Made by a program: the position numbers and the translations under genes
NCBI RefSeq assembly: GCF_023736115.1
Contig: NZ_JAKQZC010000002.1
Coordinates: forward strand, 124,001 to 188,000
From: Salinicola avicenniae
GTDB lineage: Bacteria > Pseudomonadota > Gammaproteobacteria > Pseudomonadales > Halomonadaceae
DNA length: 64,000 bases
Reading direction: 5' to 3'
Shown: positions 1 to 64,000 of the stretch, in pieces
Numbering within the stretch: the stretch's first letter is position 1
How the letters are laid out: every line of letters begins with the position of its first letter
Notes under the pieces: generated by a model
Told to the model about the DNA's origin: nothing
The model's database searches: none
Seen by the model: only the letters and a program-made list of their open reading frames with translations

Positions 1-512
1 TTCGAACTGCCGCCGGTACCAAAATAGGGCAGGCCGCTCGACGCGGGTGCCTGCATCGAGGCCGGCGTCGCTTGCGCCTCCCCGGCGGCGGCTGGCTGGG
101 CCGCGAGATCGGCTGATACCGAACCGGCACCGCTTGACGCTACTTCCGAAGTACCTGTCGTCGGCTCGGCAAAGCGGCCATTGACGACCTGGACACCCGT
201 GATGACCATCAGCGATACGGCCGCTGCGACCGCTGCTCCCCCCATGAAGGAGAAGGAGTGGCGCCTTGGCGTCTCGGTCGAGCCCACCGCCGGCTTCGGC
301 TCGTCTGCCAACGCTGCCATGACGCCCGCCGAGATATCGACATCGACGATGCTATCCTGTTCGCGCCGCATCATGCTCCGCGCCAGATGATAACGCCGCC
401 ATGCACTCGCCGCTTCCGGCGACTGCTCAAGCGTCTTCAGCGTACGCCTGAGATCGAATTCATCGGCTTCGTTATCCATTAGCGCGGAAAACGACTCGTT
501 CACCTGCTTCAT
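1..512 (-). CDS. rseA: Anti-sigma-E factor RseA (3' end missing)
   Basis: Membrane anti-sigma factor that holds RpoE inactive until envelope stress triggers its proteolysis. The 170 visible residues open with an RseA N-terminal sigma-binding domain (start MKQVNESFSALMDNEADEF, roughly residues 1-70). A charged linker follows, then one hydrophobic segment at about residues 90-110 that should cross the inner membrane once. The periplasmic part is Ala/Ser/Pro-rich and runs off the left edge, so the C-terminus is not seen. The start is an ATG at 512 preceded by a GAGGG-like ribosome site. The gene follows rpoE on the same strand but after an unusually long 251-base gap. MucA is the Pseudomonas counterpart. 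Confidence 0.88.
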   Translation of the reverse strand, partial: MKQVNESFSALMDNEADEFDLRRTLKTLEQSPEAASAWRRYHLARSMMRREQDSIVDVDISAGVMAALADEPKPAVGSTETPRRHSFSFMGGAAVAAAVSLMVITGVQVVNGRFAEPTTGTSEVASSGAGSVSADLAAQPAAAGEAQATPASMQAPASSGLPYFGTGGSS

Positions 513-763
513 AGTCACACCCTCACACTCAGCCTCGCGGCTTGCCACGTGTTGAATGATGGCGACACTCAGGGCGGCATCCGACTGCTCTACGAACTGG
601 ACCTCGCCTGAGCACTTGCCGAAGGTCTATCCACCCTCATAATCTCGTGACAATCGTCGTCCTGCCACGACATTCGTGTTCTTGCCTGCTCCCCTATGAC
701 GACAGAAATCGCCGACAGTTCATTTTCGATTCATCTTTCTTGTCATCGATCGCCGACGATCGC

Positions 764-1369
764 TCAGCCGTCACCGATGGCATCTTTTGAACTGTGCTCG
801 AGTAGCGGCTCGATGTGGCGATCGACCGCCTCTCGCGCTCTAAAGATACGCGACCGCACCGTGCCCACCGGGCACTCCATCACAGTCGCGATATCCTCGT
901 AGGAGAGCCCGTCGAACTCACGTAGCGTGATCGCCGTACGCAAATCGTCGGGCAGGTTCTCGATCGCCTCGAAGACCGCGGACTGCAGCTGATCGCGCGC
1001 AATCGCGGCCTCGGGGGACTCGATATCCGACAACCGCCCACTCTGGTCGACGATCTCGGCATCGCTGATATCCAGGTCACTGCCCGGCGGACGGCGCCCG
1101 CGAGAGACCAGATAGTTCTTGGCGGTATTGATCGCGATGCGATACATCCAGGTATAAAAGGCACTCTCCGCACGGAAGCTGCCCAACGCCCGGTACGCCT
1201 TGATAAAGGCTTCCTGAGCGACGTCCTGCACCTCGGCATGATCGTGAACATAACGGCCGATCAGGCCGAGTATCTTATGTTGGTATTTCTTGACCAGCAG
1301 ATCGAAGGCTCGGGTATCCCCTTTCTGGGCACGCTCGACAAGTTGTTGATCGGTCTCACGAGCGCCCAT
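764..1369 (-). CDS. rpoE: RNA polymerase sigma-E factor
   Basis: Extracytoplasmic-function sigma factor of the RpoE/AlgU group, which directs transcription of envelope-stress genes. At 201 residues it has the normal size. Sigma region 2 spans about residues 24-90, with the -10 recognition helix around AQEAFIKAYRALGSFR (51-66). Region 4 is at about 135-185, with a helix-turn-helix in DGLSYEDIATVMECPVGTVRSR (residues 153-174). It starts ATG (MGARETDQQL). It is followed by rseA on the same strand, the usual sigma/anti-sigma pairing. Family members normally autoregulate, but I could not find a convincing sigma-E promoter in the upstream 318 bases. Confidence 0.95.
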   Translation of the reverse strand: MGARETDQQLVERAQKGDTRAFDLLVKKYQHKILGLIGRYVHDHAEVQDVAQEAFIKAYRALGSFRAESAFYTWMYRIAINTAKNYLVSRGRRPPGSDLDISDAEIVDQSGRLSDIESPEAAIARDQLQSAVFEAIENLPDDLRTAITLREFDGLSYEDIATVMECPVGTVRSRIFRAREAVDRHIEPLLEHSSKDAIGDG

Positions 1370-1687
1370 TCAGCGCCTCCCCGAAGACAAGAAGACGCCG
1401 CGCGGCCGGGGAGTGCCGGGATAACAATGTGGATGACAGGGAAACGATACACTCATGATTTAACCTGGAGCCTTCCAGCTCACGATTCAGTGACAGGCGT
1501 GCAACTTATAACAGAAATGCGGTATGCGCACGCAGAGCGCGCTCAGTGTTCCTGTTTTGCCGCGCCCCTTCAAGCCGCAGATGACGCGCGATAGGGCCTG
1601 CGCCACGGGCGTGAAGTTGATTTTTGGCCCCCGCAGCCCCCATAGTACGCGCTCCTAGCGCAGTCATACGAAGTCAATGGGCCCAGC
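1370..1687. other. Divergent intergenic region between rpoE and the DAHP synthase gene
   Basis: 318 bases with no convincing gene. A TATAAC hexamer at 1507-1512 reads toward the DAHP synthase gene and could be its -10 box, but no good -35 lies 16-18 bases upstream. The minus-strand equivalents that could serve rpoE are equally weak. No clear ribosome-binding site precedes the DAHP synthase ATG. Confidence 0.4.
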
Positions 1688-2767
1688 ATGTCGGAACAGC
1701 AGACCAACAACCTCAATGTCCTCTCCCAGGATGTCCTGATCACGCCGGATGCGCTGAAGCAAGCCATCCCGCTTTCGGAGGCGGCCGAGCGCACCGTGAT
1801 CGAAGGCCGCCAGACCATTCAGCGCATCCTCGATCGAGAAGACCCGCGCCTGCTGGTCGTCGTGGGGCCCTGCTCGATCCATGACCCGCAAGCCGCGCGC
1901 GATTATGCCAAACGCCTGCGCCAACTGGCCGACGCGGTCAGCGACAGCCTCTATATCGTCATGCGTGTCTACTTCGAGAAGCCACGCACCACGACCGGCT
2001 GGAAAGGGCTGATCAACGATCCGCATCTAAACGATTCGTTCGACATCGAGGAAGGCCTGCATATCGCGCGCCGCCTGCTGGTCGATCTGGCCGAGATCGG
2101 CCTGCCGCTGGCCACCGAAGCGCTTGACCCGATTTCACCGCAGTATCTGCAGGACTGCATCAGCTGGTCGGCCATCGGCGCGCGTACCACCGAATCCCAG
2201 ACCCACCGCGAGATGGCTTCCGGGCTGTCCGGCCCGGTCGGCTTCAAGAACGGTACCGATGGCAGCCTTGACGTCGCCGTCAACGCGCTGAAATCGGTCG
2301 CCAGCCCGCACAATTTCCTGGGCATCGACCAAGCGGGTCAGGTGGCCGTTATCCGCACGCGCGGCAATCGCTACGGCCACGTCGTGCTTCGGGGCGGCAA
2401 CGGCAAGCCCAACTACGATAGCGTCAGCGTCACGCTGGCCGAGCAGGAACTCGATAAATCGGGGCTCAAGGCCAACCTGATGGTGGACTGCTCACATGCC
2501 AACTCGAACAAGGATCCGGCACTGCAGCCGCTGGTGATGGAAAACGTCACTCACCAGATCCTCGACGGCAACCGCTCGATTATCGGCCTGATGATCGAGT
2601 CCAATCTCGGCTGGGGCAGCCAGAAGATTCCCGAGGACCGCAGCCAGCTCGAGTACGGCGTCTCCGTGACCGATGCCTGCATCGACTGGGCGACCACGGA
2701 ACGCACATTGACGGACATGGCCGAACGCCTGCAGCCAGCTCTGGCCGCGCGCCGCCAGACCGAGTGA
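1688..2767 (+). CDS. aroG: 3-deoxy-7-phosphoheptulonate (DAHP) synthase, class I
   Basis: First enzyme of the shikimate pathway; condenses phosphoenolpyruvate and erythrose 4-phosphate to DAHP in the cytoplasm. The 359 residues match the AroF/AroG/AroH family over the full length. Visible motifs are GPCSIHD at 60-66 (containing the metal-ligand cysteine), EKPRTTTGWKGLINDP at 97-112, GARTTESQ, GFKNGTDG, and DCSHANSNKD with the conserved histidine. Which aromatic amino acid inhibits it cannot be told from the sequence, so the gene letter is a placeholder for the family. It stands alone on the plus strand, divergent from rpoE and convergent with dinG. Possible terminator hairpins follow the stop codon. 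Confidence 0.93.
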   Translation: MSEQQTNNLNVLSQDVLITPDALKQAIPLSEAAERTVIEGRQTIQRILDREDPRLLVVVGPCSIHDPQAARDYAKRLRQLADAVSDSLYIVMRVYFEKPRTTTGWKGLINDPHLNDSFDIEEGLHIARRLLVDLAEIGLPLATEALDPISPQYLQDCISWSAIGARTTESQTHREMASGLSGPVGFKNGTDGSLDVAVNALKSVASPHNFLGIDQAGQVAVIRTRGNRYGHVVLRGGNGKPNYDSVSVTLAEQELDKSGLKANLMVDCSHANSNKDPALQPLVMENVTHQILDGNRSIIGLMIESNLGWGSQKIPEDRSQLEYGVSVTDACIDWATTERTLTDMAERLQPALAARRQTE

Positions 2768-2774
2768 CCTGGAA

Positions 2775-2839
2775 GCCGCCGCGGATCGCGGCGGCGGATT
2801 TTCGCTTGCCTCTTATCGACGCCCGCCACCCGGCGGGCG
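2775..2839 (+). terminator. Tandem hairpins after the DAHP synthase gene
   Basis: Two GC-rich perfect inverted repeats: 2775-2783 with 2787-2795 (9-bp stem, 3-base loop, then GGATTTT) and 2820-2827 with 2832-2839 (8-bp stem, 4-base loop, then TTATT). Both have a short T-rich stretch on the plus side only, which fits termination of the plus-strand gene. They lie between convergent genes. Confidence 0.55.
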
Positions 2840-2877
2840 TTATTGTGATGGCGACCGTTATCGATGACGGGCTCGCG

Positions 2878-5031
2878 TCAGGCTCTTGCCGGCGCCTCGC
2901 TGGCGACACCTTCGATCTCGCGACGAAACGGCGGCAGCGCTTCCAGCAGCGCCTTGCCGTAGCGGCGCGTCAGCACGCGTCGGTCGAGCAGCGTGATACG
3001 ACCGCTGTCGTTCTCCTTGCGGATCAGCCGCCCGCAAGCCTGCACCAGCTTGATCGACGCGTCCGGCACCGAAATGCGCATGAAGGGGTTGCCACCCTGA
3101 CTCTCGATCCACTCGGCGAGGGTCGCACCGACGGGGTCATCCGGCACCGAGAACGGCAGTCGGGTGATCACCACGTGCGTCAGATAGCGTCCGGGGAGAT
3201 CGATCCCCTCGGCAAAGCTCGCCAGACCGAAGATCAGACTCCCTTCACCGCCCTCCACCGCCGCCCGGTGACGCTCCAGCAGTGCGCGCTTGGGCAGACG
3301 CCCTTGCGCCAGCAGGCGTGACGCCCAGGGTTCGCCAAGCGCATCCGCCACACTCTTCAGCTGCTTGCGCGAGGAGAACAGCACCAGGGCAGCCTCGTCG
3401 TCCGCGAGCCCGTCGATGAACTGGACGATGGCACGGTCATGGGCCGCGGCATCGCCGGGATCGACTGCCTCGCGCGGAATACTGAGCGTGGCCCGAGAAT
3501 AGTCGAAAGGACTCGGCAGGCGCTGATAGCGATAACGATTGGCCAGTCCGGCGCGCTCCTGCAGGCGCTCGAAGCGATTGAGCGCCGTCAGGGTTGCGCT
3601 GGTCACCACTGCACCGTAGCAACTTCCCCAGAGATGTCGTGCCAAGGTCTCCGCCGCCGATACCGGACTGGCTGAATAGGTCAGCTCCGGCTCACTGCCG
3701 AACTGCTCGAATGTCAGCCACCGTGCCTGCGGCGTCTGTCCGGCGACATCCGGCGTGGCCATGGCCTGCCACAGCGCGTGGGCATCCATTGCCCGGCCAT
3801 GCAGCAGCGCCGTCAGCGGCAGCCAGGGCTCGGCCTGCTCGCGCGCCAGCCCCGTCGACTTGTCGGGATCGAGGCTTTCACGCAGGATCTCGGTCATCGT
3901 CTCCAGATCGCGGCAAAGCTCGGCGAACGGCACCAGCAACTGCTGGGCCAGGTCGACCAGCGGCTGCGGCGCACGCCCGTTGGGAAAGCGGAAATGCTGC
4001 GTCTCGCTGCCCGCGCCCTGCTCGAGCCCGGCGATCTGATGCCCAAGCGAATAGGCATCGCCGAGTCGCGGCTCAAGCGCCGCGATCCGCTCCGGAAAAC
4101 TGCTCAGCAGTCGCGCCAGGGTCGGCTGGGCGCCCAGCGCCGTATTCAACTCGGTCAGCGACTTCTTGAGCGTGCGCAGCCAACGCAGCGTCGCGTTGAT
4201 GCCGAAGCGATGATAGAAGTGATCGAGCGCCTTGTCCGGCAGGTGGTGCCCTTCGTCGAAGACATAGATGCACTCCTTGGGCGACGGCAGCACCATGCCA
4301 CCGCCCAGTGCCAGATCGGCCAGGACCAGGTCGTGATTGGCGACAACGATATCGGCCTGTTCGAGATGGCGGCGCGAGCGAAAGTAGGCACAAGCGCTGA
4401 AGTGACCGCAGCGGCGATTGGTGCACTGGCGGTGATCCACGGTCAGGCGCCGCCAGTCACGATCCTCGATCGCCACCGGCCAGCTGTCGCGATCCCCTTC
4501 CCATTCACCGGCAGCGTAGGTCTCCGCCATCTCCTGAATCAGTTGCGGAAAATCGCCACCGGCATCGGTGGCGATGGTCTGCTCGAACAGCGATAGTGTC
4601 GGGTTCGGCTCGACGCCCTCCAACGCCTGATCCAGCTTGGCCACGCAAAGATAGCGGCCGCGCCCCTTGGCCAGCGCATAGTGGAAGTCGAGTCCGCTAT
4701 GCTCCCGCAGCTTGGGCAGGTCCTGGTTCAGCACCTGCTCCTGCAGCGCCACGGTGGCGGTGGCCACGACCAGGCGCTTGCCGCGCGCCTTGGCGACCGG
4801 CAGCGCCGCCAGCAGATAGGCCAGGGTCTTGCCAGTCCCGGTGCCCGCTTCGAGCACGCAGACATGCTCGTTGGACGTTCGCCGCCCCTGGTCATCGCGT
4901 TCGATGCCGGCCAGCGTCCGTGCGATCTCGGCGATCATCAGACGCTGACCGTAGCGAGGCGTGAGATCGAGGCCTTCCAGCACGCGCCGGTAGGCCTCCT
5001 GAATCTCCTGCTTGAGCGTCTCGTCGAGCAT
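2878..5031 (-). CDS. dinG: ATP-dependent DNA helicase DinG
   Basis: Superfamily 2 helicase of the XPD/DinG iron-sulfur group, which unwinds DNA 5' to 3' and acts on R-loops, forks and G-quadruplexes. At 717 residues it is the expected length. Walker A is EAGTGTGKT at 61-69. Four cysteines at 129, 203, 208 and 214 (GRYLC, RQCTNRRCGHFSAC) are placed as the 4Fe-4S ligands of the family. The DEGH Walker B box is at 259-262, and the C-terminal motif ACGRLIR precedes the end. The ATG start gives the N-terminus typical of proteobacterial DinG. It lies in the same direction as, and just downstream of, the DEAD-box helicase gene, but a strong hairpin separates them. Confidence 0.93.
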   Translation of the reverse strand: MLDETLKQEIQEAYRRVLEGLDLTPRYGQRLMIAEIARTLAGIERDDQGRRTSNEHVCVLEAGTGTGKTLAYLLAALPVAKARGKRLVVATATVALQEQVLNQDLPKLREHSGLDFHYALAKGRGRYLCVAKLDQALEGVEPNPTLSLFEQTIATDAGGDFPQLIQEMAETYAAGEWEGDRDSWPVAIEDRDWRRLTVDHRQCTNRRCGHFSACAYFRSRRHLEQADIVVANHDLVLADLALGGGMVLPSPKECIYVFDEGHHLPDKALDHFYHRFGINATLRWLRTLKKSLTELNTALGAQPTLARLLSSFPERIAALEPRLGDAYSLGHQIAGLEQGAGSETQHFRFPNGRAPQPLVDLAQQLLVPFAELCRDLETMTEILRESLDPDKSTGLAREQAEPWLPLTALLHGRAMDAHALWQAMATPDVAGQTPQARWLTFEQFGSEPELTYSASPVSAAETLARHLWGSCYGAVVTSATLTALNRFERLQERAGLANRYRYQRLPSPFDYSRATLSIPREAVDPGDAAAHDRAIVQFIDGLADDEAALVLFSSRKQLKSVADALGEPWASRLLAQGRLPKRALLERHRAAVEGGEGSLIFGLASFAEGIDLPGRYLTHVVITRLPFSVPDDPVGATLAEWIESQGGNPFMRISVPDASIKLVQACGRLIRKENDSGRITLLDRRVLTRRYGKALLEALPPFRREIEGVASEAPARA

Positions 5032-5065
5032 GGCGTATCCGGGGGAGCATCGATCAGAGGGGAAA

Positions 5066-5090
5066 GACCGCTCGCCGGCGGCGAGCGGTC
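5066..5090 (-). terminator. Hairpin between rhlB and dinG
   Basis: Perfect 11-bp inverted repeat, 5066-5076 with 5080-5090, and a 3-base GGC loop. On the minus strand it is followed by TTTCCCC, a weak U-tract. It lies just after the helicase gene stop at 5107 and in front of the dinG start, so it may terminate or attenuate read-through. Confidence 0.55.
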
Positions 5091-5106
5091 GACATGACCA
5101 TGTCGG

Positions 5107-6396
5107 TCACGGCATCAGCGATTCGGGCGGATGCTCGCAGGGGAGCTTGTCCTGGATGTAGTTCTCGATCTCGGGCAGCGAAAACGCATCTTCCTCGCCG
5201 ACGAAGCTGATGGAAACGCCTTGGGCGCCAGCGCGGCCGGTACGCCCGATGCGGTGCACGTAGTCTTCCGGATCTTCCGGCAGCGTGAAGTTGACGACAT
5301 GGCTGACATCTTCGATGTGAATGCCACGACCGGCAACGTCAGTTGCCACGAGAACGGTCACCTCACCCGCCCGGAACTGCTCCAGGGTCTGGATACGCTG
5401 ATTCTGCGGCACGTCACCGGACAGCATGGCGACATTGATACCGGCCTCACGCAGCAGCTGATCCAGCTCACGTACCAGATCACGTCGGTTGCCGAACACG
5501 ATCACGCGCTCCATCGACTCCTGCTTGAGCAGATTGACCAGCAGCTGACGCTTTTCGCTGTCGCTGATCAGGTAGACACGCTGATCGATGTTGGCCGCAT
5601 TCTCGGTGGTCACCTCGATCTCGACGTGTGCGGGATCGACCGTCCACTGTTCCGCCAGATTGAGAATGTCCGGCGTGAACGTCGCGGAGAACAGGAACGT
5701 CTGACGCTCCTCGCGCTTGGGCGTGTAGCGAATGATGCGCTTGACGTCCGGGATAAAGCCCATCGAGAGCATGCGATCCGCTTCGTCCAGCACCAGCACT
5801 TCTACCTGAGACAGGTCGATATCGCGCTTCTGCTGGAAGTCGAGCAGACGTCCCGGCGTCGCGACCAAGATATCCAGATTCTTGACCAGCTCGCTGCGCT
5901 GCTTCTGGTAGTCCATGCCGCCGACCACACTCGCCACGTTGAGCGAGGAGAAGCGCGCCAGCGCCTTGGCATCCTTCTCGATCTGCAGCGCCAGCTCGCG
6001 CGTCGGCGCCACGATCAGCGCGCGCGGCGTGCCCGGCTTCTGGCCATCCGGCGCTTCCTCTTCGAGGAAGTAGGCCAGCATCGAAATCAGGAAGGCAGCG
6101 GTCTTGCCGGTGCCGGTCTGCGCCTTGCCGACCACGTCGCCACCGAGCAGCGTATGCATCAATGCTTCCGCTTGAATCGGCGTGCAGTATTCGAAGCCTT
6201 CCGCCTGAATCGCCCGCATCAGCGGCAGCGGAAGATCGAAATCGTGAAAACGCCAGCGTCCGGCAACAGGCTCGACCTGGAACTGTTTCAGCGACCAGTT
6301 GGAAGCGTTTCGCGACTGCGATTTACGTGGCTTGCGTCGACGCCGCTTGGGTCTGCGGTTCTGTGCCGGGGCCTGGGTGTTGTCAGACTCACTCAT
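5107..6396 (-). CDS. rhlB: DEAD-box RNA helicase, RhlB type
   Basis: ATP-dependent RNA helicase; RhlB is the RNase E partner of the RNA degradosome. With the ATG at 6396 the protein has 429 residues. A basic N-terminal stretch ([16 protein letters not shown]) comes first. Then come the Q motif ([12 protein letters not shown]), Walker A AQTGTGKT at about 92-99, PTRELA, TPGR, DEAD at about 204-207, SAT, and the C-terminal motifs [12 protein letters not shown] and [14 protein letters not shown] at 6447 in the same frame would add 17 non-conserved hydrophobic residues, so I prefer the ATG. Unlike some RhlB proteins it lacks a long C-terminal tail. RhlE or SrmB assignment is possible but fits less well. 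Confidence 0.85.
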
Positions 6397-6700
6397 AATG
6401 ATGACGAATGTCCGAATTCGATTGACGATGAGGCTCGCGACGATCACGTCGGGCCCTAGACGGCGCCGCCCGGTCGCGTGACCGAGCCAGGCCCCGCAGG
6501 GCGAGAGCCGGCGCTATTGTACCAGCCCAGCGCGTCAACGTCGCGAGCCCCGTGTGTCAGGTTGGGAGCGCGGCCCGGGTGAATCGGGGAGCCATGCCAG
6601 CCGTAGAGGCGATGGCAGTCCGGCGACGGGCTGGTAGAATGACGTTTTGATGATCGCCCCCGCGGATGCCCCGTATCCGCGTCCACGCCATAGGTCGCGC
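6397..6700. promoter_or_regulatory. Divergent promoter region between rhlB and the small basic protein
   Basis: 304 bases without a supported gene. On the minus strand an extended -10 element, TGG followed by TACAAT (plus-strand ATTGTA at 6516-6521), points toward rhlB. On the plus strand another extended -10 element, TGG TAGAAT at 6632-6640, points toward the small basic gene. Neither has a good -35 hexamer at the usual distance, which extended -10 promoters can tolerate. The pairing of two such elements facing outward is what makes them believable. Confidence 0.5.
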
Positions 6701-6937
6701 ATGACTCGCAGAAAGAAGACTCGGTCGCTGGCCGACAAAGTGACGATACGAACCGGCAAGCGCAAGGACTATCGCCGCTGGCGCCATGACAATCCCGATG
6801 AAGTGAGCCCGTCCCGCCGCTACGTCGACAAGAAGACCCGGCAACGCCAGCAGCAGGCCGAGCGCAAGCGGCAGCGTCAGAGCGCGCCTGCCCTACCGCT
6901 GCATGCCCAGCCTTCTGGCGATAAGGATACCGAGTGA
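6701..6937 (+). CDS. Small, very basic hypothetical protein coupled to xthA
   Basis: 78-residue protein I do not recognise. It begins [19 protein letters not shown] and is rich in Arg, Lys and Gln, with a likely basic helix near residues 35-60 ([20 protein letters not shown]). There is no signal peptide, membrane segment or cysteine, so a nucleic-acid- or ribosome-binding role is conceivable but only inference. The chosen ATG is followed at once by a basic stretch; an upstream in-frame ATG at 6647 lies too near the putative promoter. Its TGA stop overlaps the xthA ATG by one base (TGATG), implying translational coupling. Confidence 0.6.
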
Positions 6938-7755
6938 TGCGCCTGGTCTCGTTCAACATCAATGGTATTCGCGCCCGCCTGCATCAGCTGGCAGCGCTGA
7001 TCGACGCGCACTCGCCCGATGTCATTGGGCTACAGGAGACCAAGGTTCAGGACAGCGAGTTTCCACGCGAAGCGGTCGAGGCGATGGGTTATCACGTCCA
7101 CTTCCATGGACAAAAAGGTCACTACGGGGTGGCCATGCTGACCAAGGCCGTCCCCACGGCGGTACATTACGGCCTGCCCGGTGACACCGACGACGCCCAG
7201 CGCCGACTGATCGGCACCACGCTCGCGCTCGCCGATGGCCGCTCGCTGACGGTCTGGAACGGCTACTTCCCGCAGGGCGAGAACGTCTCGCACCCGACCA
7301 AGTTCCCCAACAAGCGCGACTTCTACAACGGCCTGCAGCAGCTGCTGAACGACCGCCACCGGCCCGACGAGCCGCTTGCCATCATGGGCGACTTCAATAT
7401 CTCGCCCGCCGATATCGATATCGGTATCGGCGAAGACAATCGCAAGCGCTGGCTACGGGAAGGCAAGACCAGCTTTCAGCCGGAAGAGCGCGAGTGGCTC
7501 GAGCGTCTCAAGGGCTGGGGCCTCAAGGACAGCTACCGCCTCTGCCATCCGGACAGCAGCGACTACTTCAGCTGGTTCGACTACCGCTCGAAGGGCTTCG
7601 ATCGTGACCCCAAGCGCGGCCTGCGGATCGATTACATCCTGGTGAGCGAACCGCTGGCGAGCACGACCCGCGCCTCCGGCGTCGACTACGACCTGCGCGG
7701 GATGGAACGCCCTTCCGATCACGCGCCCGTCTGGAGCGACTTCGCGCTGGACTGA
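6937..7755 (+). CDS. xthA: Exodeoxyribonuclease III
   Basis: DNA repair nuclease that cuts at abasic sites and removes 3' blocks. The 272 residues align throughout with E. coli XthA. Recognisable stretches are [14 protein letters not shown] at the start, GLQETK with the metal-binding glutamate, [55 protein letters not shown] and the catalytic SDHAPV near the end. The start is the ATG at 6937; an in-frame GTG one codon earlier is less likely. It overlaps the stop of the small basic gene by one base and is closed by a 16-bp perfect terminator hairpin. Confidence 0.97.
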
Positions 7756-7787
7756 CCCCTCCAGGCACGAAGGCAACCCGGCGCCGT

Positions 7788-7822
7788 AATGACAACGCCC
7801 CGCGATGCGGGGCGTTGTCATT
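7788..7822. terminator. Strong bidirectional terminator between xthA and the TPR gene
   Basis: A 16-bp perfect stem, 7788-7803 with 7807-7822, and a 3-base GAT loop. The core is GC-rich and the arms end in A/T, so both strands read GTTGTCATTT-like 3' flanks. It sits between two convergent genes ending at 7755 and 7854. Confidence 0.8.
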
Positions 7823-7853
7823 TGCGCACACCAGTATTGGACATGTCGCCTGC

Positions 7854-9062
7854 CTAGCCGTTGCCAAGAGACTCCAGCCACTGTGTCGCCTGCGACTCAC
7901 CGGCCGCCTGCGCCTGGCGAAAGGCCTCGCGCGCGGCGGCCGGCCGATCGATCTGCAGTGACGCGCCCCCCTTCAGCAGCTGCTCGCGTCCGGAGAGCGT
8001 GTCAAGCTGCGATAGCGCCTCGATCGCTGTCTGCCACTCGCCCCAGCCGTAGGCGACTTCCGCCAGCTGACGCCAGTCTTCGTCACGCTGACTCTGCGTC
8101 GCCAACGCCTGCCAGGCGGACAGCGCCTTGGCATGATCGCGCGCCGCGGTCCACGCCTGTGCCAGCAGGCGACGGTTGGCATCAGTGGACGCGAGCTTGC
8201 CCTCCTCGAGCCAGCGCGCGAGATATTCGCCGGCCCGCGCTGGGGTGCCCCCGGCGATATGCAGCTTGGCCAGCTGCAACAGATCTTCCGCAGAAGTGAG
8301 CTGGCCACGGCGCCAGCCGGCGTCCCAGATAGCGGCTGCACGCCCGTCGTTACCGGCCTGCTGTGCCAGCGCCGCAGCCCGGCGCCAGACCGCCGGACTA
8401 TCGCCATCATCGCCCAGCAGCGACAGCGCCTCGTCGAAGCGCCCGACGGCCTGATAGACGCGGCTGGCTAGCTGAAGTTGCTCGCCGCTCCACCCTTGGC
8501 TCCCCTGCTCGCGCAGGCGATCCAGCGAATTGGCCGCCGCCTGCCACTGGCCGAGAGAGGCCCGCGCCTGGATCAGCAGCCAGCGCGAATCGTCATCGCC
8601 ACCACTCTGCTCGACCCAGGTTGTAAGCAGGTCCGCACCGCGCTCGGTCTGCTCCGCTTTCAGCCGCAACCTCGCTTCCTGCGCGAGCCACGCCAAACGC
8701 CGAGAGGCAGGCGCCTGATCGATCCGACGCGCCTGCGCCAGCTGATCCGCCGCGGCACCCGGCTCGCCACGGCGGGCATTGGCATTGGCCGCCAGCTGCA
8801 GGAAAAGCGCCCGCGCCCAGCGATCGGCCGCATTGCCGCCCTGCAACCGCTCGGCGGAAGTCGCTGCGCTCTGGGCCACGGTCGCGAGATCGCCATCGGC
8901 CAGACGAGACTGCATCGACTCCAGCGCCGCGATCATATCTCCACGCAGCGCCGGCCCCTCGGCCTGCGCCGGGGTCACGACGACAAGGCTCGCGACACTG
9001 ATGACGGCCACCGCCAGCGCGCATCCGAAGCGGCTCAAGGTGGCACTGACTGGACGCCTCAT
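7854..9062 (-). CDS. Periplasmic TPR-type protein of the TonB2 cluster
   Basis: 402-residue protein with a likely Sec signal peptide (residues 1-34, ending TPAQA-EG). A helical-repeat body follows, made of degenerate tetratricopeptide-like units rich in Ala, Leu and Trp (e.g. ALSAWQALATQ, YGWGEWQTAIEAL). Its start is two bases from the end of tonB, and it closes the DUF3450-ttpC-exbB-exbD-tonB operon. Vibrio tonB2 clusters carry a comparable TPR gene, so it probably works in the periplasm with the TonB complex, perhaps as a scaffold. No enzymatic motif is visible. Confidence 0.78.
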   Translation of the reverse strand: MRRPVSATLSRFGCALAVAVISVASLVVVTPAQAEGPALRGDMIAALESMQSRLADGDLATVAQSAATSAERLQGGNAADRWARALFLQLAANANARRGEPGAAADQLAQARRIDQAPASRRLAWLAQEARLRLKAEQTERGADLLTTWVEQSGGDDDSRWLLIQARASLGQWQAAANSLDRLREQGSQGWSGEQLQLASRVYQAVGRFDEALSLLGDDGDSPAVWRRAAALAQQAGNDGRAAAIWDAGWRRGQLTSAEDLLQLAKLHIAGGTPARAGEYLARWLEEGKLASTDANRRLLAQAWTAARDHAKALSAWQALATQSQRDEDWRQLAEVAYGWGEWQTAIEALSQLDTLSGREQLLKGGASLQIDRPAAAREAFRQAQAAGESQATQWLESLGNG

Positions 9063-9064
9063 GG

Positions 9065-9829
9065 TTACTCCAACTGGAACTGGATACGCTGCGTCGCCCG
9101 ACGCACATCATCCGCCGGCGGGAAACGCCACTGCGAAACGGCTTCCTCGACGGCCCGGTCAAAGACGTTCGCCGGCTGGGCATCGATCACCCGCAAGCTA
9201 CTGCCATCCACGCTGCCGTCCAGCTGTATCACGAAGCTGACCTCGACGTAGCCTTCCATCCCGCGCCGTCGAGCGCGCATCGGATAGGAAGGATTGACGC
9301 GACTGGACGGTGCCACCTCACCGACGTCTCGCGGTGATGCCCGGGTGCCCTGCGGCGGCGCCGTTTCCGACGGCGCGCTCTGCTCTGCCGGCGCGGCCTC
9401 GGCCGTCTCTGCCGGCGCCGCCTGCTCACTCGGCGCGGGGGTCGGCTCGGGGTCAGGCTGGGGGTCGGGTTGCGGTTCCGGCTGTGGACGCGCTTCGCTG
9501 AGCTCGGGCAAGCTGTCGTCGAGCGTCACATCCGGGGCCTGCATCGACGGCGTCTGCGTCTCGGGAATCTCCACCGGGCTGGGTGATTCCGCTGCCGGCA
9601 CGGGCGCGGCCTCGGGCGGCGGCGGTGGCGCACTCGGCGGCGTCGGCAACCGCGGCGAGGTCGGCGTCGGCTGCGCTGCTTCCTGCGGCGGCGCTTCAAC
9701 CATGGAGATGGCGTGCGACATCTCGATTCGTGTGCGATCAGGCTGCGGCGGCGCGACCAGCAGCGCCAGCAGATAGAACAGCAGCAGTGCCAGCAGCATC
9801 CCGCCGAGCAGTCCGGCCACCCTGCGCAT
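9065..9829 (-). CDS. tonB2: TonB2-type energy transducer
   Basis: Transmits proton-motive force from ExbB/ExbD to outer-membrane receptors. The 254 residues show one N-terminal membrane anchor at about 7-26. A long Pro/Glu/Ala-rich periplasmic spacer covers about 45-165, with a short run of PQP/DPQ repeats. The compact C-terminal TonB domain follows (NPSYPMRARRRGMEGYVEV, then VVSQWRF-like AVSQWRFPPA near the end). The SYP-x-RA-x-RRGMEG motif is typical of TonB C-terminal domains. Its ATG overlaps the exbD stop by one base, so translation is probably coupled. Confidence 0.9.
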   Translation of the reverse strand: MRRVAGLLGGMLLALLLFYLLALLVAPPQPDRTRIEMSHAISMVEAPPQEAAQPTPTSPRLPTPPSAPPPPPEAAPVPAAESPSPVEIPETQTPSMQAPDVTLDDSLPELSEARPQPEPQPDPQPDPEPTPAPSEQAAPAETAEAAPAEQSAPSETAPPQGTRASPRDVGEVAPSSRVNPSYPMRARRRGMEGYVEVSFVIQLDGSVDGSSLRVIDAQPANVFDRAVEEAVSQWRFPPADDVRRATQRIQFQLE

Positions 9830-10236
9830 CAGCCGGCATCCCGGTTGGCGGCGACCGCCACGTTATCGACGCCCGCCTGACGAATGCGATCCATGACCTC
9901 GATCAGCTGGCCGGTCGTCGAGCGGCTGTCAGCCTGGACGACTACGCTACCGTCATCGGACACAAGATCCGCCACGCGGGCACCAACGCGATGCGCATCG
10001 ACCGCTTCGCCGTCGACCCATACCGCACCTTCCGCGGTGATCGCCACGAGCACCTGAGCGTTCGGACGGGCGCTCGCCTGGCTCGATTCCGGGCGATCGA
10101 TCTCGACCCCGCTCTCCTTGATGAAGCTGGTCGTGACAATGAAGAAGATCAGCATGATGAACACGACATCCAGCATCGGCGTCAGATCGATGCCGGTCGA
10201 TTCGTCACTGGCTTCCCGCAAGCGACGCCTACGCAT
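9829..10236 (-). CDS. exbD2: Biopolymer transport protein ExbD
   Basis: Proton-channel partner of ExbB in the TonB complex. It has 135 residues, a short basic N-terminus, then a single membrane helix starting LTPMLDVVFIMLIFFIVT at about residues 18-35. The conserved channel aspartate is at residue 23. A periplasmic domain of about 85 residues ends in AANRDAG. It overlaps exbB by 8 bases upstream and tonB by one base downstream. Confidence 0.93.
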   Translation of the reverse strand: MRRRRLREASDESTGIDLTPMLDVVFIMLIFFIVTTSFIKESGVEIDRPESSQASARPNAQVLVAITAEGAVWVDGEAVDAHRVGARVADLVSDDGSVVVQADSRSTTGQLIEVMDRIRQAGVDNVAVAANRDAG

Positions 10237-10762
10237 GAGAGTCCTCCACGGCGCGGGCCATGCGATCGTGCAGTCGCTGGTCCTCGCGCCGAATAATCTG
10301 TTCCAGACGGGTAACGAACAGGAGTCCGACCACCGCCACGGCCATCCCGGTCAAGGTGGGTAACGTTGCCCGAGCCACGCCATCCGCCATGGCCCGGGCC
10401 TGACCGCTCTCGGTCAATGCCAGGCTATCGAAGACCTGAATCATGCCCGTGACCGTGCCCAGCAAGCCGAGCAACGGGCAGATCGCGATCAGCAGCTTGA
10501 GCCATGGCAGCGGCAACCGTAACCGTGCGATCAGTTCGCGAGTCCACACCTCGCGCAGCGTCAGCGCACTCCAGCTGGTGTGGTCGCGACGCTGAATCCA
10601 GGCATCGATCAGCACGCGGCGCGCACGACGATGGGTAAAGCGCCAGTAGAAGAGGCGTTCTAGCGAAATCGCGAACAACGCCATCGCCACCAGCATGATG
10701 AGCACCAGGACCTCGCCACCGGCATTGATCAGCCAGCGGATCGGCTCAAGCGTGGGCACCAT
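10229..10762 (-). CDS. exbB2: ExbB-type proton channel subunit
   Basis: MotA/TolQ/ExbB-family channel protein of 177 residues using the ATG at 10762 (MVPTLEPIRWLINAGGEV). Three membrane segments lie at about residues 14-36, 88-110 and 130-152. The family core LLGLLGTVTGMIQVFDSLA and the later TLTGMAVAVVGLLF are clear. A longer open frame to 10831 would overlap the upstream gene by 86 bases in an implausible sequence, so I chose the shorter start, which overlaps ttpC by only 17 bases. It works with ExbD and TonB to energise outer-membrane uptake. Confidence 0.9.
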   Translation of the reverse strand: MVPTLEPIRWLINAGGEVLVLIMLVAMALFAISLERLFYWRFTHRRARRVLIDAWIQRRDHTSWSALTLREVWTRELIARLRLPLPWLKLLIAICPLLGLLGTVTGMIQVFDSLALTESGQARAMADGVARATLPTLTGMAVAVVGLLFVTRLEQIIRREDQRLHDRMARAVEDSHA

Positions 10763-12152
10763 GGCGGTGCTCCTGCTGCGGCTGCGCGGCGGTGCGCGGC
10801 TCGGTTTCCAGGTGCTCGGCGAGCACGGCACTGGCCCGCCCTTCGAGCAGACCGATCAGGCGCCGGCTGCGACTCGCCAGTGCGGTATTCACGAACAACA
10901 GCGGCACCGCGGTGATCAGACCGAGCACGGTCGTCACCAGTGCCTGACTGATCCCCCCGGCCATCAGCTGCGGATCTCCGGTGCCGAACACGGTGATCGA
11001 CTGGAAGGTCACGATCATCCCGGTCACGGTGCCCAGCAGCCCCAGCAACGGTGCCACTGCGGCGATCAGTTTGACGACGGGCTGGCCACGCTCGAGCTTC
11101 GGCTGCTCGGCCAGCAGCGCTTCGTCGAGACGCGCTTCCAGGGCCTCCGGGGCATGGTCCCGACCCAGGGCGGCAAACCGCTTGAGCACCCGCCCGAGCG
11201 GATTGTCGTCGCTGAGCGAACTTGGCGTTCGCATCTGGCGATGCATGCGCTTGCTGACCGTGAGCAGGTAGAGGTACTGAGCCAGCGCAACCAGCAGCCC
11301 GATGATGCCGAGCGCGATGATGACGTAACCGACGTAGCCGCCCTGCTGGAAGCGCTCCCATAGCGAGGGCGCCTGCGCGAGCGCCTCCAACACGTCACCC
11401 TCGGTGGGATCGATGACGAAACGATTGCCATCACCGGACTGCAAGGCGAGCAGCGCGTCGTGCGCGGACGATGGCGTATGCGCAAAGCGCGTCAGCCGAC
11501 CGGACTCTCCGATCCGCTGCAGCAGATCGCCGTCGCTGAAAGCGACGATGCCGCCGAGCCGCACGACCTCGCTGGAGGAGACATCCCCGTTCGCGGCCGC
11601 GACGGGCGCTTCGAAACGCACACCGCGCGCACTCTCGGCGATGAGTCCAGCCATGGCACCGCGCACGCGATCCAGCGTCGGCACATCGATCAGACCGCGA
11701 TCATCCAGCCGCGGGGGCAGCGCCGCGTCGCCGCCCACGGTCAGCCAGCCATTGCCGAGCTGATCCCGCAGCTCGCCGGCCTGCTGCTTGACCAAGCCCG
11801 ACAGCTGCTCGATATCGCCGGCTTCGTCGGCGCGTTGCTGCTGCAGCGCCGCCAGACGTTCGCCCTGTTCACGCTGACGACTGTCGAGTTCGTCACGCCG
11901 GGACTGTGCGGCCTGCAGCCGCTGTTCGGCCTCGGCCACGGCGGCATCGAGCGACTCGCGGTCGTCGAGCAGCGCTCGCAAGCGCGTCGAGTCGCGTGCC
12001 TGTGCCGCTTCGGCATCGGCACGGAAGGTTGCCAGTGTCTGCTGCAGGGAATCCTGCGAAGTGGCCGAGTCCGTGGACTGTGCGGCGGCAATGCCTGGCA
12101 GCAACGAGATCAAGGTCAATGGCAGTGCCAGGCCGAATGTGCGAAGCCTCAT
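10746..12152 (-). CDS. ttpC: TtpC-like MotA/TolQ/ExbB protein with long periplasmic N-terminus
   Basis: 468-residue relative of ExbB. It carries a signal peptide (cleaved near AAA-QS, residue 25), a coiled-coil stretch at about 35-135 and a periplasmic domain before the channel part. Membrane segments are at about 280-302, 365-390 and 405-428, with the family motif LLGLLGTVTGMIVTFQSI. In Vibrio, TtpC is an extra essential part of the TonB2 complex and is encoded beside exbB2-exbD2-tonB2. The gene order here is the same, which supports the call. It overlaps the DUF3450 gene by four bases. Confidence 0.87.
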   Translation of the reverse strand: MRLRTFGLALPLTLISLLPGIAAAQSTDSATSQDSLQQTLATFRADAEAAQARDSTRLRALLDDRESLDAAVAEAEQRLQAAQSRRDELDSRQREQGERLAALQQQRADEAGDIEQLSGLVKQQAGELRDQLGNGWLTVGGDAALPPRLDDRGLIDVPTLDRVRGAMAGLIAESARGVRFEAPVAAANGDVSSSEVVRLGGIVAFSDGDLLQRIGESGRLTRFAHTPSSAHDALLALQSGDGNRFVIDPTEGDVLEALAQAPSLWERFQQGGYVGYVIIALGIIGLLVALAQYLYLLTVSKRMHRQMRTPSSLSDDNPLGRVLKRFAALGRDHAPEALEARLDEALLAEQPKLERGQPVVKLIAAVAPLLGLLGTVTGMIVTFQSITVFGTGDPQLMAGGISQALVTTVLGLITAVPLLFVNTALASRSRRLIGLLEGRASAVLAEHLETEPRTAAQPQQEHRHGAHA

Positions 12153-13033
12153 GATTGTCCCTCCGTCGAAGCTTCTGGATTCGACATGGACGAGCTCTGC
12201 GCCGGCACCGAAACGCCCTGCTCGACCGTCAACGACGCCGGCAGTTCAAGCAGCGCGGGCGCATTCTGCTCCTCGGCGATGCGGATACCACGGCGGACTT
12301 CCCGCACATCGGCGGCGTCGAGCGGCTGCCACTGACCGTCGGCCACGCTCCACACACCGCCGGCACGATCATCGGGCGTCACGTAGTACCAACCGGCCCG
12401 CCCGACGCGCAGGTAGTCGACCTCGCGTGCATACTGACTCGCGTCGCTCGCCGCATCGGACTGGGCGCCGTCGAGCGGACCACTCCATTGGTCCATGTCG
12501 CGGCCGTAGTCGAGCTCGGTACGCCAGGCGGAAAAAATACGCTGCAGCTTGTCGGCGCGATCCAGCGTATCGCTGCCCAACATATTCTCCAGATCTTCGA
12601 CTCGCGCCAGACGCTCCTGACGCAGGAACGGCATGTCCGCCGCCACCAGTTGATGGAGCTGATCGACCATCTCGCGCATCTCGCCCGGGAGCGCCTCCCG
12701 GGTCACCGAGATCTGTGCCAGCGCCGATTCCTGACGACTGATGCGCTGCGCCTGGCTCTCGACGATCGGCACCAATTCGGCATTGTAGCTTTCGAGTCGA
12801 TCCGCCTGACGATTAGCCTGGCGCAAACGTTGCAGCGCCTCGCGCGTGGCGTCGTCGGCATCGTCGATACGTGACTGCAGGTCGGCCTGAGTCTGCTGAG
12901 CTTCAATACCGGCCTGGCTGAGCGAATCCTGGGCACTGGCGAGGGTCGCGACCCCGCCCAGACTCACGGCGGCGAGGCAGGACACCAGCAGTCGGCGGCC
13001 CGGGCCTCGTTTCCGCGGGAAATGAAACACCAC
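12149..13033 (-). CDS. DUF3450 periplasmic coiled-coil protein, first gene of the TonB2 operon
   Basis: 294-residue member of the DUF3450 family, found next to TonB2-type systems. It has a signal peptide (about 1-34, ending ASA-QD) and a heptad-rich coiled coil at about 36-105. An alpha-rich body contains MPFLRQERLARVEDLENML. The C-terminal part holds RVGRAGWYYVTPDD and WSVADGQWQPLD. It probably sits in the periplasm and supports TtpC/ExbB/ExbD. It is the promoter-proximal gene, and a Fur-box-like site lies about 95 bases upstream of its start. Confidence 0.85.
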   Translation of the reverse strand: MVFHFPRKRGPGRRLLVSCLAAVSLGGVATLASAQDSLSQAGIEAQQTQADLQSRIDDADDATREALQRLRQANRQADRLESYNAELVPIVESQAQRISRQESALAQISVTREALPGEMREMVDQLHQLVAADMPFLRQERLARVEDLENMLGSDTLDRADKLQRIFSAWRTELDYGRDMDQWSGPLDGAQSDAASDASQYAREVDYLRVGRAGWYYVTPDDRAGGVWSVADGQWQPLDAADVREVRRGIRIAEEQNAPALLELPASLTVEQGVSVPAQSSSMSNPEASTEGQS

Positions 13034-13125
13034 GCTATCTCCTTACGGGTGAGCGATGAACAGCTGGTAACGAGCGCCGCCGGGGAGGCGGCGTGACGGG
13101 CTGAATTCGAACGACAAGCTAATAC

Positions 13126-13144
13126 AAACAAGAACAATTATCAA
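13126..13144 (-). promoter_or_regulatory. Candidate Fur box upstream of the TonB2 operon
   Basis: On the minus strand the sequence reads TTGATAATTGTTCTTGTTT, close to the 19-base Fur consensus (GATAATGATAATCATTATC), especially in the GATAATTGTTCT core. It sits in an A/T-rich island in the otherwise GC-rich region before the DUF3450 gene, where an iron-repressed promoter would be expected. The second half-site is imperfect. Confidence 0.55.
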
Positions 13145-13191
13145 TCCGTCGAATGACCGCACACCATCGCGACCGACGGCAAGCCATGCAT

Positions 13192-13219
13192 AAAAAAGGC
13201 CGGCCCCGAAGGGCCGGCC
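13192..13219 (-). terminator. Intrinsic terminator of etfBA
   Basis: 9-bp GC-only stem, 13198-13206 with 13211-13219, and a 4-base loop. On the minus strand it is followed by six T residues (complement of the A run at 13192-13197). It lies 20 bases after the etfA stop. Textbook rho-independent form. Confidence 0.92.
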
Positions 13220-13239
13220 CGATGCCTCGTGTGCGTCAC

Positions 13240-14166
13240 TCAGAGCTTCTGCTCGAGCTCCGGCAGCAGTTCGAACAGGTCTCCGACCAGACCATAGTCC
13301 GCGACCTGGAAGATCGGCGCCTCGTCGTCCTTGTTGATCGCGACGATCACTCGTGAATCCTTCATGCCCGCCAGGTGCTGGATCGCGCCGCTGATGCCGA
13401 CGGCAATGTAGAGCTCCGGCGCCACGATCTTGCCGGTCTGCCCCACTTGCATATCGTTGGGCACGAAACCCGCATCCACTGCGGCACGCGAAGCCCCGAT
13501 CGCGGCACCCAGCTTGTCGGCGATCCCCTCAAGCAGCTTGAAGTTCTCGCCGTTGCCCATGCCGCGCCCCCCCGAGATCACGACGCGGGCTCCCCCCAGC
13601 TCCGGGCGTTCGTTCTGCGCCAGCGTCTCGTCGACGAACGTGGAAAGGGCGTTGTCGACGACCACATCCACGGCCTCGATGGCTGCGGCCCCGCTCTCGC
13701 CCACCGCATCGAACGCGGTCGTTCGCACGGTAATCACCTTGAGCGAGTCTTCGCTGCGCACGGTGGCAATGGCATTGCCGGCGTAAATCGGCCGCTTGAA
13801 CGTATCGGGGCTGTCGACGGCCAGGATCTCGGAGATCTGATTGACGTCCTTTAGGGCAGCGACGCGCGGCAGCACGTTCTTGCCGGTGGTCGTGGCGGCT
13901 GCCAGCAGGTGTGTGTAGTCGTCGGCCAAGGCGACCAGCAGGTCCGCCGTCGGCTCGGCAAGCTGGTGAGCGTAGACGGCGTTATCCGCCACCCGCACGC
14001 GGGAGACGCCATCGAGGCGTGCCGCGGCCTCCGCCACGCCGGCGACGTTGTCACCGGCCACCAGGATATCGATATCGCCACCGATCGCCTGCGCGGCCGC
14101 GACCACGTGGGCGGTGCCGGCCGCGAGCTGGCCTTCGTGATATTCGGCTAGAACCAGAATGCTCAT
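13240..14166 (-). CDS. etfA: Electron transfer flavoprotein alpha subunit
   Basis: FAD-carrying subunit of ETF, which collects electrons from acyl-CoA and other dehydrogenases and passes them to ETF-ubiquinone oxidoreductase. It has 308 residues from the ATG at 14166 ([14 protein letters not shown]), preceded by GGAG nine bases upstream. The C-terminal FAD domain shows [56 protein letters not shown] and [10 protein letters not shown], all ETF-alpha signatures. It follows etfB by 14 bases in one operon that faces away from etfQO. Confidence 0.96.
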
Positions 14167-14180
14167 GCGATCAGCTCCTA

Positions 14181-14930
14181 TCAAAGCACTTTGGCTTCAT
14201 TCTTGAGTTTGTCGACCAGCTCGTCGACGGAAGCGACCTTCACGCCCCCTTGGCGCTCGGCCGGCGTCTCGACCTTGAGTAGCGTCGGCGGCGCGGCAAT
14301 ACTGACGCCCAGTGTTTCCGGCGTGCGCGTTTCAAGCGGCTTCTTCTTGGCCTTCATGATGTCAGGCAGCTTGGCGTAGCGCGGCTCGTTCAGGCGCAGG
14401 TCGCTGGTTACCACGGCAGGCAGACGCAGCTTGACCGTTTGCAGGCCACCGTCGATCTCACGCGTCACGCTTACCTCACCGTTCTCGATCGAGACCTCGG
14501 AGGCGAAGGTGCCCTGCGGCATGCCGGTCAGCGCCGCCAGCATCTGGCCGGTCTGGTTGTTGTCGGTATCGATCGCCTGCTTGCCGAGAATCACCAGATC
14601 GGGCTGCTCCTCGTCGACGACGCCTTTCAGCAACTTGGCCACGCCGAGCGATTCGACACGCGCATCGGTCTCGACATGAATGGCGCGGTCGGCGCCCAGC
14701 GCCAGCGCGGTGCGCAGTTGCTCCTGCGCCGTCTTCGGGCCAACGGTCACGGCGACAATCTCGGTCGCCACGCCCTTCTCCTTCAGGCGCACGGCCTCTT
14801 CGACGGCTATTTCACAGAACGGGTTCATCGCCATCTTGACGTTGGTAAGGTCGACGTCGGTGTGATCCGGCTTGACGCGGATCTTGACGTTGTAATCGAT
14901 GACGCGTTTGACCGCGACGAGTACTTTCAT
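14181..14930 (-). CDS. etfB: Electron transfer flavoprotein beta subunit
   Basis: AMP-binding subunit of ETF. It has 249 residues from the ATG at 14930 ([20 protein letters not shown]). Family motifs include [46 protein letters not shown] and [21 protein letters not shown]. It also has the ETF-beta signature near [20 protein letters not shown]. The open frame extends far upstream, but the extension is unlike any ETF sequence, and the ATG has a GAGGAC ribosome site. First gene of the etfBA operon. Confidence 0.96.
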
Positions 14931-15388
14931 GGGTGTCCTCGCGTGAAAATGAACAGACCGCCCCGGCGCCACCATTGGCCGCCGGGGCGATGCGGCGTAC
15001 CAAGGCTGGCGATGAATCGCCGGGATGTCGGGTCGCGGACCGGACACCAACGTGTCCCGCCCGGCTTGCCTCTGCGCGGCAATGGTCGCGCCCCGGCCGG
15101 CCGGGGTCAAACGTCCCGATGACCGAAAACGCCCTCCATCCCGGGCGCTGGCCCTGATCGACTGGCACCCGCCAGGAGGGCATCGCCGCGCGAAAAATGC
15201 GATGATAGCCCATTTGATGGCGTCGGCCGAAGCAGCGCCTTGGCATAAGAAAAGCGCAACATCGCATAACGTAGCCAGACAAACCAAACATTACGATATA
15301 AGGCGAGCGACAGCGGGCGATGGCGCGACCTTGTTGCCCGCCGACGCCGCGCCCAGGACCGAACGAGCTTGACGCAAGGAGATGTGGT
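14931..15388. other. Intergenic region between divergent etfBA and etfQO
   Basis: 458 bases with no gene I can support. The part from about 15185 to 15305 is more A/T-rich than its surroundings and probably holds the promoters for both directions. A TATAAG hexamer at 15297-15302 reads toward etfQO, without a good -35 box. No perfect operator-like palindrome was noticed. Confidence 0.4.
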
Positions 15389-17056
15389 TTGGAACGTGAA
15401 TCCATGGAATTCGACGTGGTCATCGTGGGTGCCGGCCCCAGCGGACTGTCGGCCGCCTGCCGACTGATGCAACAGGCCAATGCCGCCGAGCGCGAGCTGA
15501 CGGTCTGCGTGGTGGAAAAAGGCTCCGAGGTGGGCGCGCACATTCTCTCCGGCGCGGTGCTGGAACCCCGTGCCCTGGCGGAACTGTTCCCTGACTGGCA
15601 GGAACGCGGCGCACCTCTCAAGGCCCGTGTCGTGCGCGATGAACTCTACCTGCTGAAAGACGCGCAACGCGCCCAGAAGCTGCCCAACGCGCTGGTGCCC
15701 AAGACGATGCATAACGTCGGCGGCGACCGCGAAAACTACGTCATCAGCGCCGGCAACCTGTGCCGCTGGCTGGCGGAACAGGCCGAAGCGCTGGGCGTCG
15801 AGATCTTCCCCGGCTTCGCGGCCCAGGAGGCGATCGTCGAGGACGGCGTGGTGCGCGGCATCGTCACCGGCGACATGGGGGTCGCCGCCGATGGCAGCGA
15901 AACCGCCAACTATATGCCCGGCATGGAACTGCGCGCCCGCTATACGCTGTTCTGCGAAGGCGCCCGCGGCCATATCGGCAAACGCCTGATCGAGACCTTC
16001 GAGCTCGCCAAGGGAAAGGATCCACAGCACTATGCGATCGGCTTCAAGGAGCTGTGGGATGTCCCAGCGGAGCAGCACGAGCCCGGTCTGGTGCTGCATG
16101 GCAGCGGCTGGCCGCTAGCGGGTGCCGACGGCGACGACAGCCACGGCGGCTGGTTCCTTTATCACGCCGAGAATCAACAGGTCGTGGTCGGCCTGATCGT
16201 CGATCTTGCCTATCGGAATCCGCATCTGTCGCCATTCGACGAGTTTCAGCGCATGAAGCACCACCCGCTGCTGGCACGTCATCTGGAAGGCGGCTCGCGT
16301 GTCGCCTATGGCGCCCGCGCGATCACCAAGGGCGGCGCCAACTGCCTACCCAAAATGACCATGCCCGGCGCACTGCTGCTCGGCTGCGACGCCGGCACGC
16401 TCAATTTCGCCAAGATAAAGGGCATCCATACCGCGATGAAATCGGGGCTGGTCGCCGCCGAAACGGTATTCGCGGCGCTGAGCGGCTCATCGGATGAAGC
16501 CGGCGGACAGGAACTCACCGCCTTCACCGAGGCCTGGGAAGCCAGCTGGGCCTGGCAGGAACTCGCGGCAAGCCGTAGTTTCGGCCCGGCGATTCACAAG
16601 TTCGGCACGCTCAAGGGAGGCGCCTTCAATGTCGTCGACCAACTGCTCGGGGGAAAACTGCCAACCCAGCACGACACGGCGCCGGACCATCGTCTGCAGC
16701 GGGCGGCCGAGGCCACGCCCATCGACTACCCGAAGCCCGACGGCAAGCTCTCTTTCGACAAGCCGTCCTCGGTATTTCTTTCCAACACCAATCATGACGA
16801 GAACCAGCCCTGCCACCTGAAACTCGCCGACCCGACGATTCCGATCGCGAAGAACCTGCCGGAATACGCCGAGCCCGCGCAGCGCTACTGCCCGGTAGGT
16901 GTCTACGAGGTGGTGGAGGAAGACGGTGAACCCCAGTTCCGGATCAACTTCCAGAACTGCATCCACTGCAAGACGTGCGATATCAAGGACCCGGCCCAGA
17001 ACATCACCTGGGTCGCGCCGGAAGGCGGTGGCGGGCCGAACTATCCCAACATGTAA
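15389..17056 (+). CDS. etfQO: Electron transfer flavoprotein-ubiquinone oxidoreductase
   Basis: Membrane-associated flavoprotein that passes electrons from ETF to ubiquinone. The 555 residues cover an N-terminal FAD fold (VVIVGAGPSGLSAACRL) and the ETF-QO body (VEKGSEVGAHILSGAV, GFAAQEAIV, RGHIGKRLI). The C-terminal 4Fe-4S module has cysteines in QRYCPVGVYE and NCIHCKTCDIKDPAQN, and the protein ends PNYPNM. I chose a TTG start at 15389: AAGGAG lies at the right distance before it, and it gives MERESMEFDVV, which resembles the conserved N-terminus in Pseudomonas. The ATG five codons later is the alternative. Confidence 0.94.
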   Translation: MERESMEFDVVIVGAGPSGLSAACRLMQQANAAERELTVCVVEKGSEVGAHILSGAVLEPRALAELFPDWQERGAPLKARVVRDELYLLKDAQRAQKLPNALVPKTMHNVGGDRENYVISAGNLCRWLAEQAEALGVEIFPGFAAQEAIVEDGVVRGIVTGDMGVAADGSETANYMPGMELRARYTLFCEGARGHIGKRLIETFELAKGKDPQHYAIGFKELWDVPAEQHEPGLVLHGSGWPLAGADGDDSHGGWFLYHAENQQVVVGLIVDLAYRNPHLSPFDEFQRMKHHPLLARHLEGGSRVAYGARAITKGGANCLPKMTMPGALLLGCDAGTLNFAKIKGIHTAMKSGLVAAETVFAALSGSSDEAGGQELTAFTEAWEASWAWQELAASRSFGPAIHKFGTLKGGAFNVVDQLLGGKLPTQHDTAPDHRLQRAAEATPIDYPKPDGKLSFDKPSSVFLSNTNHDENQPCHLKLADPTIPIAKNLPEYAEPAQRYCPVGVYEVVEEDGEPQFRINFQNCIHCKTCDIKDPAQNITWVAPEGGGGPNYPNM

Positions 17057-17079
17057 TCTCACGCGCCCCACCGAACCTC

Positions 17080-17112
17080 AACGCCTCGCGAGCCGGTCGC
17101 TCGCGAGGCGTT
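17080..17112. terminator. Terminator between etfQO and sseA
   Basis: 13-bp perfect stem, 17080-17092 with 17100-17112, and a 7-base loop. It lies between the convergent genes ending at 17056 and 17163 and is followed on the plus strand by CCTATCTC. It can serve both directions. Confidence 0.75.
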
Positions 17113-17162
17113 CCTATCTCAGGCGATAACGCTGACACTCGCCCGCCCCCGGGCGATATCGA

Positions 17163-17987
17163 TCAGGCGCCAGTCGCGACCGGCCGCGACGGATCGCGCA
17201 CCCACTCGCTCCAGGAGCCGACGTAGAGTCGCGGCAGCGGCATACCGGCCACGGCGTACGCCAGGATATCGTGACAGGCCGAGACGCCGGAGCCGCAGTA
17301 GGCGGTTACCGAAGCGCCGCCCGGGAGTTCTCGCGCCAGCTGGTCCGCCGGTTTGAAGCCACCCTCCTCGGTCAGGTTGGCACTGGACGGGCGGCAGATA
17401 GCCCCGGGGATGTGACCGGCAACCGGATCGATCGGCTCCTCGTCGCCGCGAAAGCGCGCCTCGCCACGAGCGTCGACCAGCTGACCGCCGCCGGCAAGCA
17501 GCTCGTCGGCGGCAACCCAGGCCTCGTCATCGTAGCGGGGCTGCCAATCGCTGGCCGCGACCTCGGACCCGGTCTCTACGCCGAGCTCGCCTCCCGCCTC
17601 CCGCCACGCGGGTAAACCGCCATCCAACACCTGGACGTCGGGATGTCCCGCCCAGCAGGCGAGCATCCACCAGGCGCGAGCCGCCGCCAGCTGGCCACCG
17701 CGATCATCGTAGACCACCACCCGCTGCCCCGGCTCGATACCGAAACGCCTGAGCGTTGCGGTGAACGCTTCAGGGCTAGGCAGCGGATGGCGACCGCCCT
17801 CGCCGGGTGGTGCCGACAGATCGCGATCCATGTCCATGTGCAAACTCCCCGGCACATGCCCCGACGCCCATAGCGTCTGGCCAGCGGCAGCGTCTTCCAG
17901 GCGGGCACGGCAGTCGAGGACCCGCGGCGGCGCTGTCGATGCCAGCTGCGCCTGCAGCTCGGCTGCCGTCATCAAGACACTCTGCAT
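17163..17987 (-). CDS. sseA: 3-mercaptopyruvate/thiosulfate sulfurtransferase
   Basis: Two-domain rhodanese of 274 residues. The N-terminal inactive domain contains LDCRARLEDAAAGQ and GHVPGSLHMDMDRDLS. The C-terminal catalytic domain has the loop CGSGVSA, the form typical of mercaptopyruvate sulfurtransferases rather than thiosulfate sulfurtransferases. GHIPGAICRP and LYVGSWSEWVRDP are also family marks. The ATG at 17987 has a near-ideal AGGAGG site. The 30-residue upstream extension of the open frame is not conserved. It is the last gene of the minus-strand group beginning with tatD or uvrD, with an 86-base gap. Confidence 0.9.
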   Translation of the reverse strand: MQSVLMTAAELQAQLASTAPPRVLDCRARLEDAAAGQTLWASGHVPGSLHMDMDRDLSAPPGEGGRHPLPSPEAFTATLRRFGIEPGQRVVVYDDRGGQLAAARAWWMLACWAGHPDVQVLDGGLPAWREAGGELGVETGSEVAASDWQPRYDDEAWVAADELLAGGGQLVDARGEARFRGDEEPIDPVAGHIPGAICRPSSANLTEEGGFKPADQLARELPGGASVTAYCGSGVSACHDILAYAVAGMPLPRLYVGSWSEWVRDPSRPVATGA

Positions 17988-18073
17988 GACATCCTCCTGT
18001 GAGATAGAGATAGAAACCAGTCGGGGGCCTGTTTTCAGCTGACGCCGCCCAACGGAGAACGCTCGAGGCGCGA

Positions 18074-20287
18074 TCATGCCGTGGAGAGCCGCTCCAGCGG
18101 GGCACGCGTCGCAATCAATCGCCGCCGACCGGCGGCATCGAAACGCACTTCGATCACCGGATTGGCCGGGTCGCCTTCGACGACAACGACCTCACCGACA
18201 CCAAAGTTGGCATGTCGCAGGCGTTCGCCGACCTGCCAATCGGCGGTCGTCGGGCCTGCGGGCCGACCGGCCGCCGCCTGCAGCGGCAGCGAGAGCCCGA
18301 CCCGCGCCAGATACTCACTGACCAGCGTGGGCTCGCGCACCGAGAGCGGTGCCTCGGCCCCGCTCGCCAACGCGTCGCCGAAACGATCGCACTCGTCGAC
18401 CGCGGTTTCGTCAAGAAAACGGCTGGGGCGATGGTCACCACCATCGTGGATCAACAGCAGACGCTCTCGAGCGCGAGTAATGCCAACATAGTAGAGCCGG
18501 CGCTCCTCTTCGAGGCGCTCCGGCGAGAGCGGATTGTCGCGGCTGAAGTGCGGGAAGTCCTCCTCGTTGAGGCCCCAGACAATCACCAGCGGCCACTCGA
18601 GCCCCTTCGCCGCATGGACCGTACCGATCAGCACACCATCAGGACGGTTTTCCACCGGATTGCGCAGCAGTTCGATAAAGGCTTCGGGATCGTTCGATAG
18701 CTCACCGGCCTGCTCGATCAATACGTCGAGCAGACGCACGTCCTCGTCGCCCTTTTCCCGCCGTGCCGCCGAGCGCCGCAAAACCTTTTCCGCATCGATG
18801 GCATCGACGACGTGTTCGAGCAGCTTGGCAGGCGGCCAGGCCACCCGCGACGGCAGCTCGCACAGCAACTGCCAGCGCCGCTTGAGATGCCTGCGCTGGC
18901 CCGGCTTCAAGCCTTGCAGCAGCGGCGACTCGCGCGCCGGCCACTCCTGGGTTTGGGCCAAGGAGTCCAGCAGCCGGCGCAGACGTTCATGCGCCACGAA
19001 GGTCGTCGGTTGCGAAAACAGCAGCATCAGGTGTTCGGGATCGTGCAGCAGCTCGGGATGCCGCGCCAGTTGAAGATAACCCGCCAGCGCCTGAACCAGC
19101 GGCAGCCGAAAGACGAACCGCTCTTCCTGCGCCAGCCGAAATGGAATACCGGCCCGCAGCAGCTGTAGCTGGACGGAGACCGACAGCGACCAGCTGCGGA
19201 CCAGCACACAGGCCTCGTCGCTGCGACGCCCCGCATCATGCCACTCGCGCAGGGTCGCCAGCAGTGACGAGGCGCCGCTGCCGACCTGCAGGCGCGTTAC
19301 CGGGTTGCCGTCAGCGGCCAGACAGAGCTGGTCATGCCGCGTCCGGTTGCCCCGAATGGCATGGTTGGCGGCCAGTGCCAGCGCGTGGCCATGCCGAAAG
19401 GTGAAAGAGAGCGGATACTCGCTGGCGCTGCCGAAGAGCGCATCGAAGCGGGCGAGCATGGCATCCGGCCGCGCGCCCCGCCATTCGTAGATGCACTGGT
19501 TGGCGTCACCCACGGCCATTACCTGCGCCTGATCCCCGGCCAGCAGCCGCAGCAACCGCAACTGAGCTTCGTTGATGTCCTGATATTCATCGACGATGAC
19601 ATGGGCGAGATAGCCCTGCACACGCTGTCGCGCGGCCGGCTCCTGCTCCAGACAGCGCAGTGGCCGATAGAGGAGATCGGCATAAGTCATCGCACCGGAC
19701 GCCTCAAGCAGCGACTCGGCGATCTCGAAAGCGTCGATGAAATGACGCTCGTTGCCCCCCAGATCCAGCCGTTCGAACAAGGCGGCGGGCACCGTCATCT
19801 CCGCCTTGACCAGATCACAGAACTGGCCAAAGGCCTCAAGGCGTTCGGCATCGAGCGCCGCATCACGCGTCTCGGCATCGCCACCTTCGAGGCTCTGCAG
19901 CACCGCCTGACGCAACAGGCGCTCGCGCTGCCAATCCGCTTGCAACAGTTGGCGCGGCGCCAGATAGCCCCAACGCGTCAGACTCTGAGTCAAGCGATGC
20001 CCGATCGAATGAAAGGTGCGAACCTCGGGCAGCACGGCGCCGGCTGGCGCCTCGCGCGCTAGCTTGTCGCGAAAATCATCCCGCGCCGCCCGGTTGAACA
20101 TCAGCACCAGCAGCCGACGCGGGTTCTCGCCCCGCGCGAGCAGATGCAGCACCCGGCGCACCAACGTCGTGGTCTTGCCCGCGCCCGCCACGGCGGCAAC
20201 GCGCGCATGCCCGGAATCGTGCGCTACGACGGCACGCTGCTCGGGCGTCAACCCCGCATCGATCGTCTCGCTGGCCGAACCGCTCAT
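18074..20287 (-). CDS. UvrD/PcrA-type ATP-dependent DNA helicase
   Basis: Superfamily 1A helicase of 737 residues. Motifs in order are Q-motif GLTPEQRAVV, Walker A VAGAGKTTTLVRR (about 33-45), FNRAARDDFRDK, RTFHSIGHRL, VDEYQDINEAQ (Walker B), SFTFRHGHAL, TVHAAKGLEWPLV and EEERRLYYVGITRARERLLL. The C-terminus resembles the Tudor-like domain of PcrA/UvrD, with GERLRHANFGVGEVVVVEGD. It is shorter and different from the canonical UvrD of these bacteria, so I leave the symbol empty. It shares four bases with the DUF1285 gene, so the two are probably cotranscribed. Confidence 0.88.
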   Translation of the reverse strand: MSGSASETIDAGLTPEQRAVVAHDSGHARVAAVAGAGKTTTLVRRVLHLLARGENPRRLLVLMFNRAARDDFRDKLAREAPAGAVLPEVRTFHSIGHRLTQSLTRWGYLAPRQLLQADWQRERLLRQAVLQSLEGGDAETRDAALDAERLEAFGQFCDLVKAEMTVPAALFERLDLGGNERHFIDAFEIAESLLEASGAMTYADLLYRPLRCLEQEPAARQRVQGYLAHVIVDEYQDINEAQLRLLRLLAGDQAQVMAVGDANQCIYEWRGARPDAMLARFDALFGSASEYPLSFTFRHGHALALAANHAIRGNRTRHDQLCLAADGNPVTRLQVGSGASSLLATLREWHDAGRRSDEACVLVRSWSLSVSVQLQLLRAGIPFRLAQEERFVFRLPLVQALAGYLQLARHPELLHDPEHLMLLFSQPTTFVAHERLRRLLDSLAQTQEWPARESPLLQGLKPGQRRHLKRRWQLLCELPSRVAWPPAKLLEHVVDAIDAEKVLRRSAARREKGDEDVRLLDVLIEQAGELSNDPEAFIELLRNPVENRPDGVLIGTVHAAKGLEWPLVIVWGLNEEDFPHFSRDNPLSPERLEEERRLYYVGITRARERLLLIHDGGDHRPSRFLDETAVDECDRFGDALASGAEAPLSVREPTLVSEYLARVGLSLPLQAAAGRPAGPTTADWQVGERLRHANFGVGEVVVVEGDPANPVIEVRFDAAGRRRLIATRAPLERLSTA

Positions 20288-20841
20288 GACGACGACTCGT
20301 CGAGACGGCCCAACGGCTGCCAGACACCGTCACTCCACAGGCCGAGCTCGTCATCACGGATAACGGCCTGATCGATCAGACGATAGAAAACGTTGCGATG
20401 CAGCCGCGCTTCGAGCCCATGGCGGATCGGCACCGCCGGCCGCTCTACGCCGGCCGTGTCGGCGAGAAGCCATAGACGATGATGCCGCCCCAGGAACACG
20501 TGATCGCCCTCGGCAGTCGTCATACGCCATATCGTTGCGGACTCGGCAGTCGTGTGATCGCTGACCGGGTCGGCATCGAGGATCTGCAGCGGCAGATCCT
20601 CGACCTGGATGCGCAGTTTCTCGGCCGGCGTCACCAGGTAGTAAGCGCCATCACCTTCGCGACGCAGTACGCGGCTCAGCAGCTGTCTGAGTGGCGCACG
20701 CCGGATCGGGCTGCCCTCGTGCAACCAGTCGCCGTCGCCGGTGATTCTCAGATTCATCTCGCCACAGAACGGCGGGTCCCAGCGCTCGAGAGGCGGGATC
20801 TCGCAACCCTCGAGCTGTTGAAACAGCGAATCCAGCGTCAT
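20284..20841 (-). CDS. DUF1285 family protein
   Basis: 185-residue protein of unknown function from the DUF1285 family. It starts at ATG 20841 (MTLDSLFQQLEGCEIPPLERWDP) with a GGGAGG ribosome site. Family features are PPFCGEMNLRITGDGDWLHEG, a Trp/Gly-rich start of the beta domain, and VTPAEKLRIQVEDLPLQI. Its stop overlaps the start of the helicase gene (ATGA), and tatD lies 24 bases upstream. No catalytic motif stands out; in other gammaproteobacteria the family is also conserved near this region. Confidence 0.82.
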   Translation of the reverse strand: MTLDSLFQQLEGCEIPPLERWDPPFCGEMNLRITGDGDWLHEGSPIRRAPLRQLLSRVLRREGDGAYYLVTPAEKLRIQVEDLPLQILDADPVSDHTTAESATIWRMTTAEGDHVFLGRHHRLWLLADTAGVERPAVPIRHGLEARLHRNVFYRLIDQAVIRDDELGLWSDGVWQPLGRLDESSS

Positions 20842-20864
20842 TGGCAGGCCTCCCTTCGATACCT

Positions 20865-21671
20865 TCAGGCCAGCGATGGCTCGTCGGACTCGCTCGGTAC
20901 GCAGGCCGAGAACAGGCGATAGAAGTTGGCGCGCGTCTGCATCGCCACCTCGTCGACGGTGATGCCCCGCTCGTTGGCGATACATTCCGCGACCTCGACC
21001 ACCCACTGTGGCTCGTTCGGCTTGCTTCGATGCGGCACGGGCGCCAGGAACGGGCTGTCGGTTTCGATCAACAGACGGTCGAGCGGCACTCGGCGCGCCA
21101 CCTCGCGCAGCGATTCAGCGCTGGCGAACGTCACGATGCCGGACAGCGAGATGTAGAAACCGTGACGAACCGCCTCCCGGGCCATGTCGAGATCTTCGGT
21201 GAAGCAGTGGAGCACCCCGCCGACCGCCGGATCGATGTGCTCGCGAATCAGATCCAACGTCTCGTCACGCGCCTCGCGCGTGTGAATCACGACCGGCAAT
21301 TCCAATTGGCGGGCGGCCTGCAGATGCGCCACGAAGCGCTGACGCTGCACCGCTCGCGGCACGCTGTCGTAGTGAAAGTCGAGCCCGGTCTCACCAATGG
21401 CCACGGCCCCGAGCGCCTCGGCGCAATCACGGATCGCCTCGCGAGTCGGCTCCTCGTCGGCCGTATGCAGGGGATGCAGGCCAACGCTGATCGCGATATC
21501 GGCATGCCGGCTGGCGATGTCCGCCACCGCCGGCGCGCTCTCCAGCGACGTGGCGATTGCCAGGAACCGGCGCACGCCGCGCAAACGTGCTGCGTCGAGC
21601 GCGCGATCGAGATCGCCGTCGTAGGGCTTGAGATCGAGACGATCGAGATGACAGTGAGAGTCGACGAACAT
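20865..21671 (-). CDS. TatD-family metal-dependent hydrolase
   Basis: 268-residue metallohydrolase of the TatD group, probably a 3'-5' DNase. Metal ligands are visible in VDSHCHLDRL at residues 3-12, GETGLDFHYD, PVVIHTREA, GVLHCFTED and LLIETDSPFLAP. YcfH is the nearest E. coli counterpart by context, since ycfH follows holB there too. PilZ and holB lie upstream in the same direction. Confidence 0.92.
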   Translation of the reverse strand: MFVDSHCHLDRLDLKPYDGDLDRALDAARLRGVRRFLAIATSLESAPAVADIASRHADIAISVGLHPLHTADEEPTREAIRDCAEALGAVAIGETGLDFHYDSVPRAVQRQRFVAHLQAARQLELPVVIHTREARDETLDLIREHIDPAVGGVLHCFTEDLDMAREAVRHGFYISLSGIVTFASAESLREVARRVPLDRLLIETDSPFLAPVPHRSKPNEPQWVVEVAECIANERGITVDEVAMQTRANFYRLFSACVPSESDEPSLA

Positions 21672-21752
21672 GCGGGCTACTCAACATTCGAATTCATGAA
21701 AAAGGCTTGATGGCCGCCGGCCAGGCACCGGCGAGAAGCGATGCCGTAGCGG

Positions 21753-22088
21753 CTAGAGCGTATGACTCGGCAGGTGCTGACGCCCTGGCATGGCACCGAG
21801 ACGCGCCTCGATCCGCTCGCGGAGGGCGCGGTCACCCGCACCAAAGTGCACGCCGATCCCAGCGACGCGGTTGTCCGCACCGGGTGGCGTCAGCCACACC
21901 ACCTCGCCTTCGACGGTCACGCGGTCATCCGACTCTGGCAGCGTGACCAGCAGATAGATGCGCTGACCCAGACCATAGGATTGCGCCGTGGGCACGAAAA
22001 GGCCGCCATGATGCAGCCAGCCGATATAGGCACTGCGCAGGGTGTCATCGTCGCGAATCGTCAGCGACAGGGCTTTGTGAGCATTCAT
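21753..22088 (-). CDS. pilZ: PilZ-domain protein
   Basis: 111-residue cytoplasmic PilZ-domain protein. In Pseudomonas the orthologue beside holB is the founding PilZ, needed for type IV pilus assembly. Visible family features are SAYIGWLHHGGLFVPT and LPESDDRVTVEGEVVWLTP, followed by GIGVHF. The RxxxR c-di-GMP-binding motif at the N-terminus is not evident, as in Pseudomonas PilZ, which does not bind the nucleotide. It lies 72 bases after holB. Confidence 0.88.
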   Translation of the reverse strand: MNAHKALSLTIRDDDTLRSAYIGWLHHGGLFVPTAQSYGLGQRIYLLVTLPESDDRVTVEGEVVWLTPPGADNRVAGIGVHFGAGDRALRERIEARLGAMPGRQHLPSHTL

Positions 22089-22160
22089 GGCACTTCCCTC
22101 TCGTTCGCCAACCGGCTTGAGCCCATGGTCAGACTGACACGGCCGACGCTGCTTGCCCCC

Positions 22161-23806
<1,646 letters not shown>

Positions 23807-23849
23807 TCAATGGCAAAAGGCGGATACCCGGCAGGCATGCCGGGGGCGC

Positions 23850-24854
23850 TTACTGGCGGTTGAGAATGAAGCGTCGCACCGCGGCATTGTGCTCTTGCAG
23901 CGTGCGCGAAAACTGATGCGAGCCGTCGCCGCGGGCCACGAAATAGAGCGCGTTACCCGCCGCCGGATGGACCGCGGCCTCCAGCGCCCCCTCGCCCGGC
24001 ATGGCGATAGGCGTCGGCGGCAGACCATCGATGACGTAGGTATTGTAGGCGTTCTGGCGCCGCAGGTCGGCCCGGGTGATATTGCCGACGTAGCTGTCGC
24101 CCATGCCGTAGATGACGGTCGGGTCGGTCTGCAGACGCATGCCTCGCTGCAGACGCCGCACGAAGACTCCGGCAATCTCGCGCCGCTCCGCTGCCAGACC
24201 GGTTTCCCGCTCGATCAGCGATGCCAGGATCAGCGCCTCATATGGCGAATCGAGCGGCAAGTCGTCGTCGCGCTCGTCCCAGACCCGCTCCAGCGTCTGC
24301 TGCATCCGCCGATGCGCCCGACGCAGCACTTCGAGATCCGAGATCCCCTTGTGGTAGCGGTAGGTATCGGGAAAGAACTGCCCTTCGGGGTGCGTGTCCG
24401 GGTCGCCGAGCGCCGCCATGATCTCGGCATCGCTCATCGATTCGGTGTCCTGCTCGAGCTTGGGAGAGCGCCTCAGCAACTCGCGCATCTGCTGGAAAGT
24501 CCAGCCTTCGGGAATCGTCAAGCGATAGGTGATGACCTCGTCGCTGGAGAGCTTGGCGAGCAACGCTCGACCGGTCATGTCCGGCGACAGCGCGAATTCA
24601 CCGGCACGCAACCCGCGCGTCGACCCCGGCGACACACGCGCCAGCAGCCGGTATGGCCAGGCGGCAGCGATGATCCCTTCCGCCTCGAGATCGCCTACCA
24701 CCTGCGTAAACGCGGCACCGCGAGGCACCTCGAAGACCGTTTCCTCATCGATGGCGATCGGCGAATCCAACTGCATCTGCCAGTAATAGTAGGCGCCGGC
24801 CAACGCCAATGCGGCGAGCAGCACCAGGGCAATCAGTAGCTTGAGGCGTCGCAT
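23850..24854 (-). CDS. mltG: Endolytic murein transglycosylase MltG
   Basis: Inner-membrane lytic transglycosylase that cleaves nascent glycan strands. It has 334 residues from the ATG at 24854, which has AAGGA at the right distance; the ATG two codons earlier is too close to it. One N-terminal membrane helix (LLIALVLLAALALAGAYYYW) is followed by a LysM-like domain. The YceG domain carries the catalytic glutamate in ILASLIERETGL and the signature SPYEA. LQTDPTVIYGMGD and YNTYVIDGLPPTPIAMPGEGAL are strongly conserved. It sits between pabC and tmk as in many gammaproteobacteria. Confidence 0.94.
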   Translation of the reverse strand: MRRLKLLIALVLLAALALAGAYYYWQMQLDSPIAIDEETVFEVPRGAAFTQVVGDLEAEGIIAAAWPYRLLARVSPGSTRGLRAGEFALSPDMTGRALLAKLSSDEVITYRLTIPEGWTFQQMRELLRRSPKLEQDTESMSDAEIMAALGDPDTHPEGQFFPDTYRYHKGISDLEVLRRAHRRMQQTLERVWDERDDDLPLDSPYEALILASLIERETGLAAERREIAGVFVRRLQRGMRLQTDPTVIYGMGDSYVGNITRADLRRQNAYNTYVIDGLPPTPIAMPGEGALEAAVHPAAGNALYFVARGDGSHQFSRTLQEHNAAVRRFILNRQ

Positions 24855-24906
24855 GTTCATCCTTATTGGCCGCCCGCGGGTACGCATGGCGGTAGACAGC
24901 AGTGGA

Positions 24907-25713
24907 TCAGTCGCCGGGAGCCAGCGGATAACCAAGCAGCCGATGGGCCTGCTGCTGAAAAGCCGATCCCGGTGAGACCGACCAGTGGGCAAGCGCTGCG
25001 CCGCGGCCGTCGAGCAGCCGGTGCAGCGGCCATACTCCCTGCACACTGTTGAGCAGCCAGACCGCATCGGCCTGCTGCAGCCTGGCCGGCGTTGCCGTCA
25101 CGCGATGCAGGGTAAAATGAGCATCGAGCGCTTCCAGCAGCGTGCCGGCGACCCCGCAGCGCGACAGGCAAGGCGTCTCGTAGCGCTCGCCGCACTGCCA
25201 TACCAGATTCATCGCGGTCGTTTCGACCAGATTGCCCGCACTATCCAGCAGCACCCCCTCGGCGATGGCGTCGTCTTGCCACTCTTGGCGAGCGAGCACG
25301 TTTTCGAGTCGCGCAAGATGCTTGATGCCGGCGAGTCGTGGCTGGTGGCCCAGTCGCAGATCGCACAGGCGGGCCGTGACGCCCTCGAACCAGCGCGCCT
25401 CCTGCGGCCGGAACGGCGCGACCGCCCAGCGCCAGCGCGCCTCGGCGGCCGCCGGTGGGCGATAACCGCGACCGCCGCTGCCACGCGTCAGCATCAGCTT
25501 GAGGACCTGCAGACCGGAGCCGCACTGCCCCGGTACCGCCGCCATGGCCGCGTAGTCCGGCGCCGGCAGCGCTAGGCGCTCGACGCCTCGCGCCAGACGT
25601 GCCATGTGACGATCCCACAACAGTGGCTGGCCGTCGCGCACCAGAACCGTCTCGAACAGCCCGTCGCCGTAGGCCAGACCTCGGTCGTCAAACGGCAGCG
25701 CTTCATCGCGCAT
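24907..25713 (-). CDS. pabC: Aminodeoxychorismate lyase
   Basis: Pyridoxal-phosphate enzyme making p-aminobenzoate for folate. It has 268 residues of the class IV aminotransferase fold. Visible motifs are the start LPFDDRGLAYGDGLFET, LARLENVLARQEW after the catalytic lysine in GIKHLAR, GNLVETTAMNLVW and TPCLSRCGVAGTLLEAL. It follows fabF by six bases and precedes mltG, the common fabF-pabC-mltG order. Confidence 0.92.
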   Translation of the reverse strand: MRDEALPFDDRGLAYGDGLFETVLVRDGQPLLWDRHMARLARGVERLALPAPDYAAMAAVPGQCGSGLQVLKLMLTRGSGGRGYRPPAAAEARWRWAVAPFRPQEARWFEGVTARLCDLRLGHQPRLAGIKHLARLENVLARQEWQDDAIAEGVLLDSAGNLVETTAMNLVWQCGERYETPCLSRCGVAGTLLEALDAHFTLHRVTATPARLQQADAVWLLNSVQGVWPLHRLLDGRGAALAHWSVSPGSAFQQQAHRLLGYPLAPGD

Positions 25714-25719
25714 GTCGAC

Positions 25720-26958
25720 TTAGACCTTGGAGAAGATCAGCGACCCATTGGTGCCGCCGAAACCGAAGGAGTTGGAGAGCGTGGTGCGAATGGTCATCTC
25801 GCGCGCCGTATGCGGCACGTAATCGAGCTCGCAGCCCTCGTCGGGATTGTCGAGATTGATCGTCGGCGGTGCGACCTGATCGCGAATCGCCAGCACACAG
25901 AAGATCGCCTCGACCGCCCCCGCAGCGCCCAGCAGGTGCCCGATCATCGACTTGGTGGAACTGACCGCCACCTGTCGCGCCGCACTCCCCATGACACGCT
26001 CGACCGCACGACTTTCCGCGACGTCGCCCGCTGAGGTCGAGGTCCCGTGCGCATTGATGTAGTCGATCGTGGAGGGGTCGATGCCGGCGTCGCGAACCGC
26101 ATTGGCCATAGAGGCCGCTGCACCGCTGCCATCTTCCGGCGGCGAGGTCATGTGATAGGCGTCGTCGCTCATACCGAATCCGGTCAGCTCGGCATAGATC
26201 TTGGCACCGCGGCGCTTGGCGTGCTCATACTCCTCGAGCATCATCACGCCGGCACCGTCGGAGAGCACAAAGCCGTCACGATCCCGATCCCAGGGGCGGC
26301 TAGCTGCCTCCGGATCGTCATTGCGGGTAGAGAGCGCCCGCGCCGACGAAAAGCCACCCAGCCCGAGCGGCGTGGTCGCCATCTCGGCGCCACCGCAGAA
26401 CATCACGTCGGCATCGCCATAGGCGATGGTGCGTGCGCTGTAGCCGATGTTATGCGTCCCGGTCGTACAGGCCGTGGTGATCGCGATGTTGGGCCCCTTG
26501 AAACCATGCTGAATCGCCAGGCTGCCGGAGATCATGTTGATGATCGAACCCGGCACGAAGAAAGGGGATATCTTGCGTGGACCGCCCCGATTGAGCGCAT
26601 CGTGATTGCGCTCGATCATTGGCAGGCCACCGATACCGGAGCCAATGGCAACGCCGATGCGATGCGCATTCTCGTCCGTGCACTCGATGCCACTATCGCG
26701 CATCGCCTGCGTGGCTGCGGCAACCCCGTACTGGATGAACAGGTCCATCTTGCGAGCATCCTTGGGGTTAAGATACTCGCCGATATCGAAATCCTTGACC
26801 GCACCGCCGAAACGCGTATTGAACCCGTCCGTATCGAAGTGATCGATCGGCGCGATGCCACTCTTTCCTGCGAGAAGGCTGCTCCAGCTCTTCTCGACCG
26901 TGTTGCCTACCGGGGTTACCAGGCCCAAGCCCGTCACCACCACTCTTCTGCGCGGCAT
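25720..26958 (-). CDS. fabF: Beta-ketoacyl-ACP synthase II
   Basis: Condensing enzyme of type II fatty-acid synthesis. It has 412 residues from the ATG at 26958, with a GGAGGAG ribosome site. The catalytic triad is Cys164 in [10 protein letters not shown], His304 in [11 protein letters not shown] and His341 in [12 protein letters not shown]. The N-terminal 39 residues of the open frame are not homologous and were dropped. It lies downstream of acpP, separated by a hairpin that probably sets the ratio between the very abundant ACP and FabF. Confidence 0.97.
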
Positions 26959-27262
26959 CGAATCTCCTCCGAACTTCCTGATGGCCGATGAAACGGAACC
27001 GAAGCAAGTTGCCCCTACCTCGGTATCGACGCCTCGATCTCGGCTCGACTGGCGCGAATTATACCTGAACAACACCCCCGATGGACCAGTTACGCAACGA
27101 GTTTGGCGACATGCCGAGGATCAATCTTCGCAGCCGCCGACTGCATGTCGTAGCGACATTATCAAACCGCCAAAACGCAGAAAGCCGCTCTCGAAAGAGC
27201 GGCTTTCCCGACATCGGCGTTTCAGCCGACGCAACACGGCCGACGAATCGGCCCGTTACGCC
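26959..27262 (-). other. acpP-fabF intergenic region
   Basis: 304 bases with no gene. They hold the hairpin at 27181-27206 just after acpP and, on the minus strand, a GATAAT hexamer near 27163-27168 that might give fabF a separate start, though without a clear -35 box. Confidence 0.45.
27181..27206 (-). terminator. Hairpin terminator or attenuator after acpP
   Basis: 11-bp perfect stem, 27181-27191 with 27196-27206, and a 4-base loop. On the minus strand the stem ends in TTT and is followed by CTGCGTTTT. It lies 57 bases after the acpP stop. Partial termination here would explain higher ACP than FabF expression. Confidence 0.75.
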
Positions 27263-27496
27263 TTACTGGTGCGCGACGATGTAGTCGATCGCTTCCTGAA
27301 CGGTCGTGATCTTTTCAGCTTCTTCGTCGGGAATCTCGGTGTCGAATTCCTCTTCGAGCGCCATCACCAGTTCGACGGTATCCAGCGAATCCGCGCCGAG
27401 GTCTTCGGTGAAGGATGAGGTGTTCTGGATGTCCTCTTCCTTGACGTTCAGGCGTTCGGCAACAACCTTCTTCACGCGCTCTTCGATGGTGCTCAT
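27263..27496 (-). CDS. acpP: Acyl carrier protein
   Basis: Carries acyl chains on a 4'-phosphopantetheine arm throughout fatty-acid synthesis. The 77 acidic residues start [16 protein letters not shown]. Ser37 in the DSL motif ([20 protein letters not shown]) is the attachment site. The ATG at 27496 follows an AGGAG site. It is flanked by fabG upstream and fabF downstream, the canonical order, and probably has its own promoter. Confidence 0.98.
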
Positions 27497-27548
27497 TATG
27501 TCGTTACTCCTAGTGGTACGAATCCGCCAGCTAAAAAGCTGCGGGTAG

Positions 27549-27575
27549 TTTATAGACCACCCCAATACGACGCAA
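27549..27575 (-). promoter_or_regulatory. Probable acpP promoter overlapping a small hairpin
   Basis: On the minus strand TTGCGT (complement of 27570-27575) and TATAAA (complement of 27549-27554) are 15 bases apart, about 50 bases before the acpP start. The spacer is short for sigma-70, so strength is uncertain. An 8-bp inverted repeat, 27566-27573 with 27579-27586, covers the -35 side and could weakly terminate fabG transcription. Confidence 0.45.
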
Positions 27576-27592
27576 CCCGCGTCGTAGGGGCA

Positions 27593-28333
27593 TTACCGCA
27601 TGTTCATGCCGCCGTTGACCTGCAGCGTTTCACCGGTGATATAACCGGCAGCATCGCTGGCGAGAAACCCGATGGCGGCAGCGATCTCTTCCGGCTGACC
27701 AAGCCGCGCCAGCGGAATCTGACCCAGAAGCGCGTCACGCTGCGCTTCGGGCAAAGCTTGCGTCATGTCGGTATCGATGAACCCGGGCGCCACGGCATTG
27801 ACGGTAATCGCTCGCGTGGCCACTTCTCGCGCCAGCGCGCGGGTAAAACCTTCCATGCCCGCCTTGGCCGCCGCGTAGTTGGCCTGCCCCAGGTTACCCA
27901 TCATTGCGACAACGGAACTGACATTGACGATACGACCGAAGCGCGCCCGCGTCATGCCTTTCAGCGCCGCCTTGGAGACACGATAGACCGACTTCAGGTT
28001 GGTATCGAGTACGTCATCCCATTCATTGTCCTTCATGCGCATCAGCAGATTATCCCGCGTAATGCCGGCATTATTGACCAGTATGGTGGGCGCGCCGAAT
28101 GCTTCGGTAATACGCTTGAAGACTGCGTCGACGCTGGCTTGGTCGGTGACGTCCAGCATCACGCCCAGCCCTTCGATATCGTGGGCCTTGAGATCCTCGT
28201 CGATCTTGGCCGCACCGCCCTCGCTGGTCGCGGTAGCGACGACAATATGCCCCTGACGCCCGAGCTCGCGCGCCACGGCTCGGCCGATGCCGCGACTAGC
28301 GCCGGTCACCAGCGCAACTCTACGTTCGGTCAT
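27593..28333 (-). CDS. fabG: 3-oxoacyl-ACP reductase
   Basis: NADPH-dependent reductase of the fatty-acid elongation cycle, a short-chain dehydrogenase of 246 residues. The cofactor motif TGASRGIGRAVA is at 10-21 and NNAG at 87-90. The catalytic Ser140, Tyr153 and Lys157 lie in VNVSSVVAMMGNLGQ and ANYAAAKAG, and the end GETLQVNGGMNM is typical. The ATG at 28333 has an AAGGAAGAG site. It follows fabD by 13 bases. Confidence 0.97.
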   Translation of the reverse strand: MTERRVALVTGASRGIGRAVARELGRQGHIVVATATSEGGAAKIDEDLKAHDIEGLGVMLDVTDQASVDAVFKRITEAFGAPTILVNNAGITRDNLLMRMKDNEWDDVLDTNLKSVYRVSKAALKGMTRARFGRIVNVSSVVAMMGNLGQANYAAAKAGMEGFTRALAREVATRAITVNAVAPGFIDTDMTQALPEAQRDALLGQIPLARLGQPEEIAAAIGFLASDAAGYITGETLQVNGGMNMR

Positions 28334-28346
28334 GATCTCTTCCTTA

Positions 28347-29309
28347 TCAAGGCTCTTGTACGTCCAGCGCATCGCGCGCCAGCTCGAGCGCGGACACCAG
28401 CGTGTCCGGATCATTGACTGCCAGCCCCTTGGCCTGGCGTTGGATACGCTTACTCAACCCGGTCAACACCTTGCCCGGGCCGCATTCGATAAAGACGCTG
28501 GCGCCGTTGTCGTACATGGCATTGACGCAGTCGGTCCAGCGCACCGGCCGATAAAGCTGCTCGACAAGGCTCTGGCGTAGCGCCTCGACCGAAGCAGGCA
28601 CCGATGCGTTGACATTCTGATAGACCGCGTAGCGCGGTAGACGAATATCGAGCTCGGCGATCGCACCTTCGAGGCGCTCTGCCGCCGGCTTCATCAGCGC
28701 GCAATGGGAAGGCACCGACACCGGTAGCGGCAGCGCGCGCTTCGCCCCGGCATCCTGACAGAGAACAATCGCGCGATCGACCGCGGCACGATGACCAGCG
28801 ATCACGACCTGCCCCGGAGAATTGTAGTTTACCGCCGCCACGACCTCGCTGCCTGCGGCATCACGGCACGCCGCCTCGACTACGGCATCATCGAGCCCGA
28901 GTATTGCAGCCATGGCGCCAACGCCTTCAGGCACCGCTTCCTGCATGGCCTCACCCCGCAGACGGACGAGACGGACACCTTCGGCAAAATTGAGCGCACC
29001 GCCACACACCATGGCGCTGTACTCTCCAAGACTGTGACCCGCCATCATGGCCGGCCGCGGCCCCTCGAGCTCCTGCCAGACGCGCCAGATGGCCACGCTG
29101 GAAGCCAACAGTGCCGGTTGCGTGCAGGCAGTGGAATTGAGCTTGTCTTCAGGCCCTTCCTGAACAACGTGCCAAAGGTCATAGCCGAGCGCCTCGGAAG
29201 CCTCATCGAACGTCGTTCTCACAACGCTATAGCGTTCGGCCAATTCTCGCAGCATTCCTTGTTGCTGCGACCCTTGACCCGGGAAGACCAGAGCCAGTGA
29301 TTGCGTCAT
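28347..29309 (-). CDS. fabD: Malonyl-CoA:ACP transacylase
   Basis: Loads malonyl units onto ACP. It has 320 residues from the ATG at 29309, preceded by AAGGGTGAG; a GTG three codons earlier is possible. The nucleophile is Ser93 in GHSLGEYSAM, the catalytic histidine is in VPSHCALMKPAA, and the entry motif is VFPGQGSQ. It starts five bases after the plsX stop and is followed by fabG. Confidence 0.96.
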   Translation of the reverse strand: MTQSLALVFPGQGSQQQGMLRELAERYSVVRTTFDEASEALGYDLWHVVQEGPEDKLNSTACTQPALLASSVAIWRVWQELEGPRPAMMAGHSLGEYSAMVCGGALNFAEGVRLVRLRGEAMQEAVPEGVGAMAAILGLDDAVVEAACRDAAGSEVVAAVNYNSPGQVVIAGHRAAVDRAIVLCQDAGAKRALPLPVSVPSHCALMKPAAERLEGAIAELDIRLPRYAVYQNVNASVPASVEALRQSLVEQLYRPVRWTDCVNAMYDNGASVFIECGPGKVLTGLSKRIQRQAKGLAVNDPDTLVSALELARDALDVQEP

Positions 29310-29314
29310 CGCGC

Positions 29315-30433
29315 TCACCCTTGAAGTGATGGACCGTCGAGCCTCGTTTTATCGCGAGACCCACTATCCACTCGGCCGTCATCGCCGACCGACGAGATAG
29401 CAGGCGTCGCCCCGCTTGCGGACCAGGCCTGGCTGAGATATTCCGGCAAGCCGACACCGACCTCCCGCATGGCGCGCTCGATCGCGTAGGCAAAGGCGCG
29501 GGCGCTGGCATTACCGTGACTCTTCACCACAATACGCTTCAGCCCCAGCAGACTGGCGCCATTGTGACGCACCGGGTCCAGCTGCGCCTTGAAGCGCATC
29601 AATGCCGGTCGTGCCAAGGCACTGACGAGGCGCGTCGACCAGTGCGAGTCGAACGTTTCCTGAAGCCGCTTCAACAACATTTGCGCCACGCCTTCGCTCG
29701 CCTTGAGCACGGCGTTACCGACAAAACCATCGCACACCACCACATCAGCCCGCCCCGAGAAGATCGCGTCGCCTTCGAGATAGCCAACATAGTCAAAGCC
29801 GTGATCGCCACGCGAACGCAGCTGCGCATCGGCTTCACGCACGCGCGCCACGCCCTTACCGACTTCGACGCCCATATTGAGCAAGGCAACCCGCGGGCGC
29901 GCGATACGGTCCACCGCCCGCGCCATGATCGCCCCCATGTCGGCGAAGTCGATTAGATGGCGCGCGTGAACGTCGACACTGGCACCCAGGTCGAGCAGAT
30001 AGCAGCGCCCGCCATCACGCGTCGGCACCGCCGAACTAATCGCCGGCCGGGCAATGCCTGCCACGTTCCCGAGCTCGTGCCGTGCAAGCGCCATCAGTGC
30101 ACCGGTGTTGCCGCAGGTCACACCGGCATCGGCGCGCGCGTCACGCACGGCGACCAGCATGCCGTGCAAGCTGGTACCGACGGGGTCTTCGAAAACTTCC
30201 AGAGGTGGCGTGGACTGCAGCACCTGGCGTGGCGCATCCACGATAGTGATGCGCTCGACCAGAGAGGCGACACGCAGCGCTTTGGCTTGTGCCGCCACGA
30301 TTGGCTCGAGCTGGCTAACCGGACCGAAAACGATTGGCTCGAGATCGGCATGGCGCGACAACGCAAAAAGCAGGCCACCAACAGTGGCGCGGGGACCGAA
30401 GTCCCCGCCCATGGCATCAATGGCAATGCGCAT
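29315..30433 (-). CDS. plsX: Phosphate acyltransferase PlsX
   Basis: Makes acyl-phosphate from acyl-ACP for phospholipid synthesis and links fatty-acid to lipid production. It has 372 residues, starting [20 protein letters not shown]. Further marks are [44 protein letters not shown] and [17 protein letters not shown]. The C-terminal 25-30 residues are Ser/Gly/Asp-rich and look like an appended tail. It is located 26 bases after rpmF. Confidence 0.95.
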
Positions 30434-30459
30434 CGCTCAGCCAGTCGTCGACGGTCTCG

Positions 30460-30630
30460 TTAAACGTCGACGACCTTGCGACCACGATAGAAGCCGTCCG
30501 GCGCAACGTGGTGACGACGATGCGTGGTACCGGTTTCCTTGTCCTGGGACAGGGCCGGCGTGCTCAGCGCATCGTGAGCACGACGCATGCCGCGCTTGGA
30601 ACGGGTCTTACGGTTTTGTTGAACGGCCAT
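30460..30630 (-). CDS. rpmF: 50S ribosomal protein L32
   Basis: Ribosomal protein of 56 residues, too short for the usual gene-length cutoffs. It starts [20 protein letters not shown] and ends [11 protein letters not shown]. There are no zinc-binding cysteines, so this is the zinc-independent form. It lies between yceD (21 bases upstream) and plsX (26 bases downstream), the standard yceD-rpmF-plsX-fab operon. Confidence 0.97.
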
Positions 30631-30651
30631 GATATGACTCCAACGTCAATG

Positions 30652-31188
30652 TCATTCGGATTCAGATTTCCCCTTCAACGCCTTGAGCACGTCAAAGGGA
30701 CTGTCGGGGCGGGACGCCGTCTCGAAGTCGGCATCACCACTGCTCAGTTGCTCACGCGAGACGGCACAGTCCGCCTCGTCGTGATAGACCACCTGAGGCA
30801 GACTGAGGATCAACTCATCCTCGACGGCCTCGAGCAGGTCGAGCTGTTCGTTGTTGACCAGCACCGGCTCGTAGTCGGCTGGCAGATGCGCCGCCAAGGC
30901 ATCGTCGCTGACGATACCGAGCTGAAACCGGCTTTCGACTTCGACCAGCATCGGCTGCAGGCAGCGCCGACATGGCACGAACAACGTTGCCGACAGCTCG
31001 CCGTCGATGAGGTGACGCCGCTGGGCATCCACCTCGAACTGCAGCGTCACTGTCGCATCGCCCTGCTGCTCGCCGATCTCGTCTCGAAGACGCGCCAGCT
31101 TATCGAGAGCGACAAGCCCCTCGAGGTTTTCATGATTGGCCGCGAGACGATAAGGCTCGACGGTTGCTGGAAGTCGTCTGGTCAACAT
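30652..31188 (-). CDS. yceD: YceD/DUF177 family protein (23S rRNA accumulation protein)
   Basis: 178-residue YceD family protein, linked to 23S rRNA accumulation and always near rpmF. The core holds the family cysteine motif PCRRCLQPM and the following acidic stretch DLLEAVEDELILSLP. The ATG at 31188 starts MLTRRLPATVEPYRLA, which matches the position of the E. coli start. The upstream part of the open frame overlaps a strong promoter and is not coding. The promoter lies so close that the message would have almost no leader. Confidence 0.92.
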   Translation of the reverse strand: MLTRRLPATVEPYRLAANHENLEGLVALDKLARLRDEIGEQQGDATVTLQFEVDAQRRHLIDGELSATLFVPCRRCLQPMLVEVESRFQLGIVSDDALAAHLPADYEPVLVNNEQLDLLEAVEDELILSLPQVVYHDEADCAVSREQLSSGDADFETASRPDSPFDVLKALKGKSESE

Positions 31189-31197
31189 AGGCGCGCC

Positions 31198-31226
31198 ATA
31201 ATAGGGATTCACCCTGTCTCTGTCAA
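31198..31226 (-). promoter_or_regulatory. Strong sigma-70 promoter of the yceD-rpmF-plsX-fab operon
   Basis: On the minus strand a perfect TTGACA (complement of 31221-31226) and TATTAT (complement of 31198-31203) are separated by exactly 17 bases. Transcription should begin near 31191-31190, only two or three bases before the yceD ATG at 31188. This is the best promoter match in the window. Confidence 0.9.
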
Positions 31227-31313
31227 AGCACTTGATCCGCGCTATTCTGGGGCTGGCATCAACATTATCACTCGCCTTTCCACTAAAGCCCCTCAAGCCG
31301 ACAAGGAAGTCTC

Positions 31314-31904
31314 ATGTCTAGACTGGTCCTCGCCTCCAGCTCCCGCTACCGCCGCCAGCTGCTCGATCGCCTGGAGATCCCCTATACCTGGGCCGCCCCG
31401 GAGATCGACGAGACACGCCGCCCCGGCGAGGAAGCCACGACCCTGGCGCACCGCCTGGCGCTCACCAAGGCCCAGGCCATCGCCGACGACTATCCCGACC
31501 ATCTGATCATTGGCTGCGACCAGCTCGCACTGTTCGAGGGCGATATTCTCGGCAAGCCCGGCGACATCGACACTGCCTGCGCCAACCTGCGCCGTTTTTC
31601 CGGCAAGCAGGTCACGTTCATGGCCGGCCTCGCTCTCATCGACACTGGCGCCGGCCGTCATCGCGTCGTGCACGAGACGTATGACGTCCAATTTCGGGAG
31701 CTGTCCTCGCAGGAAATCGACAATTACGTACGGCGTGACGAGCCCTTCGACAGCGCCGGCAGCTTTCGCATGGAGGGACTAGGCATCGCCCTGTTCGAAC
31801 GCTTCGCGGGCGATGACCCCAACACCCTGATCGGTCTGCCGCTGATCAGGCTGTGCGCCCTGCTGCGCGACGCCGGCATCGACCCGCTCGCTCAAGGAAG
31901 CTGA
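31314..31904 (+). CDS. maf: Maf-family nucleotide pyrophosphatase (YceF type)
   Basis: House-cleaning pyrophosphatase; the YceF group prefers m7GTP. The 196 residues begin LVLASSSRYRRQLLDRL. They continue with DETRRPGEEA, GCDQLALFEGDILGKPGD, YVRRDEPFDSAGSFRMEGLGIALFERFAGDDPNTLIGLPL. The ATG has an AAGGAAG site. It is divergent from yceD and its 3' end overlaps that of sppA by 13 bases on the opposite strand. Confidence 0.93.
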   Translation: MSRLVLASSSRYRRQLLDRLEIPYTWAAPEIDETRRPGEEATTLAHRLALTKAQAIADDYPDHLIIGCDQLALFEGDILGKPGDIDTACANLRRFSGKQVTFMAGLALIDTGAGRHRVVHETYDVQFRELSSQEIDNYVRRDEPFDSAGSFRMEGLGIALFERFAGDDPNTLIGLPLIRLCALLRDAGIDPLAQGS

Positions 31905-32965
31905 TAACGCACCGGCGAACTACCGTCGGCAAACCCCACCCAATGCGCCGCCGCGCTGGTCAGACGCTGGGAGAATAGCGACCAGGGGTCCAGCGCCGGC
32001 GTGTAGTCCTGCAGCCGGATCTCCCCGAAACGCTCGCGCGAGAGCTGCTCCAGATTGCCGATCTCGTCGACCAGCCCTAGCGCTCGCGCCTGCTCGCCGG
32101 TCCAGACCAGCCCGGAAAACAGCTGCGCGTCGTCGACCAGGCGCTCGCCGCGCCCACGCTTCACATCGTCGATGAACTGGCGGTGTGTGTCGTCCAGCAC
32201 CGACTGCCAAAAATCGCGCTGCTGAGGACGCATCGGGGTGAACGGATCCATGAAGGCCTTGTTCTCACCGGCCGTGAAGACCCGACGCTCGATTCCCAAC
32301 CGATCGATCGCCTCCTGCAGCCCGAAACCGGCACTAATGACGCCGATCGAGCCGACCAGGCTGGCCGGCGATGCGTAGATACGATCCGCCGCAGACGCCA
32401 TGTAATAGGCGCCGCTGGCACCAATATCCTCGATGACCGCGAAGATCGGCTTATCGCCCTGCGACGCCAGATAGCGAATCTCGTCATAGACACGCTGTGA
32501 CTGCACCGGGCTGCCGCCGGGGCTGTTGATGTGGACCACCACCGCCTCGGCCGCAGGATTCTCCCAAGCGCGATGCAGCCCCTCGATGATCCGCTCGGCG
32601 TTGGTCGACCCTTTGGCATCGATAGGCCCGCTGACCTCGACGATACCGAGATGCGGATCGGCCTCGGCCACGTCCTCACCCTGCGCCATCAGCAGCGCAT
32701 AGACACTGAGCATCAGTCCGGCAAGCACAACGAATGCCATCAGCAGACGGAAGAATATTTTCCAGCGCCGGGCGCGACGCTGCTCCTGGAGCACCCCGCC
32801 AATCCAGCGGTCCAGCATCTCCACCTGCGCCAGCCTGACCGACTCGGCACTGACCTCGGCTGCCGGCGGCCTATCCGCCCCCTGCTTTTCGGCGGCTCGA
32901 CGGCGCGCCTCTTCCCGGCTCAATTCAGGCCCCTGGGTCCAGTCATCCTGCCGATCGTCGCTCAC
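31892..32965 (-). CDS. sppA: Signal peptide peptidase SppA
   Basis: Inner-membrane serine protease (family S49, short form) that degrades released signal peptides. It has 357 residues. A cytoplasmic N-terminus is followed by one membrane helix at about 71-93 (LLMAFVVLAGLMLSVYALLM). The protease core has INSPGGSPVQSQRVYDEI, the serine nucleophile in EDIGASGAYYMASAADRIYA, SLVGSIGVI, and the general-base lysine in the region of GENKAFMDPF. It is convergent with maf (13-base overlap) and followed by nothing on its strand until yceD. Confidence 0.93.
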   Translation of the reverse strand: MSDDRQDDWTQGPELSREEARRRAAEKQGADRPPAAEVSAESVRLAQVEMLDRWIGGVLQEQRRARRWKIFFRLLMAFVVLAGLMLSVYALLMAQGEDVAEADPHLGIVEVSGPIDAKGSTNAERIIEGLHRAWENPAAEAVVVHINSPGGSPVQSQRVYDEIRYLASQGDKPIFAVIEDIGASGAYYMASAADRIYASPASLVGSIGVISAGFGLQEAIDRLGIERRVFTAGENKAFMDPFTPMRPQQRDFWQSVLDDTHRQFIDDVKRGRGERLVDDAQLFSGLVWTGEQARALGLVDEIGNLEQLSRERFGEIRLQDYTPALDPWSLFSQRLTSAAAHWVGFADGSSPVRYQLP

Positions 32966-32989
32966 CTCGCCTCCTTGAATCCCGCCCGC

Positions 32990-33694
32990 TCAGATCATCT
33001 GATCATGCTTCTCGAGAAGCCAGTCGACCAGCACTTCGAACGCATCGACCACCAGGATCGGGTCGCTCCGCAACAGGCGCTCTCGCGCATGCACGCCATA
33101 GGTGACGGCCACCCGATCGACGCCGAGGGCCCTCGCCATCTCCAGATCATAGGCCGTATCGCCGACCATGACCGTCTCTTCCGGCGAGACGTCGCAAGCC
33201 TCGAGCAACTCCTCGAGCATCTGCGGATGTGGCTTCGAGCGCGTCAGATCCGCGGTGCGACTGGCGACGAACCAGGCCCCGCACTGCTCATGCGCGAAGA
33301 CTCTATCCAGCCCTCGCCGACTCTTCCCGGTCGCAACAGCCAACTGACAGCCCGGCACCCGCTGCAAACGACCAAGCCCCTCGACGACGCCGGCAAAGAA
33401 AGGCGCCGGCACCTGATCCGCAGCCCGAAACTGCTGCCCATAGGCTGACTGCAACGCCTCACGCTCCGCCAGCGGCAGCTGCGGATACAGGGCTGCCAGG
33501 GCTTCGGGCAGCCCCAGGCCGATGATGTCGCGAATGGCGTCATCGTCAAGCACCGGAACCCCCTGGGCCCGCGCGGCGGCCTGCATGCAGGCAACAATGC
33601 GCGGCGCCGAATCCATCAGCGTGCCATCCCAGTCGAAGATTACCAGCCGGTAACGACAAGAGACCGACGCGCTCAGCAGCGAATCATCCGCCAT
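32990..33694 (-). CDS. HAD-superfamily phosphatase, phosphoglycolate-phosphatase-like
   Basis: 234-residue haloacid-dehalogenase hydrolase. Motif I is FDWDGTLMDS near residue 22. A helical cap follows, motif II is VATGKSRRGLDRVF, and the lysine plus DD-like motif III/IV is SKPHPQMLEELLEACDV, then MVGDTAYDLEMARALGVD. The sequence most resembles the Gph/YjjG-like group encoded beside rluC in pseudomonads. It may clear phosphoglycolate or another small phosphate; the substrate cannot be read from sequence. Its ATG overlaps rluC by 11 bases. Confidence 0.87.
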   Translation of the reverse strand: MADDSLLSASVSCRYRLVIFDWDGTLMDSAPRIVACMQAAARAQGVPVLDDDAIRDIIGLGLPEALAALYPQLPLAEREALQSAYGQQFRAADQVPAPFFAGVVEGLGRLQRVPGCQLAVATGKSRRGLDRVFAHEQCGAWFVASRTADLTRSKPHPQMLEELLEACDVSPEETVMVGDTAYDLEMARALGVDRVAVTYGVHARERLLRSDPILVVDAFEVLVDWLLEKHDQMI

Positions 33695-34631
33695 GCCGAG
33701 CACGCTCCAGCACCGCCTCCAGCGATGGCTCCAGCGGCGCGCGCGCGCGAACCGGCCGGCCGCTGCGCGGGTCGGGGAACGTCAACGTCAGCGCGTGCAG
33801 AAAGAGCCGCTCAAGCCCCAGCGCTCGCGACAACCGCTCACCCTCGGCAGTGCCGTACTTATCGTCCCCGAGCAGTGCGTGACCGGCATGGGCCGCGTGC
33901 ACGCGAATCTGGTGGGTCCGCCCGGTGACCGGCTCCGCCTCTATTAGCGTCACCTTCGGCAAGGTCTCGTTAACCGCGAAACGCGTCCGCGAGACCTTGC
34001 CCTTGTCATCCACTCGCACCCGGCGTTCACCATTGCCGGCGTCGAAGCGATCAAGCCTCGCGCTGACATAGTCACGCCGCGCCGGCCAGCGACCCTGCAC
34101 CAGCGCGAGATACTTCTTCTCCATTCGCCGCTCTTTCATTGCGGTATTCAACGACAGCAGCGACTCGCGATTCTTTGCCAGTAGCAGGCAGCCCGACGTA
34201 TCGCGATCCAGACGATGCACCAGCTCCAGAAAATCGAGATCTTCGCGCACCTGTCGCAGCGCCTCGATGAGCCCGATCTTCACCCCGCTCCCGCCATGCA
34301 CGGCAAGCCCCGACGGCTTGTTAATCACCAGCCAGTCGGGGCCCTCGACCAGCACGCTGCCGGCCAGCAGGTTGCGCAACCCCTCGCTGGCTTCCTTCAC
34401 AGCCTTCTCAGGCGTCAGACGCAGTGGCGGAACCCGCACGACATCGCCGCTCTGCACGCGATAGTCTGCCTTGATTCGCTTCTTGTTGACTCGCACCTCG
34501 CCCTTACGAACGATGCGATAGATCAGAGATTTGGGCGCGCCCTTGAGCCGAGCGCGCAAGAAATTGTCGATCCGCTGTCCCTGCTGCGACTCGCTCACTT
34601 CGATGAATTGCACTTCCTGGCCTTCGGCCAT
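33684..34631 (-). CDS. rluC: 23S rRNA pseudouridine synthase RluC
   Basis: Makes pseudouridines at 955, 2504 and 2580 of 23S rRNA in E. coli. It has 315 residues from the ATG at 34631 with a GAGGAG site. The N-terminal S4 domain (QRIDNFLRARLKGAPKSLIYRIVRKGEVRVN) is followed by the catalytic domain. The active-site aspartate is in HRLDRDTSGCLLLAK, and GRTHQIRVHAAHAGH follows. Divergent from rne, as in E. coli and Pseudomonas. Confidence 0.95.
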   Translation of the reverse strand: MAEGQEVQFIEVSESQQGQRIDNFLRARLKGAPKSLIYRIVRKGEVRVNKKRIKADYRVQSGDVVRVPPLRLTPEKAVKEASEGLRNLLAGSVLVEGPDWLVINKPSGLAVHGGSGVKIGLIEALRQVREDLDFLELVHRLDRDTSGCLLLAKNRESLLSLNTAMKERRMEKKYLALVQGRWPARRDYVSARLDRFDAGNGERRVRVDDKGKVSRTRFAVNETLPKVTLIEAEPVTGRTHQIRVHAAHAGHALLGDDKYGTAEGERLSRALGLERLFLHALTLTFPDPRSGRPVRARAPLEPSLEAVLERARHGG

Positions 34632-35392
34632 GCCTGGACTCCTCGATGGCGCGACTCGGCGGCGCCCGTGCGCCGCCGGCGGCCATTCTAACGCACTGCC
34701 GGAGCGGCGCGAGCTCAATTGCCGCACCCTGCGCATTACTGTTATATTGCCAGCTCGCTCAATGGGTTGTTGCCCATCACAGCGCCGACCACTGGATCTG
34801 TCGGCCAGAGCGACAAAATGTCTCGATCTTCCGGAAACCCGCAGGGCCGTTTGCCCGCGACGTCTGAAAGATCAAAACACGTTTGGAACGCCCAGCTCCG
34901 CCAGTCGAACGGATCGCGATATCGCGCCTCGCTCGACCGCGGTAAACCCACTGTTCCGGTGGAAGGCGTCGCCGAACCGAACAATGCCAAGTGACATAGA
35001 CGGCAGTCTGCGGGACCGGATGCGCCACACGATTGCGCACCGTGACATGTTCCGCCACCGTTTCGTTCTCGACACACGTTCGTGCAGCACCCGACAAGCA
35101 GGTAATGAAAGTAGAAAAGCAGAGATGTAATGGTAATCAGCAAGTACGCCAACGGGCTCGACGCACGTCGACCTGAATTCGCATCGATGGCCGACACACG
35201 CCAGCCGACCCGCGGTTTCCGGACATCCCCCTCGAGTTCCTGACGCGGATACTCGTTATATTGGTACTGCTGCGCTCGTTCATCCTGCCCGGGTCGCCAT
35301 CTCAACGTGCGCGAGCACAGCACGACCGCTTGCGGTTCGTCGTCGCCGATTGCGGTACGCCTGCCACCGGCACGCGCAATTAGCGAGACCCT
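34632..35392 (+). promoter_or_regulatory. rluC-rne intergenic region and long rne leader
   Basis: 761 bases without a supported protein gene. They carry the rne promoter at 34719-34748 and then about 640 bases of leader before the rne ATG. E. coli rne has a 361-nt leader with hairpins that RNase E cleaves to control its own level, so a similar role is likely. An imperfect hairpin (ACGACCGC with GCGGTTCGT, about 35321-35342) lies near the start codon. A 23-codon upstream reading frame is at 35105-35176. Confidence 0.7.
34719..34748 (+). promoter_or_regulatory. Probable rne promoter
   Basis: TTGCCG at 34719-34724 and TATATT at 34743-34748, spacer 18 bases. The transcript would begin near 34755, giving an exceptionally long leader. 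This is the only good sigma-70 match I found in the intergenic region in this direction. Confidence 0.7.
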
Positions 35393-38300
35393 ATGAAAAG
35401 AATGCTCATCAACGCGACACAGCCGGAAGAGCTGCGTGTCGCGCTCGTCGATGGACAGCGCCTCTATGACCTCGACATCGAGTCCGGGGCGCGAGAGCAA
35501 AAGAAAGCCAACATCTACCGCGGCAAGATCACTCGCCTGGAACCCAGCCTGGAAGCCGCGTTCGTCGACTTCGGCGCTGAACGTCACGGCTTTCTGCCGC
35601 TGAAGGAAATCTCCCGCGAATACTTCTCCAAGGACCCGTCCGGACGCCCCAACATCAAGGAGGTGTTGAAGGAAGGCCAGGAAGTCATCGTTCAGGTCGA
35701 CAAGGAAGAACGCGGCAACAAAGGGGCGGCGCTGACCACCTTCATCAGCCTGGCTGGTCGCTTCCTCGTGCTGATGCCGAACAACCCGCGCGCTGGTGGC
35801 ATCTCGCGCCGCATCGAGGGCGAAGAGCGCAGCCAGCTCAAGGAAGCGATGGGCCAGCTCACACTGCCGGACAAGATGGGCGTCATCGTGCGTACCGCCG
35901 GCATCGGTCGCTCGCCGGAAGAACTGCAGTGGGACCTCGACTACCTGGCACAGGTCTGGGAAGCGATCACCACGGAAGCGGTCAAGCAGCCCGCCCCGTT
36001 CCTGATCTATCGCGAGTCCAACGTCATCATCCGCGCAATGCGCGACTACCTCCGCCAGGACATCGGCGAGGTGCTGATCGACAGCAAGGAAGTGCATGAA
36101 GAAGCGTTGAGCTTCATTCGCCAGGTCATGCCCTCCTACCAGCAGAAGATCAAGTTCTACACCGACGACGTGCCGCTGTTCTCGCGCTTCCAGATCGAGT
36201 CGCAGATCGAAACGGCCTACCAGCGCGAGGTCAAGCTGCCCTCCGGCGGCTCCGTCGTGATCGACCACACCGAGGCGCTGGTCTCCATCGACATCAACTC
36301 GGCGCGTGCCACGCGCGGTGCCGATATCGAGGAAACCGCCCTACAGACCAACCTGGAAGCGGCCGACGAGATCGCCCGCCAGCTGCGTCTGCGCGACATC
36401 GGCGGCCTGGTGGTGATCGATTTCATCGACATGTCGCCGGCACGCAACCAGCGTGAGGTCGAGAACCGCGTCCGCGACGCCCTCAAGCTCGACCGCGCCC
36501 GCGTCCAGATTGGCCGCATTTCACGCTTCGGGCTGATGGAAATGTCACGCCAGCGCCTGCGCCCCTCCCTCGGCGAAACCAGCGGCGTGGTCTGCCCACG
36601 CTGCGATGGCCAGGGCACGATCCGCGATGTCCGCTCGATGGCCCTGTCGATCCTTCGCCTGATCGAGGAAGAGGCGATGAAGGAGCGTAGTGCCCAGATT
36701 CGCGCGATCCTGCCGGTGCCCGTGGCAACCTACCTGCTCAACGAAAAGCGCAACGTCCTCTCGGACGTCGAACGCCGGCAGAGCGTGAAGGTCGTGCTAC
36801 TGCCGAATCCGGACATGGATACGCCGCATTACGACGTTCAGCGTCTGCGCGACGACCACGTCTCAGAGGACGGCGACGAGGCCAAGTCCAGCTTCGAGCT
36901 CTCCGTCGATAGTGAGATCACCAAGGAGCCCGAAGTCAGCCTGGCCAAGCCGATCCAACGCTCCCAGGCGGCCGTGCAGACCGTACAGCACTCGGCCCCT
37001 GCCCCGGACTCGCTGCATCGCGAACCGGCAGAGCAGCCGGCCTCTTCGCCGGCACCGGCGGCGAGCCCCGCAGCAACGCCAGCCAAGTCCGCGTCAACCA
37101 AGGCCGCAACGACCTCGACCACAACGACCACGCAGTCCCAGCCGCAACCCAATAGCGGGCTGATGCAGCTGTTTCGCGGTCTTTTCGGCCGCCGCCGCGC
37201 CGACGAGGAAGTTCCGCAACCGGCCACACCCAGCCAGCGTGATGGCAGTACGGACAAGTCGCGCGAATCACGCAGCGACAAGCCGTCGTCGCGTGGCAAC
37301 GCCGGCGGCAACAATCGCGGCTCGCGTGGCAATGCCTCTCAGCGCAACGAGCGTGATAACGGCAATCGTCGCGACAATGACGACAGCAACGCCAAATCCA
37401 GCGAAGGCGGCAATCGCCAGGGCGGCAATCGTCGACGCCGCAATACGTCGGAGCGCCAGAACGGCAACGACGGTCGCAACAACAGCGACAATCGTGGCAA
37501 CGATAGCCGCGGCAACGACAATCGCAGCAGTGACAGTCGCCAGGAGGGCCGAGGCAAGAACGAGGGCGGCAAGAATGATGGCAGTCGCGGCGACAAGTCC
37601 GGCAATAAATCGAGCGGCAATCGTCAGGACAATCGCGGTAAGGGCGACAAGTCGAACGACCGGGCTAACGCCAATCGCGGCGGTGGCGGTAACGATGGCG
37701 CCAGCAAGCAGAACGACACGGCCAAGCCGAGTACCGACAAGCAGAGCGATGGCAACAAGTCAGGGCAGGAGACTCGCGAGGCAGCCAGCACACCGGCAGC
37801 GCCGGTAACCGAGGCCATCAACACGAAGCCCAAGCGCGCCCGCAACAACCCGCGCAAGCGCTCGCGCAAGCATGCCTTGAATCCGGCGGCCGCCGAGGAA
37901 CAGCAGCGTCTCCAGGCAGAAGCTGAACAGCAGGCGACCCCCGACAGCGAAGCCGTCAGCAAGGTGGCTAGTGAAGAGCCGACAGCCAGCGTGACCGAAG
38001 CCGAACCGACGCAGGCGCATGCCGACGCGCCCGAGTCCATCTCGCCGGCGACGGTCAAGCCCGAGGCGTCCGAAGCATCGTCCAGCCAGGATGATGAAAA
38101 GCCTTCGACGGCCGTCGAGACACCGGCTCAGATCGCTGCCACTGAATCGCCCTCCTCCGCGTCGGCGCAACCGGAAGCGGAACAGTCGGAAACGGCAAAG
38201 GCTACACCTGCCGCCGCCGAGCACAGCGCCGCTGCGAGCGAGGCAGCGACCGCCAACGACGCCGCATCGCCGGCCTCTTCGGACCTCGACAGCCAGCAGA

Positions 38301-38881
38301 CATCGGCCGAGACACCCGAGGAGACGGCGCACGAGCAGGATACCGCTCCAGCCGTGACGCAGACGCAGGCAGAAGATGCCAAGTCGACGGAAACGGCGCC
38401 TGAGGCGATCGATAGCGACGACAGAGAGACAGCGTCGGACGGCGCCTCTAACTCGAGGGAAGCGCGCCGCGAACCGGCGACGCCGACGGCAGCGCCGACC
38501 TCTGCCAACGACGTGGAAGCGCCAATCGAGCCGACGGCCACCGCTTCGCCGGTACCGGAGAAGGCCGAAACGGCGGAAAGCGCCTCGTCGGAGGCGACCG
38601 AGAAGGCCATGTCGACCATGGATGGGACATCAACCACGGATGCGACATCGGACGCAGAGGCGACATCGAGCGAAACCCAGCCGAGCGAAACGGATCAGGA
38701 TCAATCGCAGGCAGCCCAGCCCGCCGCCGAGATCCCTGACGAGGCAGCGGCGCCGACCGACACCTCGACAGAGACGTCGGCTGCGCCCGCGGATACCGAT
38801 ACGCCGCGACCGCGCCGCCGCCGCGCTCACAACGATCCGCGCGAGAAGCGTCGTCGCGAGCAGAACCACGGCGACAGCTGA
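35393..38881 (+). CDS. rne: Ribonuclease E
   Basis: Essential endoribonuclease of mRNA decay and rRNA/tRNA processing and scaffold of the degradosome. It has 1162 residues. The catalytic half spans about 1-510: an S1 domain ([17 protein letters not shown]), DNase I-like subdomain with the Mg-binding aspartates near 300 and 343 ([30 protein letters not shown]), and the zinc link [12 protein letters not shown]. After it a short amphipathic helix [14 protein letters not shown] at about 588-601 could bind the membrane. The rest is disordered: an Arg/Asn/Gly-rich stretch (about 615-770), a basic patch ([16 protein letters not shown]), a long Ala/Thr/Ser/Glu stretch, and a basic end [19 protein letters not shown]. 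Confidence 0.97.
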
Positions 38882-38904
38882 TGGCCTAGCTCGACCGGCA
38901 ACGC

Positions 38905-38936
38905 AAAAGCCCAGACCTCACGGTCTGGGCTTTTTT
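38905..38936 (+). terminator. Intrinsic terminator of rne
   Basis: 13-bp perfect stem, 38905-38917 with 38922-38934, and a 4-base loop; the run of six T residues is at 38931-38936. It lies 24 bases after the rne stop. Confidence 0.93.
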
Positions 38937-39031
38937 ATGGCTGGCGCTTATGGATCGGCGTGAAGGGCCGGAAGATCAGGCCAACGTCGGCGCCAATGGG
39001 CCGGGCCATGCCGGCCACACGGCCTCTCGAG

Positions 39032-40069
39032 CTATCGCCAGCTGTCGCACCCCAGGCAACGCGGCTCACGCTCCAGCGCCACGCCGAAACGCGTCTCGAC
39101 CGCCGCTGCGATACGCCCGGCAAAGGCCAGCAACTGATCGAGCGTCCCGCCGCCGAAATGGACCAGTACCAGCGCCTGCTGCGCGTGAACGCCAAAGGCG
39201 CCCTCCCGCGCGCCCTTCCACCCACACTGCTCGATCAGCCAGCCCGCAGCCAGCTTGACCGCACCATCGGCCTGCCGATAGGTCGGCATACCGGGATAGT
39301 CCTCCTGCAGGGCCAGCGCCCGTGCGGACGAGACCACCGGATTCTTGAAGAAACTGCCGGCATTGGGCAGCGAAGCCGGGTCGGGAAGCTTCTCGCGGCG
39401 AATGGCACAGACGGCATCAAAGATGGCTCGCGGCGTCGGCGCACCCTGGACCCGCTCACGCAGGACACCATAGTCGAGCTGCGGCATCGGCCTTGTGGAG
39501 AGCGCAAGCCCCAGTCGCGTAATGACCACCTGACCATTAAGCTCGCGCTTGAAGATGCTGTCACGATAGCCCAGCTCACAGGCCTCACGCGATAACCGTC
39601 GTCGTTCACCGTCGCGTCGATCAATGATCTCGACCCAGGCCAGCCTGTCACCCAGCTCGACGCCGTAGGCACCGATGTTCTGGATGGGCGCCGCCCCAGC
39701 CCGCCCCGGGATCAGCGCCAGGTTCTCCAACCCCCACAGGTCAAGACTTACACAGGCTTCCACCAGCGCATGCCAGTTCACGCCTGCCCCGACCTCGACC
39801 AGAACCGTCCCGTCTCTCGGGGCGCTGAACTCGAGGCCACCGAACCCTGGCGCCAGCGTCAACCCCTCTAGGCGAGGCGGCAGTAGCACGTTACTGCCGC
39901 CCCCTACGACCCATAGCGGCCAACCCCGCGCCTCGGCCAGGCGAAGCGCCGCCGTCACCTCGGCCAACTGATCGACACGCAGAAAGTTGGCGGCGCGACT
40001 CTCGAGCGCCAGCGTGTTGACGGTGGACAGGTCATGGTCCTGCCGCAACGAGGCGAGACAATCAGGCAT
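39032..40069 (-). CDS. murB: UDP-N-acetylenolpyruvoylglucosamine reductase
   Basis: FAD enzyme that completes UDP-MurNAc for peptidoglycan. It has 345 residues, type I MurB length. Starting at ATG 40069 it reads [27 protein letters not shown]-binding motifs are VVGGGSNVLLP, GAGVNWHALVEACV and GLENLALIPGRAGAAPIQNIGAYGVEL. The catalytic serine is in PNAGSFFKNPVV, and AAGWLIEQCGWKGAREG is conserved. The end RCLGCDSWR is unusual but in frame. Overlaps the upstream phosphatase gene by 8 bases. Confidence 0.95.
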   Translation of the reverse strand: MPDCLASLRQDHDLSTVNTLALESRAANFLRVDQLAEVTAALRLAEARGWPLWVVGGGSNVLLPPRLEGLTLAPGFGGLEFSAPRDGTVLVEVGAGVNWHALVEACVSLDLWGLENLALIPGRAGAAPIQNIGAYGVELGDRLAWVEIIDRRDGERRRLSREACELGYRDSIFKRELNGQVVITRLGLALSTRPMPQLDYGVLRERVQGAPTPRAIFDAVCAIRREKLPDPASLPNAGSFFKNPVVSSARALALQEDYPGMPTYRQADGAVKLAAGWLIEQCGWKGAREGAFGVHAQQALVLVHFGGGTLDQLLAFAGRIAAAVETRFGVALEREPRCLGCDSWR

Positions 40070-40562
40070 GGGAGTCCGCGAGACGGTGTGACAGCGACGC
40101 CACCAGACCTTCGACCGCCGCTTCCAGGTGATCGAGCACGAGCTGGAAACCCGCTTCCCCACCGAAGTAGGGGTCGGGCACATCGCCCTCTGGCTGACCC
40201 GCATAACGCAAAAAGCGCGATACCGCTGCTCCGCTACACGACCGCTGCAAGGCCAGCACGGCACGAAGATTGTCGCTGTCCATCACCAGAATTTCATCGA
40301 AGTCCGCGAAGTCGGCTCCGCGAAGCTGGCGTCCGCGCAGGCCGGAAATATCAATGCCCCGGCGGCTGGCGGCCTCGATGGCACGCGGATCGGGCGGCTC
40401 GCCGACGTGCCAGGCACCGGTCCCACAGGAGTCCACGAACACCTGTTCGCTCAAGCCCGCGGCCTGCAGACGTTGACGCAGCATGCCTTCCGCGGTGGGC
40501 GAGCGACAAATGTTGCCCATGCAGACGAGCAGCACACGCCACGCACGATGCTCAGCGCTCAT
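40062..40562 (-). CDS. Low-molecular-weight protein-tyrosine phosphatase
   Basis: 166-residue phosphatase with the active-site loop [13 protein letters not shown] at about 14-26 and the general-acid loop [10 protein letters not shown] near 128. A conserved gene between kdsB and murB in pseudomonads (ptpA). It likely acts on small phosphotyrosine substrates in the cytoplasm; physiological targets are unknown. It overlaps kdsB by four bases and murB by 8, so the three are surely cotranscribed. Confidence 0.93.
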
Positions 40563-41353
40563 GCCTGTCCTCGTTGGGCCTGCGTGTCAGGATGGGCAGC
40601 AAAGTGTTCGCGCACACGCTCCAAGTCTTCCAGCGTATCGACACCGCCAGGTAACGGCGATGAAACCGTCGCCACCTGCACCAGATGCCCGTGCTGAAGC
40701 GCCCGCAGTTGCTCGAGCTGCTCGAGCTGCTCGAGCGGTGCCGGCGGCCAGTCGACGAACGCCGCCAGAAAACCGGCGCGATAGGCATAAAGACCGATAT
40801 GGCGCAGCCAGGCGTCAGTCTCCAGCAGTGTCGGCGGCTCGGTCTTCCAGGCGTTCCGGTCCCACGGGATCGGCGCACGCGAGAAGTAAAGCGCGCGACC
40901 GCTATGGTCGGTCACGACTTTCACGACGTTGGGATTGAACAGCGTCTCGACCTCATGGATCGGCTCGGCCAGGGTCGAGACAGAGGCGCCGTCGTCCGCA
41001 GCCAGACGCTCGGCGACCCGATTGATCGCACTAGACGGCAGCAGCGGTTCGTCGCCCTGGACGTTAACCACGATCGCTTCCGGCGGCAGCGCCAGCGTCG
41101 CAGCAACCTCCGCCAGACGATCGGTGCCGGAGTGGTGATCGTCTCGCGTCATCACCACCTCGGCGCCGAAGCCCTGTGCCGCCTGCTCGATACGCGCATC
41201 GTCGGTGGCAATGACCACACGGGTCGCCCCGCTCTCCTTGGCCCGCTGCCAGACGTGCTGCACCATCGGCAGGCCTTCGATCTCCATCAGCGGCTTGCCA
41301 GGCAGGCGGCTGGAACCGTAGCGTGCGGGGATGACCACAATGAAATCGGTCAT
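40559..41353 (-). CDS. kdsB: CMP-Kdo synthetase
   Basis: Activates 3-deoxy-manno-octulosonate for lipopolysaccharide. It has 264 residues. It opens with the nucleotide-binding [19 protein letters not shown] and has [40 protein letters not shown] and [13 protein letters not shown] short run of LEQ repeats ([10 protein letters not shown]) lies near residue 215, from a 9-base tandem repeat at 40712-40736, and makes the protein slightly longer than the E. coli one. It shares four bases with the phosphatase gene downstream and with ycaR upstream. Confidence 0.95.
40712..40736 (-). repeat. 9-base tandem repeat inside kdsB
   Basis: Two full and one partial copy of CTCGAGCTG on the plus strand, encoding LEQ triplets in KdsB. 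In-frame copy-number change would not break the gene. Confidence 0.85.
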
Positions 41354-41550
41354 GGTGCAGGCGCCGCCTTGCCGAGCTTCTCCTCGGTCGTCATCACGCG
41401 TGCCTCGTTTTCCAGCATCACCGGAATACCGTCACGCACCGGATAGGCTAGCCCGCTGACCGAGCTCTTCAGCTCCTGCCGTTCGCGATCGTAGGTCAGC
41501 TCGCTATGGCTGACCGGACAGATCAGCATCGCCATCAGTTCCTTATCCAT
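41350..41550 (-). CDS. ycaR: Trm112/YcaR-family protein
   Basis: 66-residue protein of the Trm112-like UPF0434 family. It starts [20 protein letters not shown] and contains [19 protein letters not shown], the family signature. It keeps one cysteine, in the CP motif, so it lacks the complete zinc site of eukaryotic Trm112. The ATG at 41550 has AGGAA at proper distance; the ATG at 41556 is too close. Between lpxK and kdsB as in E. coli. Confidence 0.92.
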
Positions 41551-41700
41551 GACCATTCCTCGTGAGTCTCAATCCATTTCTACCCGCAGGCCGACTCGGC
41601 GCTTCAACGCCACGCCCGACAGGTAACCTCTTCGATGATGACGCGTGGCTGCGCCAAGCACCAGAGATCGCTAATATTTAGACGCGGACCGCCATTCGCA

Positions 41701-42735
41701 TCAATCCCTCGCCATCGCAAGCGCTTCGAGCTGCTCGCGCAGCCAGGCCTCGAAATCCGGCTCGGGACGCGCCTCCACATCCAGTACCCAGCAGCGCGCG
41801 TCGGCCAAATCGGCACACTTCACCCCATCCTTGGCCGTCATCAGGATCGTCGACGCTGCCGGCAGATCGACCGCGGAGAAGCGGTGATGATCGGAAAAGG
41901 GGTAGGCCTCGTGCGCGATGCCCAAGGCATCAAGCGTATCGAAGAAACGCTGCGGATGACCGATGCCGGCGATGGCCGCGACCGATTCGCCTGCGGCCGC
42001 CGGTGATTCCGTGACCGGTCGCCGGCACCCGTCAAGCAAATGCCGCCAACCGACCGGCACTAGAGTCATCGCGAAACGCGGGGTTCGCTGCTCGCCGTCG
42101 ACGCGCAAGCCATCATCGGCCTGCAGTGCCGAGAAGCCACCGTTGCCCACCAGCGCATCGACCTCGCCCAACCGCGCCAATGGCTCGCGCAGCGGCCCCC
42201 GCGGCAGACAGCGGCGATTGCCGAAGCCTCGCGCCCCGTCGACCACGGCCAGCTCCAGGGTACGTCCCAGCGCGTAGTGCTGCAGGCCGTCATCGGCGAT
42301 CACGATATCGCAGCCGGCCTGTTCCAACAGCGCCCGCGCGGCACGCGGCCGATCCGGATCCACCGCCACGGCGACGCCGGTCTGCTGCGCCAGCATCAAC
42401 GGCTCGTCACCACTCTGCGCCACCGGCGTGGCCGGCGAGACTAGCAGCGGATAGCTCGCCGCCTTGCCGCCGTATCCACGCGAGACGATACCCGGCTGCC
42501 AGCCCTGCATTTGTAGCCAGCGCACCAGCCAGGCAACCAGCGGAGACTTGCCTGTGCCGCCCACCGACAGATTGCCGACGACGATCACCGGCACTGGCGG
42601 CAGCCATACCGTACGCCGGCCTTCGAGATAGGCCTGGCGACGGCGGCCAGCCAGCAGCCGGTAGAGACCTTCCAGCGGCGCCAGTAGCGTCAGCCAGCGG
42701 GCGTCTCGGTACCAGGCCCGCTCGATCGGCGTCAA
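41701..42735 (-). CDS. lpxK: Tetraacyldisaccharide 4'-kinase
   Basis: Inner-membrane-associated kinase that makes lipid IVA. It has 344 residues. The P-loop is VGNLSVGGTGKSPLVAWL at about 54-71, and the Walker B-like region is CDIVIADDGLQHYALGR. GIVSRGYGG and LPRGPLREPL complete the signature. A basic N-terminal segment (WYRDARWLTLLAPLEGLYRLLAGRRR) likely anchors it to the membrane. Its start overlaps msbA by four bases, so lipid A synthesis and flipping are coupled. Confidence 0.95.
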   Translation of the reverse strand: MTPIERAWYRDARWLTLLAPLEGLYRLLAGRRRQAYLEGRRTVWLPPVPVIVVGNLSVGGTGKSPLVAWLVRWLQMQGWQPGIVSRGYGGKAASYPLLVSPATPVAQSGDEPLMLAQQTGVAVAVDPDRPRAARALLEQAGCDIVIADDGLQHYALGRTLELAVVDGARGFGNRRCLPRGPLREPLARLGEVDALVGNGGFSALQADDGLRVDGEQRTPRFAMTLVPVGWRHLLDGCRRPVTESPAAAGESVAAIAGIGHPQRFFDTLDALGIAHEAYPFSDHHRFSAVDLPAASTILMTAKDGVKCADLADARCWVLDVEARPEPDFEAWLREQLEALAMARD

Positions 42736-44471
42736 GCTTCCTCCTGGAACTGCAGCTGGTGCAACGAGGCGTAGGCGCCCTCCTTCCGCAACAGCTCGGC
42801 ATGCGTGCCGCTCTCGATCAGCTGCCCCTGCTCCATGACGACAATGCGATCGGCACGTTCGATGGTGGATAGCCGGTGCGCGATGACAAATGTCGTGCGT
42901 CCCTTGCAGACCTCTTCGAGGGCCCGCTGAATGTAACGCTCCGACTCGGTATCGAGCGCCGAGGTCGCCTCGTCGAGTACGAGAATCGGCGCATCCTTGA
43001 AGATCGCGCGAGCAATCGCCAGCCGCTGGCGCTGCCCCCCGGAGAGCATGACGCCATTGTCGCCCACAAGGGTGTCGTAGCCGTTGGGCAGGCGTTCGAT
43101 GAACTCGTGCGCATAGGCCGCCCGGGCCGCTGCCTCGACCTGCTCGCGGCTGGAATCCGGCGCCCCGTAGGCGATGTTCTCGGCGATCGTGGTATTGAAA
43201 AGCGTGACCTGCTGCGAGACCAGCGCGATCTGCTGGCGCAGCGGCGACAGTTGGTACGTCTGGATATCCACGTCGTCGATCAAGATGCGCCCTGCCGTCG
43301 GCCGGTAGAAACGCGGCAACAGCCCCATCAACGTCGACTTGCCGCTGCCGGAGCGCCCCACGATCGCCACCATCTGCCCTGCGGGCACCTCGAGATCGAT
43401 GCCCTTGAGCACCTCGGGCTGATCCTCGGCATAGGCGAAGTGGACGTTCTCGAAACGGACGTGGCCGGCCAGACGCTGGGGCTCACGCTCGCCGTCGTCG
43501 ATCTCGGTCGGTTGATTGAGCAGTCCGAACAGCTCCTGCGAAGCCGACAGCCCCTTCTGAATGATGCTGTTGACGTCGGTGAGCGAGCGGATTGGCTTAG
43601 CCATCAGCGATGCGGCGGTGATGAAGGCAACGAATTCGCCCGGGGTCATGGCGTCCATCAGCTCTGGCGCCATGGCCAGCCAGACCAGGCCAGCCAGCGC
43701 CAGCGCCACGAGCAATTGGATGATCGGGGTGCTCGTCGCCTTGGTCATCGCCTCCTTGATGCTCTGCTCGCGATTGTAGTTGCTGGCCGCCTCGAAGCGG
43801 CGTTTCTCGTACTCTTCCGCCCCGTGGGTGCGCACGACCCGGTAACCGGTCAGCGCCTCCGAGGCGACATGGGTCACATCACCCATCGAGTTCTGGATGC
43901 GCCGCGAGATCCGTCGGAAGCGCTTGCTGGTATAGCGCACCACCAGGCCGATCAGGGGCGTCACTGCCATGAAGATCAGTGTCAGCAGCCAGTTCGTCCA
44001 GAACAGATAGCCGATCAATCCGATCACGAAAAGGCCTTCGCGCAGCACAATGGTAATGGCGCTGGTCGCCGCGCCGGTCACCTGCTCGACATGATAGGTC
44101 ACGCGCGAGATCAGGTGGCCGCTCGAGTGCATGTCGAAGAAGCGCCCGGGCAGATGCAGCATATGGTTGAACACGTTGCAGCGCAGTCGGTGCACCACGT
44201 TGCGTGCCACGTTGCTCATGAAATAGGTGCCGAGAAAAGTCCCGACCCCGCGGGTCGCAAACATGCCGATGACGAACAGCGGCAGGAAAAAGCGGAAGGC
44301 AGCATCCGGCTCTTGGATACCGTCGATGAGACGCTTCATCATTTCGGCGAGCGCCGTACTGGATGCCGCGTAGATGGCATAGCCCAGTACGGCGAGGAAA
44401 AACGAACGCCATTCCGAGCGCACGTATTCGAGAAGACGTCGATAGAGTGCCCAACTGGAAGCTCTTGACAC
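42732..44471 (-). CDS. msbA: Lipid A export ATP-binding/permease protein MsbA
   Basis: ABC half-transporter that flips lipid A-core across the inner membrane. It has 579 residues from a GTG start at 44471 (GGAG six bases upstream); 23 residues before it in the same frame are not conserved. Six membrane helices span about 1-310. The ATPase domain has Walker A VGRSGSGKST, Q-loop, signature LSGGQRQRLAIA, Walker B ILVLDEAT and the H-loop in VIAHRLST. Overlaps lpxK by four bases. Confidence 0.94.
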   Translation of the reverse strand: MSRASSWALYRRLLEYVRSEWRSFFLAVLGYAIYAASSTALAEMMKRLIDGIQEPDAAFRFFLPLFVIGMFATRGVGTFLGTYFMSNVARNVVHRLRCNVFNHMLHLPGRFFDMHSSGHLISRVTYHVEQVTGAATSAITIVLREGLFVIGLIGYLFWTNWLLTLIFMAVTPLIGLVVRYTSKRFRRISRRIQNSMGDVTHVASEALTGYRVVRTHGAEEYEKRRFEAASNYNREQSIKEAMTKATSTPIIQLLVALALAGLVWLAMAPELMDAMTPGEFVAFITAASLMAKPIRSLTDVNSIIQKGLSASQELFGLLNQPTEIDDGEREPQRLAGHVRFENVHFAYAEDQPEVLKGIDLEVPAGQMVAIVGRSGSGKSTLMGLLPRFYRPTAGRILIDDVDIQTYQLSPLRQQIALVSQQVTLFNTTIAENIAYGAPDSSREQVEAAARAAYAHEFIERLPNGYDTLVGDNGVMLSGGQRQRLAIARAIFKDAPILVLDEATSALDTESERYIQRALEEVCKGRTTFVIAHRLSTIERADRIVVMEQGQLIESGTHAELLRKEGAYASLHQLQFQEEA

Positions 44472-44595
44472 GGTAACTCCGTTCGACTGCTGAAGAGGTC
44501 TCGGTGCCCGGCTCGCATCTACCCCACCGGGATAACGCACCGAGCGGGAAGATGATGACAGCAGAAGAGGCCGTCATCGCGCGACGCGGGCGCAT

Positions 44596-46926
44596 TCAGG
44601 GGCTGGATTCTACCCCAACATCAGAGCGGTCGACAGCCGAGCGTCGCGACCAGCCCGGCTGGCGCTGCGCGTGGATCTCGACCCGATCCGCGCCAAAGCT
44701 GGCGCGGACGGCACCATCGTAGGCCGTATTCCAGAGACGGCTACCGGCGGCCTCGAAACGCTCGACGACCTCGGCGGCAGGATGACCGAAGGCGTTGTCG
44801 CGGCCACTGCTGAAGATGACATCCCGTGGCCGCGCTGCCGCCACCAGAGCCGGTGACGAACTGGTGGCGCTGCCGTGATGTCCGGCGACCAGCAGATCGA
44901 GGCGCGCCTTGCCGAGGGCCGCGACAAACGCCCGCTCTCTCGCCGCACTCGCATCGCCCGTGATCAGCACCCGGTGCCGCCCGCTACTTATCAGAAGAAC
45001 ACAGGAACGGTCGTTTCGGTCCAGTGCCACAGCGTTCGCCGGGGGCGACAGGAAGCGCCAAGTCGTCGCACCATCCTGCCAGACCAGGCCCGCCTCACAG
45101 GGACGGGACGGCAGACCGAGCTCATTGCCGCGCGGCGCCCACCAGTGCGCTACCTCGTGCTGGCGCCGCAGCGCCGCCACCCCGCCGGCATGGTCGACAT
45201 CGCCATGTGTCACGATCACGTCATCGAAATGCCGCCCCGGCGGCCAGAGCAGCGAGGCCGGCATAAAACCGGAGGAAAATCGGGGGCCAGTGTCGACCAG
45301 GACCTGCCGTTGGGCGGTATCGATCTCGACAAGCTGTCCCTGCCCGACGTCATAGACGGTCACCGTCATCTCGTCAGGTGCCAGCGCTGGCGGCTGCAGC
45401 AAGCCGACGGACACCAGCAGGAGCCCGGACGCCGCAGCGCGCCATCGCCACGTCAGCCCCGGCAGCAGCCAGATCAAGCCCCACAGCAGCAGCGCCGCGG
45501 CGACCGGCTCTTGCCACCAAGCCTGTAGCGACCAGACCGGCATGGCCTCTCCGGCCTGCGCTAGCCCCAGGGACAGCAGATGCGCCACTCGCTCGAACGG
45601 CCACCAGAGCCAGACCGCCAGCGGGGGCCAGGCGACGGCCAGCCAGCCGACAAAGGCCAGCGGCACCATTACGCTGCTAACCAGCGGTACCGCAATCAGG
45701 TTGACGAGCGGCGCCAGCGGTACGAAGCGATCGAAAGCGAGCAGGACCGCAGCCGCCATGATAGGGGCCAGCAGCCACTGACTGCGCAATAGCGCCAAGA
45801 GCCACCCCTTCACGCCGTGTGGCACCCGACGCCCGGACCAGGCCAGGATCAGCACGGCAACGGCGGTGAATGACAGCCAAACCCCGGGCCGCCACGGCGC
45901 CAGCGGGTCGGTCGCCGACACCGCCGCCAGCGCCAACCACCAGGCCTGCCACCACCCCGGGGCATGGCGACCGCTGGCCGCCCACAGTCCAATGCTTGCC
46001 ATGATCGCAGCACGCATGGCAGGAGGCTCGAACCCGGCTAGTCCCGCATAGGCAAAGGCGGCCATGCCGGCCCCCCACCACGGCCACACCTGCATGCGCC
46101 AGGCGTGCGGCTGCCACCCCCGTGCCGCGATTCGCAGCAGCCACAGGACCAACGTGGCAACAAGGCCAACGTGAAGACCGGAGATCACCATCAGATGTGT
46201 CGTGCCGGTAGCGTTGAACAGCTCCCAATCGGCGTCGCTCAACCGGTCGTCGGCACCCAGCGTCAGGGCCGCCAGCCAGCGATGTGCCAACGGCGTCAGC
46301 GAGACGTCATCGAGCCGCTCCAATGCCGCCCGACGTAGCGAGAAAGAGGCGTGACTCAGGCGCGCCGCGTCGTCACCTCGCACATAACCCAAGGCATCGA
46401 TATGCTCGCGGCGCAGCCAGGCACCGTAGTCGAAGGTATCGGGATTGGCGAAACCCAGCGGCTCACGCAGCCGCGCCGTGAGCTGCCAGCGTTCGCCGGC
46501 GGCCAACATCGGCGCGCCGTACCACGACAACCTAACGCTCGACAGTGGCGGGCAGCGGCCGGCGGGCTCGAGCGCGTGGCAACGCGCCACCGACAGCCGA
46601 AAACGGGTGCGATGCGCTTCGGCATCGACCTGTGACAGCCGCCCGGTGAGCACGAAATCTTGCCCTGCCATCGCCGCCGGCAGACGCGAGTGACGCACCT
46701 CGCCGCTCCCCTGCACGCCATGAAGAAACAGCGCCATCAGCAGCATTGGCCAGATGCCGCGACGACAGGCCAGCGCCAGCAGTAACGGCAGCGCTGGCAA
46801 CCACACCGGCAGTGGCGGCCAGGCGGGGAGATCACCGACCAGCGCACCGGCCAGGGCGGCGAGCGCGAGCGGCATCGCCCAGCCGACGCGCGGCGGGCGT
46901 CGGCAACCGAGAAACGGCCAACTCAC
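44596..46926 (-). CDS. comEC: DNA internalization competence protein ComEC/Rec2
   Basis: Membrane channel for DNA uptake. It has 776 residues. An N-terminal membrane segment and OB-like DUF4131 region (about 1-190) precede the competence domain with many helices, including LMVISGLHVGLVATLVLWLL. The C-terminal metallo-beta-lactamase-like domain has VTHGDVDHAGGV, the conserved LITGDAS and AGHHGS. It is full length without a frameshift. MsbA lies downstream in the same direction after 124 bases. Other competence genes are not in view, so active DNA uptake cannot be claimed. Confidence 0.93.
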   Translation of the reverse strand: MSWPFLGCRRPPRVGWAMPLALAALAGALVGDLPAWPPLPVWLPALPLLLALACRRGIWPMLLMALFLHGVQGSGEVRHSRLPAAMAGQDFVLTGRLSQVDAEAHRTRFRLSVARCHALEPAGRCPPLSSVRLSWYGAPMLAAGERWQLTARLREPLGFANPDTFDYGAWLRREHIDALGYVRGDDAARLSHASFSLRRAALERLDDVSLTPLAHRWLAALTLGADDRLSDADWELFNATGTTHLMVISGLHVGLVATLVLWLLRIAARGWQPHAWRMQVWPWWGAGMAAFAYAGLAGFEPPAMRAAIMASIGLWAASGRHAPGWWQAWWLALAAVSATDPLAPWRPGVWLSFTAVAVLILAWSGRRVPHGVKGWLLALLRSQWLLAPIMAAAVLLAFDRFVPLAPLVNLIAVPLVSSVMVPLAFVGWLAVAWPPLAVWLWWPFERVAHLLSLGLAQAGEAMPVWSLQAWWQEPVAAALLLWGLIWLLPGLTWRWRAAASGLLLVSVGLLQPPALAPDEMTVTVYDVGQGQLVEIDTAQRQVLVDTGPRFSSGFMPASLLWPPGRHFDDVIVTHGDVDHAGGVAALRRQHEVAHWWAPRGNELGLPSRPCEAGLVWQDGATTWRFLSPPANAVALDRNDRSCVLLISSGRHRVLITGDASAARERAFVAALGKARLDLLVAGHHGSATSSSPALVAAARPRDVIFSSGRDNAFGHPAAEVVERFEAAGSRLWNTAYDGAVRASFGADRVEIHAQRQPGWSRRSAVDRSDVGVESSP

Positions 46927-47012
46927 GTCGATCGTCCTTTCGCGTCACCCAGGTCATGGCGAGGCCACGATGTTGTATGGATAATGGGCCCTCTTCTCCA
47001 GCGAGCCGCCTC

Positions 47013-47543
47013 ATGTCTCGTCGATGGTTACAACGCTACATTCCCAGCCAGGAGAGGCTGCAGCGGACTCGCTCGTTGCGCTTCATGCACCACATGCTGG
47101 GCGACCCCACCCTGTGGATGCTATCCCGGCGTAGCGTCGCCAACGCCTGTATGGTCGGCCTGTTTGCCGCCATGCTGCCGATTCCCGGACAAATGCTGGT
47201 CGCCGCCTTCGGCGCCTACTGCCTGCGCGGCAACCTGCCGCTGTCGGTCAGCCTGGTGTGGCTGACGAATCCGCTCACCATGCCGGTCGTGTTCTACTTC
47301 AACTATCGCGTCGGGGCCTGGCTACTGGATACTCCGGCACGCGCGGTACCGGATCACATCACGACTGCCTGGATCGCGGAGAAGATGGCAGACATCGTCG
47401 TCCCGCTTTTCGTCGGCTCGTTCGCCGTGGGCCTTGCGCTCGCCATTACCAGCAACCTGCTCATTCGCGTCATCTGGCGCTGGCAGGTCTCCCGCAGCTG
47501 GCGACGTCGCGCACGACGTCGCGCACGACGCCAGCACTCCTGA
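47013..47543 (+). CDS. DUF2062 membrane protein
   Basis: 176-residue protein with the DUF2062 domain. It starts MSRRWLQRYIPSQERLQ and has the family core HHMLGDPTLWMLSRRSVANACMVGLFAAMLPIPGQM. Three or four membrane segments lie between about 48 and 150. The tail is very basic (RRRARRRARRQHS), partly from a 12-base tandem repeat. It lies next to comEC and lolD; PA2983 neighbourhood equivalents are known but the function is not. The ATG has only a weak ribosome site. Confidence 0.85.
   Translation: MSRRWLQRYIPSQERLQRTRSLRFMHHMLGDPTLWMLSRRSVANACMVGLFAAMLPIPGQMLVAAFGAYCLRGNLPLSVSLVWLTNPLTMPVVFYFNYRVGAWLLDTPARAVPDHITTAWIAEKMADIVVPLFVGSFAVGLALAITSNLLIRVIWRWQVSRSWRRRARRRARRQHS
47502..47530 (+). repeat. 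12-base tandem repeat at the DUF2062 gene end
   Basis: Two copies of CGACGTCGCGCA (47502-47513, 47514-47525) and a partial third, encoding the Arg-rich tail. Confidence 0.85.
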
Positions 47544-47654
47544 CGCTTGCCGGTTCCTTCGCCCCACGCATCGAGCCGATGTCGACAACATCACGCGGGA
47601 TGGCGATTTCCGTTCAGAGAAGTTGACCAGCCTGCATCAGGCCCTCAATGACAA

Positions 47655-47688
47655 CGCCGCCCTGAACGAATCATCGTCCAGGGCGGCG
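47655..47688 (-). terminator. Hairpin at the end of lolD
   Basis: 10-bp stem, 47655-47664 with 47679-47688, and a 14-base loop; on the minus strand it is followed by TTGTCATT. It overlaps the lolD stop codon at 47671-47673. Confidence 0.45.
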
Positions 47689-48435
47689 TGAACTTGAGCG
47701 CTGCCCGAGGGCAGCGCGGGCTACGCGGGCTCCGCCTTCGCTCAAACGCCCCTGATCGAGCCGCAGCGTGCGATCCTGATGTGCCGCCAGCGAGAGGTCA
47801 TGCGTCACCACGACAAACGCGCAGTCAGTGGTCGATGCCAGTTCATCCATCAATCCCAGGATGTGCGACGCCGTGGTCTGATCCAGGTTGCCGGTGGGTT
47901 CATCCATCAGCACCAGGCTCGGGTCGGTCACCAGCGCTCGGGCGATGGCCACACGCTGCCGCTCGCCGCCGGACAACTCGCCCGGCTTATGGTCACTGCG
48001 CGGTGCCATGCCCACCCGATCCAGAATACCGCGCGCTCGGTCGGTCGCTGCCTTGCGCCCCTGGCCGCGGACAATCAGCGGCAGCGCCACGTTCTCCGCC
48101 GCCGTGAATTCCGCCAACAGATGGTGGAACTGATAGACGAAGCCGATATAGCGATTGCGAAAACGCCCCAGCGCCGCCTCACCCAGGCCGGCGAGCGACT
48201 GGCCACCGATCACGACTTCGCCATGCGATGGGCGGTCGAGCCCGCCCAGCAGGTTCAGCAAGGTGGTCTTGCCCGACCCCGAACTACCGACGACCGCGAC
48301 CCGCTCGCCGGCGCGAACCTCAAGATCGAGATGGTCGAGAACCGTCAGGTCCTGGGGCCCTTCGCTGTAGATTCGTGTCAGGTCGCGGCAATTCAACATG
48401 ATCTCGGCGTTGCTGCGAGTGGAGATATCATTCAT
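47671..48435 (-). CDS. lolD: Lipoprotein-releasing ABC transporter ATPase LolD
   Basis: ATPase of the Lol complex that extracts outer-membrane lipoproteins. It has 254 residues from the ATG at 48435 (MNDISTRSNAEIMLNCRDL), which overlaps the permease gene by 8 bases. Walker A is VGSSGSGKTTLL, the LolD motif near residues 95-105 is FVYQFHHLLAEFTA, the signature is LSGGERQRVAIA and Walker B is LVLMDEPTGNLD. An Arg/Ser-rich tail (AALGQRSSSRRPGR) makes it about 20 residues longer than E. coli LolD. Confidence 0.94.
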   Translation of the reverse strand: MNDISTRSNAEIMLNCRDLTRIYSEGPQDLTVLDHLDLEVRAGERVAVVGSSGSGKTTLLNLLGGLDRPSHGEVVIGGQSLAGLGEAALGRFRNRYIGFVYQFHHLLAEFTAAENVALPLIVRGQGRKAATDRARGILDRVGMAPRSDHKPGELSGGERQRVAIARALVTDPSLVLMDEPTGNLDQTTASHILGLMDELASTTDCAFVVVTHDLSLAAHQDRTLRLDQGRLSEGGARVARAALGQRSSSRRPGR

Positions 48436-49669
48436 AGCGCAGAACCTCTGCCGGTTGGATACGCGCCGCACGCCAGGCGGGATAGAGCGTCGACAGGAAC
48501 GTCAGGACTAGCGCACTGGAGACGATCACCCCCACGTCGCTGCCCTGCAGCCGTGATGGCAGGTAACTGATGAAATAGACGTTCGGATCGAGAAACTGGA
48601 TCCCGGTCACCGCCTGGACCCAGGCGATAATATCCGAGATCGACAAGGCCAGCGCGATGCCGGCAGCCACGCCGATCACGATGCCGATCAGGCCGATCGC
48701 CAGCCCCTGCACCACGAAGATACCCATGATCGAGCGCGGCGTGGCGCCGATGGTGCGCAGAATCGCGATGTCCGCGTGCTTGTCCGTGACCACCATCACC
48801 AGCGTCGAGACGATATTGAAGGCTGCCACCGCAACGATCACCATCAGCAGCAGGCCGATCATGTGCTTCTCCATCTGGATCGCCTGGAACAGGTTGCCGT
48901 GCGTATAGGTCCAGTCCAGGCCGCGATAGCCGGCTCCCAGCGAGGAGACGATGTCTCGCGTCACCGGGCCGGCCTGGAACAGGTCGTCGAGCTCGAGGCG
49001 CAGCCCGTCCACCTTGTCGCCAAGCCGGGCCAGGGTCTGCATGTCCTCGATATTGGCATAGGCCAGATTGGCATCCAGATCGGCGCCTACCTTGAAGACC
49101 CCGCTGACCGTGAATCGCTTGAGCCTCGGAAATACGCCACCCGGCGTGATCGACGCTTCCGGCACCAGCAAGGTGACCCGGTCGCCGACCCCGACCCCCA
49201 GATTGCGCGCCAGGAGATCCCCCAGGACGACATGCCAGCTACCGGGCGACAGGTCGTCGAGCGTTCCCGACTGCATATGCTGATCAATGATCGAGACATC
49301 GTGCTCGTAGGACGGCTCGACACCGGTGACTAGCGCGCCCTGAGTGCGGCCGCCGGCAGAGAACATGCCCTGCTGCTGTACATAGGGGGCAGCAGCCACC
49401 ACGTTGCGATGCTCGCTGACGCGTTCCGCCAGCGCCTTCCAGTCCTGCATGCCACCCTGCTGTTCGATCCGCGTGTGCGGCACCATACCCAGCACGCGCG
49501 TGCGCAGTTCATGGTCGAAGCCGTTCATGACCGACAGCACCAGAATCAGCACGGCCACACCCAGGGACAGGCCGAGCATCGACGTCAGGGAGATGAACGA
49601 AATAAAGTGATTGCGTCGCTTGGCGCGCACGTAGCGCAGCCCCACGAGAAAGGGTAATCGGTCGAGCAT
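48428..49669 (-). CDS. Lipoprotein-releasing ABC transporter permease (LolC/LolE/LolF family)
   Basis: Inner-membrane permease that works with LolD. It has 413 residues. A first membrane helix follows LVGLRYVRAKRRNHFISFIS (GLSLGVAVLILVLSVMNGF). A periplasmic MacB-like domain spans about 50-270, and three C-terminal helices end with a FtsX-type domain. There is only one permease gene, upstream of lolD and divergent from aguA, so a heterodimer LolC-LolE encoded here is ruled out. It may be LolF, the homodimeric form known from Acinetobacter and others. Confidence 0.9.
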   Translation of the reverse strand: MLDRLPFLVGLRYVRAKRRNHFISFISLTSMLGLSLGVAVLILVLSVMNGFDHELRTRVLGMVPHTRIEQQGGMQDWKALAERVSEHRNVVAAAPYVQQQGMFSAGGRTQGALVTGVEPSYEHDVSIIDQHMQSGTLDDLSPGSWHVVLGDLLARNLGVGVGDRVTLLVPEASITPGGVFPRLKRFTVSGVFKVGADLDANLAYANIEDMQTLARLGDKVDGLRLELDDLFQAGPVTRDIVSSLGAGYRGLDWTYTHGNLFQAIQMEKHMIGLLLMVIVAVAAFNIVSTLVMVVTDKHADIAILRTIGATPRSIMGIFVVQGLAIGLIGIVIGVAAGIALALSISDIIAWVQAVTGIQFLDPNVYFISYLPSRLQGSDVGVIVSSALVLTFLSTLYPAWRAARIQPAEVLRYE

Positions 49670-49846
49670 CGAATTCGCATCCTTGTCAGCAGCGGCTCAT
49701 GGTACGGGTTTTCGGTGCCCCAGCAAACGTCCCGCTCGCGTCGGCCACGCCGGGCTTGTCTGACCTGCAGCGCACGCTACACTGGCCGCGCGACAGGCCG
49801 AATTCGACGCCGCCGCCGCGGGCTGCGGGAACCCGCAGCGAAGCGC

Positions 49847-49874
49847 TTGCATCGCACCTGCCAGGCTCTACAAT
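49847..49874 (+). promoter_or_regulatory. Candidate aguA promoter
   Basis: TACAAT at 49869-49874 is a good -10, with TTGCAT 16 bases upstream (49847-49852). Transcription would start near 49881, just ahead of the ribosome site GGAG at 49890-49893. Confidence 0.5.
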
Positions 49875-49899
49875 GCCGCGTCCCGCTATGGAGACCACC

Positions 49900-50946
49900 A
49901 TGAACCCGCGTCTGTTCCCCGAATGGCACCCTCAGGACGCCATTCAGTTGACCTGGCCGGCCCCCGACAGCGATTGGGCGCCGCTCCTCGAACGCATCGA
50001 AGCCACCTTCGAAGCGCTGATCGTCGCGATCACGCGCTACCAACCAGTGCTCGTCAGCGTGTTCGATGCCGGCCTGCAGGCGCGACTCGAGGCACGCTTT
50101 CTGGCCCTCGGCGTCCCCGCTGAGCGCCTGCACCTGCTTGTCGTGGAAAGCGACGATACCTGGGCTCGGGATCACGGCCCCATCGCGATCGAACATCACG
50201 GCGCAATCGAGCTGCTGGACTATGTGTTCACCGGCTGGGGTGGAAAGTTTGCCGCCGACCGTGATAACCGTCTCAATCGTGCCTTGGCGGACCAGGGGGT
50301 CTTCTCGGCGCCTCTTGTCACTCGCGAGCTCGTGCTCGAGGGTGGTGCCATCGATACCGATGGCGAAGGCACCCTGCTGACTACCCGTCAGTGTCTGCTC
50401 AACCCCAACCGCAACCCGACCCTCGATCGCGATGCCATCGAGAGACGCCTGGCTGACGATCTCGGCATTTCGCGCGTGCTATGGCTGGAACACGGGTATC
50501 TCGAGGGCGACGACACCGACAGCCACGTCGATACACTGGCCCGTTTCTGCGACCCGGCAACTATCGCCTACGTCCGCTGCGATGATCCCGACGACCCGCA
50601 CTATGCGGCATTGGCCGCGATGGAGCAGGAATTGAAGGCTCTACGGCGCGAAGATGGATCGCCTTACCGTCTGGTGCCCCTGCCATGGCCGCGCGCCTGT
50701 CACGATCCGGAAGATGGCCACCGCTTGCCGGCGACCTACGCCAACTTCCTGATCATCAATGGCGCCGTGCTGGTCCCCACCTATGCGGACCCGGCGGATT
50801 GGCAGGCACTGCGCGCCCTGGATGCCGCCTTCCCCGGTCGTGACGTGATCCCGATCGACTGCCGTGCGGTCATCCGGCAGCATGGCAGCCTGCACTGCCT
50901 GACCATGCAGCTGCCACAAGGCACCCTCGCGGCCTCGCCGAGCTGA
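49900..50946 (+). CDS. aguA: Agmatine deiminase
   Basis: Converts agmatine to N-carbamoylputrescine, the first step of the route to putrescine. It has 348 residues from the ATG at 49900, with GGAG six bases upstream; the long upstream extension of the frame is not conserved. Family marks are WPAPDSDWAPLL, DDTWARDHGPI, GWGGKF, LEGGAIDTDGEGTLLTT, the active-site histidine in TDSHVDTLARF, and the catalytic cysteine in HGSLHCLTMQLP. AguB follows after 87 bases. Confidence 0.95.
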   Translation: MNPRLFPEWHPQDAIQLTWPAPDSDWAPLLERIEATFEALIVAITRYQPVLVSVFDAGLQARLEARFLALGVPAERLHLLVVESDDTWARDHGPIAIEHHGAIELLDYVFTGWGGKFAADRDNRLNRALADQGVFSAPLVTRELVLEGGAIDTDGEGTLLTTRQCLLNPNRNPTLDRDAIERRLADDLGISRVLWLEHGYLEGDDTDSHVDTLARFCDPATIAYVRCDDPDDPHYAALAAMEQELKALRREDGSPYRLVPLPWPRACHDPEDGHRLPATYANFLIINGAVLVPTYADPADWQALRALDAAFPGRDVIPIDCRAVIRQHGSLHCLTMQLPQGTLAASPS

Positions 50947-51033
50947 GCAACCACCGCCCCCTTAGCCGGTGGCCGGACCGATAGGCGGCAGACACTCACG
51001 CGGTCACCTGCCAAGACTCTCGAAGGAGACAGC

Positions 51034-51933
51034 ATGTCCAAAACACTGAAGGTAGGCCTGGTCCAGCAGTCGGCCTGGCCCGAGAAAACGCGAAGTCTCG
51101 AAGCCAGCGAGGCCGGCATACGCGAATTGGCCGGGCGCGGCGCTGAACTGGTGCTGCTGCAGGAACTGCACGCCACCCACTATTTCTGCCAGAGCGAGGA
51201 CGCCGAGCTTTTCGACCTCGCCGAGCCCCTGGATGGCCCGACGTCGCAGACTCTGGCCGCACTCGCCCGCGAACTCGACATCGTCATCGTCGGCTCGATC
51301 TTCGAGCGTCGCGCACCCGGCCTCTACCACAACACCGCCGTGGTCATGGACCGGGGCCGGGGGCGGGTCGGCCACTATCGCAAGATGCATATTCCCGACG
51401 ACCCGGGTTTCTACGAAAAATTCTATTTCACGCCTGGCGACGGTGATGCCGGTCAGGGGTTCGAGCCGATCGACACCTCGGTCGGACGTCTCGGCGTGCT
51501 GGTGTGCTGGGACCAGTGGTACCCGGAGGCCGCCCGCCTGATGGCGCTGGCCGGCGCCGAACTGCTGCTCTACCCGACCGCCATCGGCTGGCATCCGCCC
51601 GACGACCAGCCGGAGAAACAACGCCAGAAGGATGCCTGGACGCTGATTCAGCGCGCCCATGGCGTTGCCAATGGCCTACCGGTGATCGTCGCCAACCGCG
51701 TGGGTCACGAGCCGGATCTTTCCGGCGTCGGCGAGGGAATCGATTTCTGGGGCGGCAGCTTTATCTGTGGGCCGCAGGGCGAGTTTCTGGCGCATGCCGG
51801 TGAATCGTCCGAGAACCTGCTGGTCGAGCTGGACCTGACGCGTAGCGAGCAGGTTCGTCGCATGTGGCCCTACCTCCGCGATCGTCGCGTCGACGCCTAC
51901 GGCGACCTGACCCGACGCTACCGCGACCGCTGA
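51034..51933 (+). CDS. aguB: N-carbamoylputrescine amidase
   Basis: Nitrilase-family amidase that releases putrescine, CO2 and ammonia. It has 299 residues. The Glu-Lys-Cys triad is visible: LLQELHATHYFCQ, YRKMHIPDDPGFYEKFYF and LVCWDQWYPEAARLMALAGA. HGVANGLPVIVANRVG and FWGGSFICGPQGEFLA are also conserved. The ATG has AAGGAGA. Together with aguA it gives arginine-derived putrescine once agmatine is made elsewhere. Confidence 0.96.
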   Translation: MSKTLKVGLVQQSAWPEKTRSLEASEAGIRELAGRGAELVLLQELHATHYFCQSEDAELFDLAEPLDGPTSQTLAALARELDIVIVGSIFERRAPGLYHNTAVVMDRGRGRVGHYRKMHIPDDPGFYEKFYFTPGDGDAGQGFEPIDTSVGRLGVLVCWDQWYPEAARLMALAGAELLLYPTAIGWHPPDDQPEKQRQKDAWTLIQRAHGVANGLPVIVANRVGHEPDLSGVGEGIDFWGGSFICGPQGEFLAHAGESSENLLVELDLTRSEQVRRMWPYLRDRRVDAYGDLTRRYRDR

Positions 51934-51942
51934 CATCGCCAA

Positions 51943-51961
51943 GGCCGGCTCGTCGCCGGCC
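51943..51961 (+). terminator. Hairpin after aguB
   Basis: 7-bp stem, 51943-51949 with 51955-51961, and a 5-base loop, then GTTCTG. Weak; it may only attenuate read-through into the downstream gene. Confidence 0.4.
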
Positions 51962-51990
51962 GTTCTGACGCCTGCCGCATCTGCGTGTTA

Positions 51991-52019
51991 TTGCCTGGCC
52001 ATCAAGATAACGGTATAAA
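51991..52019 (+). promoter_or_regulatory. Promoter of the tus-like gene with flanking inverted GTTAT/ATAAC
   Basis: TTGCCT at 51991-51996 and TATAAA at 52014-52019, spacer 17 bases. The start should be near 52026. An inverted pair GTTATT...GATAAC overlaps the -35 and spacer (51986-52011). A partial match to the Tus-binding Ter core (TGTTATTGC) covers 51985-51993. In E. coli a Ter site overlaps the tus promoter and gives autorepression. Confidence 0.6.
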
Positions 52020-52043
52020 ATACGGCGCACGCAAGGAGACGAC

Positions 52044-52991
52044 ATGGAACTGCAATACCGCCTGCTGGCCGAGCTGGAAGCGGACTTCGATCGCCTGATC
52101 GAGGCCGTCGATGGCCTGGCTTCCCGTTTCGCGGCGGCGCCGACGTCTGCCTGGGCCCTGGGCGGCGCCACGGTGGACGCCGAGTGGCTACGCCGCGCCC
52201 TGACCGATTTCTGGTATCAGGATGGACAGGATGGCCGCGAGACCCGCAACTATATCGGTCTGATTGTCGCCGATGAAACACTGATGGCCGGCGTTCACCG
52301 CGTCAACGCCAGCAAGGCCCGTTTCGCCGCCACGCTGAAGCGAATTCGCGAATCGGCACCGAAACTGATCCCCGAGATCAAGGCAGTCTTACCCTTTCGC
52401 CACCCCGGGCTTCATGACCACCTTCGGGGTCAAGGACTGGCGAGGCTGCATCTGAAACAGTGCTGGCGCCAACTACCGGTGGCCGATGCACCGCTGTCAC
52501 GCGTGCGGCTGGCCTGGTACACCAGCGGCCGCTCGATCAAGCGGCTCAGCGTGGCCGACGCCGAAGCACGGCTGCAGCAGATGGATATCGCTGCCACCCA
52601 TATCCAGCTACAGCTGCGCCAGCTGGGCAACGTACCCGATGGCGAGCCGCTGGCACAGGTTCAGCAGCAGGCGCCGGTCATGCGCGCCAACCTCTTCTTT
52701 CGCGAAGCGCTGGAAGACGGTCGTCTGCGCCGCGCCATGAACCTGCCGCTCCCCCTGTTCATCCCCGCCCCGTCCGGCCGGCTCCCCCATCTCAATGATC
52801 CGCCGACCCACCCTCCGGCGACGCGAACCCGCGCCCGGCGGGCCGACCAGCGTCTCGAGGACGAGCCATTCCTGCCCAGCTTGCGCGTCTATCGCTATCG
52901 CAACCCGTCACTACAGCTTGCCGAAGAGCGCGAGAAGCGAAAACGACAGGACGCAGCCGGCGGATCAGCCACACAGATACCGGAAGAATAA
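52044..52991 (+). CDS. tus: Tus-family DNA replication terminus site-binding protein
   Basis: Would bind Ter sites and stop replication forks from one side. The 315 residues are close to E. coli Tus in length (309). By eye the alignment covers the start (YRLLAELEADFDRLIEAVDGL), the region around residue 150 where RVRLAWYTSGRSIKRL pairs with E. coli LRFGWANKHIIKNL, and the end SLRVYRYR, which pairs with PRLHLYVAD. The C-terminal 30 residues are extra and basic. AAGGAG precedes the ATG. It follows aguAB with its own promoter. The assignment rests on remembered sequence, not on a search. Confidence 0.8.
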   Translation: MELQYRLLAELEADFDRLIEAVDGLASRFAAAPTSAWALGGATVDAEWLRRALTDFWYQDGQDGRETRNYIGLIVADETLMAGVHRVNASKARFAATLKRIRESAPKLIPEIKAVLPFRHPGLHDHLRGQGLARLHLKQCWRQLPVADAPLSRVRLAWYTSGRSIKRLSVADAEARLQQMDIAATHIQLQLRQLGNVPDGEPLAQVQQQAPVMRANLFFREALEDGRLRRAMNLPLPLFIPAPSGRLPHLNDPPTHPPATRTRARRADQRLEDEPFLPSLRVYRYRNPSLQLAEEREKRKRQDAAGGSATQIPEE

Positions 52992-52996
52992 CGTAA

Positions 52997-53022
52997 GACG
53001 CCCGGTCACAAGACCGGGCGTC
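52997..53022. terminator. Terminator between tus and sthA
   Basis: 11-bp perfect stem, 52997-53007 with 53012-53022, and a 4-base loop. It lies between convergent genes. On the minus strand it is followed by TTACGTTATT, better for sthA than for tus. Confidence 0.7.
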
Positions 53023-53052
53023 GAGACAGCAGCCAGCCAATGACGATAGCGC

Positions 53053-54444
53053 TTAGAACAATCGGTTGAGCCCGTTCTGTGCGGCCACGCGATAGGCCTC
53101 GGCCATGGTGGGGTAGTTGAAGGTCGTGTTGATGAAGTAGCGCAGGCTGTTGGCCTCGCCTTTCTGCTGCATGATCGCCTGCCCGATATGCACGATTTCG
53201 GAGGCCTGATCACCGAAACAGTGGATGCCGAGAATCTCGAGCGTCTCGCGGTGAAAGAGAATCTTGAGCATGCCGGCGGTGTCGCCGGTGATCTGTGCGC
53301 GAGCGGTATCCTTGAAGAAAGCCTGAGCCACCTCGTAAGGCACCTTCGACTCGGTCAGCTCACGCTCGGTCCGGCCTACCGAGCTGATTTCGGGAATCGT
53401 GTAGATGCCAGTCGGAATATCCTCGACCAAGCGAAACTCTTCGCCCAGGAACTCATCGCTGGCACTACGCCCCTGGTCGTAGGCGGCGCTGGCCAGACTG
53501 GGCCAGCCGATGACGTCACCGACCGCATAGATATGTGGAATGTCGGTCCGGTAATGATCGTCGACCTGCAACTGACCGCGGCCATTGGCCTGAAGGCCGA
53601 TGGTCTCCAGCCCCAGCTCGTCGGTGTTGCCCGTGCGCCCGTTGGCCCACAGAAAGGCGTCGGCGCGCAGCCGTTTGCCCGACTGCAGGTTGACCACCAC
53701 GCCGGACTCGTCACCCTCGACGCTGCTGTAGGATTCGTTGTGCCGAATCAGTACGCCGTTGTTGCGCAGCTCGTAGGAGAGTGCATCGCTGATCTCGTCG
53801 TCGAGAAACGACAGCAGGCGCTCGCGCGTGTCGATCAGGTCGACCTTGACGCCCAGCCCGGAAAAGATCGAGGCATACTCGGAGCCGATCACGCCGGCAC
53901 CGTAGATGATCAGGGTGCGCGGTGTATGCGAGAGCCCGAGAATGGTGTCGGAACAGTAGATGCGCGGGTGACGGAAGTTCACGTCCGCCGGGCGATAGGG
54001 CCGCGAGCCAGTCGCCACCACGAACTGCTGGGCAATCAGCTCCTCAGCACCCTCATGATTGTCGCGAACCACGACCGTGTGCTCGTCGCGGAATCGCGCC
54101 ACGCCGAAGAACAGATCGATGCGGTTGCGGGCATAGAACTGCGTGCGCAGCTCGACCTGCTGATCGATCGTGACCCGGGAACGCTCGAGCACGCGCGGAA
54201 AGGAGAACCAGCGCGGCTCGCCGATATCGCGGAACATGCGGTTGGTGTTGAACTGCATGATCTGCTTGACCTGATGGCGCAGCGCCTTGGAAGGGATCGT
54301 GCCCCAATGGGTGCAATTACCCCCGACCGCTGACTGCTTCTCGATGATCGCCACGCGCTTGCCGTGCTTCGCCGCGTTGATCGCCGCGCTCTCACCTGCG
54401 GGCCCCGAGCCGATGACCACGACGTCGTAGTTGTGAACTGCCAT
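53053..54444 (-). CDS. sthA: Soluble pyridine nucleotide transhydrogenase
   Basis: Flavoprotein that interconverts NADPH and NADH. It has 463 residues. The FAD-binding [22 protein letters not shown] is at the start. The [16 protein letters not shown] stretch has only one cysteine, the hallmark that separates it from other disulfide oxidoreductases. [26 protein letters not shown] is the NAD motif, [21 protein letters not shown] the second FAD contact, and [19 protein letters not shown] the dimer domain. The ATG follows GGAGACAG. Lies upstream of tus in convergent orientation. Confidence 0.96.
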
Positions 54445-54565
54445 GTGCTTCGCTGTCTCCTCAACTGGTCCGGAAATCGTTAAACGGCCCGCAGGTGGCC
54501 GCGTGGCGACTCAAGGCGACCGGTGTGTCACCGAACGCCTCGACATGACAAGCGTCGCGATCGCC

Positions 54566-54823
54566 TCAGCGCTTGATCGCGTCGTAGCCGAGATCCGCGC
54601 CGCGATTCTCGTCGCTGCGTCGGCGCGCGCTTGCCTGATTCTTGCGACTCTCTTCTTCGCAGACCTGATCGTTGCCGCCGCAGATCTCACAGCCGTTCTT
54701 TAGACCGAGCGTGTTGAGCCCGCCGCAGGAACCGGCGATCGGCTTGCGCCCGAGAATGACACCGATCGCCATGCCGGCGACCAGCAACAGCATGATGGCA
54801 AAAGCCAGAATCCAGATCGTCAT
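54566..54823 (-). CDS. nqrM: Nqr maturation protein NqrM
   Basis: 85-residue membrane protein needed to insert iron in Na+-NQR. A single N-terminal helix (WILAFAIMLLLVAGMAIGVILG) is followed by the cysteine pattern CGGLNTLGLKNGCEICGGNDQVC, which matches NqrM. It is the last gene of the nqr operon, overlapping apbE by four bases. The function is from work on Vibrio NqrM. Confidence 0.95.
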   Translation of the reverse strand: MTIWILAFAIMLLLVAGMAIGVILGRKPIAGSCGGLNTLGLKNGCEICGGNDQVCEEESRKNQASARRRSDENRGADLGYDAIKR

Positions 54824-55875
54824 GATGCATTCTCCTCATCGGTGTGACTGAGATAGCGCTGGAACGCCGAGGAGACTCGCGTCTCGAACCCATCCGGCGT
54901 CTTGACCACGAGATAGACCGCCAGTGCCTCACGCTCGGCCATCTCGAGTCCGCCCTGAGGCCCTAGCACATCAATCGCCGTCGCCAGGGCATCGGCGGTC
55001 ATGCAGCCGTCGCTGATGACCGTCACGGACACCAGATGATGCGTTACCGGGCGACCGGTCCGCGGGTCGATCGTGTGCGAGTAACGCCGACCGCCGCTTT
55101 CGAAGTAGTTGCGGTAGTCCCCCGATGTGGCAACAGCCGAATCATCCAGTTCAATGATACGCTGCACGGCGCGCTCGTTCGAGACCGGTTTCTCCACCGC
55201 AATCCGCCAGGGCTCGCCGCCGGGCTTGTCGCCGCGAGCGCGTATCTCGCCGCCGACTTCCACCAGGTAGCGTTCGATTCCCAACTCGTCCAGCGTGTCC
55301 GCCACCCGATCGACGCCGTACCCCTTGGCGATCCCGGAGAGGTCGACATAGACGGGCTTGCGCTTGGTCAGGGTGTTGCCGTCGAGCGCCAGGGCACGAT
55401 AGTCCACGCGCGCCAGCGCCTGGGTAATACGGTCATCCGCGGGCACTTCGTCCGGGCGATGGTCGGGACCAAAACCCCAGAGGTTGACCGCGCTGCCCAC
55501 GGTGACATCGAAGGCCCCACCGGAGATATCACCGATACGAATCGCCTCGCGCATGACCTCAGCCGTCGGCGGAGAGAGCGTGAATGGCTCCCCGACCGCG
55601 GCTCGATTGAAGCGCGACAGTTCCGAATCGGGCTTGTAGGTCGACATCAATCCATCGACCTCCTCCAACGACGCCTTGACTGCCGTCTCGATCTCGGCCA
55701 GGCGGGCGTCGTCGTAATCGCCGTAGAACGTGACATGAAAACCGGTGCCGAAGATCGGCCCCTCGAGACGATAGGATTCCGCCGGCTGCGAGCAGCCGGC
55801 CAGCAGGGTCAATAGCAGCAGGGCCAACCCGCAAAGGGTTGGCCCTGTCCATCTGCGTCGACAACGCATCGTCAT
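54820..55875 (-). CDS. apbE: FMN transferase ApbE
   Basis: Flavin transferase that attaches FMN through a phosphoester to Thr or Ser in NqrB and NqrC. It has 351 residues. The signal peptide ends in a lipobox, LLAGC, so the protein is a lipoprotein on the periplasmic face. [29 protein letters not shown] and [20 protein letters not shown] are ApbE marks, with [14 protein letters not shown] and [14 protein letters not shown] near the end. It overlaps nqrF and nqrM by four bases each, so it is co-expressed with its targets. Confidence 0.95.
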
Positions 55876-57104
55876 CCGCCGAAGTCATCCAGCATGATGT
55901 TTTCGGGCTCGACGCCGAGATCGGTCAGCATCTTGATCACGGACGCGTTCATCATCGGTGGCCCGCACATGTAGTACTCGCAGTCCTCCGGCGCCGGGTG
56001 ATCCTTGAGATAGTTCTCGTAGAGCACATTGTGGATGAAGCCCGTCGGCCCCTCCCAATTGTCCTCCGGCAGCGGGTCGGAAAGCGCCAGATGCCAGTCG
56101 AAGTTGTCGAACTCCTCGGACAGCTGATCATACTCCTCGTTGTAGAAGGTCTCGCGCCAGGATCGAGCGCCGTACCAGAACGACATCTTGCGCTTGGATT
56201 TCAGGCGCTTGAGCTGGTCGAAAATGTGGCTGCGCATCGGCGCCATGCCGGCACCGCCACCGATGAAGACCATCTCGGCGTCGGTATCCTTGGCGAAGAA
56301 CTCGCCGAACGGCCCCATGACCGTTACCTTGTCGCCCGGTTTCAGGCTGAAGACATAGGTGGACATCAGCCCCGGCGGATGACTGGAGTTGGGCGGCGGC
56401 GTCGCGATACGGATATTGAACTTGAGAATCCCCTTCTCTTCGGGGTAGTTCGCCATCGAGTAAGCGCGGATCACCTCTTCATCGTTCTTGTAGCCGATAT
56501 CGAACAGCTTGAACTTCTCCCAGTCGCCGCGATATTCCTCCTCGATCTCGAAGTCGGAGAATTTCACGTCGTACGGGGGAGCGACCAGCTGCACGTAGCC
56601 GCCAGCGCGGAAGGCCACTTCCTCGCCTTCAGGCAGCTTGAGATTCAGCTCCTTGATGAAGGTAGCAACGTTGGGGTTCTCGATGACCTCGCATTCCCAC
56701 TTCTTCACCCCGAAGACCTCGTCGGGGACGCGAATCTTCATGTCCTGCTTGACCGGCACTTGGCAGGAGAGGCGCCACCCCTCCTTCTTCTCACGCAGCG
56801 TGAAGTGCGACTCCTCGGTGGGCAGAATCGAGCCGCCGCCCTCTTCGACCTGGCACTTGCACTGGGCGCAGGAGCCGCCGCCGCCGCAGGCGGACGAGAG
56901 AAAGATGCCGTTGGCAGCCAGCGTCTGCAGCAGCTTGCCGCCAGCCTGCGTAGTCACGGTGTTGTCGGGATCGCCGTTGATCTCGATCGCCACGTCGCCG
57001 CTGCTGACCAGACGCGAGCGCGCCGCCAGGATCACGGCAACCAGCCCGAGCACGATCACGGTGAACATGACAACGCCGAGCACGATGATGGATGTATCGA
57101 CCAT
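55872..57104 (-). CDS. nqrF: Na+-NQR subunit F
   Basis: Entry subunit of the sodium pump; takes electrons from NADH by FAD and passes them to a 2Fe-2S centre. It has 410 residues. A membrane anchor spans 5-25, and the ferredoxin domain has cysteines in [14 protein letters not shown] and a fourth in [10 protein letters not shown]. The FAD motif is RAYSMANYP and the NADH domain has [19 protein letters not shown]. It is separated from nqrE by 33 bases. Confidence 0.97.
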
Positions 57105-57137
57105 GTCGGTTTCCTGTTTCCTAGGTTCCGTTGAACG

Positions 57138-57758
57138 TCACAGCTGGATGCCGGAGAAGGACATGAAGCCCAGTGACATCAGACCCGCGGTGATGAAGGT
57201 GATCCCCAGCCCCTGCAGGCTGGCCGGTACGTCGCTGTACTTGAGCTTCTCGCGGATGCCTGCCAGCGCCATGATCGCCAGCGCCCAGCCGGCGCCGGCG
57301 CCGGCGCCGTAGACCACGGACTCACCAAAGCTGTAGTCGCGCTGCACCATGAACAGAGAAGCCCCCATGATCGCGCAGTTGACGGTAATCAGCGGCAGGA
57401 ACACGCCGAGCGCGTTGTAGAGCGCCGGCACGAACTTGTCGAGGAACATCTCGAGAATCTGCACGATCGCCGCGATCACGCCGATGTAGCTCAGAAGCCC
57501 GAGGAAGCTCAGGTCGATGTTCTCCGCCCCTTCCAGACCGGTCCAACTCAACGCGCCGGCCTTGAGCAGATAGTTCAGGATCAGATTGTTAACCGGCACC
57601 GTGATGGTCAGCACCACGATGACCGCGATCCCGAGACCGATGGCCGAGGAGATCTTCTTGGAGACGGCTAGGAAGGTACACATGCCGAGGAAGAAGGCCA
57701 GCGCCATGTTCTCGACGAAGACCGCCTTCACGAACAGGCTAAGATAGTGCTCAAACAT
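57138..57758 (-). CDS. nqrE: Na+-NQR subunit E
   Basis: Integral membrane subunit that with NqrD forms the sodium path and an iron site. It has 206 residues from the ATG at 57758, with AAGGAGA; the 12 residues before it in the frame are not conserved. Six membrane helices are visible. The conserved cysteine-containing [14 protein letters not shown] and [12 protein letters not shown] are present. Overlaps nqrD by 8 bases. Confidence 0.96.
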
Positions 57759-58431
57759 TGGCGGTCTCCTTGATCTTGGCCTTGCTGTTGGCAACGATGC
57801 GATATTCGGTCTTCTCGATCTGGTCCGGGTTGAACGATCGCAATACCCAGATGAACAGGCCGATGACGAAGAACGCCGAAGGCGGCAGCAGCATCAGGCC
57901 ATTGGGCACGTACCAACCGCCGTTCTGCACCGGCGTCAGGACGGTGAAGCCGAACACACTGCCGGAACCCAGCAATTCGCGGAAGAAACCGACGACCAGC
58001 AGGATCACGGCGTAGCCGAGACCGTTGCCGACCCCATCGAGGAAACTCATCACCGGCCCGTTCTGCATGGCGTACGCCTCGGCGCGCCCCATGACGATGC
58101 AGTTGGTGATGATCAGGCCGACGAAGACCGACAGCTGCTTGGACATTTCATAGGCGTAGGCGCGCAGCACCTGATCGACCACGATGACCAGCGAGGCGAT
58201 GATCGTCATCTGCACGATGATGCGGATCGACGACGGGATGTGGCTGCGGATCAGCGACACGAAGAGGTTCGAGAACGCGGTGACCGCGATCACGGCCAAC
58301 CCCATGACCAGCGACACGTTCATGGAGTTGGTCACTGCCAGCGCCGAGCAGATGCCCAGTACCTGCAGTGCGATCGGGTTGTTCTTGAAGACCGGTGATA
58401 GAACGACGTCTTTAACGGAGTCCGTAGCCAT
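57751..58431 (-). CDS. nqrD: Na+-NQR subunit D
   Basis: Membrane subunit homologous to NqrE. It has 226 residues from the ATG at 58431 with AGGAGG; an in-frame GTG two codons earlier is less likely. Six helices are clear. The iron-binding cysteines lie in [13 protein letters not shown] and [17 protein letters not shown]. It starts two bases after the nqrC stop. Confidence 0.96.
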
Positions 58432-58433
58432 CT

Positions 58434-59210
58434 TCACGCTCCTCCTGCGGAATCGTCGTGGAACCGGGCAAGATACGGGGCGTAGCCCTGCTCACTCAGC
58501 CAGAACCGCAACATGTTGGTGACGCCTCGACTGGTCAGCGAGGCACCCGACAGCGCATCGACTTCGTATTCGCCGCTGGCACCGCCTTTCACGAGCTGGA
58601 TCTCGGGGTCCTGAAAATCCCCGTCGTCATAGATCTTCTTGCCATCCCACTGCGCCTTCCAGCGCGGGTTGTCGACCTCACCGCCCAGCCCCGGCGTCTC
58701 CGACTGATCATAGTAGGAGAGCCCGACGATGGTGTTGCCGTCGCCACGCACCGAGAGGAAGCCTTCCATCAGCCCCCACAACCCCTGACCTCGGATCGGG
58801 AGTACGATCTGATCCGGGTTTTCGGGATCGCCGACCAGGTAGACCGTCGAGAAGTCTTCCTGGCGGCCGATGCCGGCCAGGTCCTGTTCGCCGGAAAGCG
58901 TACGCGAGGTCGCCGGATCCTGAGCCGCCTCGAACTGGTCGTAGCTACCGGGATCGAGATCCTCGGAGTACTCACCGTTCTCGAGATTGACCACGCGCGG
59001 CGTGATCAGCTCGGCGTACTTGTCCTCGACGTCATCACCCGGGCGGTAGAGCTGCGTGACCTGAAGAATGTTGCTCTTGCGATCGAGCTCCTGGTTCTGG
59101 ACCTGCTTCGGCTTGAGCACCACCGCCGCCGAAGAGACCACCACAGAGCAGACCACGCAGAGCGAGAACGCCACGATGAGCGTCTTCTTGATCGAGTTGT
59201 TGCTCGCCAT
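58434..59210 (-). CDS. nqrC: Na+-NQR subunit C
   Basis: Carries covalent FMN on the periplasmic side. It has 258 residues from the ATG at 59210 and a single N-terminal helix ([22 protein letters not shown]). The flavin-attachment motif [10 protein letters not shown] is at 218-227. The position normally occupied by the acceptor threonine (V. cholerae T225) is Ser224 here. The ATG overlaps the nqrB stop by one base. The frame continues upstream but the extension belongs to nqrB territory. Confidence 0.95.
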
Positions 59211-60445
59211 CAGACAGCCTCCTTCTCGGCGGGCGCCAGTGCGGCCAGACGCTTCTCGCGCCGCTTGATGTTGGCCTGCACGAAAATGTGATCGATAAGC
59301 GGCGCGAACAGGTTGGCGAACAGGATCGCCAGCATGATGCCCTCGGGGAATGCCGGATTGACGACGCGGATCAGAACCGTCATCACGCCGATCAGCAGGC
59401 CAAAGATCAGCTTGCCGGGGTTGGTCATCGAGGCCGAGACCGGATCGGTCGCCATGAACACCATGCCGAAGGCGAAACCGCCGACCACTAGATGCCAGTA
59501 CCACGGCATCGCGAACATCGGGTTGCTGTCGGAGCCGATCAGGTTGAACAGCGAGGCCGTCAGCGCCATACCAAGGAGCACGCCCCCCATGATGCGCCAG
59601 GAAGCAATTCGCGTCAGCAGCAGCACCGCCGCACCGATCAGGATCGCCAGCGTCGACGTCTCGCCAACGGACCCCTGGATGAAGCCGAAGAAAGCATCCC
59701 ACCAGCTGTACTGCTGATGCAGGCCATCCATGCCGTTGAGGGAGGCGTTGGAGAGTGCGGTGGCGCCAGTGTAACCGTCGGCAGCCACCCAGACGCTATC
59801 ACCCGAGATCTGCGCGGGATAAGCGAAGTAGAGGAAGGCACGGCCGGTCAGCGCCGGATTGAGGAAGTTCTTGCCGGTGCCGCCGAAAATCTCCTTGCCG
59901 ATGACCACGCCGAAGGAGATGCCGAGTGCGACCTGCCACAACGGGATCGTCGCCGGCAGCGTTAACGCGAACAGCACGGAGGTGACGAAGAAACCTTCGT
60001 TGACCTCGTGACCGCGCTTGATCGCGAACAGCACTTCCCAGAAGCCCCCGACGACAAAGGTCACTAGGTAGATCGGCAGGAAGTAGGTGGCACCAAGCAC
60101 GAAATTGGCCCAGACACTGCCGGGGTCATGACTGCCGGCAAGCAGCAGGGTCAACGACTCGCGCCAACCGCCGATCGCGCCGAAGCCGTCGGCGATCGCC
60201 ATGTTCGCCTGCAGGCCAGCGTTGTACATGCCGAAGAACATGGCCGGAAAGGTACACAGCCAGACCGTGATCATGATGCGCTTGAGATCAATGCCATCGC
60301 GCACATGCGTCATGCTCTTGGTCACGCTGGGCGGCGAGTAGAAGATCGTGTCTACGGCCTCGTAGAGGGCGTAGAACTTCTCGTACTTGCCCCCTTTCTC
60401 GAAATGAGGCTCCAGCTTGTCGAGCGTATTGCGAATCCCCATCAT
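59210..60445 (-). CDS. nqrB: Na+-NQR subunit B
   Basis: Main sodium-translocating membrane subunit, with one covalent FMN and riboflavin. It has 411 residues and about ten helices. The flavin-attachment motif [10 protein letters not shown] has the acceptor Thr229. [24 protein letters not shown] and [17 protein letters not shown] are conserved. It starts where nqrA stops and has GAGG before it. Confidence 0.97.
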
Positions 60446-61794
60446 CAGGCCTCTTTCTCGATCATGGTCAGGTTGTCGCGCAGGATGGGGCCGTACTCAT
60501 ACTTGCCCGGGCACACATAGGTGCACAGCGACAGATCCTCTTCATCCAGCTCCAGGCAGCCGAGCTGCATCGACGACTCGATATCGCCGACGATCAGCGA
60601 GCGCAGCAGCTGGGTCGGCAGAATGTCGAGCGGCATCACCTTCTCGTAGGCACCGACCGGCACCATGGCGCGCTCGGAACCGTTGGTCGAGGTGTTGGGC
60701 GCGTAGTTCGGTAGACCGAGAAACTGGGACACGTAGATCCCCATGACCGAGTGCCGATTGCGGCCCGGCGATAGCCAGCCCAGAAAGGCGCGCTTGTTGC
60801 CCTCTTCCAGCAGCGAGAACTGGCGATGGAAGCGCCCCAGATACTGACGACTACCCTCGCACTGCATGCCACCGAAGATCGAGCCGGAAATGACGCGGGT
60901 ATCGTCTGGCCGTTCGACCTCGCCCTCGAGCAGCTCGGCACTGCTGGCCCCGAGACGCGTGCGCAGCAGCCGCGGCTGCTTGGCTCGCGGGCCGCCCACG
61001 GCAACAACTCGAGTCGGATCGAGCTGACCGTCGACGAACAGCTTGCCGATGGCGATCACGTCCTGATAGTCCAGATGCCACACCTCGCGCTTGAGCCCTA
61101 CCGGCGAGAGATGGTGAATGTGCGTACCGACTAGGCCCGCCGGATGTAGTCCATCGAAGCCCTCGGCGCGGATGCCGTCCAGTTCGTCACCGGGCAGCTC
61201 GGTGTCGCCACGGCGACAGACGAAAACCTTGCCCGGGGTAAGATGACGGATTACTTCCAGCCCGTGACGGAACGCCTCGGCGTCGGCCTCGATGACCACC
61301 CGCGGGTCCGCCGACAGCGGATGCGTATCGATGGCGGTCACGAAGATATCGGCGGGCACAGCGTCGAGTGCCGGGGTACGGGAAAAGGGCCGGGTGCGCA
61401 GCGCGGTCCAGAGGCCGGAGTCGACGAGTTGATCGACCACCTGTTGGCGCTCCAGAGAAGCCAGGCCGGCAGCGCCGTAAGCCGTGAATGTCTCGCTCTC
61501 TTCCGCTTCATCGAGCTTGATCACCACGGAGAGCAGGCGACGCTTCTCGCCTCGATTGACGGCGATCACCTCGCCGCCGCCGGGCGCGGTAAAGCGCACG
61601 CCGGCTACTTTCTTGTCGGTGAACAGCAGCTGGCCCCGCTTCACCCGATCGCCTTCGCGAACCTCCATCGTCGGCTTCATGCCAACGTAGTCGGTCCCGA
61701 GCAGCGCCACGTGACGCACGCTGCGCCCCGCCTCGATACGCTGCTCCGGCGCCCCGGCGACGGGGAGATCCAGGCCTCGTTTGACTTCGATCAT
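60445..61794 (-). CDS. nqrA: Na+-NQR subunit A
   Basis: Peripheral cytoplasmic subunit linked to ubiquinone binding. It has 449 residues from the ATG at 61794 ([20 protein letters not shown]). [17 protein letters not shown] is the lipoyl-like domain, and [11 protein letters not shown] and [19 protein letters not shown] are NqrA hallmarks. First gene of the eight-gene operon nqrABCDEF-apbE-nqrM. The ribosome site is poor (GGCGAG). Confidence 0.97.
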
Positions 61795-62237
61795 AGTCTC
61801 GCCCAGTTGTCGATTCTGATATACGCAAGAAAAGAGCCGACGGACGTCAGGGACGCGCTGAATAAACGGCCAGGCGGCGGCACACCGTGGATGCGAGCCG
61901 GAAACGCGACAGACTAGGCGAGTGTCCGGACATCGCGCGACGCAACGATTCGCCCGCGCGGGCATTTATGCAGTGATCCCCCGGCGCATCCCGCGTCGCG
62001 CGGCATCGCGGACGGAGGAAGGGACGTCACGGAATCCGAATGCTTTCTTAATCAGAGAAAAGGAGTGGACCCTGCGACCCATTGCCACATGGACCGCACC
62101 CAAAAATCGCGGCCCATTATAAAGATACGTGCCTGGAAAGACCACTCACCCCCTGCGGGCATTGGGGGCCGATAACGCGAAAAGTCCCGGCGTTACCGGG
62201 ACTTTCGTAAGACCAAAGTCTAATGACAGAAGGTCTA
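61795..62237 (-). promoter_or_regulatory. nqr operon leader and gap-nqrA intergenic region
   Basis: 443 bases without a supported gene. On the minus strand a perfect TATAAT (complement of 62116-62121) is the likely -10 of the nqr operon; the hexamer 17 bases upstream (TGGTCT) is a poor -35, so an activator may be needed. The leader would be about 315 bases. The gap terminator is at 62181-62205. A short plus-strand frame (61922-62122) has no recognisable features. Confidence 0.6.
62181..62205 (-). terminator. Terminator of gap
   Basis: 10-bp perfect stem, 62181-62190 with 62196-62205, and a 5-base loop. On the minus strand it ends in TTTT then CGCGTTATC. Lies 33 bases after the gap stop and 60 bases before the nqr promoter. 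Confidence 0.75.
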
Positions 62238-63689
62238 TCAGACCGCCGCCGGCAGATAGCGATGCCGAACGTTGGACATGTATTGAAGGATGCGCACGAC
62301 CTGGCAACTGTAGCCGAACTCGTTGTCGTACCAGACATAAAGTACGGCGTTGCGCCCGTCGGCGATGGTCGCCTTGGCATCCACGACCCCTGCGTGGCGA
62401 TTGCCGACGAAATCGGAAGAGACAACTTCCGGCGAGTCGACATAATCGATCTGCTTGTGCATCGCCGAATGAAGCGCCATTTGACGCAGGTATTCGTTCA
62501 ATGAATCCCGATCCGTCTCGCGCCCCAGCGACAGATTCAGGATGGCCATCGAGACATTGGGCGTGGGGACACGGATCGCATTGCCGGTCAGCTTGCCAGA
62601 CAGTGCCGGCAAGGCCTTGGCCACCGCCTTGGCGGCACCGGTCTCCGTCAGCACCATATTGAGCGGCGCACTGCGCCCCCGACGATCCCCCTTGTGGTAG
62701 TTGTCGATCAGATTCTGGTCATTGGTGTAGGAATGCACGGTCTCGACGTGCCCGTGAACGATACCGAACTCATCGTCCATCGCCTTGAGCACCGGCACGA
62801 TGGCATTGGTGGTACAGGAGGCCGCCGACACGATGCGATCCTCGTCGCCGATCGTCTCGTGGTTGATGCCATGCACAATGTTCTTCAGGTCGCCCTTGCC
62901 GGGCGCCGTCAGCAGCACCTTGGCCACGCCGCGCGAGGCCAGGTGCTGGGAGAGTCCCTCCTGATCGCGCCACTTGCCGGTATTGTCGACCACGATGGCG
63001 TCGTCGATGCCATAGGCGGTGTAGTCGACCTCTGCCGGCGAATCGGCATAGATGATCTGGATGGTGTGGCCATTGGCGATCAGGGCGTGATTGTCGAGGT
63101 CAACGTCGATCGAACCGGAAAACGGTCCATGAACTGAGTCCCGGCGCAGCAGGCTGGCCCGCTTCTCCAGATCCTCACCGCTGCCGCGCACCACGATCGC
63201 ACGCAGTCGCAGCAGGTTACCGCCTCCGGCCTTCTCGATCAGAATCCGCGCCAGAATGCGGCCGATGCGCCCGAAGCCGTAGAGCACCACGTCCTGCGGC
63301 TCGCCGCCCATGCCGCTGGCATCATGCCCGCCGATAATGTCGCCAAGCTCCCGCTTGAGAAATGCGACCACGTCGGTTTCGCCGGATTTCTTGAAGGCCA
63401 CGCCCAGCCGCCCGATATCGATGTGCGCGGGGCCTGGCTCGAGCTCGGCCATCGCTCGCACCATCGGCAGCGTATCCGCCACCGACAGCTCGGTGCCCTC
63501 GACCTTACGCACATAGCGATGGTTCTTGAGGATCCGGGTGACAGAACGATTGATCAGCGAACGGCCGAAAAGCGACGGGATCACGTTGTACTGGCGATAG
63601 AGCTTGCCCAGCAGCGGGATCATCTCTTCTGCGCGTGCTTCGTTGTCCTGCCATGCCTGGAAGACGGTATCGAGCTGTTCCTGACTCAC
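62238..63689 (-). CDS. gap: Glyceraldehyde-3-phosphate dehydrogenase with N-terminal extension
   Basis: 483-residue GAPDH. The first about 130 residues are an extra helical domain (EEMIPLLGKLYRQYNVIPSLFGRSLINRSV), then the Rossmann motif GFGRIGRILARILI at 138-151. The catalytic Cys292 is in SAASCTTNAIVP. HSYTNDQNLIDNYHKGDRRGRSAP and WYDNEFGYSCQVV follow. This long form is encoded near nqr and next to mfd in Pseudomonas (PA3001), and is thought to act in gluconeogenesis. A HexR-like palindrome and a promoter lie upstream. Confidence 0.93.
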   Translation of the reverse strand: MSQEQLDTVFQAWQDNEARAEEMIPLLGKLYRQYNVIPSLFGRSLINRSVTRILKNHRYVRKVEGTELSVADTLPMVRAMAELEPGPAHIDIGRLGVAFKKSGETDVVAFLKRELGDIIGGHDASGMGGEPQDVVLYGFGRIGRILARILIEKAGGGNLLRLRAIVVRGSGEDLEKRASLLRRDSVHGPFSGSIDVDLDNHALIANGHTIQIIYADSPAEVDYTAYGIDDAIVVDNTGKWRDQEGLSQHLASRGVAKVLLTAPGKGDLKNIVHGINHETIGDEDRIVSAASCTTNAIVPVLKAMDDEFGIVHGHVETVHSYTNDQNLIDNYHKGDRRGRSAPLNMVLTETGAAKAVAKALPALSGKLTGNAIRVPTPNVSMAILNLSLGRETDRDSLNEYLRQMALHSAMHKQIDYVDSPEVVSSDFVGNRHAGVVDAKATIADGRNAVLYVWYDNEFGYSCQVVRILQYMSNVRHRYLPAAV

Positions 63690-63767
63690 GTTCGGGCCTC
63701 TCTTCTCATCGTCGGGGGAATCGGGCGGGACCGATTTCCCGCTATCGGCCCGTGCAAAAACTGCCGA

Positions 63768-63797
63768 ATTATCTTCATCCTACGAAACGAACTGCAA
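63768..63797 (-). promoter_or_regulatory. Probable gap promoter
   Basis: On the minus strand TTGCAG (complement of 63792-63797) and GATAAT (complement of 63768-63773), spacer 18 bases. Transcription would start near 63761, about 70 bases before the gap start codon. Confidence 0.7.
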
Positions 63798-63818
63798 TGT
63801 CGGCGTAGTCGCAATTGC

Positions 63819-63833
63819 TGTAGTTTCACTACA
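63819..63833. promoter_or_regulatory. HexR-type operator between gap and mfd
   Basis: TGTAGTTTCACTACA is a perfect 6-3-6 inverted repeat and fits the HexR consensus TGTARTWWWAYTACA except for one spacer base. HexR senses 2-keto-3-deoxy-6-phosphogluconate and controls gap, zwf and edd genes in gammaproteobacteria. The site is centred about 65 bases upstream of the probable gap start point, where activation rather than simple blocking is possible. Confidence 0.8.
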
Positions 63834-63949
63834 AAGGTCGAAGGCAGTCGCCCCCTCGCGCACAGATGCGATGTCCACCGATGCTATCCCCCGCAAGTGC
63901 GCCCGGCCTGCTATCATCCCTGCACGCAAATTCGTTCGTCGAAAGGCTC

Positions 63950-64000
63950 ATGTCGCAATTCACACCGCTCGCACCGCCCGTGCCGACCGGCACTCGGGAA
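63950..64000 (+). CDS. mfd: Probable transcription-repair coupling factor Mfd (first 17 codons)
   Basis: Only MSQFTPLAPPVPTGTRE is visible before the right edge. The AAGG before the ATG is acceptable. The call rests mainly on gene order: in Pseudomonas mfd is divergent from this long gap gene. The visible residues alone cannot prove it. Confidence 0.5.
   Translation, partial: MSQFTPLAPPVPTGTRE

Follow-up and report, generated by a model that had tools for sequence, protein, structure and literature searches.

A divergent Tus homologue and a probable polar replication fork trap around dif in Salinicola avicenniae and related genomes

A divergent Tus protein acting on asymmetric sites of the sequence AAGATAACGGTATAAA very probably forms a polar replication fork trap around dif in Salinicola avicenniae and its relatives. 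The DNA under analysis, hereafter the window, is a stretch of 64,000 nucleotides that belongs to a 4.03-Mb draft genome of 11 contigs (G000:C4:124001-188000). Its relevant features are the following:

51034-51933: carbon-nitrogen hydrolase gene, flanking the Tus-like gene
52004-52019, plus strand: candidate Ter site AAGATAACGGTATAAA, 24 bp ahead of the start codon of the Tus-like gene
52008-52018: exact core TAACGGTATAA, inside the candidate Ter site
52044-52991, plus strand: divergent Tus-like gene, an ORF of 315 amino acids
53053-54444: pyridine nucleotide-disulphide oxidoreductase gene, flanking the Tus-like gene

The Tus-like gene sits amid ordinary genes, namely the hydrolase and the oxidoreductase listed above, and the best 12 named matches of its protein are all from Salinicola. 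A preliminary description of this DNA had given the feature as 51982-52991; the ORF within this span is real, and the earlier start takes in the upstream region. A promoter had also been proposed there, but a sigma-70 scan of 51900-53100 gave no match, so that the proposal was based on position alone. In one relative genome (G031:C1:3012206-3013062; loci L030 and L127), the Tus-like match changes frame close to the 3' end, with residues 2-279 in one frame and 256-288 in another, which reflects either a broken gene or a mistake in the assembly.

The predicted structure of the window protein shows the Tus fold across 251 residues, at about 15% identity by structure to E. coli Tus, and profile-profile comparison with Tus using hhalign gave 98.8% over 259 columns. 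Two marks of the Tus superfamily, a fold like that of Tus through most of the chain and sequence-profile kinship along its length, are accordingly both present. The likeness to Tus along the whole length that had been noticed earlier is real but remote: PF05472 gave no match in the Pfam scan, where the score of the window protein stayed below the model's curated cut-off, and no match anywhere in the genome of the window, and the protein is therefore not filed as a PF05472 member. This negative outcome of the profile search with the Tus family is overruled by the fold and the profile-profile evidence. NCBIfam, phmmer against PDB sequences, PADLOC and PHROGs likewise returned nothing for the window protein; the sole match of a 32-sequence family profile against the PDB was at chance level (E 0.87) and not to Tus, and the phage collection yielded no relative at E <= 1e-3. 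Within a mixed alignment, 15 of the 24 members touch PF05472 at E <= 1, at most 11 of these being classical or otherwise bridging; profile A2, which matches the window protein's family, was built with plasmid or 'mobile' Tus proteins. Altogether, the modelled fold and the profile comparisons support the assignment of the window protein as a homologue of E. coli Tus outside Enterobacterales.

The C6 lock pocket of E. coli Tus consists of F140, H144 and G149 (table in PMC10331603). The hhalign alignment pairs H124 of the window protein with H144 and G129 with G149, and these residues are kept in 27/32 and 26/32 family members, respectively; MAFFT aligns this stretch differently. Three plasmid or 'mobile' Tus proteins group with E. 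coli Tus, apart from the clade of the window protein, in a 24-sequence tree; the deep joins are unsafe because of long branches, and the tree serves as an illustration only. Bridging Tus-like proteins with weak and partial PF05472 matches were observed in gammaproteobacteria (L112-L117).

The sequence AAGATAACGGTATAAA at 52004-52019 is the sole match in the window at up to three mismatches (0.05 expected), and it places a candidate Ter site next to a tus-like gene, as would be looked for in a fork trap. Among the sequences upstream of 80 relatives of this gene, the block GATAACGGTATAA stands out. The element TAACGGTATA occurs at most 110 bp upstream of the start codon in 41/80 relatives, including all 16 of the loci L031-L046, and is absent within this distance in the other 39, one of them from Halomonas beimenensis (L075). 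Conservation extends beyond the core: at 51 Halomonadaceae sites, the fixed 11-mer is preceded by A (36 sites), A (44), G (47) and A (43) and followed by A (37).

These sites are distinct from those of E. coli. The preliminary description had seen a partial Ter-like core in front of the gene, but its likeness to TerB is not significant (shuffle p 0.33 and 0.74 for the two orientations), and the conserved element is AAGATAACGGTATAAA. The idea that the new sites in general resemble TerB was rejected as well, as it relied on short by-eye matches in both orientations with shuffle p of 0.21-0.94 across eight comparisons; the site consensus has no likeness to E. coli Ter, neither to its GTTGTAAC core nor to TerB. 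The letters of an inverted GTTAT pair are indeed present (GTTAT at 51987-51991, ATAAC at 52007-52011), but the left half is not conserved, with GTTAT at most 35 bp before TAACGGTATA in 1/41 relatives bearing the site (L072), and the pair was set aside as incidental. Two GTTGTAAC octamers had been located correctly (23134-23141 and 47027-47034) and show no sign of function; their number, earlier taken as no more than chance, is slightly above it, since shuffles expect 0.27 and 2/100 shuffles reach two.

We next turn to the genomic distribution of the sites. Sixteen gene-bearing genomes (11 contigs in G000, two in G379 and one in each of the other 14) and seven further genomes or records, one of which is S. 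tamaricis again, were scanned for exact copies of the 11-mer TAACGGTATAA, and dif was found by pattern. Both motif and dif were present in 12 genomes, comprising G000, G005, G013 (S. tamaricis), G026, G027, G029, G031, G518, G479 and the three named genomes H. beimenensis NTU-111, H. socia CKY01 and Modicisalibacter tunisiensis LIT2; 11 of these are Halomonadaceae, and G479 belongs to another family. All 75 sites on the dif-bearing contigs of these genomes point away from dif, lying on the minus strand below the dif coordinate and on the plus strand above it. Several asymmetric sites thus face opposite ways to the left and right of dif, and the polar fork trap with its own Ter sequence that had been suggested for this genome is borne out by a motif, AAGATAACGGTATAAA, which is clearly enriched and polar around the terminus and unrelated to GTTGTAAC. 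The nominal p of this polarity is 5e-23, which overstates the evidence because the genomes share ancestry; the spacings nevertheless differ between genera.

Each of the 12 genomes contains 3 to 11 exact sites, and in G031 all 11 are correctly oriented. The distance from dif has a median of 72 kb and a maximum of 725 kb; as a fraction of the half-genome, it is no more than a tenth for 69% of the sites and no more than a fifth for 89%. The innermost pair encloses dif, and its two members are 61-117 kb apart in the 11 genomes of Halomonadaceae, compared to 331 kb in G479. For G000, six of eight sites were counted; the remaining two lie on contig C4, one of them being that of the window, and cannot be placed relative to dif, which is on C7. 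The dif pattern was unmatched in G041, G353, G379, G539, G491 and G446, and none of these contributes to the 75 sites. Among them, G041, G353 and G379 have five, two and eight exact sites, with every minus site below every plus site in coordinate, while G539 and G446 have none and G491 has one; G530 has dif and no exact site. The reversed pattern, used as a control, occurs 0-2 times per Halomonadaceae genome among the 16 and 0, 0, 0 and 3 times in four named genomes (3 in G568); outside Halomonadaceae, some genomes contain as many copies of this control as of the motif (11 control copies in G379). Moreover, 40/73 sites lie between ORFs, compared to about 9% expected from surroundings that are about 91% ORF by a simple greedy rule (the one site of G491 left out).

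The orientation of the chromosome arms agrees with this picture. GC skew of G005 in 10-kb bins is positive in 16/16 bins left of dif and negative in 15/16 bins from dif onwards, and the window, with negative skew in 32/32 bins, behaves as expected for an arm with plus-strand sites pointing away from dif. In 9/9 genomes, the Tus-like gene itself is transcribed in the direction leading away from dif, at a distance of 81-360 kb; E. coli tus is likewise transcribed away from dif. The same direction is found in H. beimenensis (about 209 kb), H. socia (302 kb) and M. tunisiensis (432 kb), the gene of H. beimenensis lying outside the site cluster.

The sites also co-occur with the gene. With the window protein as query, relatives were found in 17/17 genomes of the same genus, 18/19 of the same family, G020 being the exception, and 5/21 sharing the order only; the single site of G020 is about 683 kb away from dif in that genome. 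A profile search of 244 evenly drawn genomes of the order found a relative in 49 (G043 was missed, though matched by the single-sequence search), which divides the set into 35 genomes with a close relative (E < 1e-45), 14 with a divergent one and 195 with none. Mean numbers of exact sites are 5.83, 2.64 and 1.10 in these groups, compared to reversed-pattern controls of 2.54, 4.21 and 3.01; the divergent group therefore shows no site enrichment. At least two sites, and more sites than control matches, were present in 28/35, 2/14 and 9/195 genomes, respectively; among the 35, the three genomes G506, G539 and G340 fall short of two exact sites. With the control subtracted, the 35 and the 195 genomes differ at p 8e-15 (Mann-Whitney), to be read with the reservation that genomes of one clade are not independent.

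The mechanism that best accounts for this arrangement is that the gene product, as a divergent DNA-binding Tus, would sit on Ter sites of the asymmetric sequence AAGATAACGGTATAAA and block replication forks coming from one side. Since the sites on both arms point away from dif, forks derived from the origin would pass the outer sites via their permissive side and meet near dif, and a fork overrunning the terminus would reach the other, presumably non-permissive face of the protein at a site and be stopped. The innermost pair would bound a zone around dif that forks enter and do not leave, a scheme like that of E. coli. Several findings speak against this account: the lack of a PF05472 match and of any likeness to TerB, the three genomes with a close relative but fewer than two exact sites, the divergent group without enrichment, the 9/195 genomes without the gene whose sites exceed the control, the 39/80 relatives with no site directly upstream, and the incomplete retention of the putative lock residues. 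In E. coli, TerB lies directly before tus. By analogy with the action of E. coli Tus at TerB, the site directly upstream of the Tus-like gene suggests that the protein probably represses its own gene. At several Halomonas loci, including that of H. beimenensis (L075, about 4789-6855), the gene has no site directly upstream and this self-repression may be gone; the genes ahead of it at L075 are presumably coaE and yacG, which they resemble by eye.

The polar motif might instead mark the terminus for another system, such as segregation, nucleoid organization or FtsK guidance, with the Tus-like protein as a regulator or bystander and the copy next to its gene incidental. KOPS and matS are polar or terminus-enriched motifs known in bacteria. 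Both lend this reading some appeal (KOPS is named in PMC10331603), as do the 39 of 80 relatives without a copy directly upstream. The number of KOPS expected per genome is far above 3-11. The sites are thus far fewer than KOPS, they track the gene across the order and precede it in 41/80 relatives, and the protein has a terminator fold, so that we regard such a role as unlikely. We consider it still less likely, to the point of being a slight chance, that protein and sites are remnants of a once functional trap that no longer arrests forks in this lineage. Inactivation of tus in E. coli has no strong laboratory phenotype (PMC6549158), the G031 match is split across two frames and one Halomonas plasmid carries a gene copy without an exact site, but the exact sites keep their orientation and their place near dif across Halomonadaceae genera whose proteins are 47-83% identical to that of the window. 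The 11 correctly oriented sites of G031 itself and the preference for positions between ORFs further argue against decay.

Finally, the polarity could be a by-product of strand composition or of chance repeats near the terminus. Strand asymmetry exists, as seen from the skew of the window, and AT-rich 11-mers are frequent by chance in the AT-richer genomes of the order, where control counts reach 14. Composition, however, does not put sites near dif, the reversed pattern is rare in Halomonadaceae, and conservation extends past the searched letters (AAG before, A after), which makes this the most improbable of the explanations, hardly to be credited at all. We conclude that the fork trap, which combines a divergent Tus with a Ter sequence of its own, is real and probably working.

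In common with the Tus-Ter system of E. coli and Enterobacterales, the proposed trap has the Tus fold, asymmetric sites opposed across dif and a site directly before the gene, and it shares a narrow innermost pair with type I traps (56 kb in Edwardsiella; Toft et al. 2021, PMC8707476). It differs from E. coli Tus-Ter in the low identity by structure (about 15%), in a protein beyond the reach of PF05472, in the unrelated Ter sequence, in putative lock residues that, on the hhalign alignment, are not kept throughout, and in the 81-360 kb that separate gene and dif in Halomonadaceae genomes. Plasmid or 'mobile' Tus proteins (IncC, pAQU2, Pseudoalteromonas) belong to the same fold family but, unlike the window gene, are plasmid-borne or erratically placed. 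RTP-Ter of Bacillus subtilis serves the same task with a protein that is unrelated according to PMC6549158 and PMC10331603.

Two Halomonas plasmids encode Tus-like proteins 53% and 50% identical to that of the window and annotated as 'DNA replication terminus site-binding protein'. Being members of the same family, they show that the family name is already in public annotation; these copies differ from the window gene in being plasmid-borne, and their annotation brings neither a Ter sequence nor a chromosomal trap. One of the plasmids has two exact sites and the other (W02) has none. On the former (NZ_CP130702.1, Halomonas sp. I5-271120; locus L257), with its gene copy at 196208-197068, the sites at 214007-214017 (minus) and 214438-214448 (plus) are oppositely oriented, about 430 bp apart and both in the longer form AGGTTAACGGTATAATAGAG, within an intergenic stretch of many short CAG/CTG-like repeats with no replication gene annotated nearby. 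With the polarity of the chromosomes, this pair would make a very narrow terminus; if the stretch were an origin, it would contradict the polarity. Large plasmids of Vibrio, Pseudomonas, Marinobacter, Azotobacter and others (H44-H70) carry relatives of 22-30% identity, mostly annotated as hypothetical proteins, which are possible plasmid terminators.

A different site sequence may exist in a divergent clade (f16); in G051, from the genus of that clade, the protein is 29% identical to that of the window. The gene of this clade is preceded by GATAACGnnTTATTAAG; TTGATAACGnnTTATTAAGTG, which retains GATAACG and changes the remainder, is common to all four upstream loci (L258-L261, from G491, G530, G446 and G470), and all four contain both TTGATAACG and TTATTAAGTG upstream. 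In a loose genome scan for this element, control matches were as many as motif matches. A stricter pattern, chosen after that result, gave 0-3 sites per genome; G446 and G491, the only two with both orientations, have one minus and one plus site each in trap order. With genome counts this low, TTGATAACGnnTTATTAAGTG as a second Ter code is a suggestive lead.

Earlier work draws a narrow picture. In Galli et al. 2019 (PMC6549158), resident tus genes are reported, based on PF05472, only in Enterobacterales, Pseudoalteromonas and Aeromonadales, and their domestication from plasmids is proposed; Toft et al. 2021 (PMC8707476) describe enterobacterial traps, and a 2023 review (PMC10331603) repeats the narrow distribution, with perhaps most species lacking a trap. 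Among the papers searched, that on the Azotobacter chroococcum genome (PMC4465626) is the one in which 'terminus site-binding protein' and Marinobacter occur together. In the literature searched, outside of which lie most subscription papers and preprints, we found neither Halomonas linked to Tus and 'replication termination' or to 'replication terminus site-binding', nor the letters TAACGGTATAA or the 16-mer around them; PF05472 was mentioned by Galli et al. alone, and a broad search had neither 'Tus protein' nor 'replication termin' among the matches listed. The family name is not new, and the Ter sequence and the chromosomal trap were met in none of the searched sources.

Taken further, and held tentatively as a reading about which we are nearly evenly divided, an old branch of Tus, passed on largely by vertical inheritance, might run chromosomal traps in several families next to Halomonadaceae as well as in that family itself, its Ter sequences having changed together with the protein (GATAACGGTATAA here, GATAACGnnTTATTAAG in the divergent clade, the GTTGTAAC type in enterobacteria). 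If so, fork traps would be far commoner than supposed, Tus would be no recent plasmid domestication confined to three clades, and the lock may function without the E. coli histidine pocket. The family lies beneath the reach of PF05472 and yet displays the strict polarity due of a trap. As a natural second Tus with another DNA code, it allows one to ask what the lock needs and how protein and site change together, and it also bears on why lineages keep traps and whether Tus arose once and early. With sites, genomes and predictions specified in this detail, direct bench tests in non-pathogenic halophiles are within reach.
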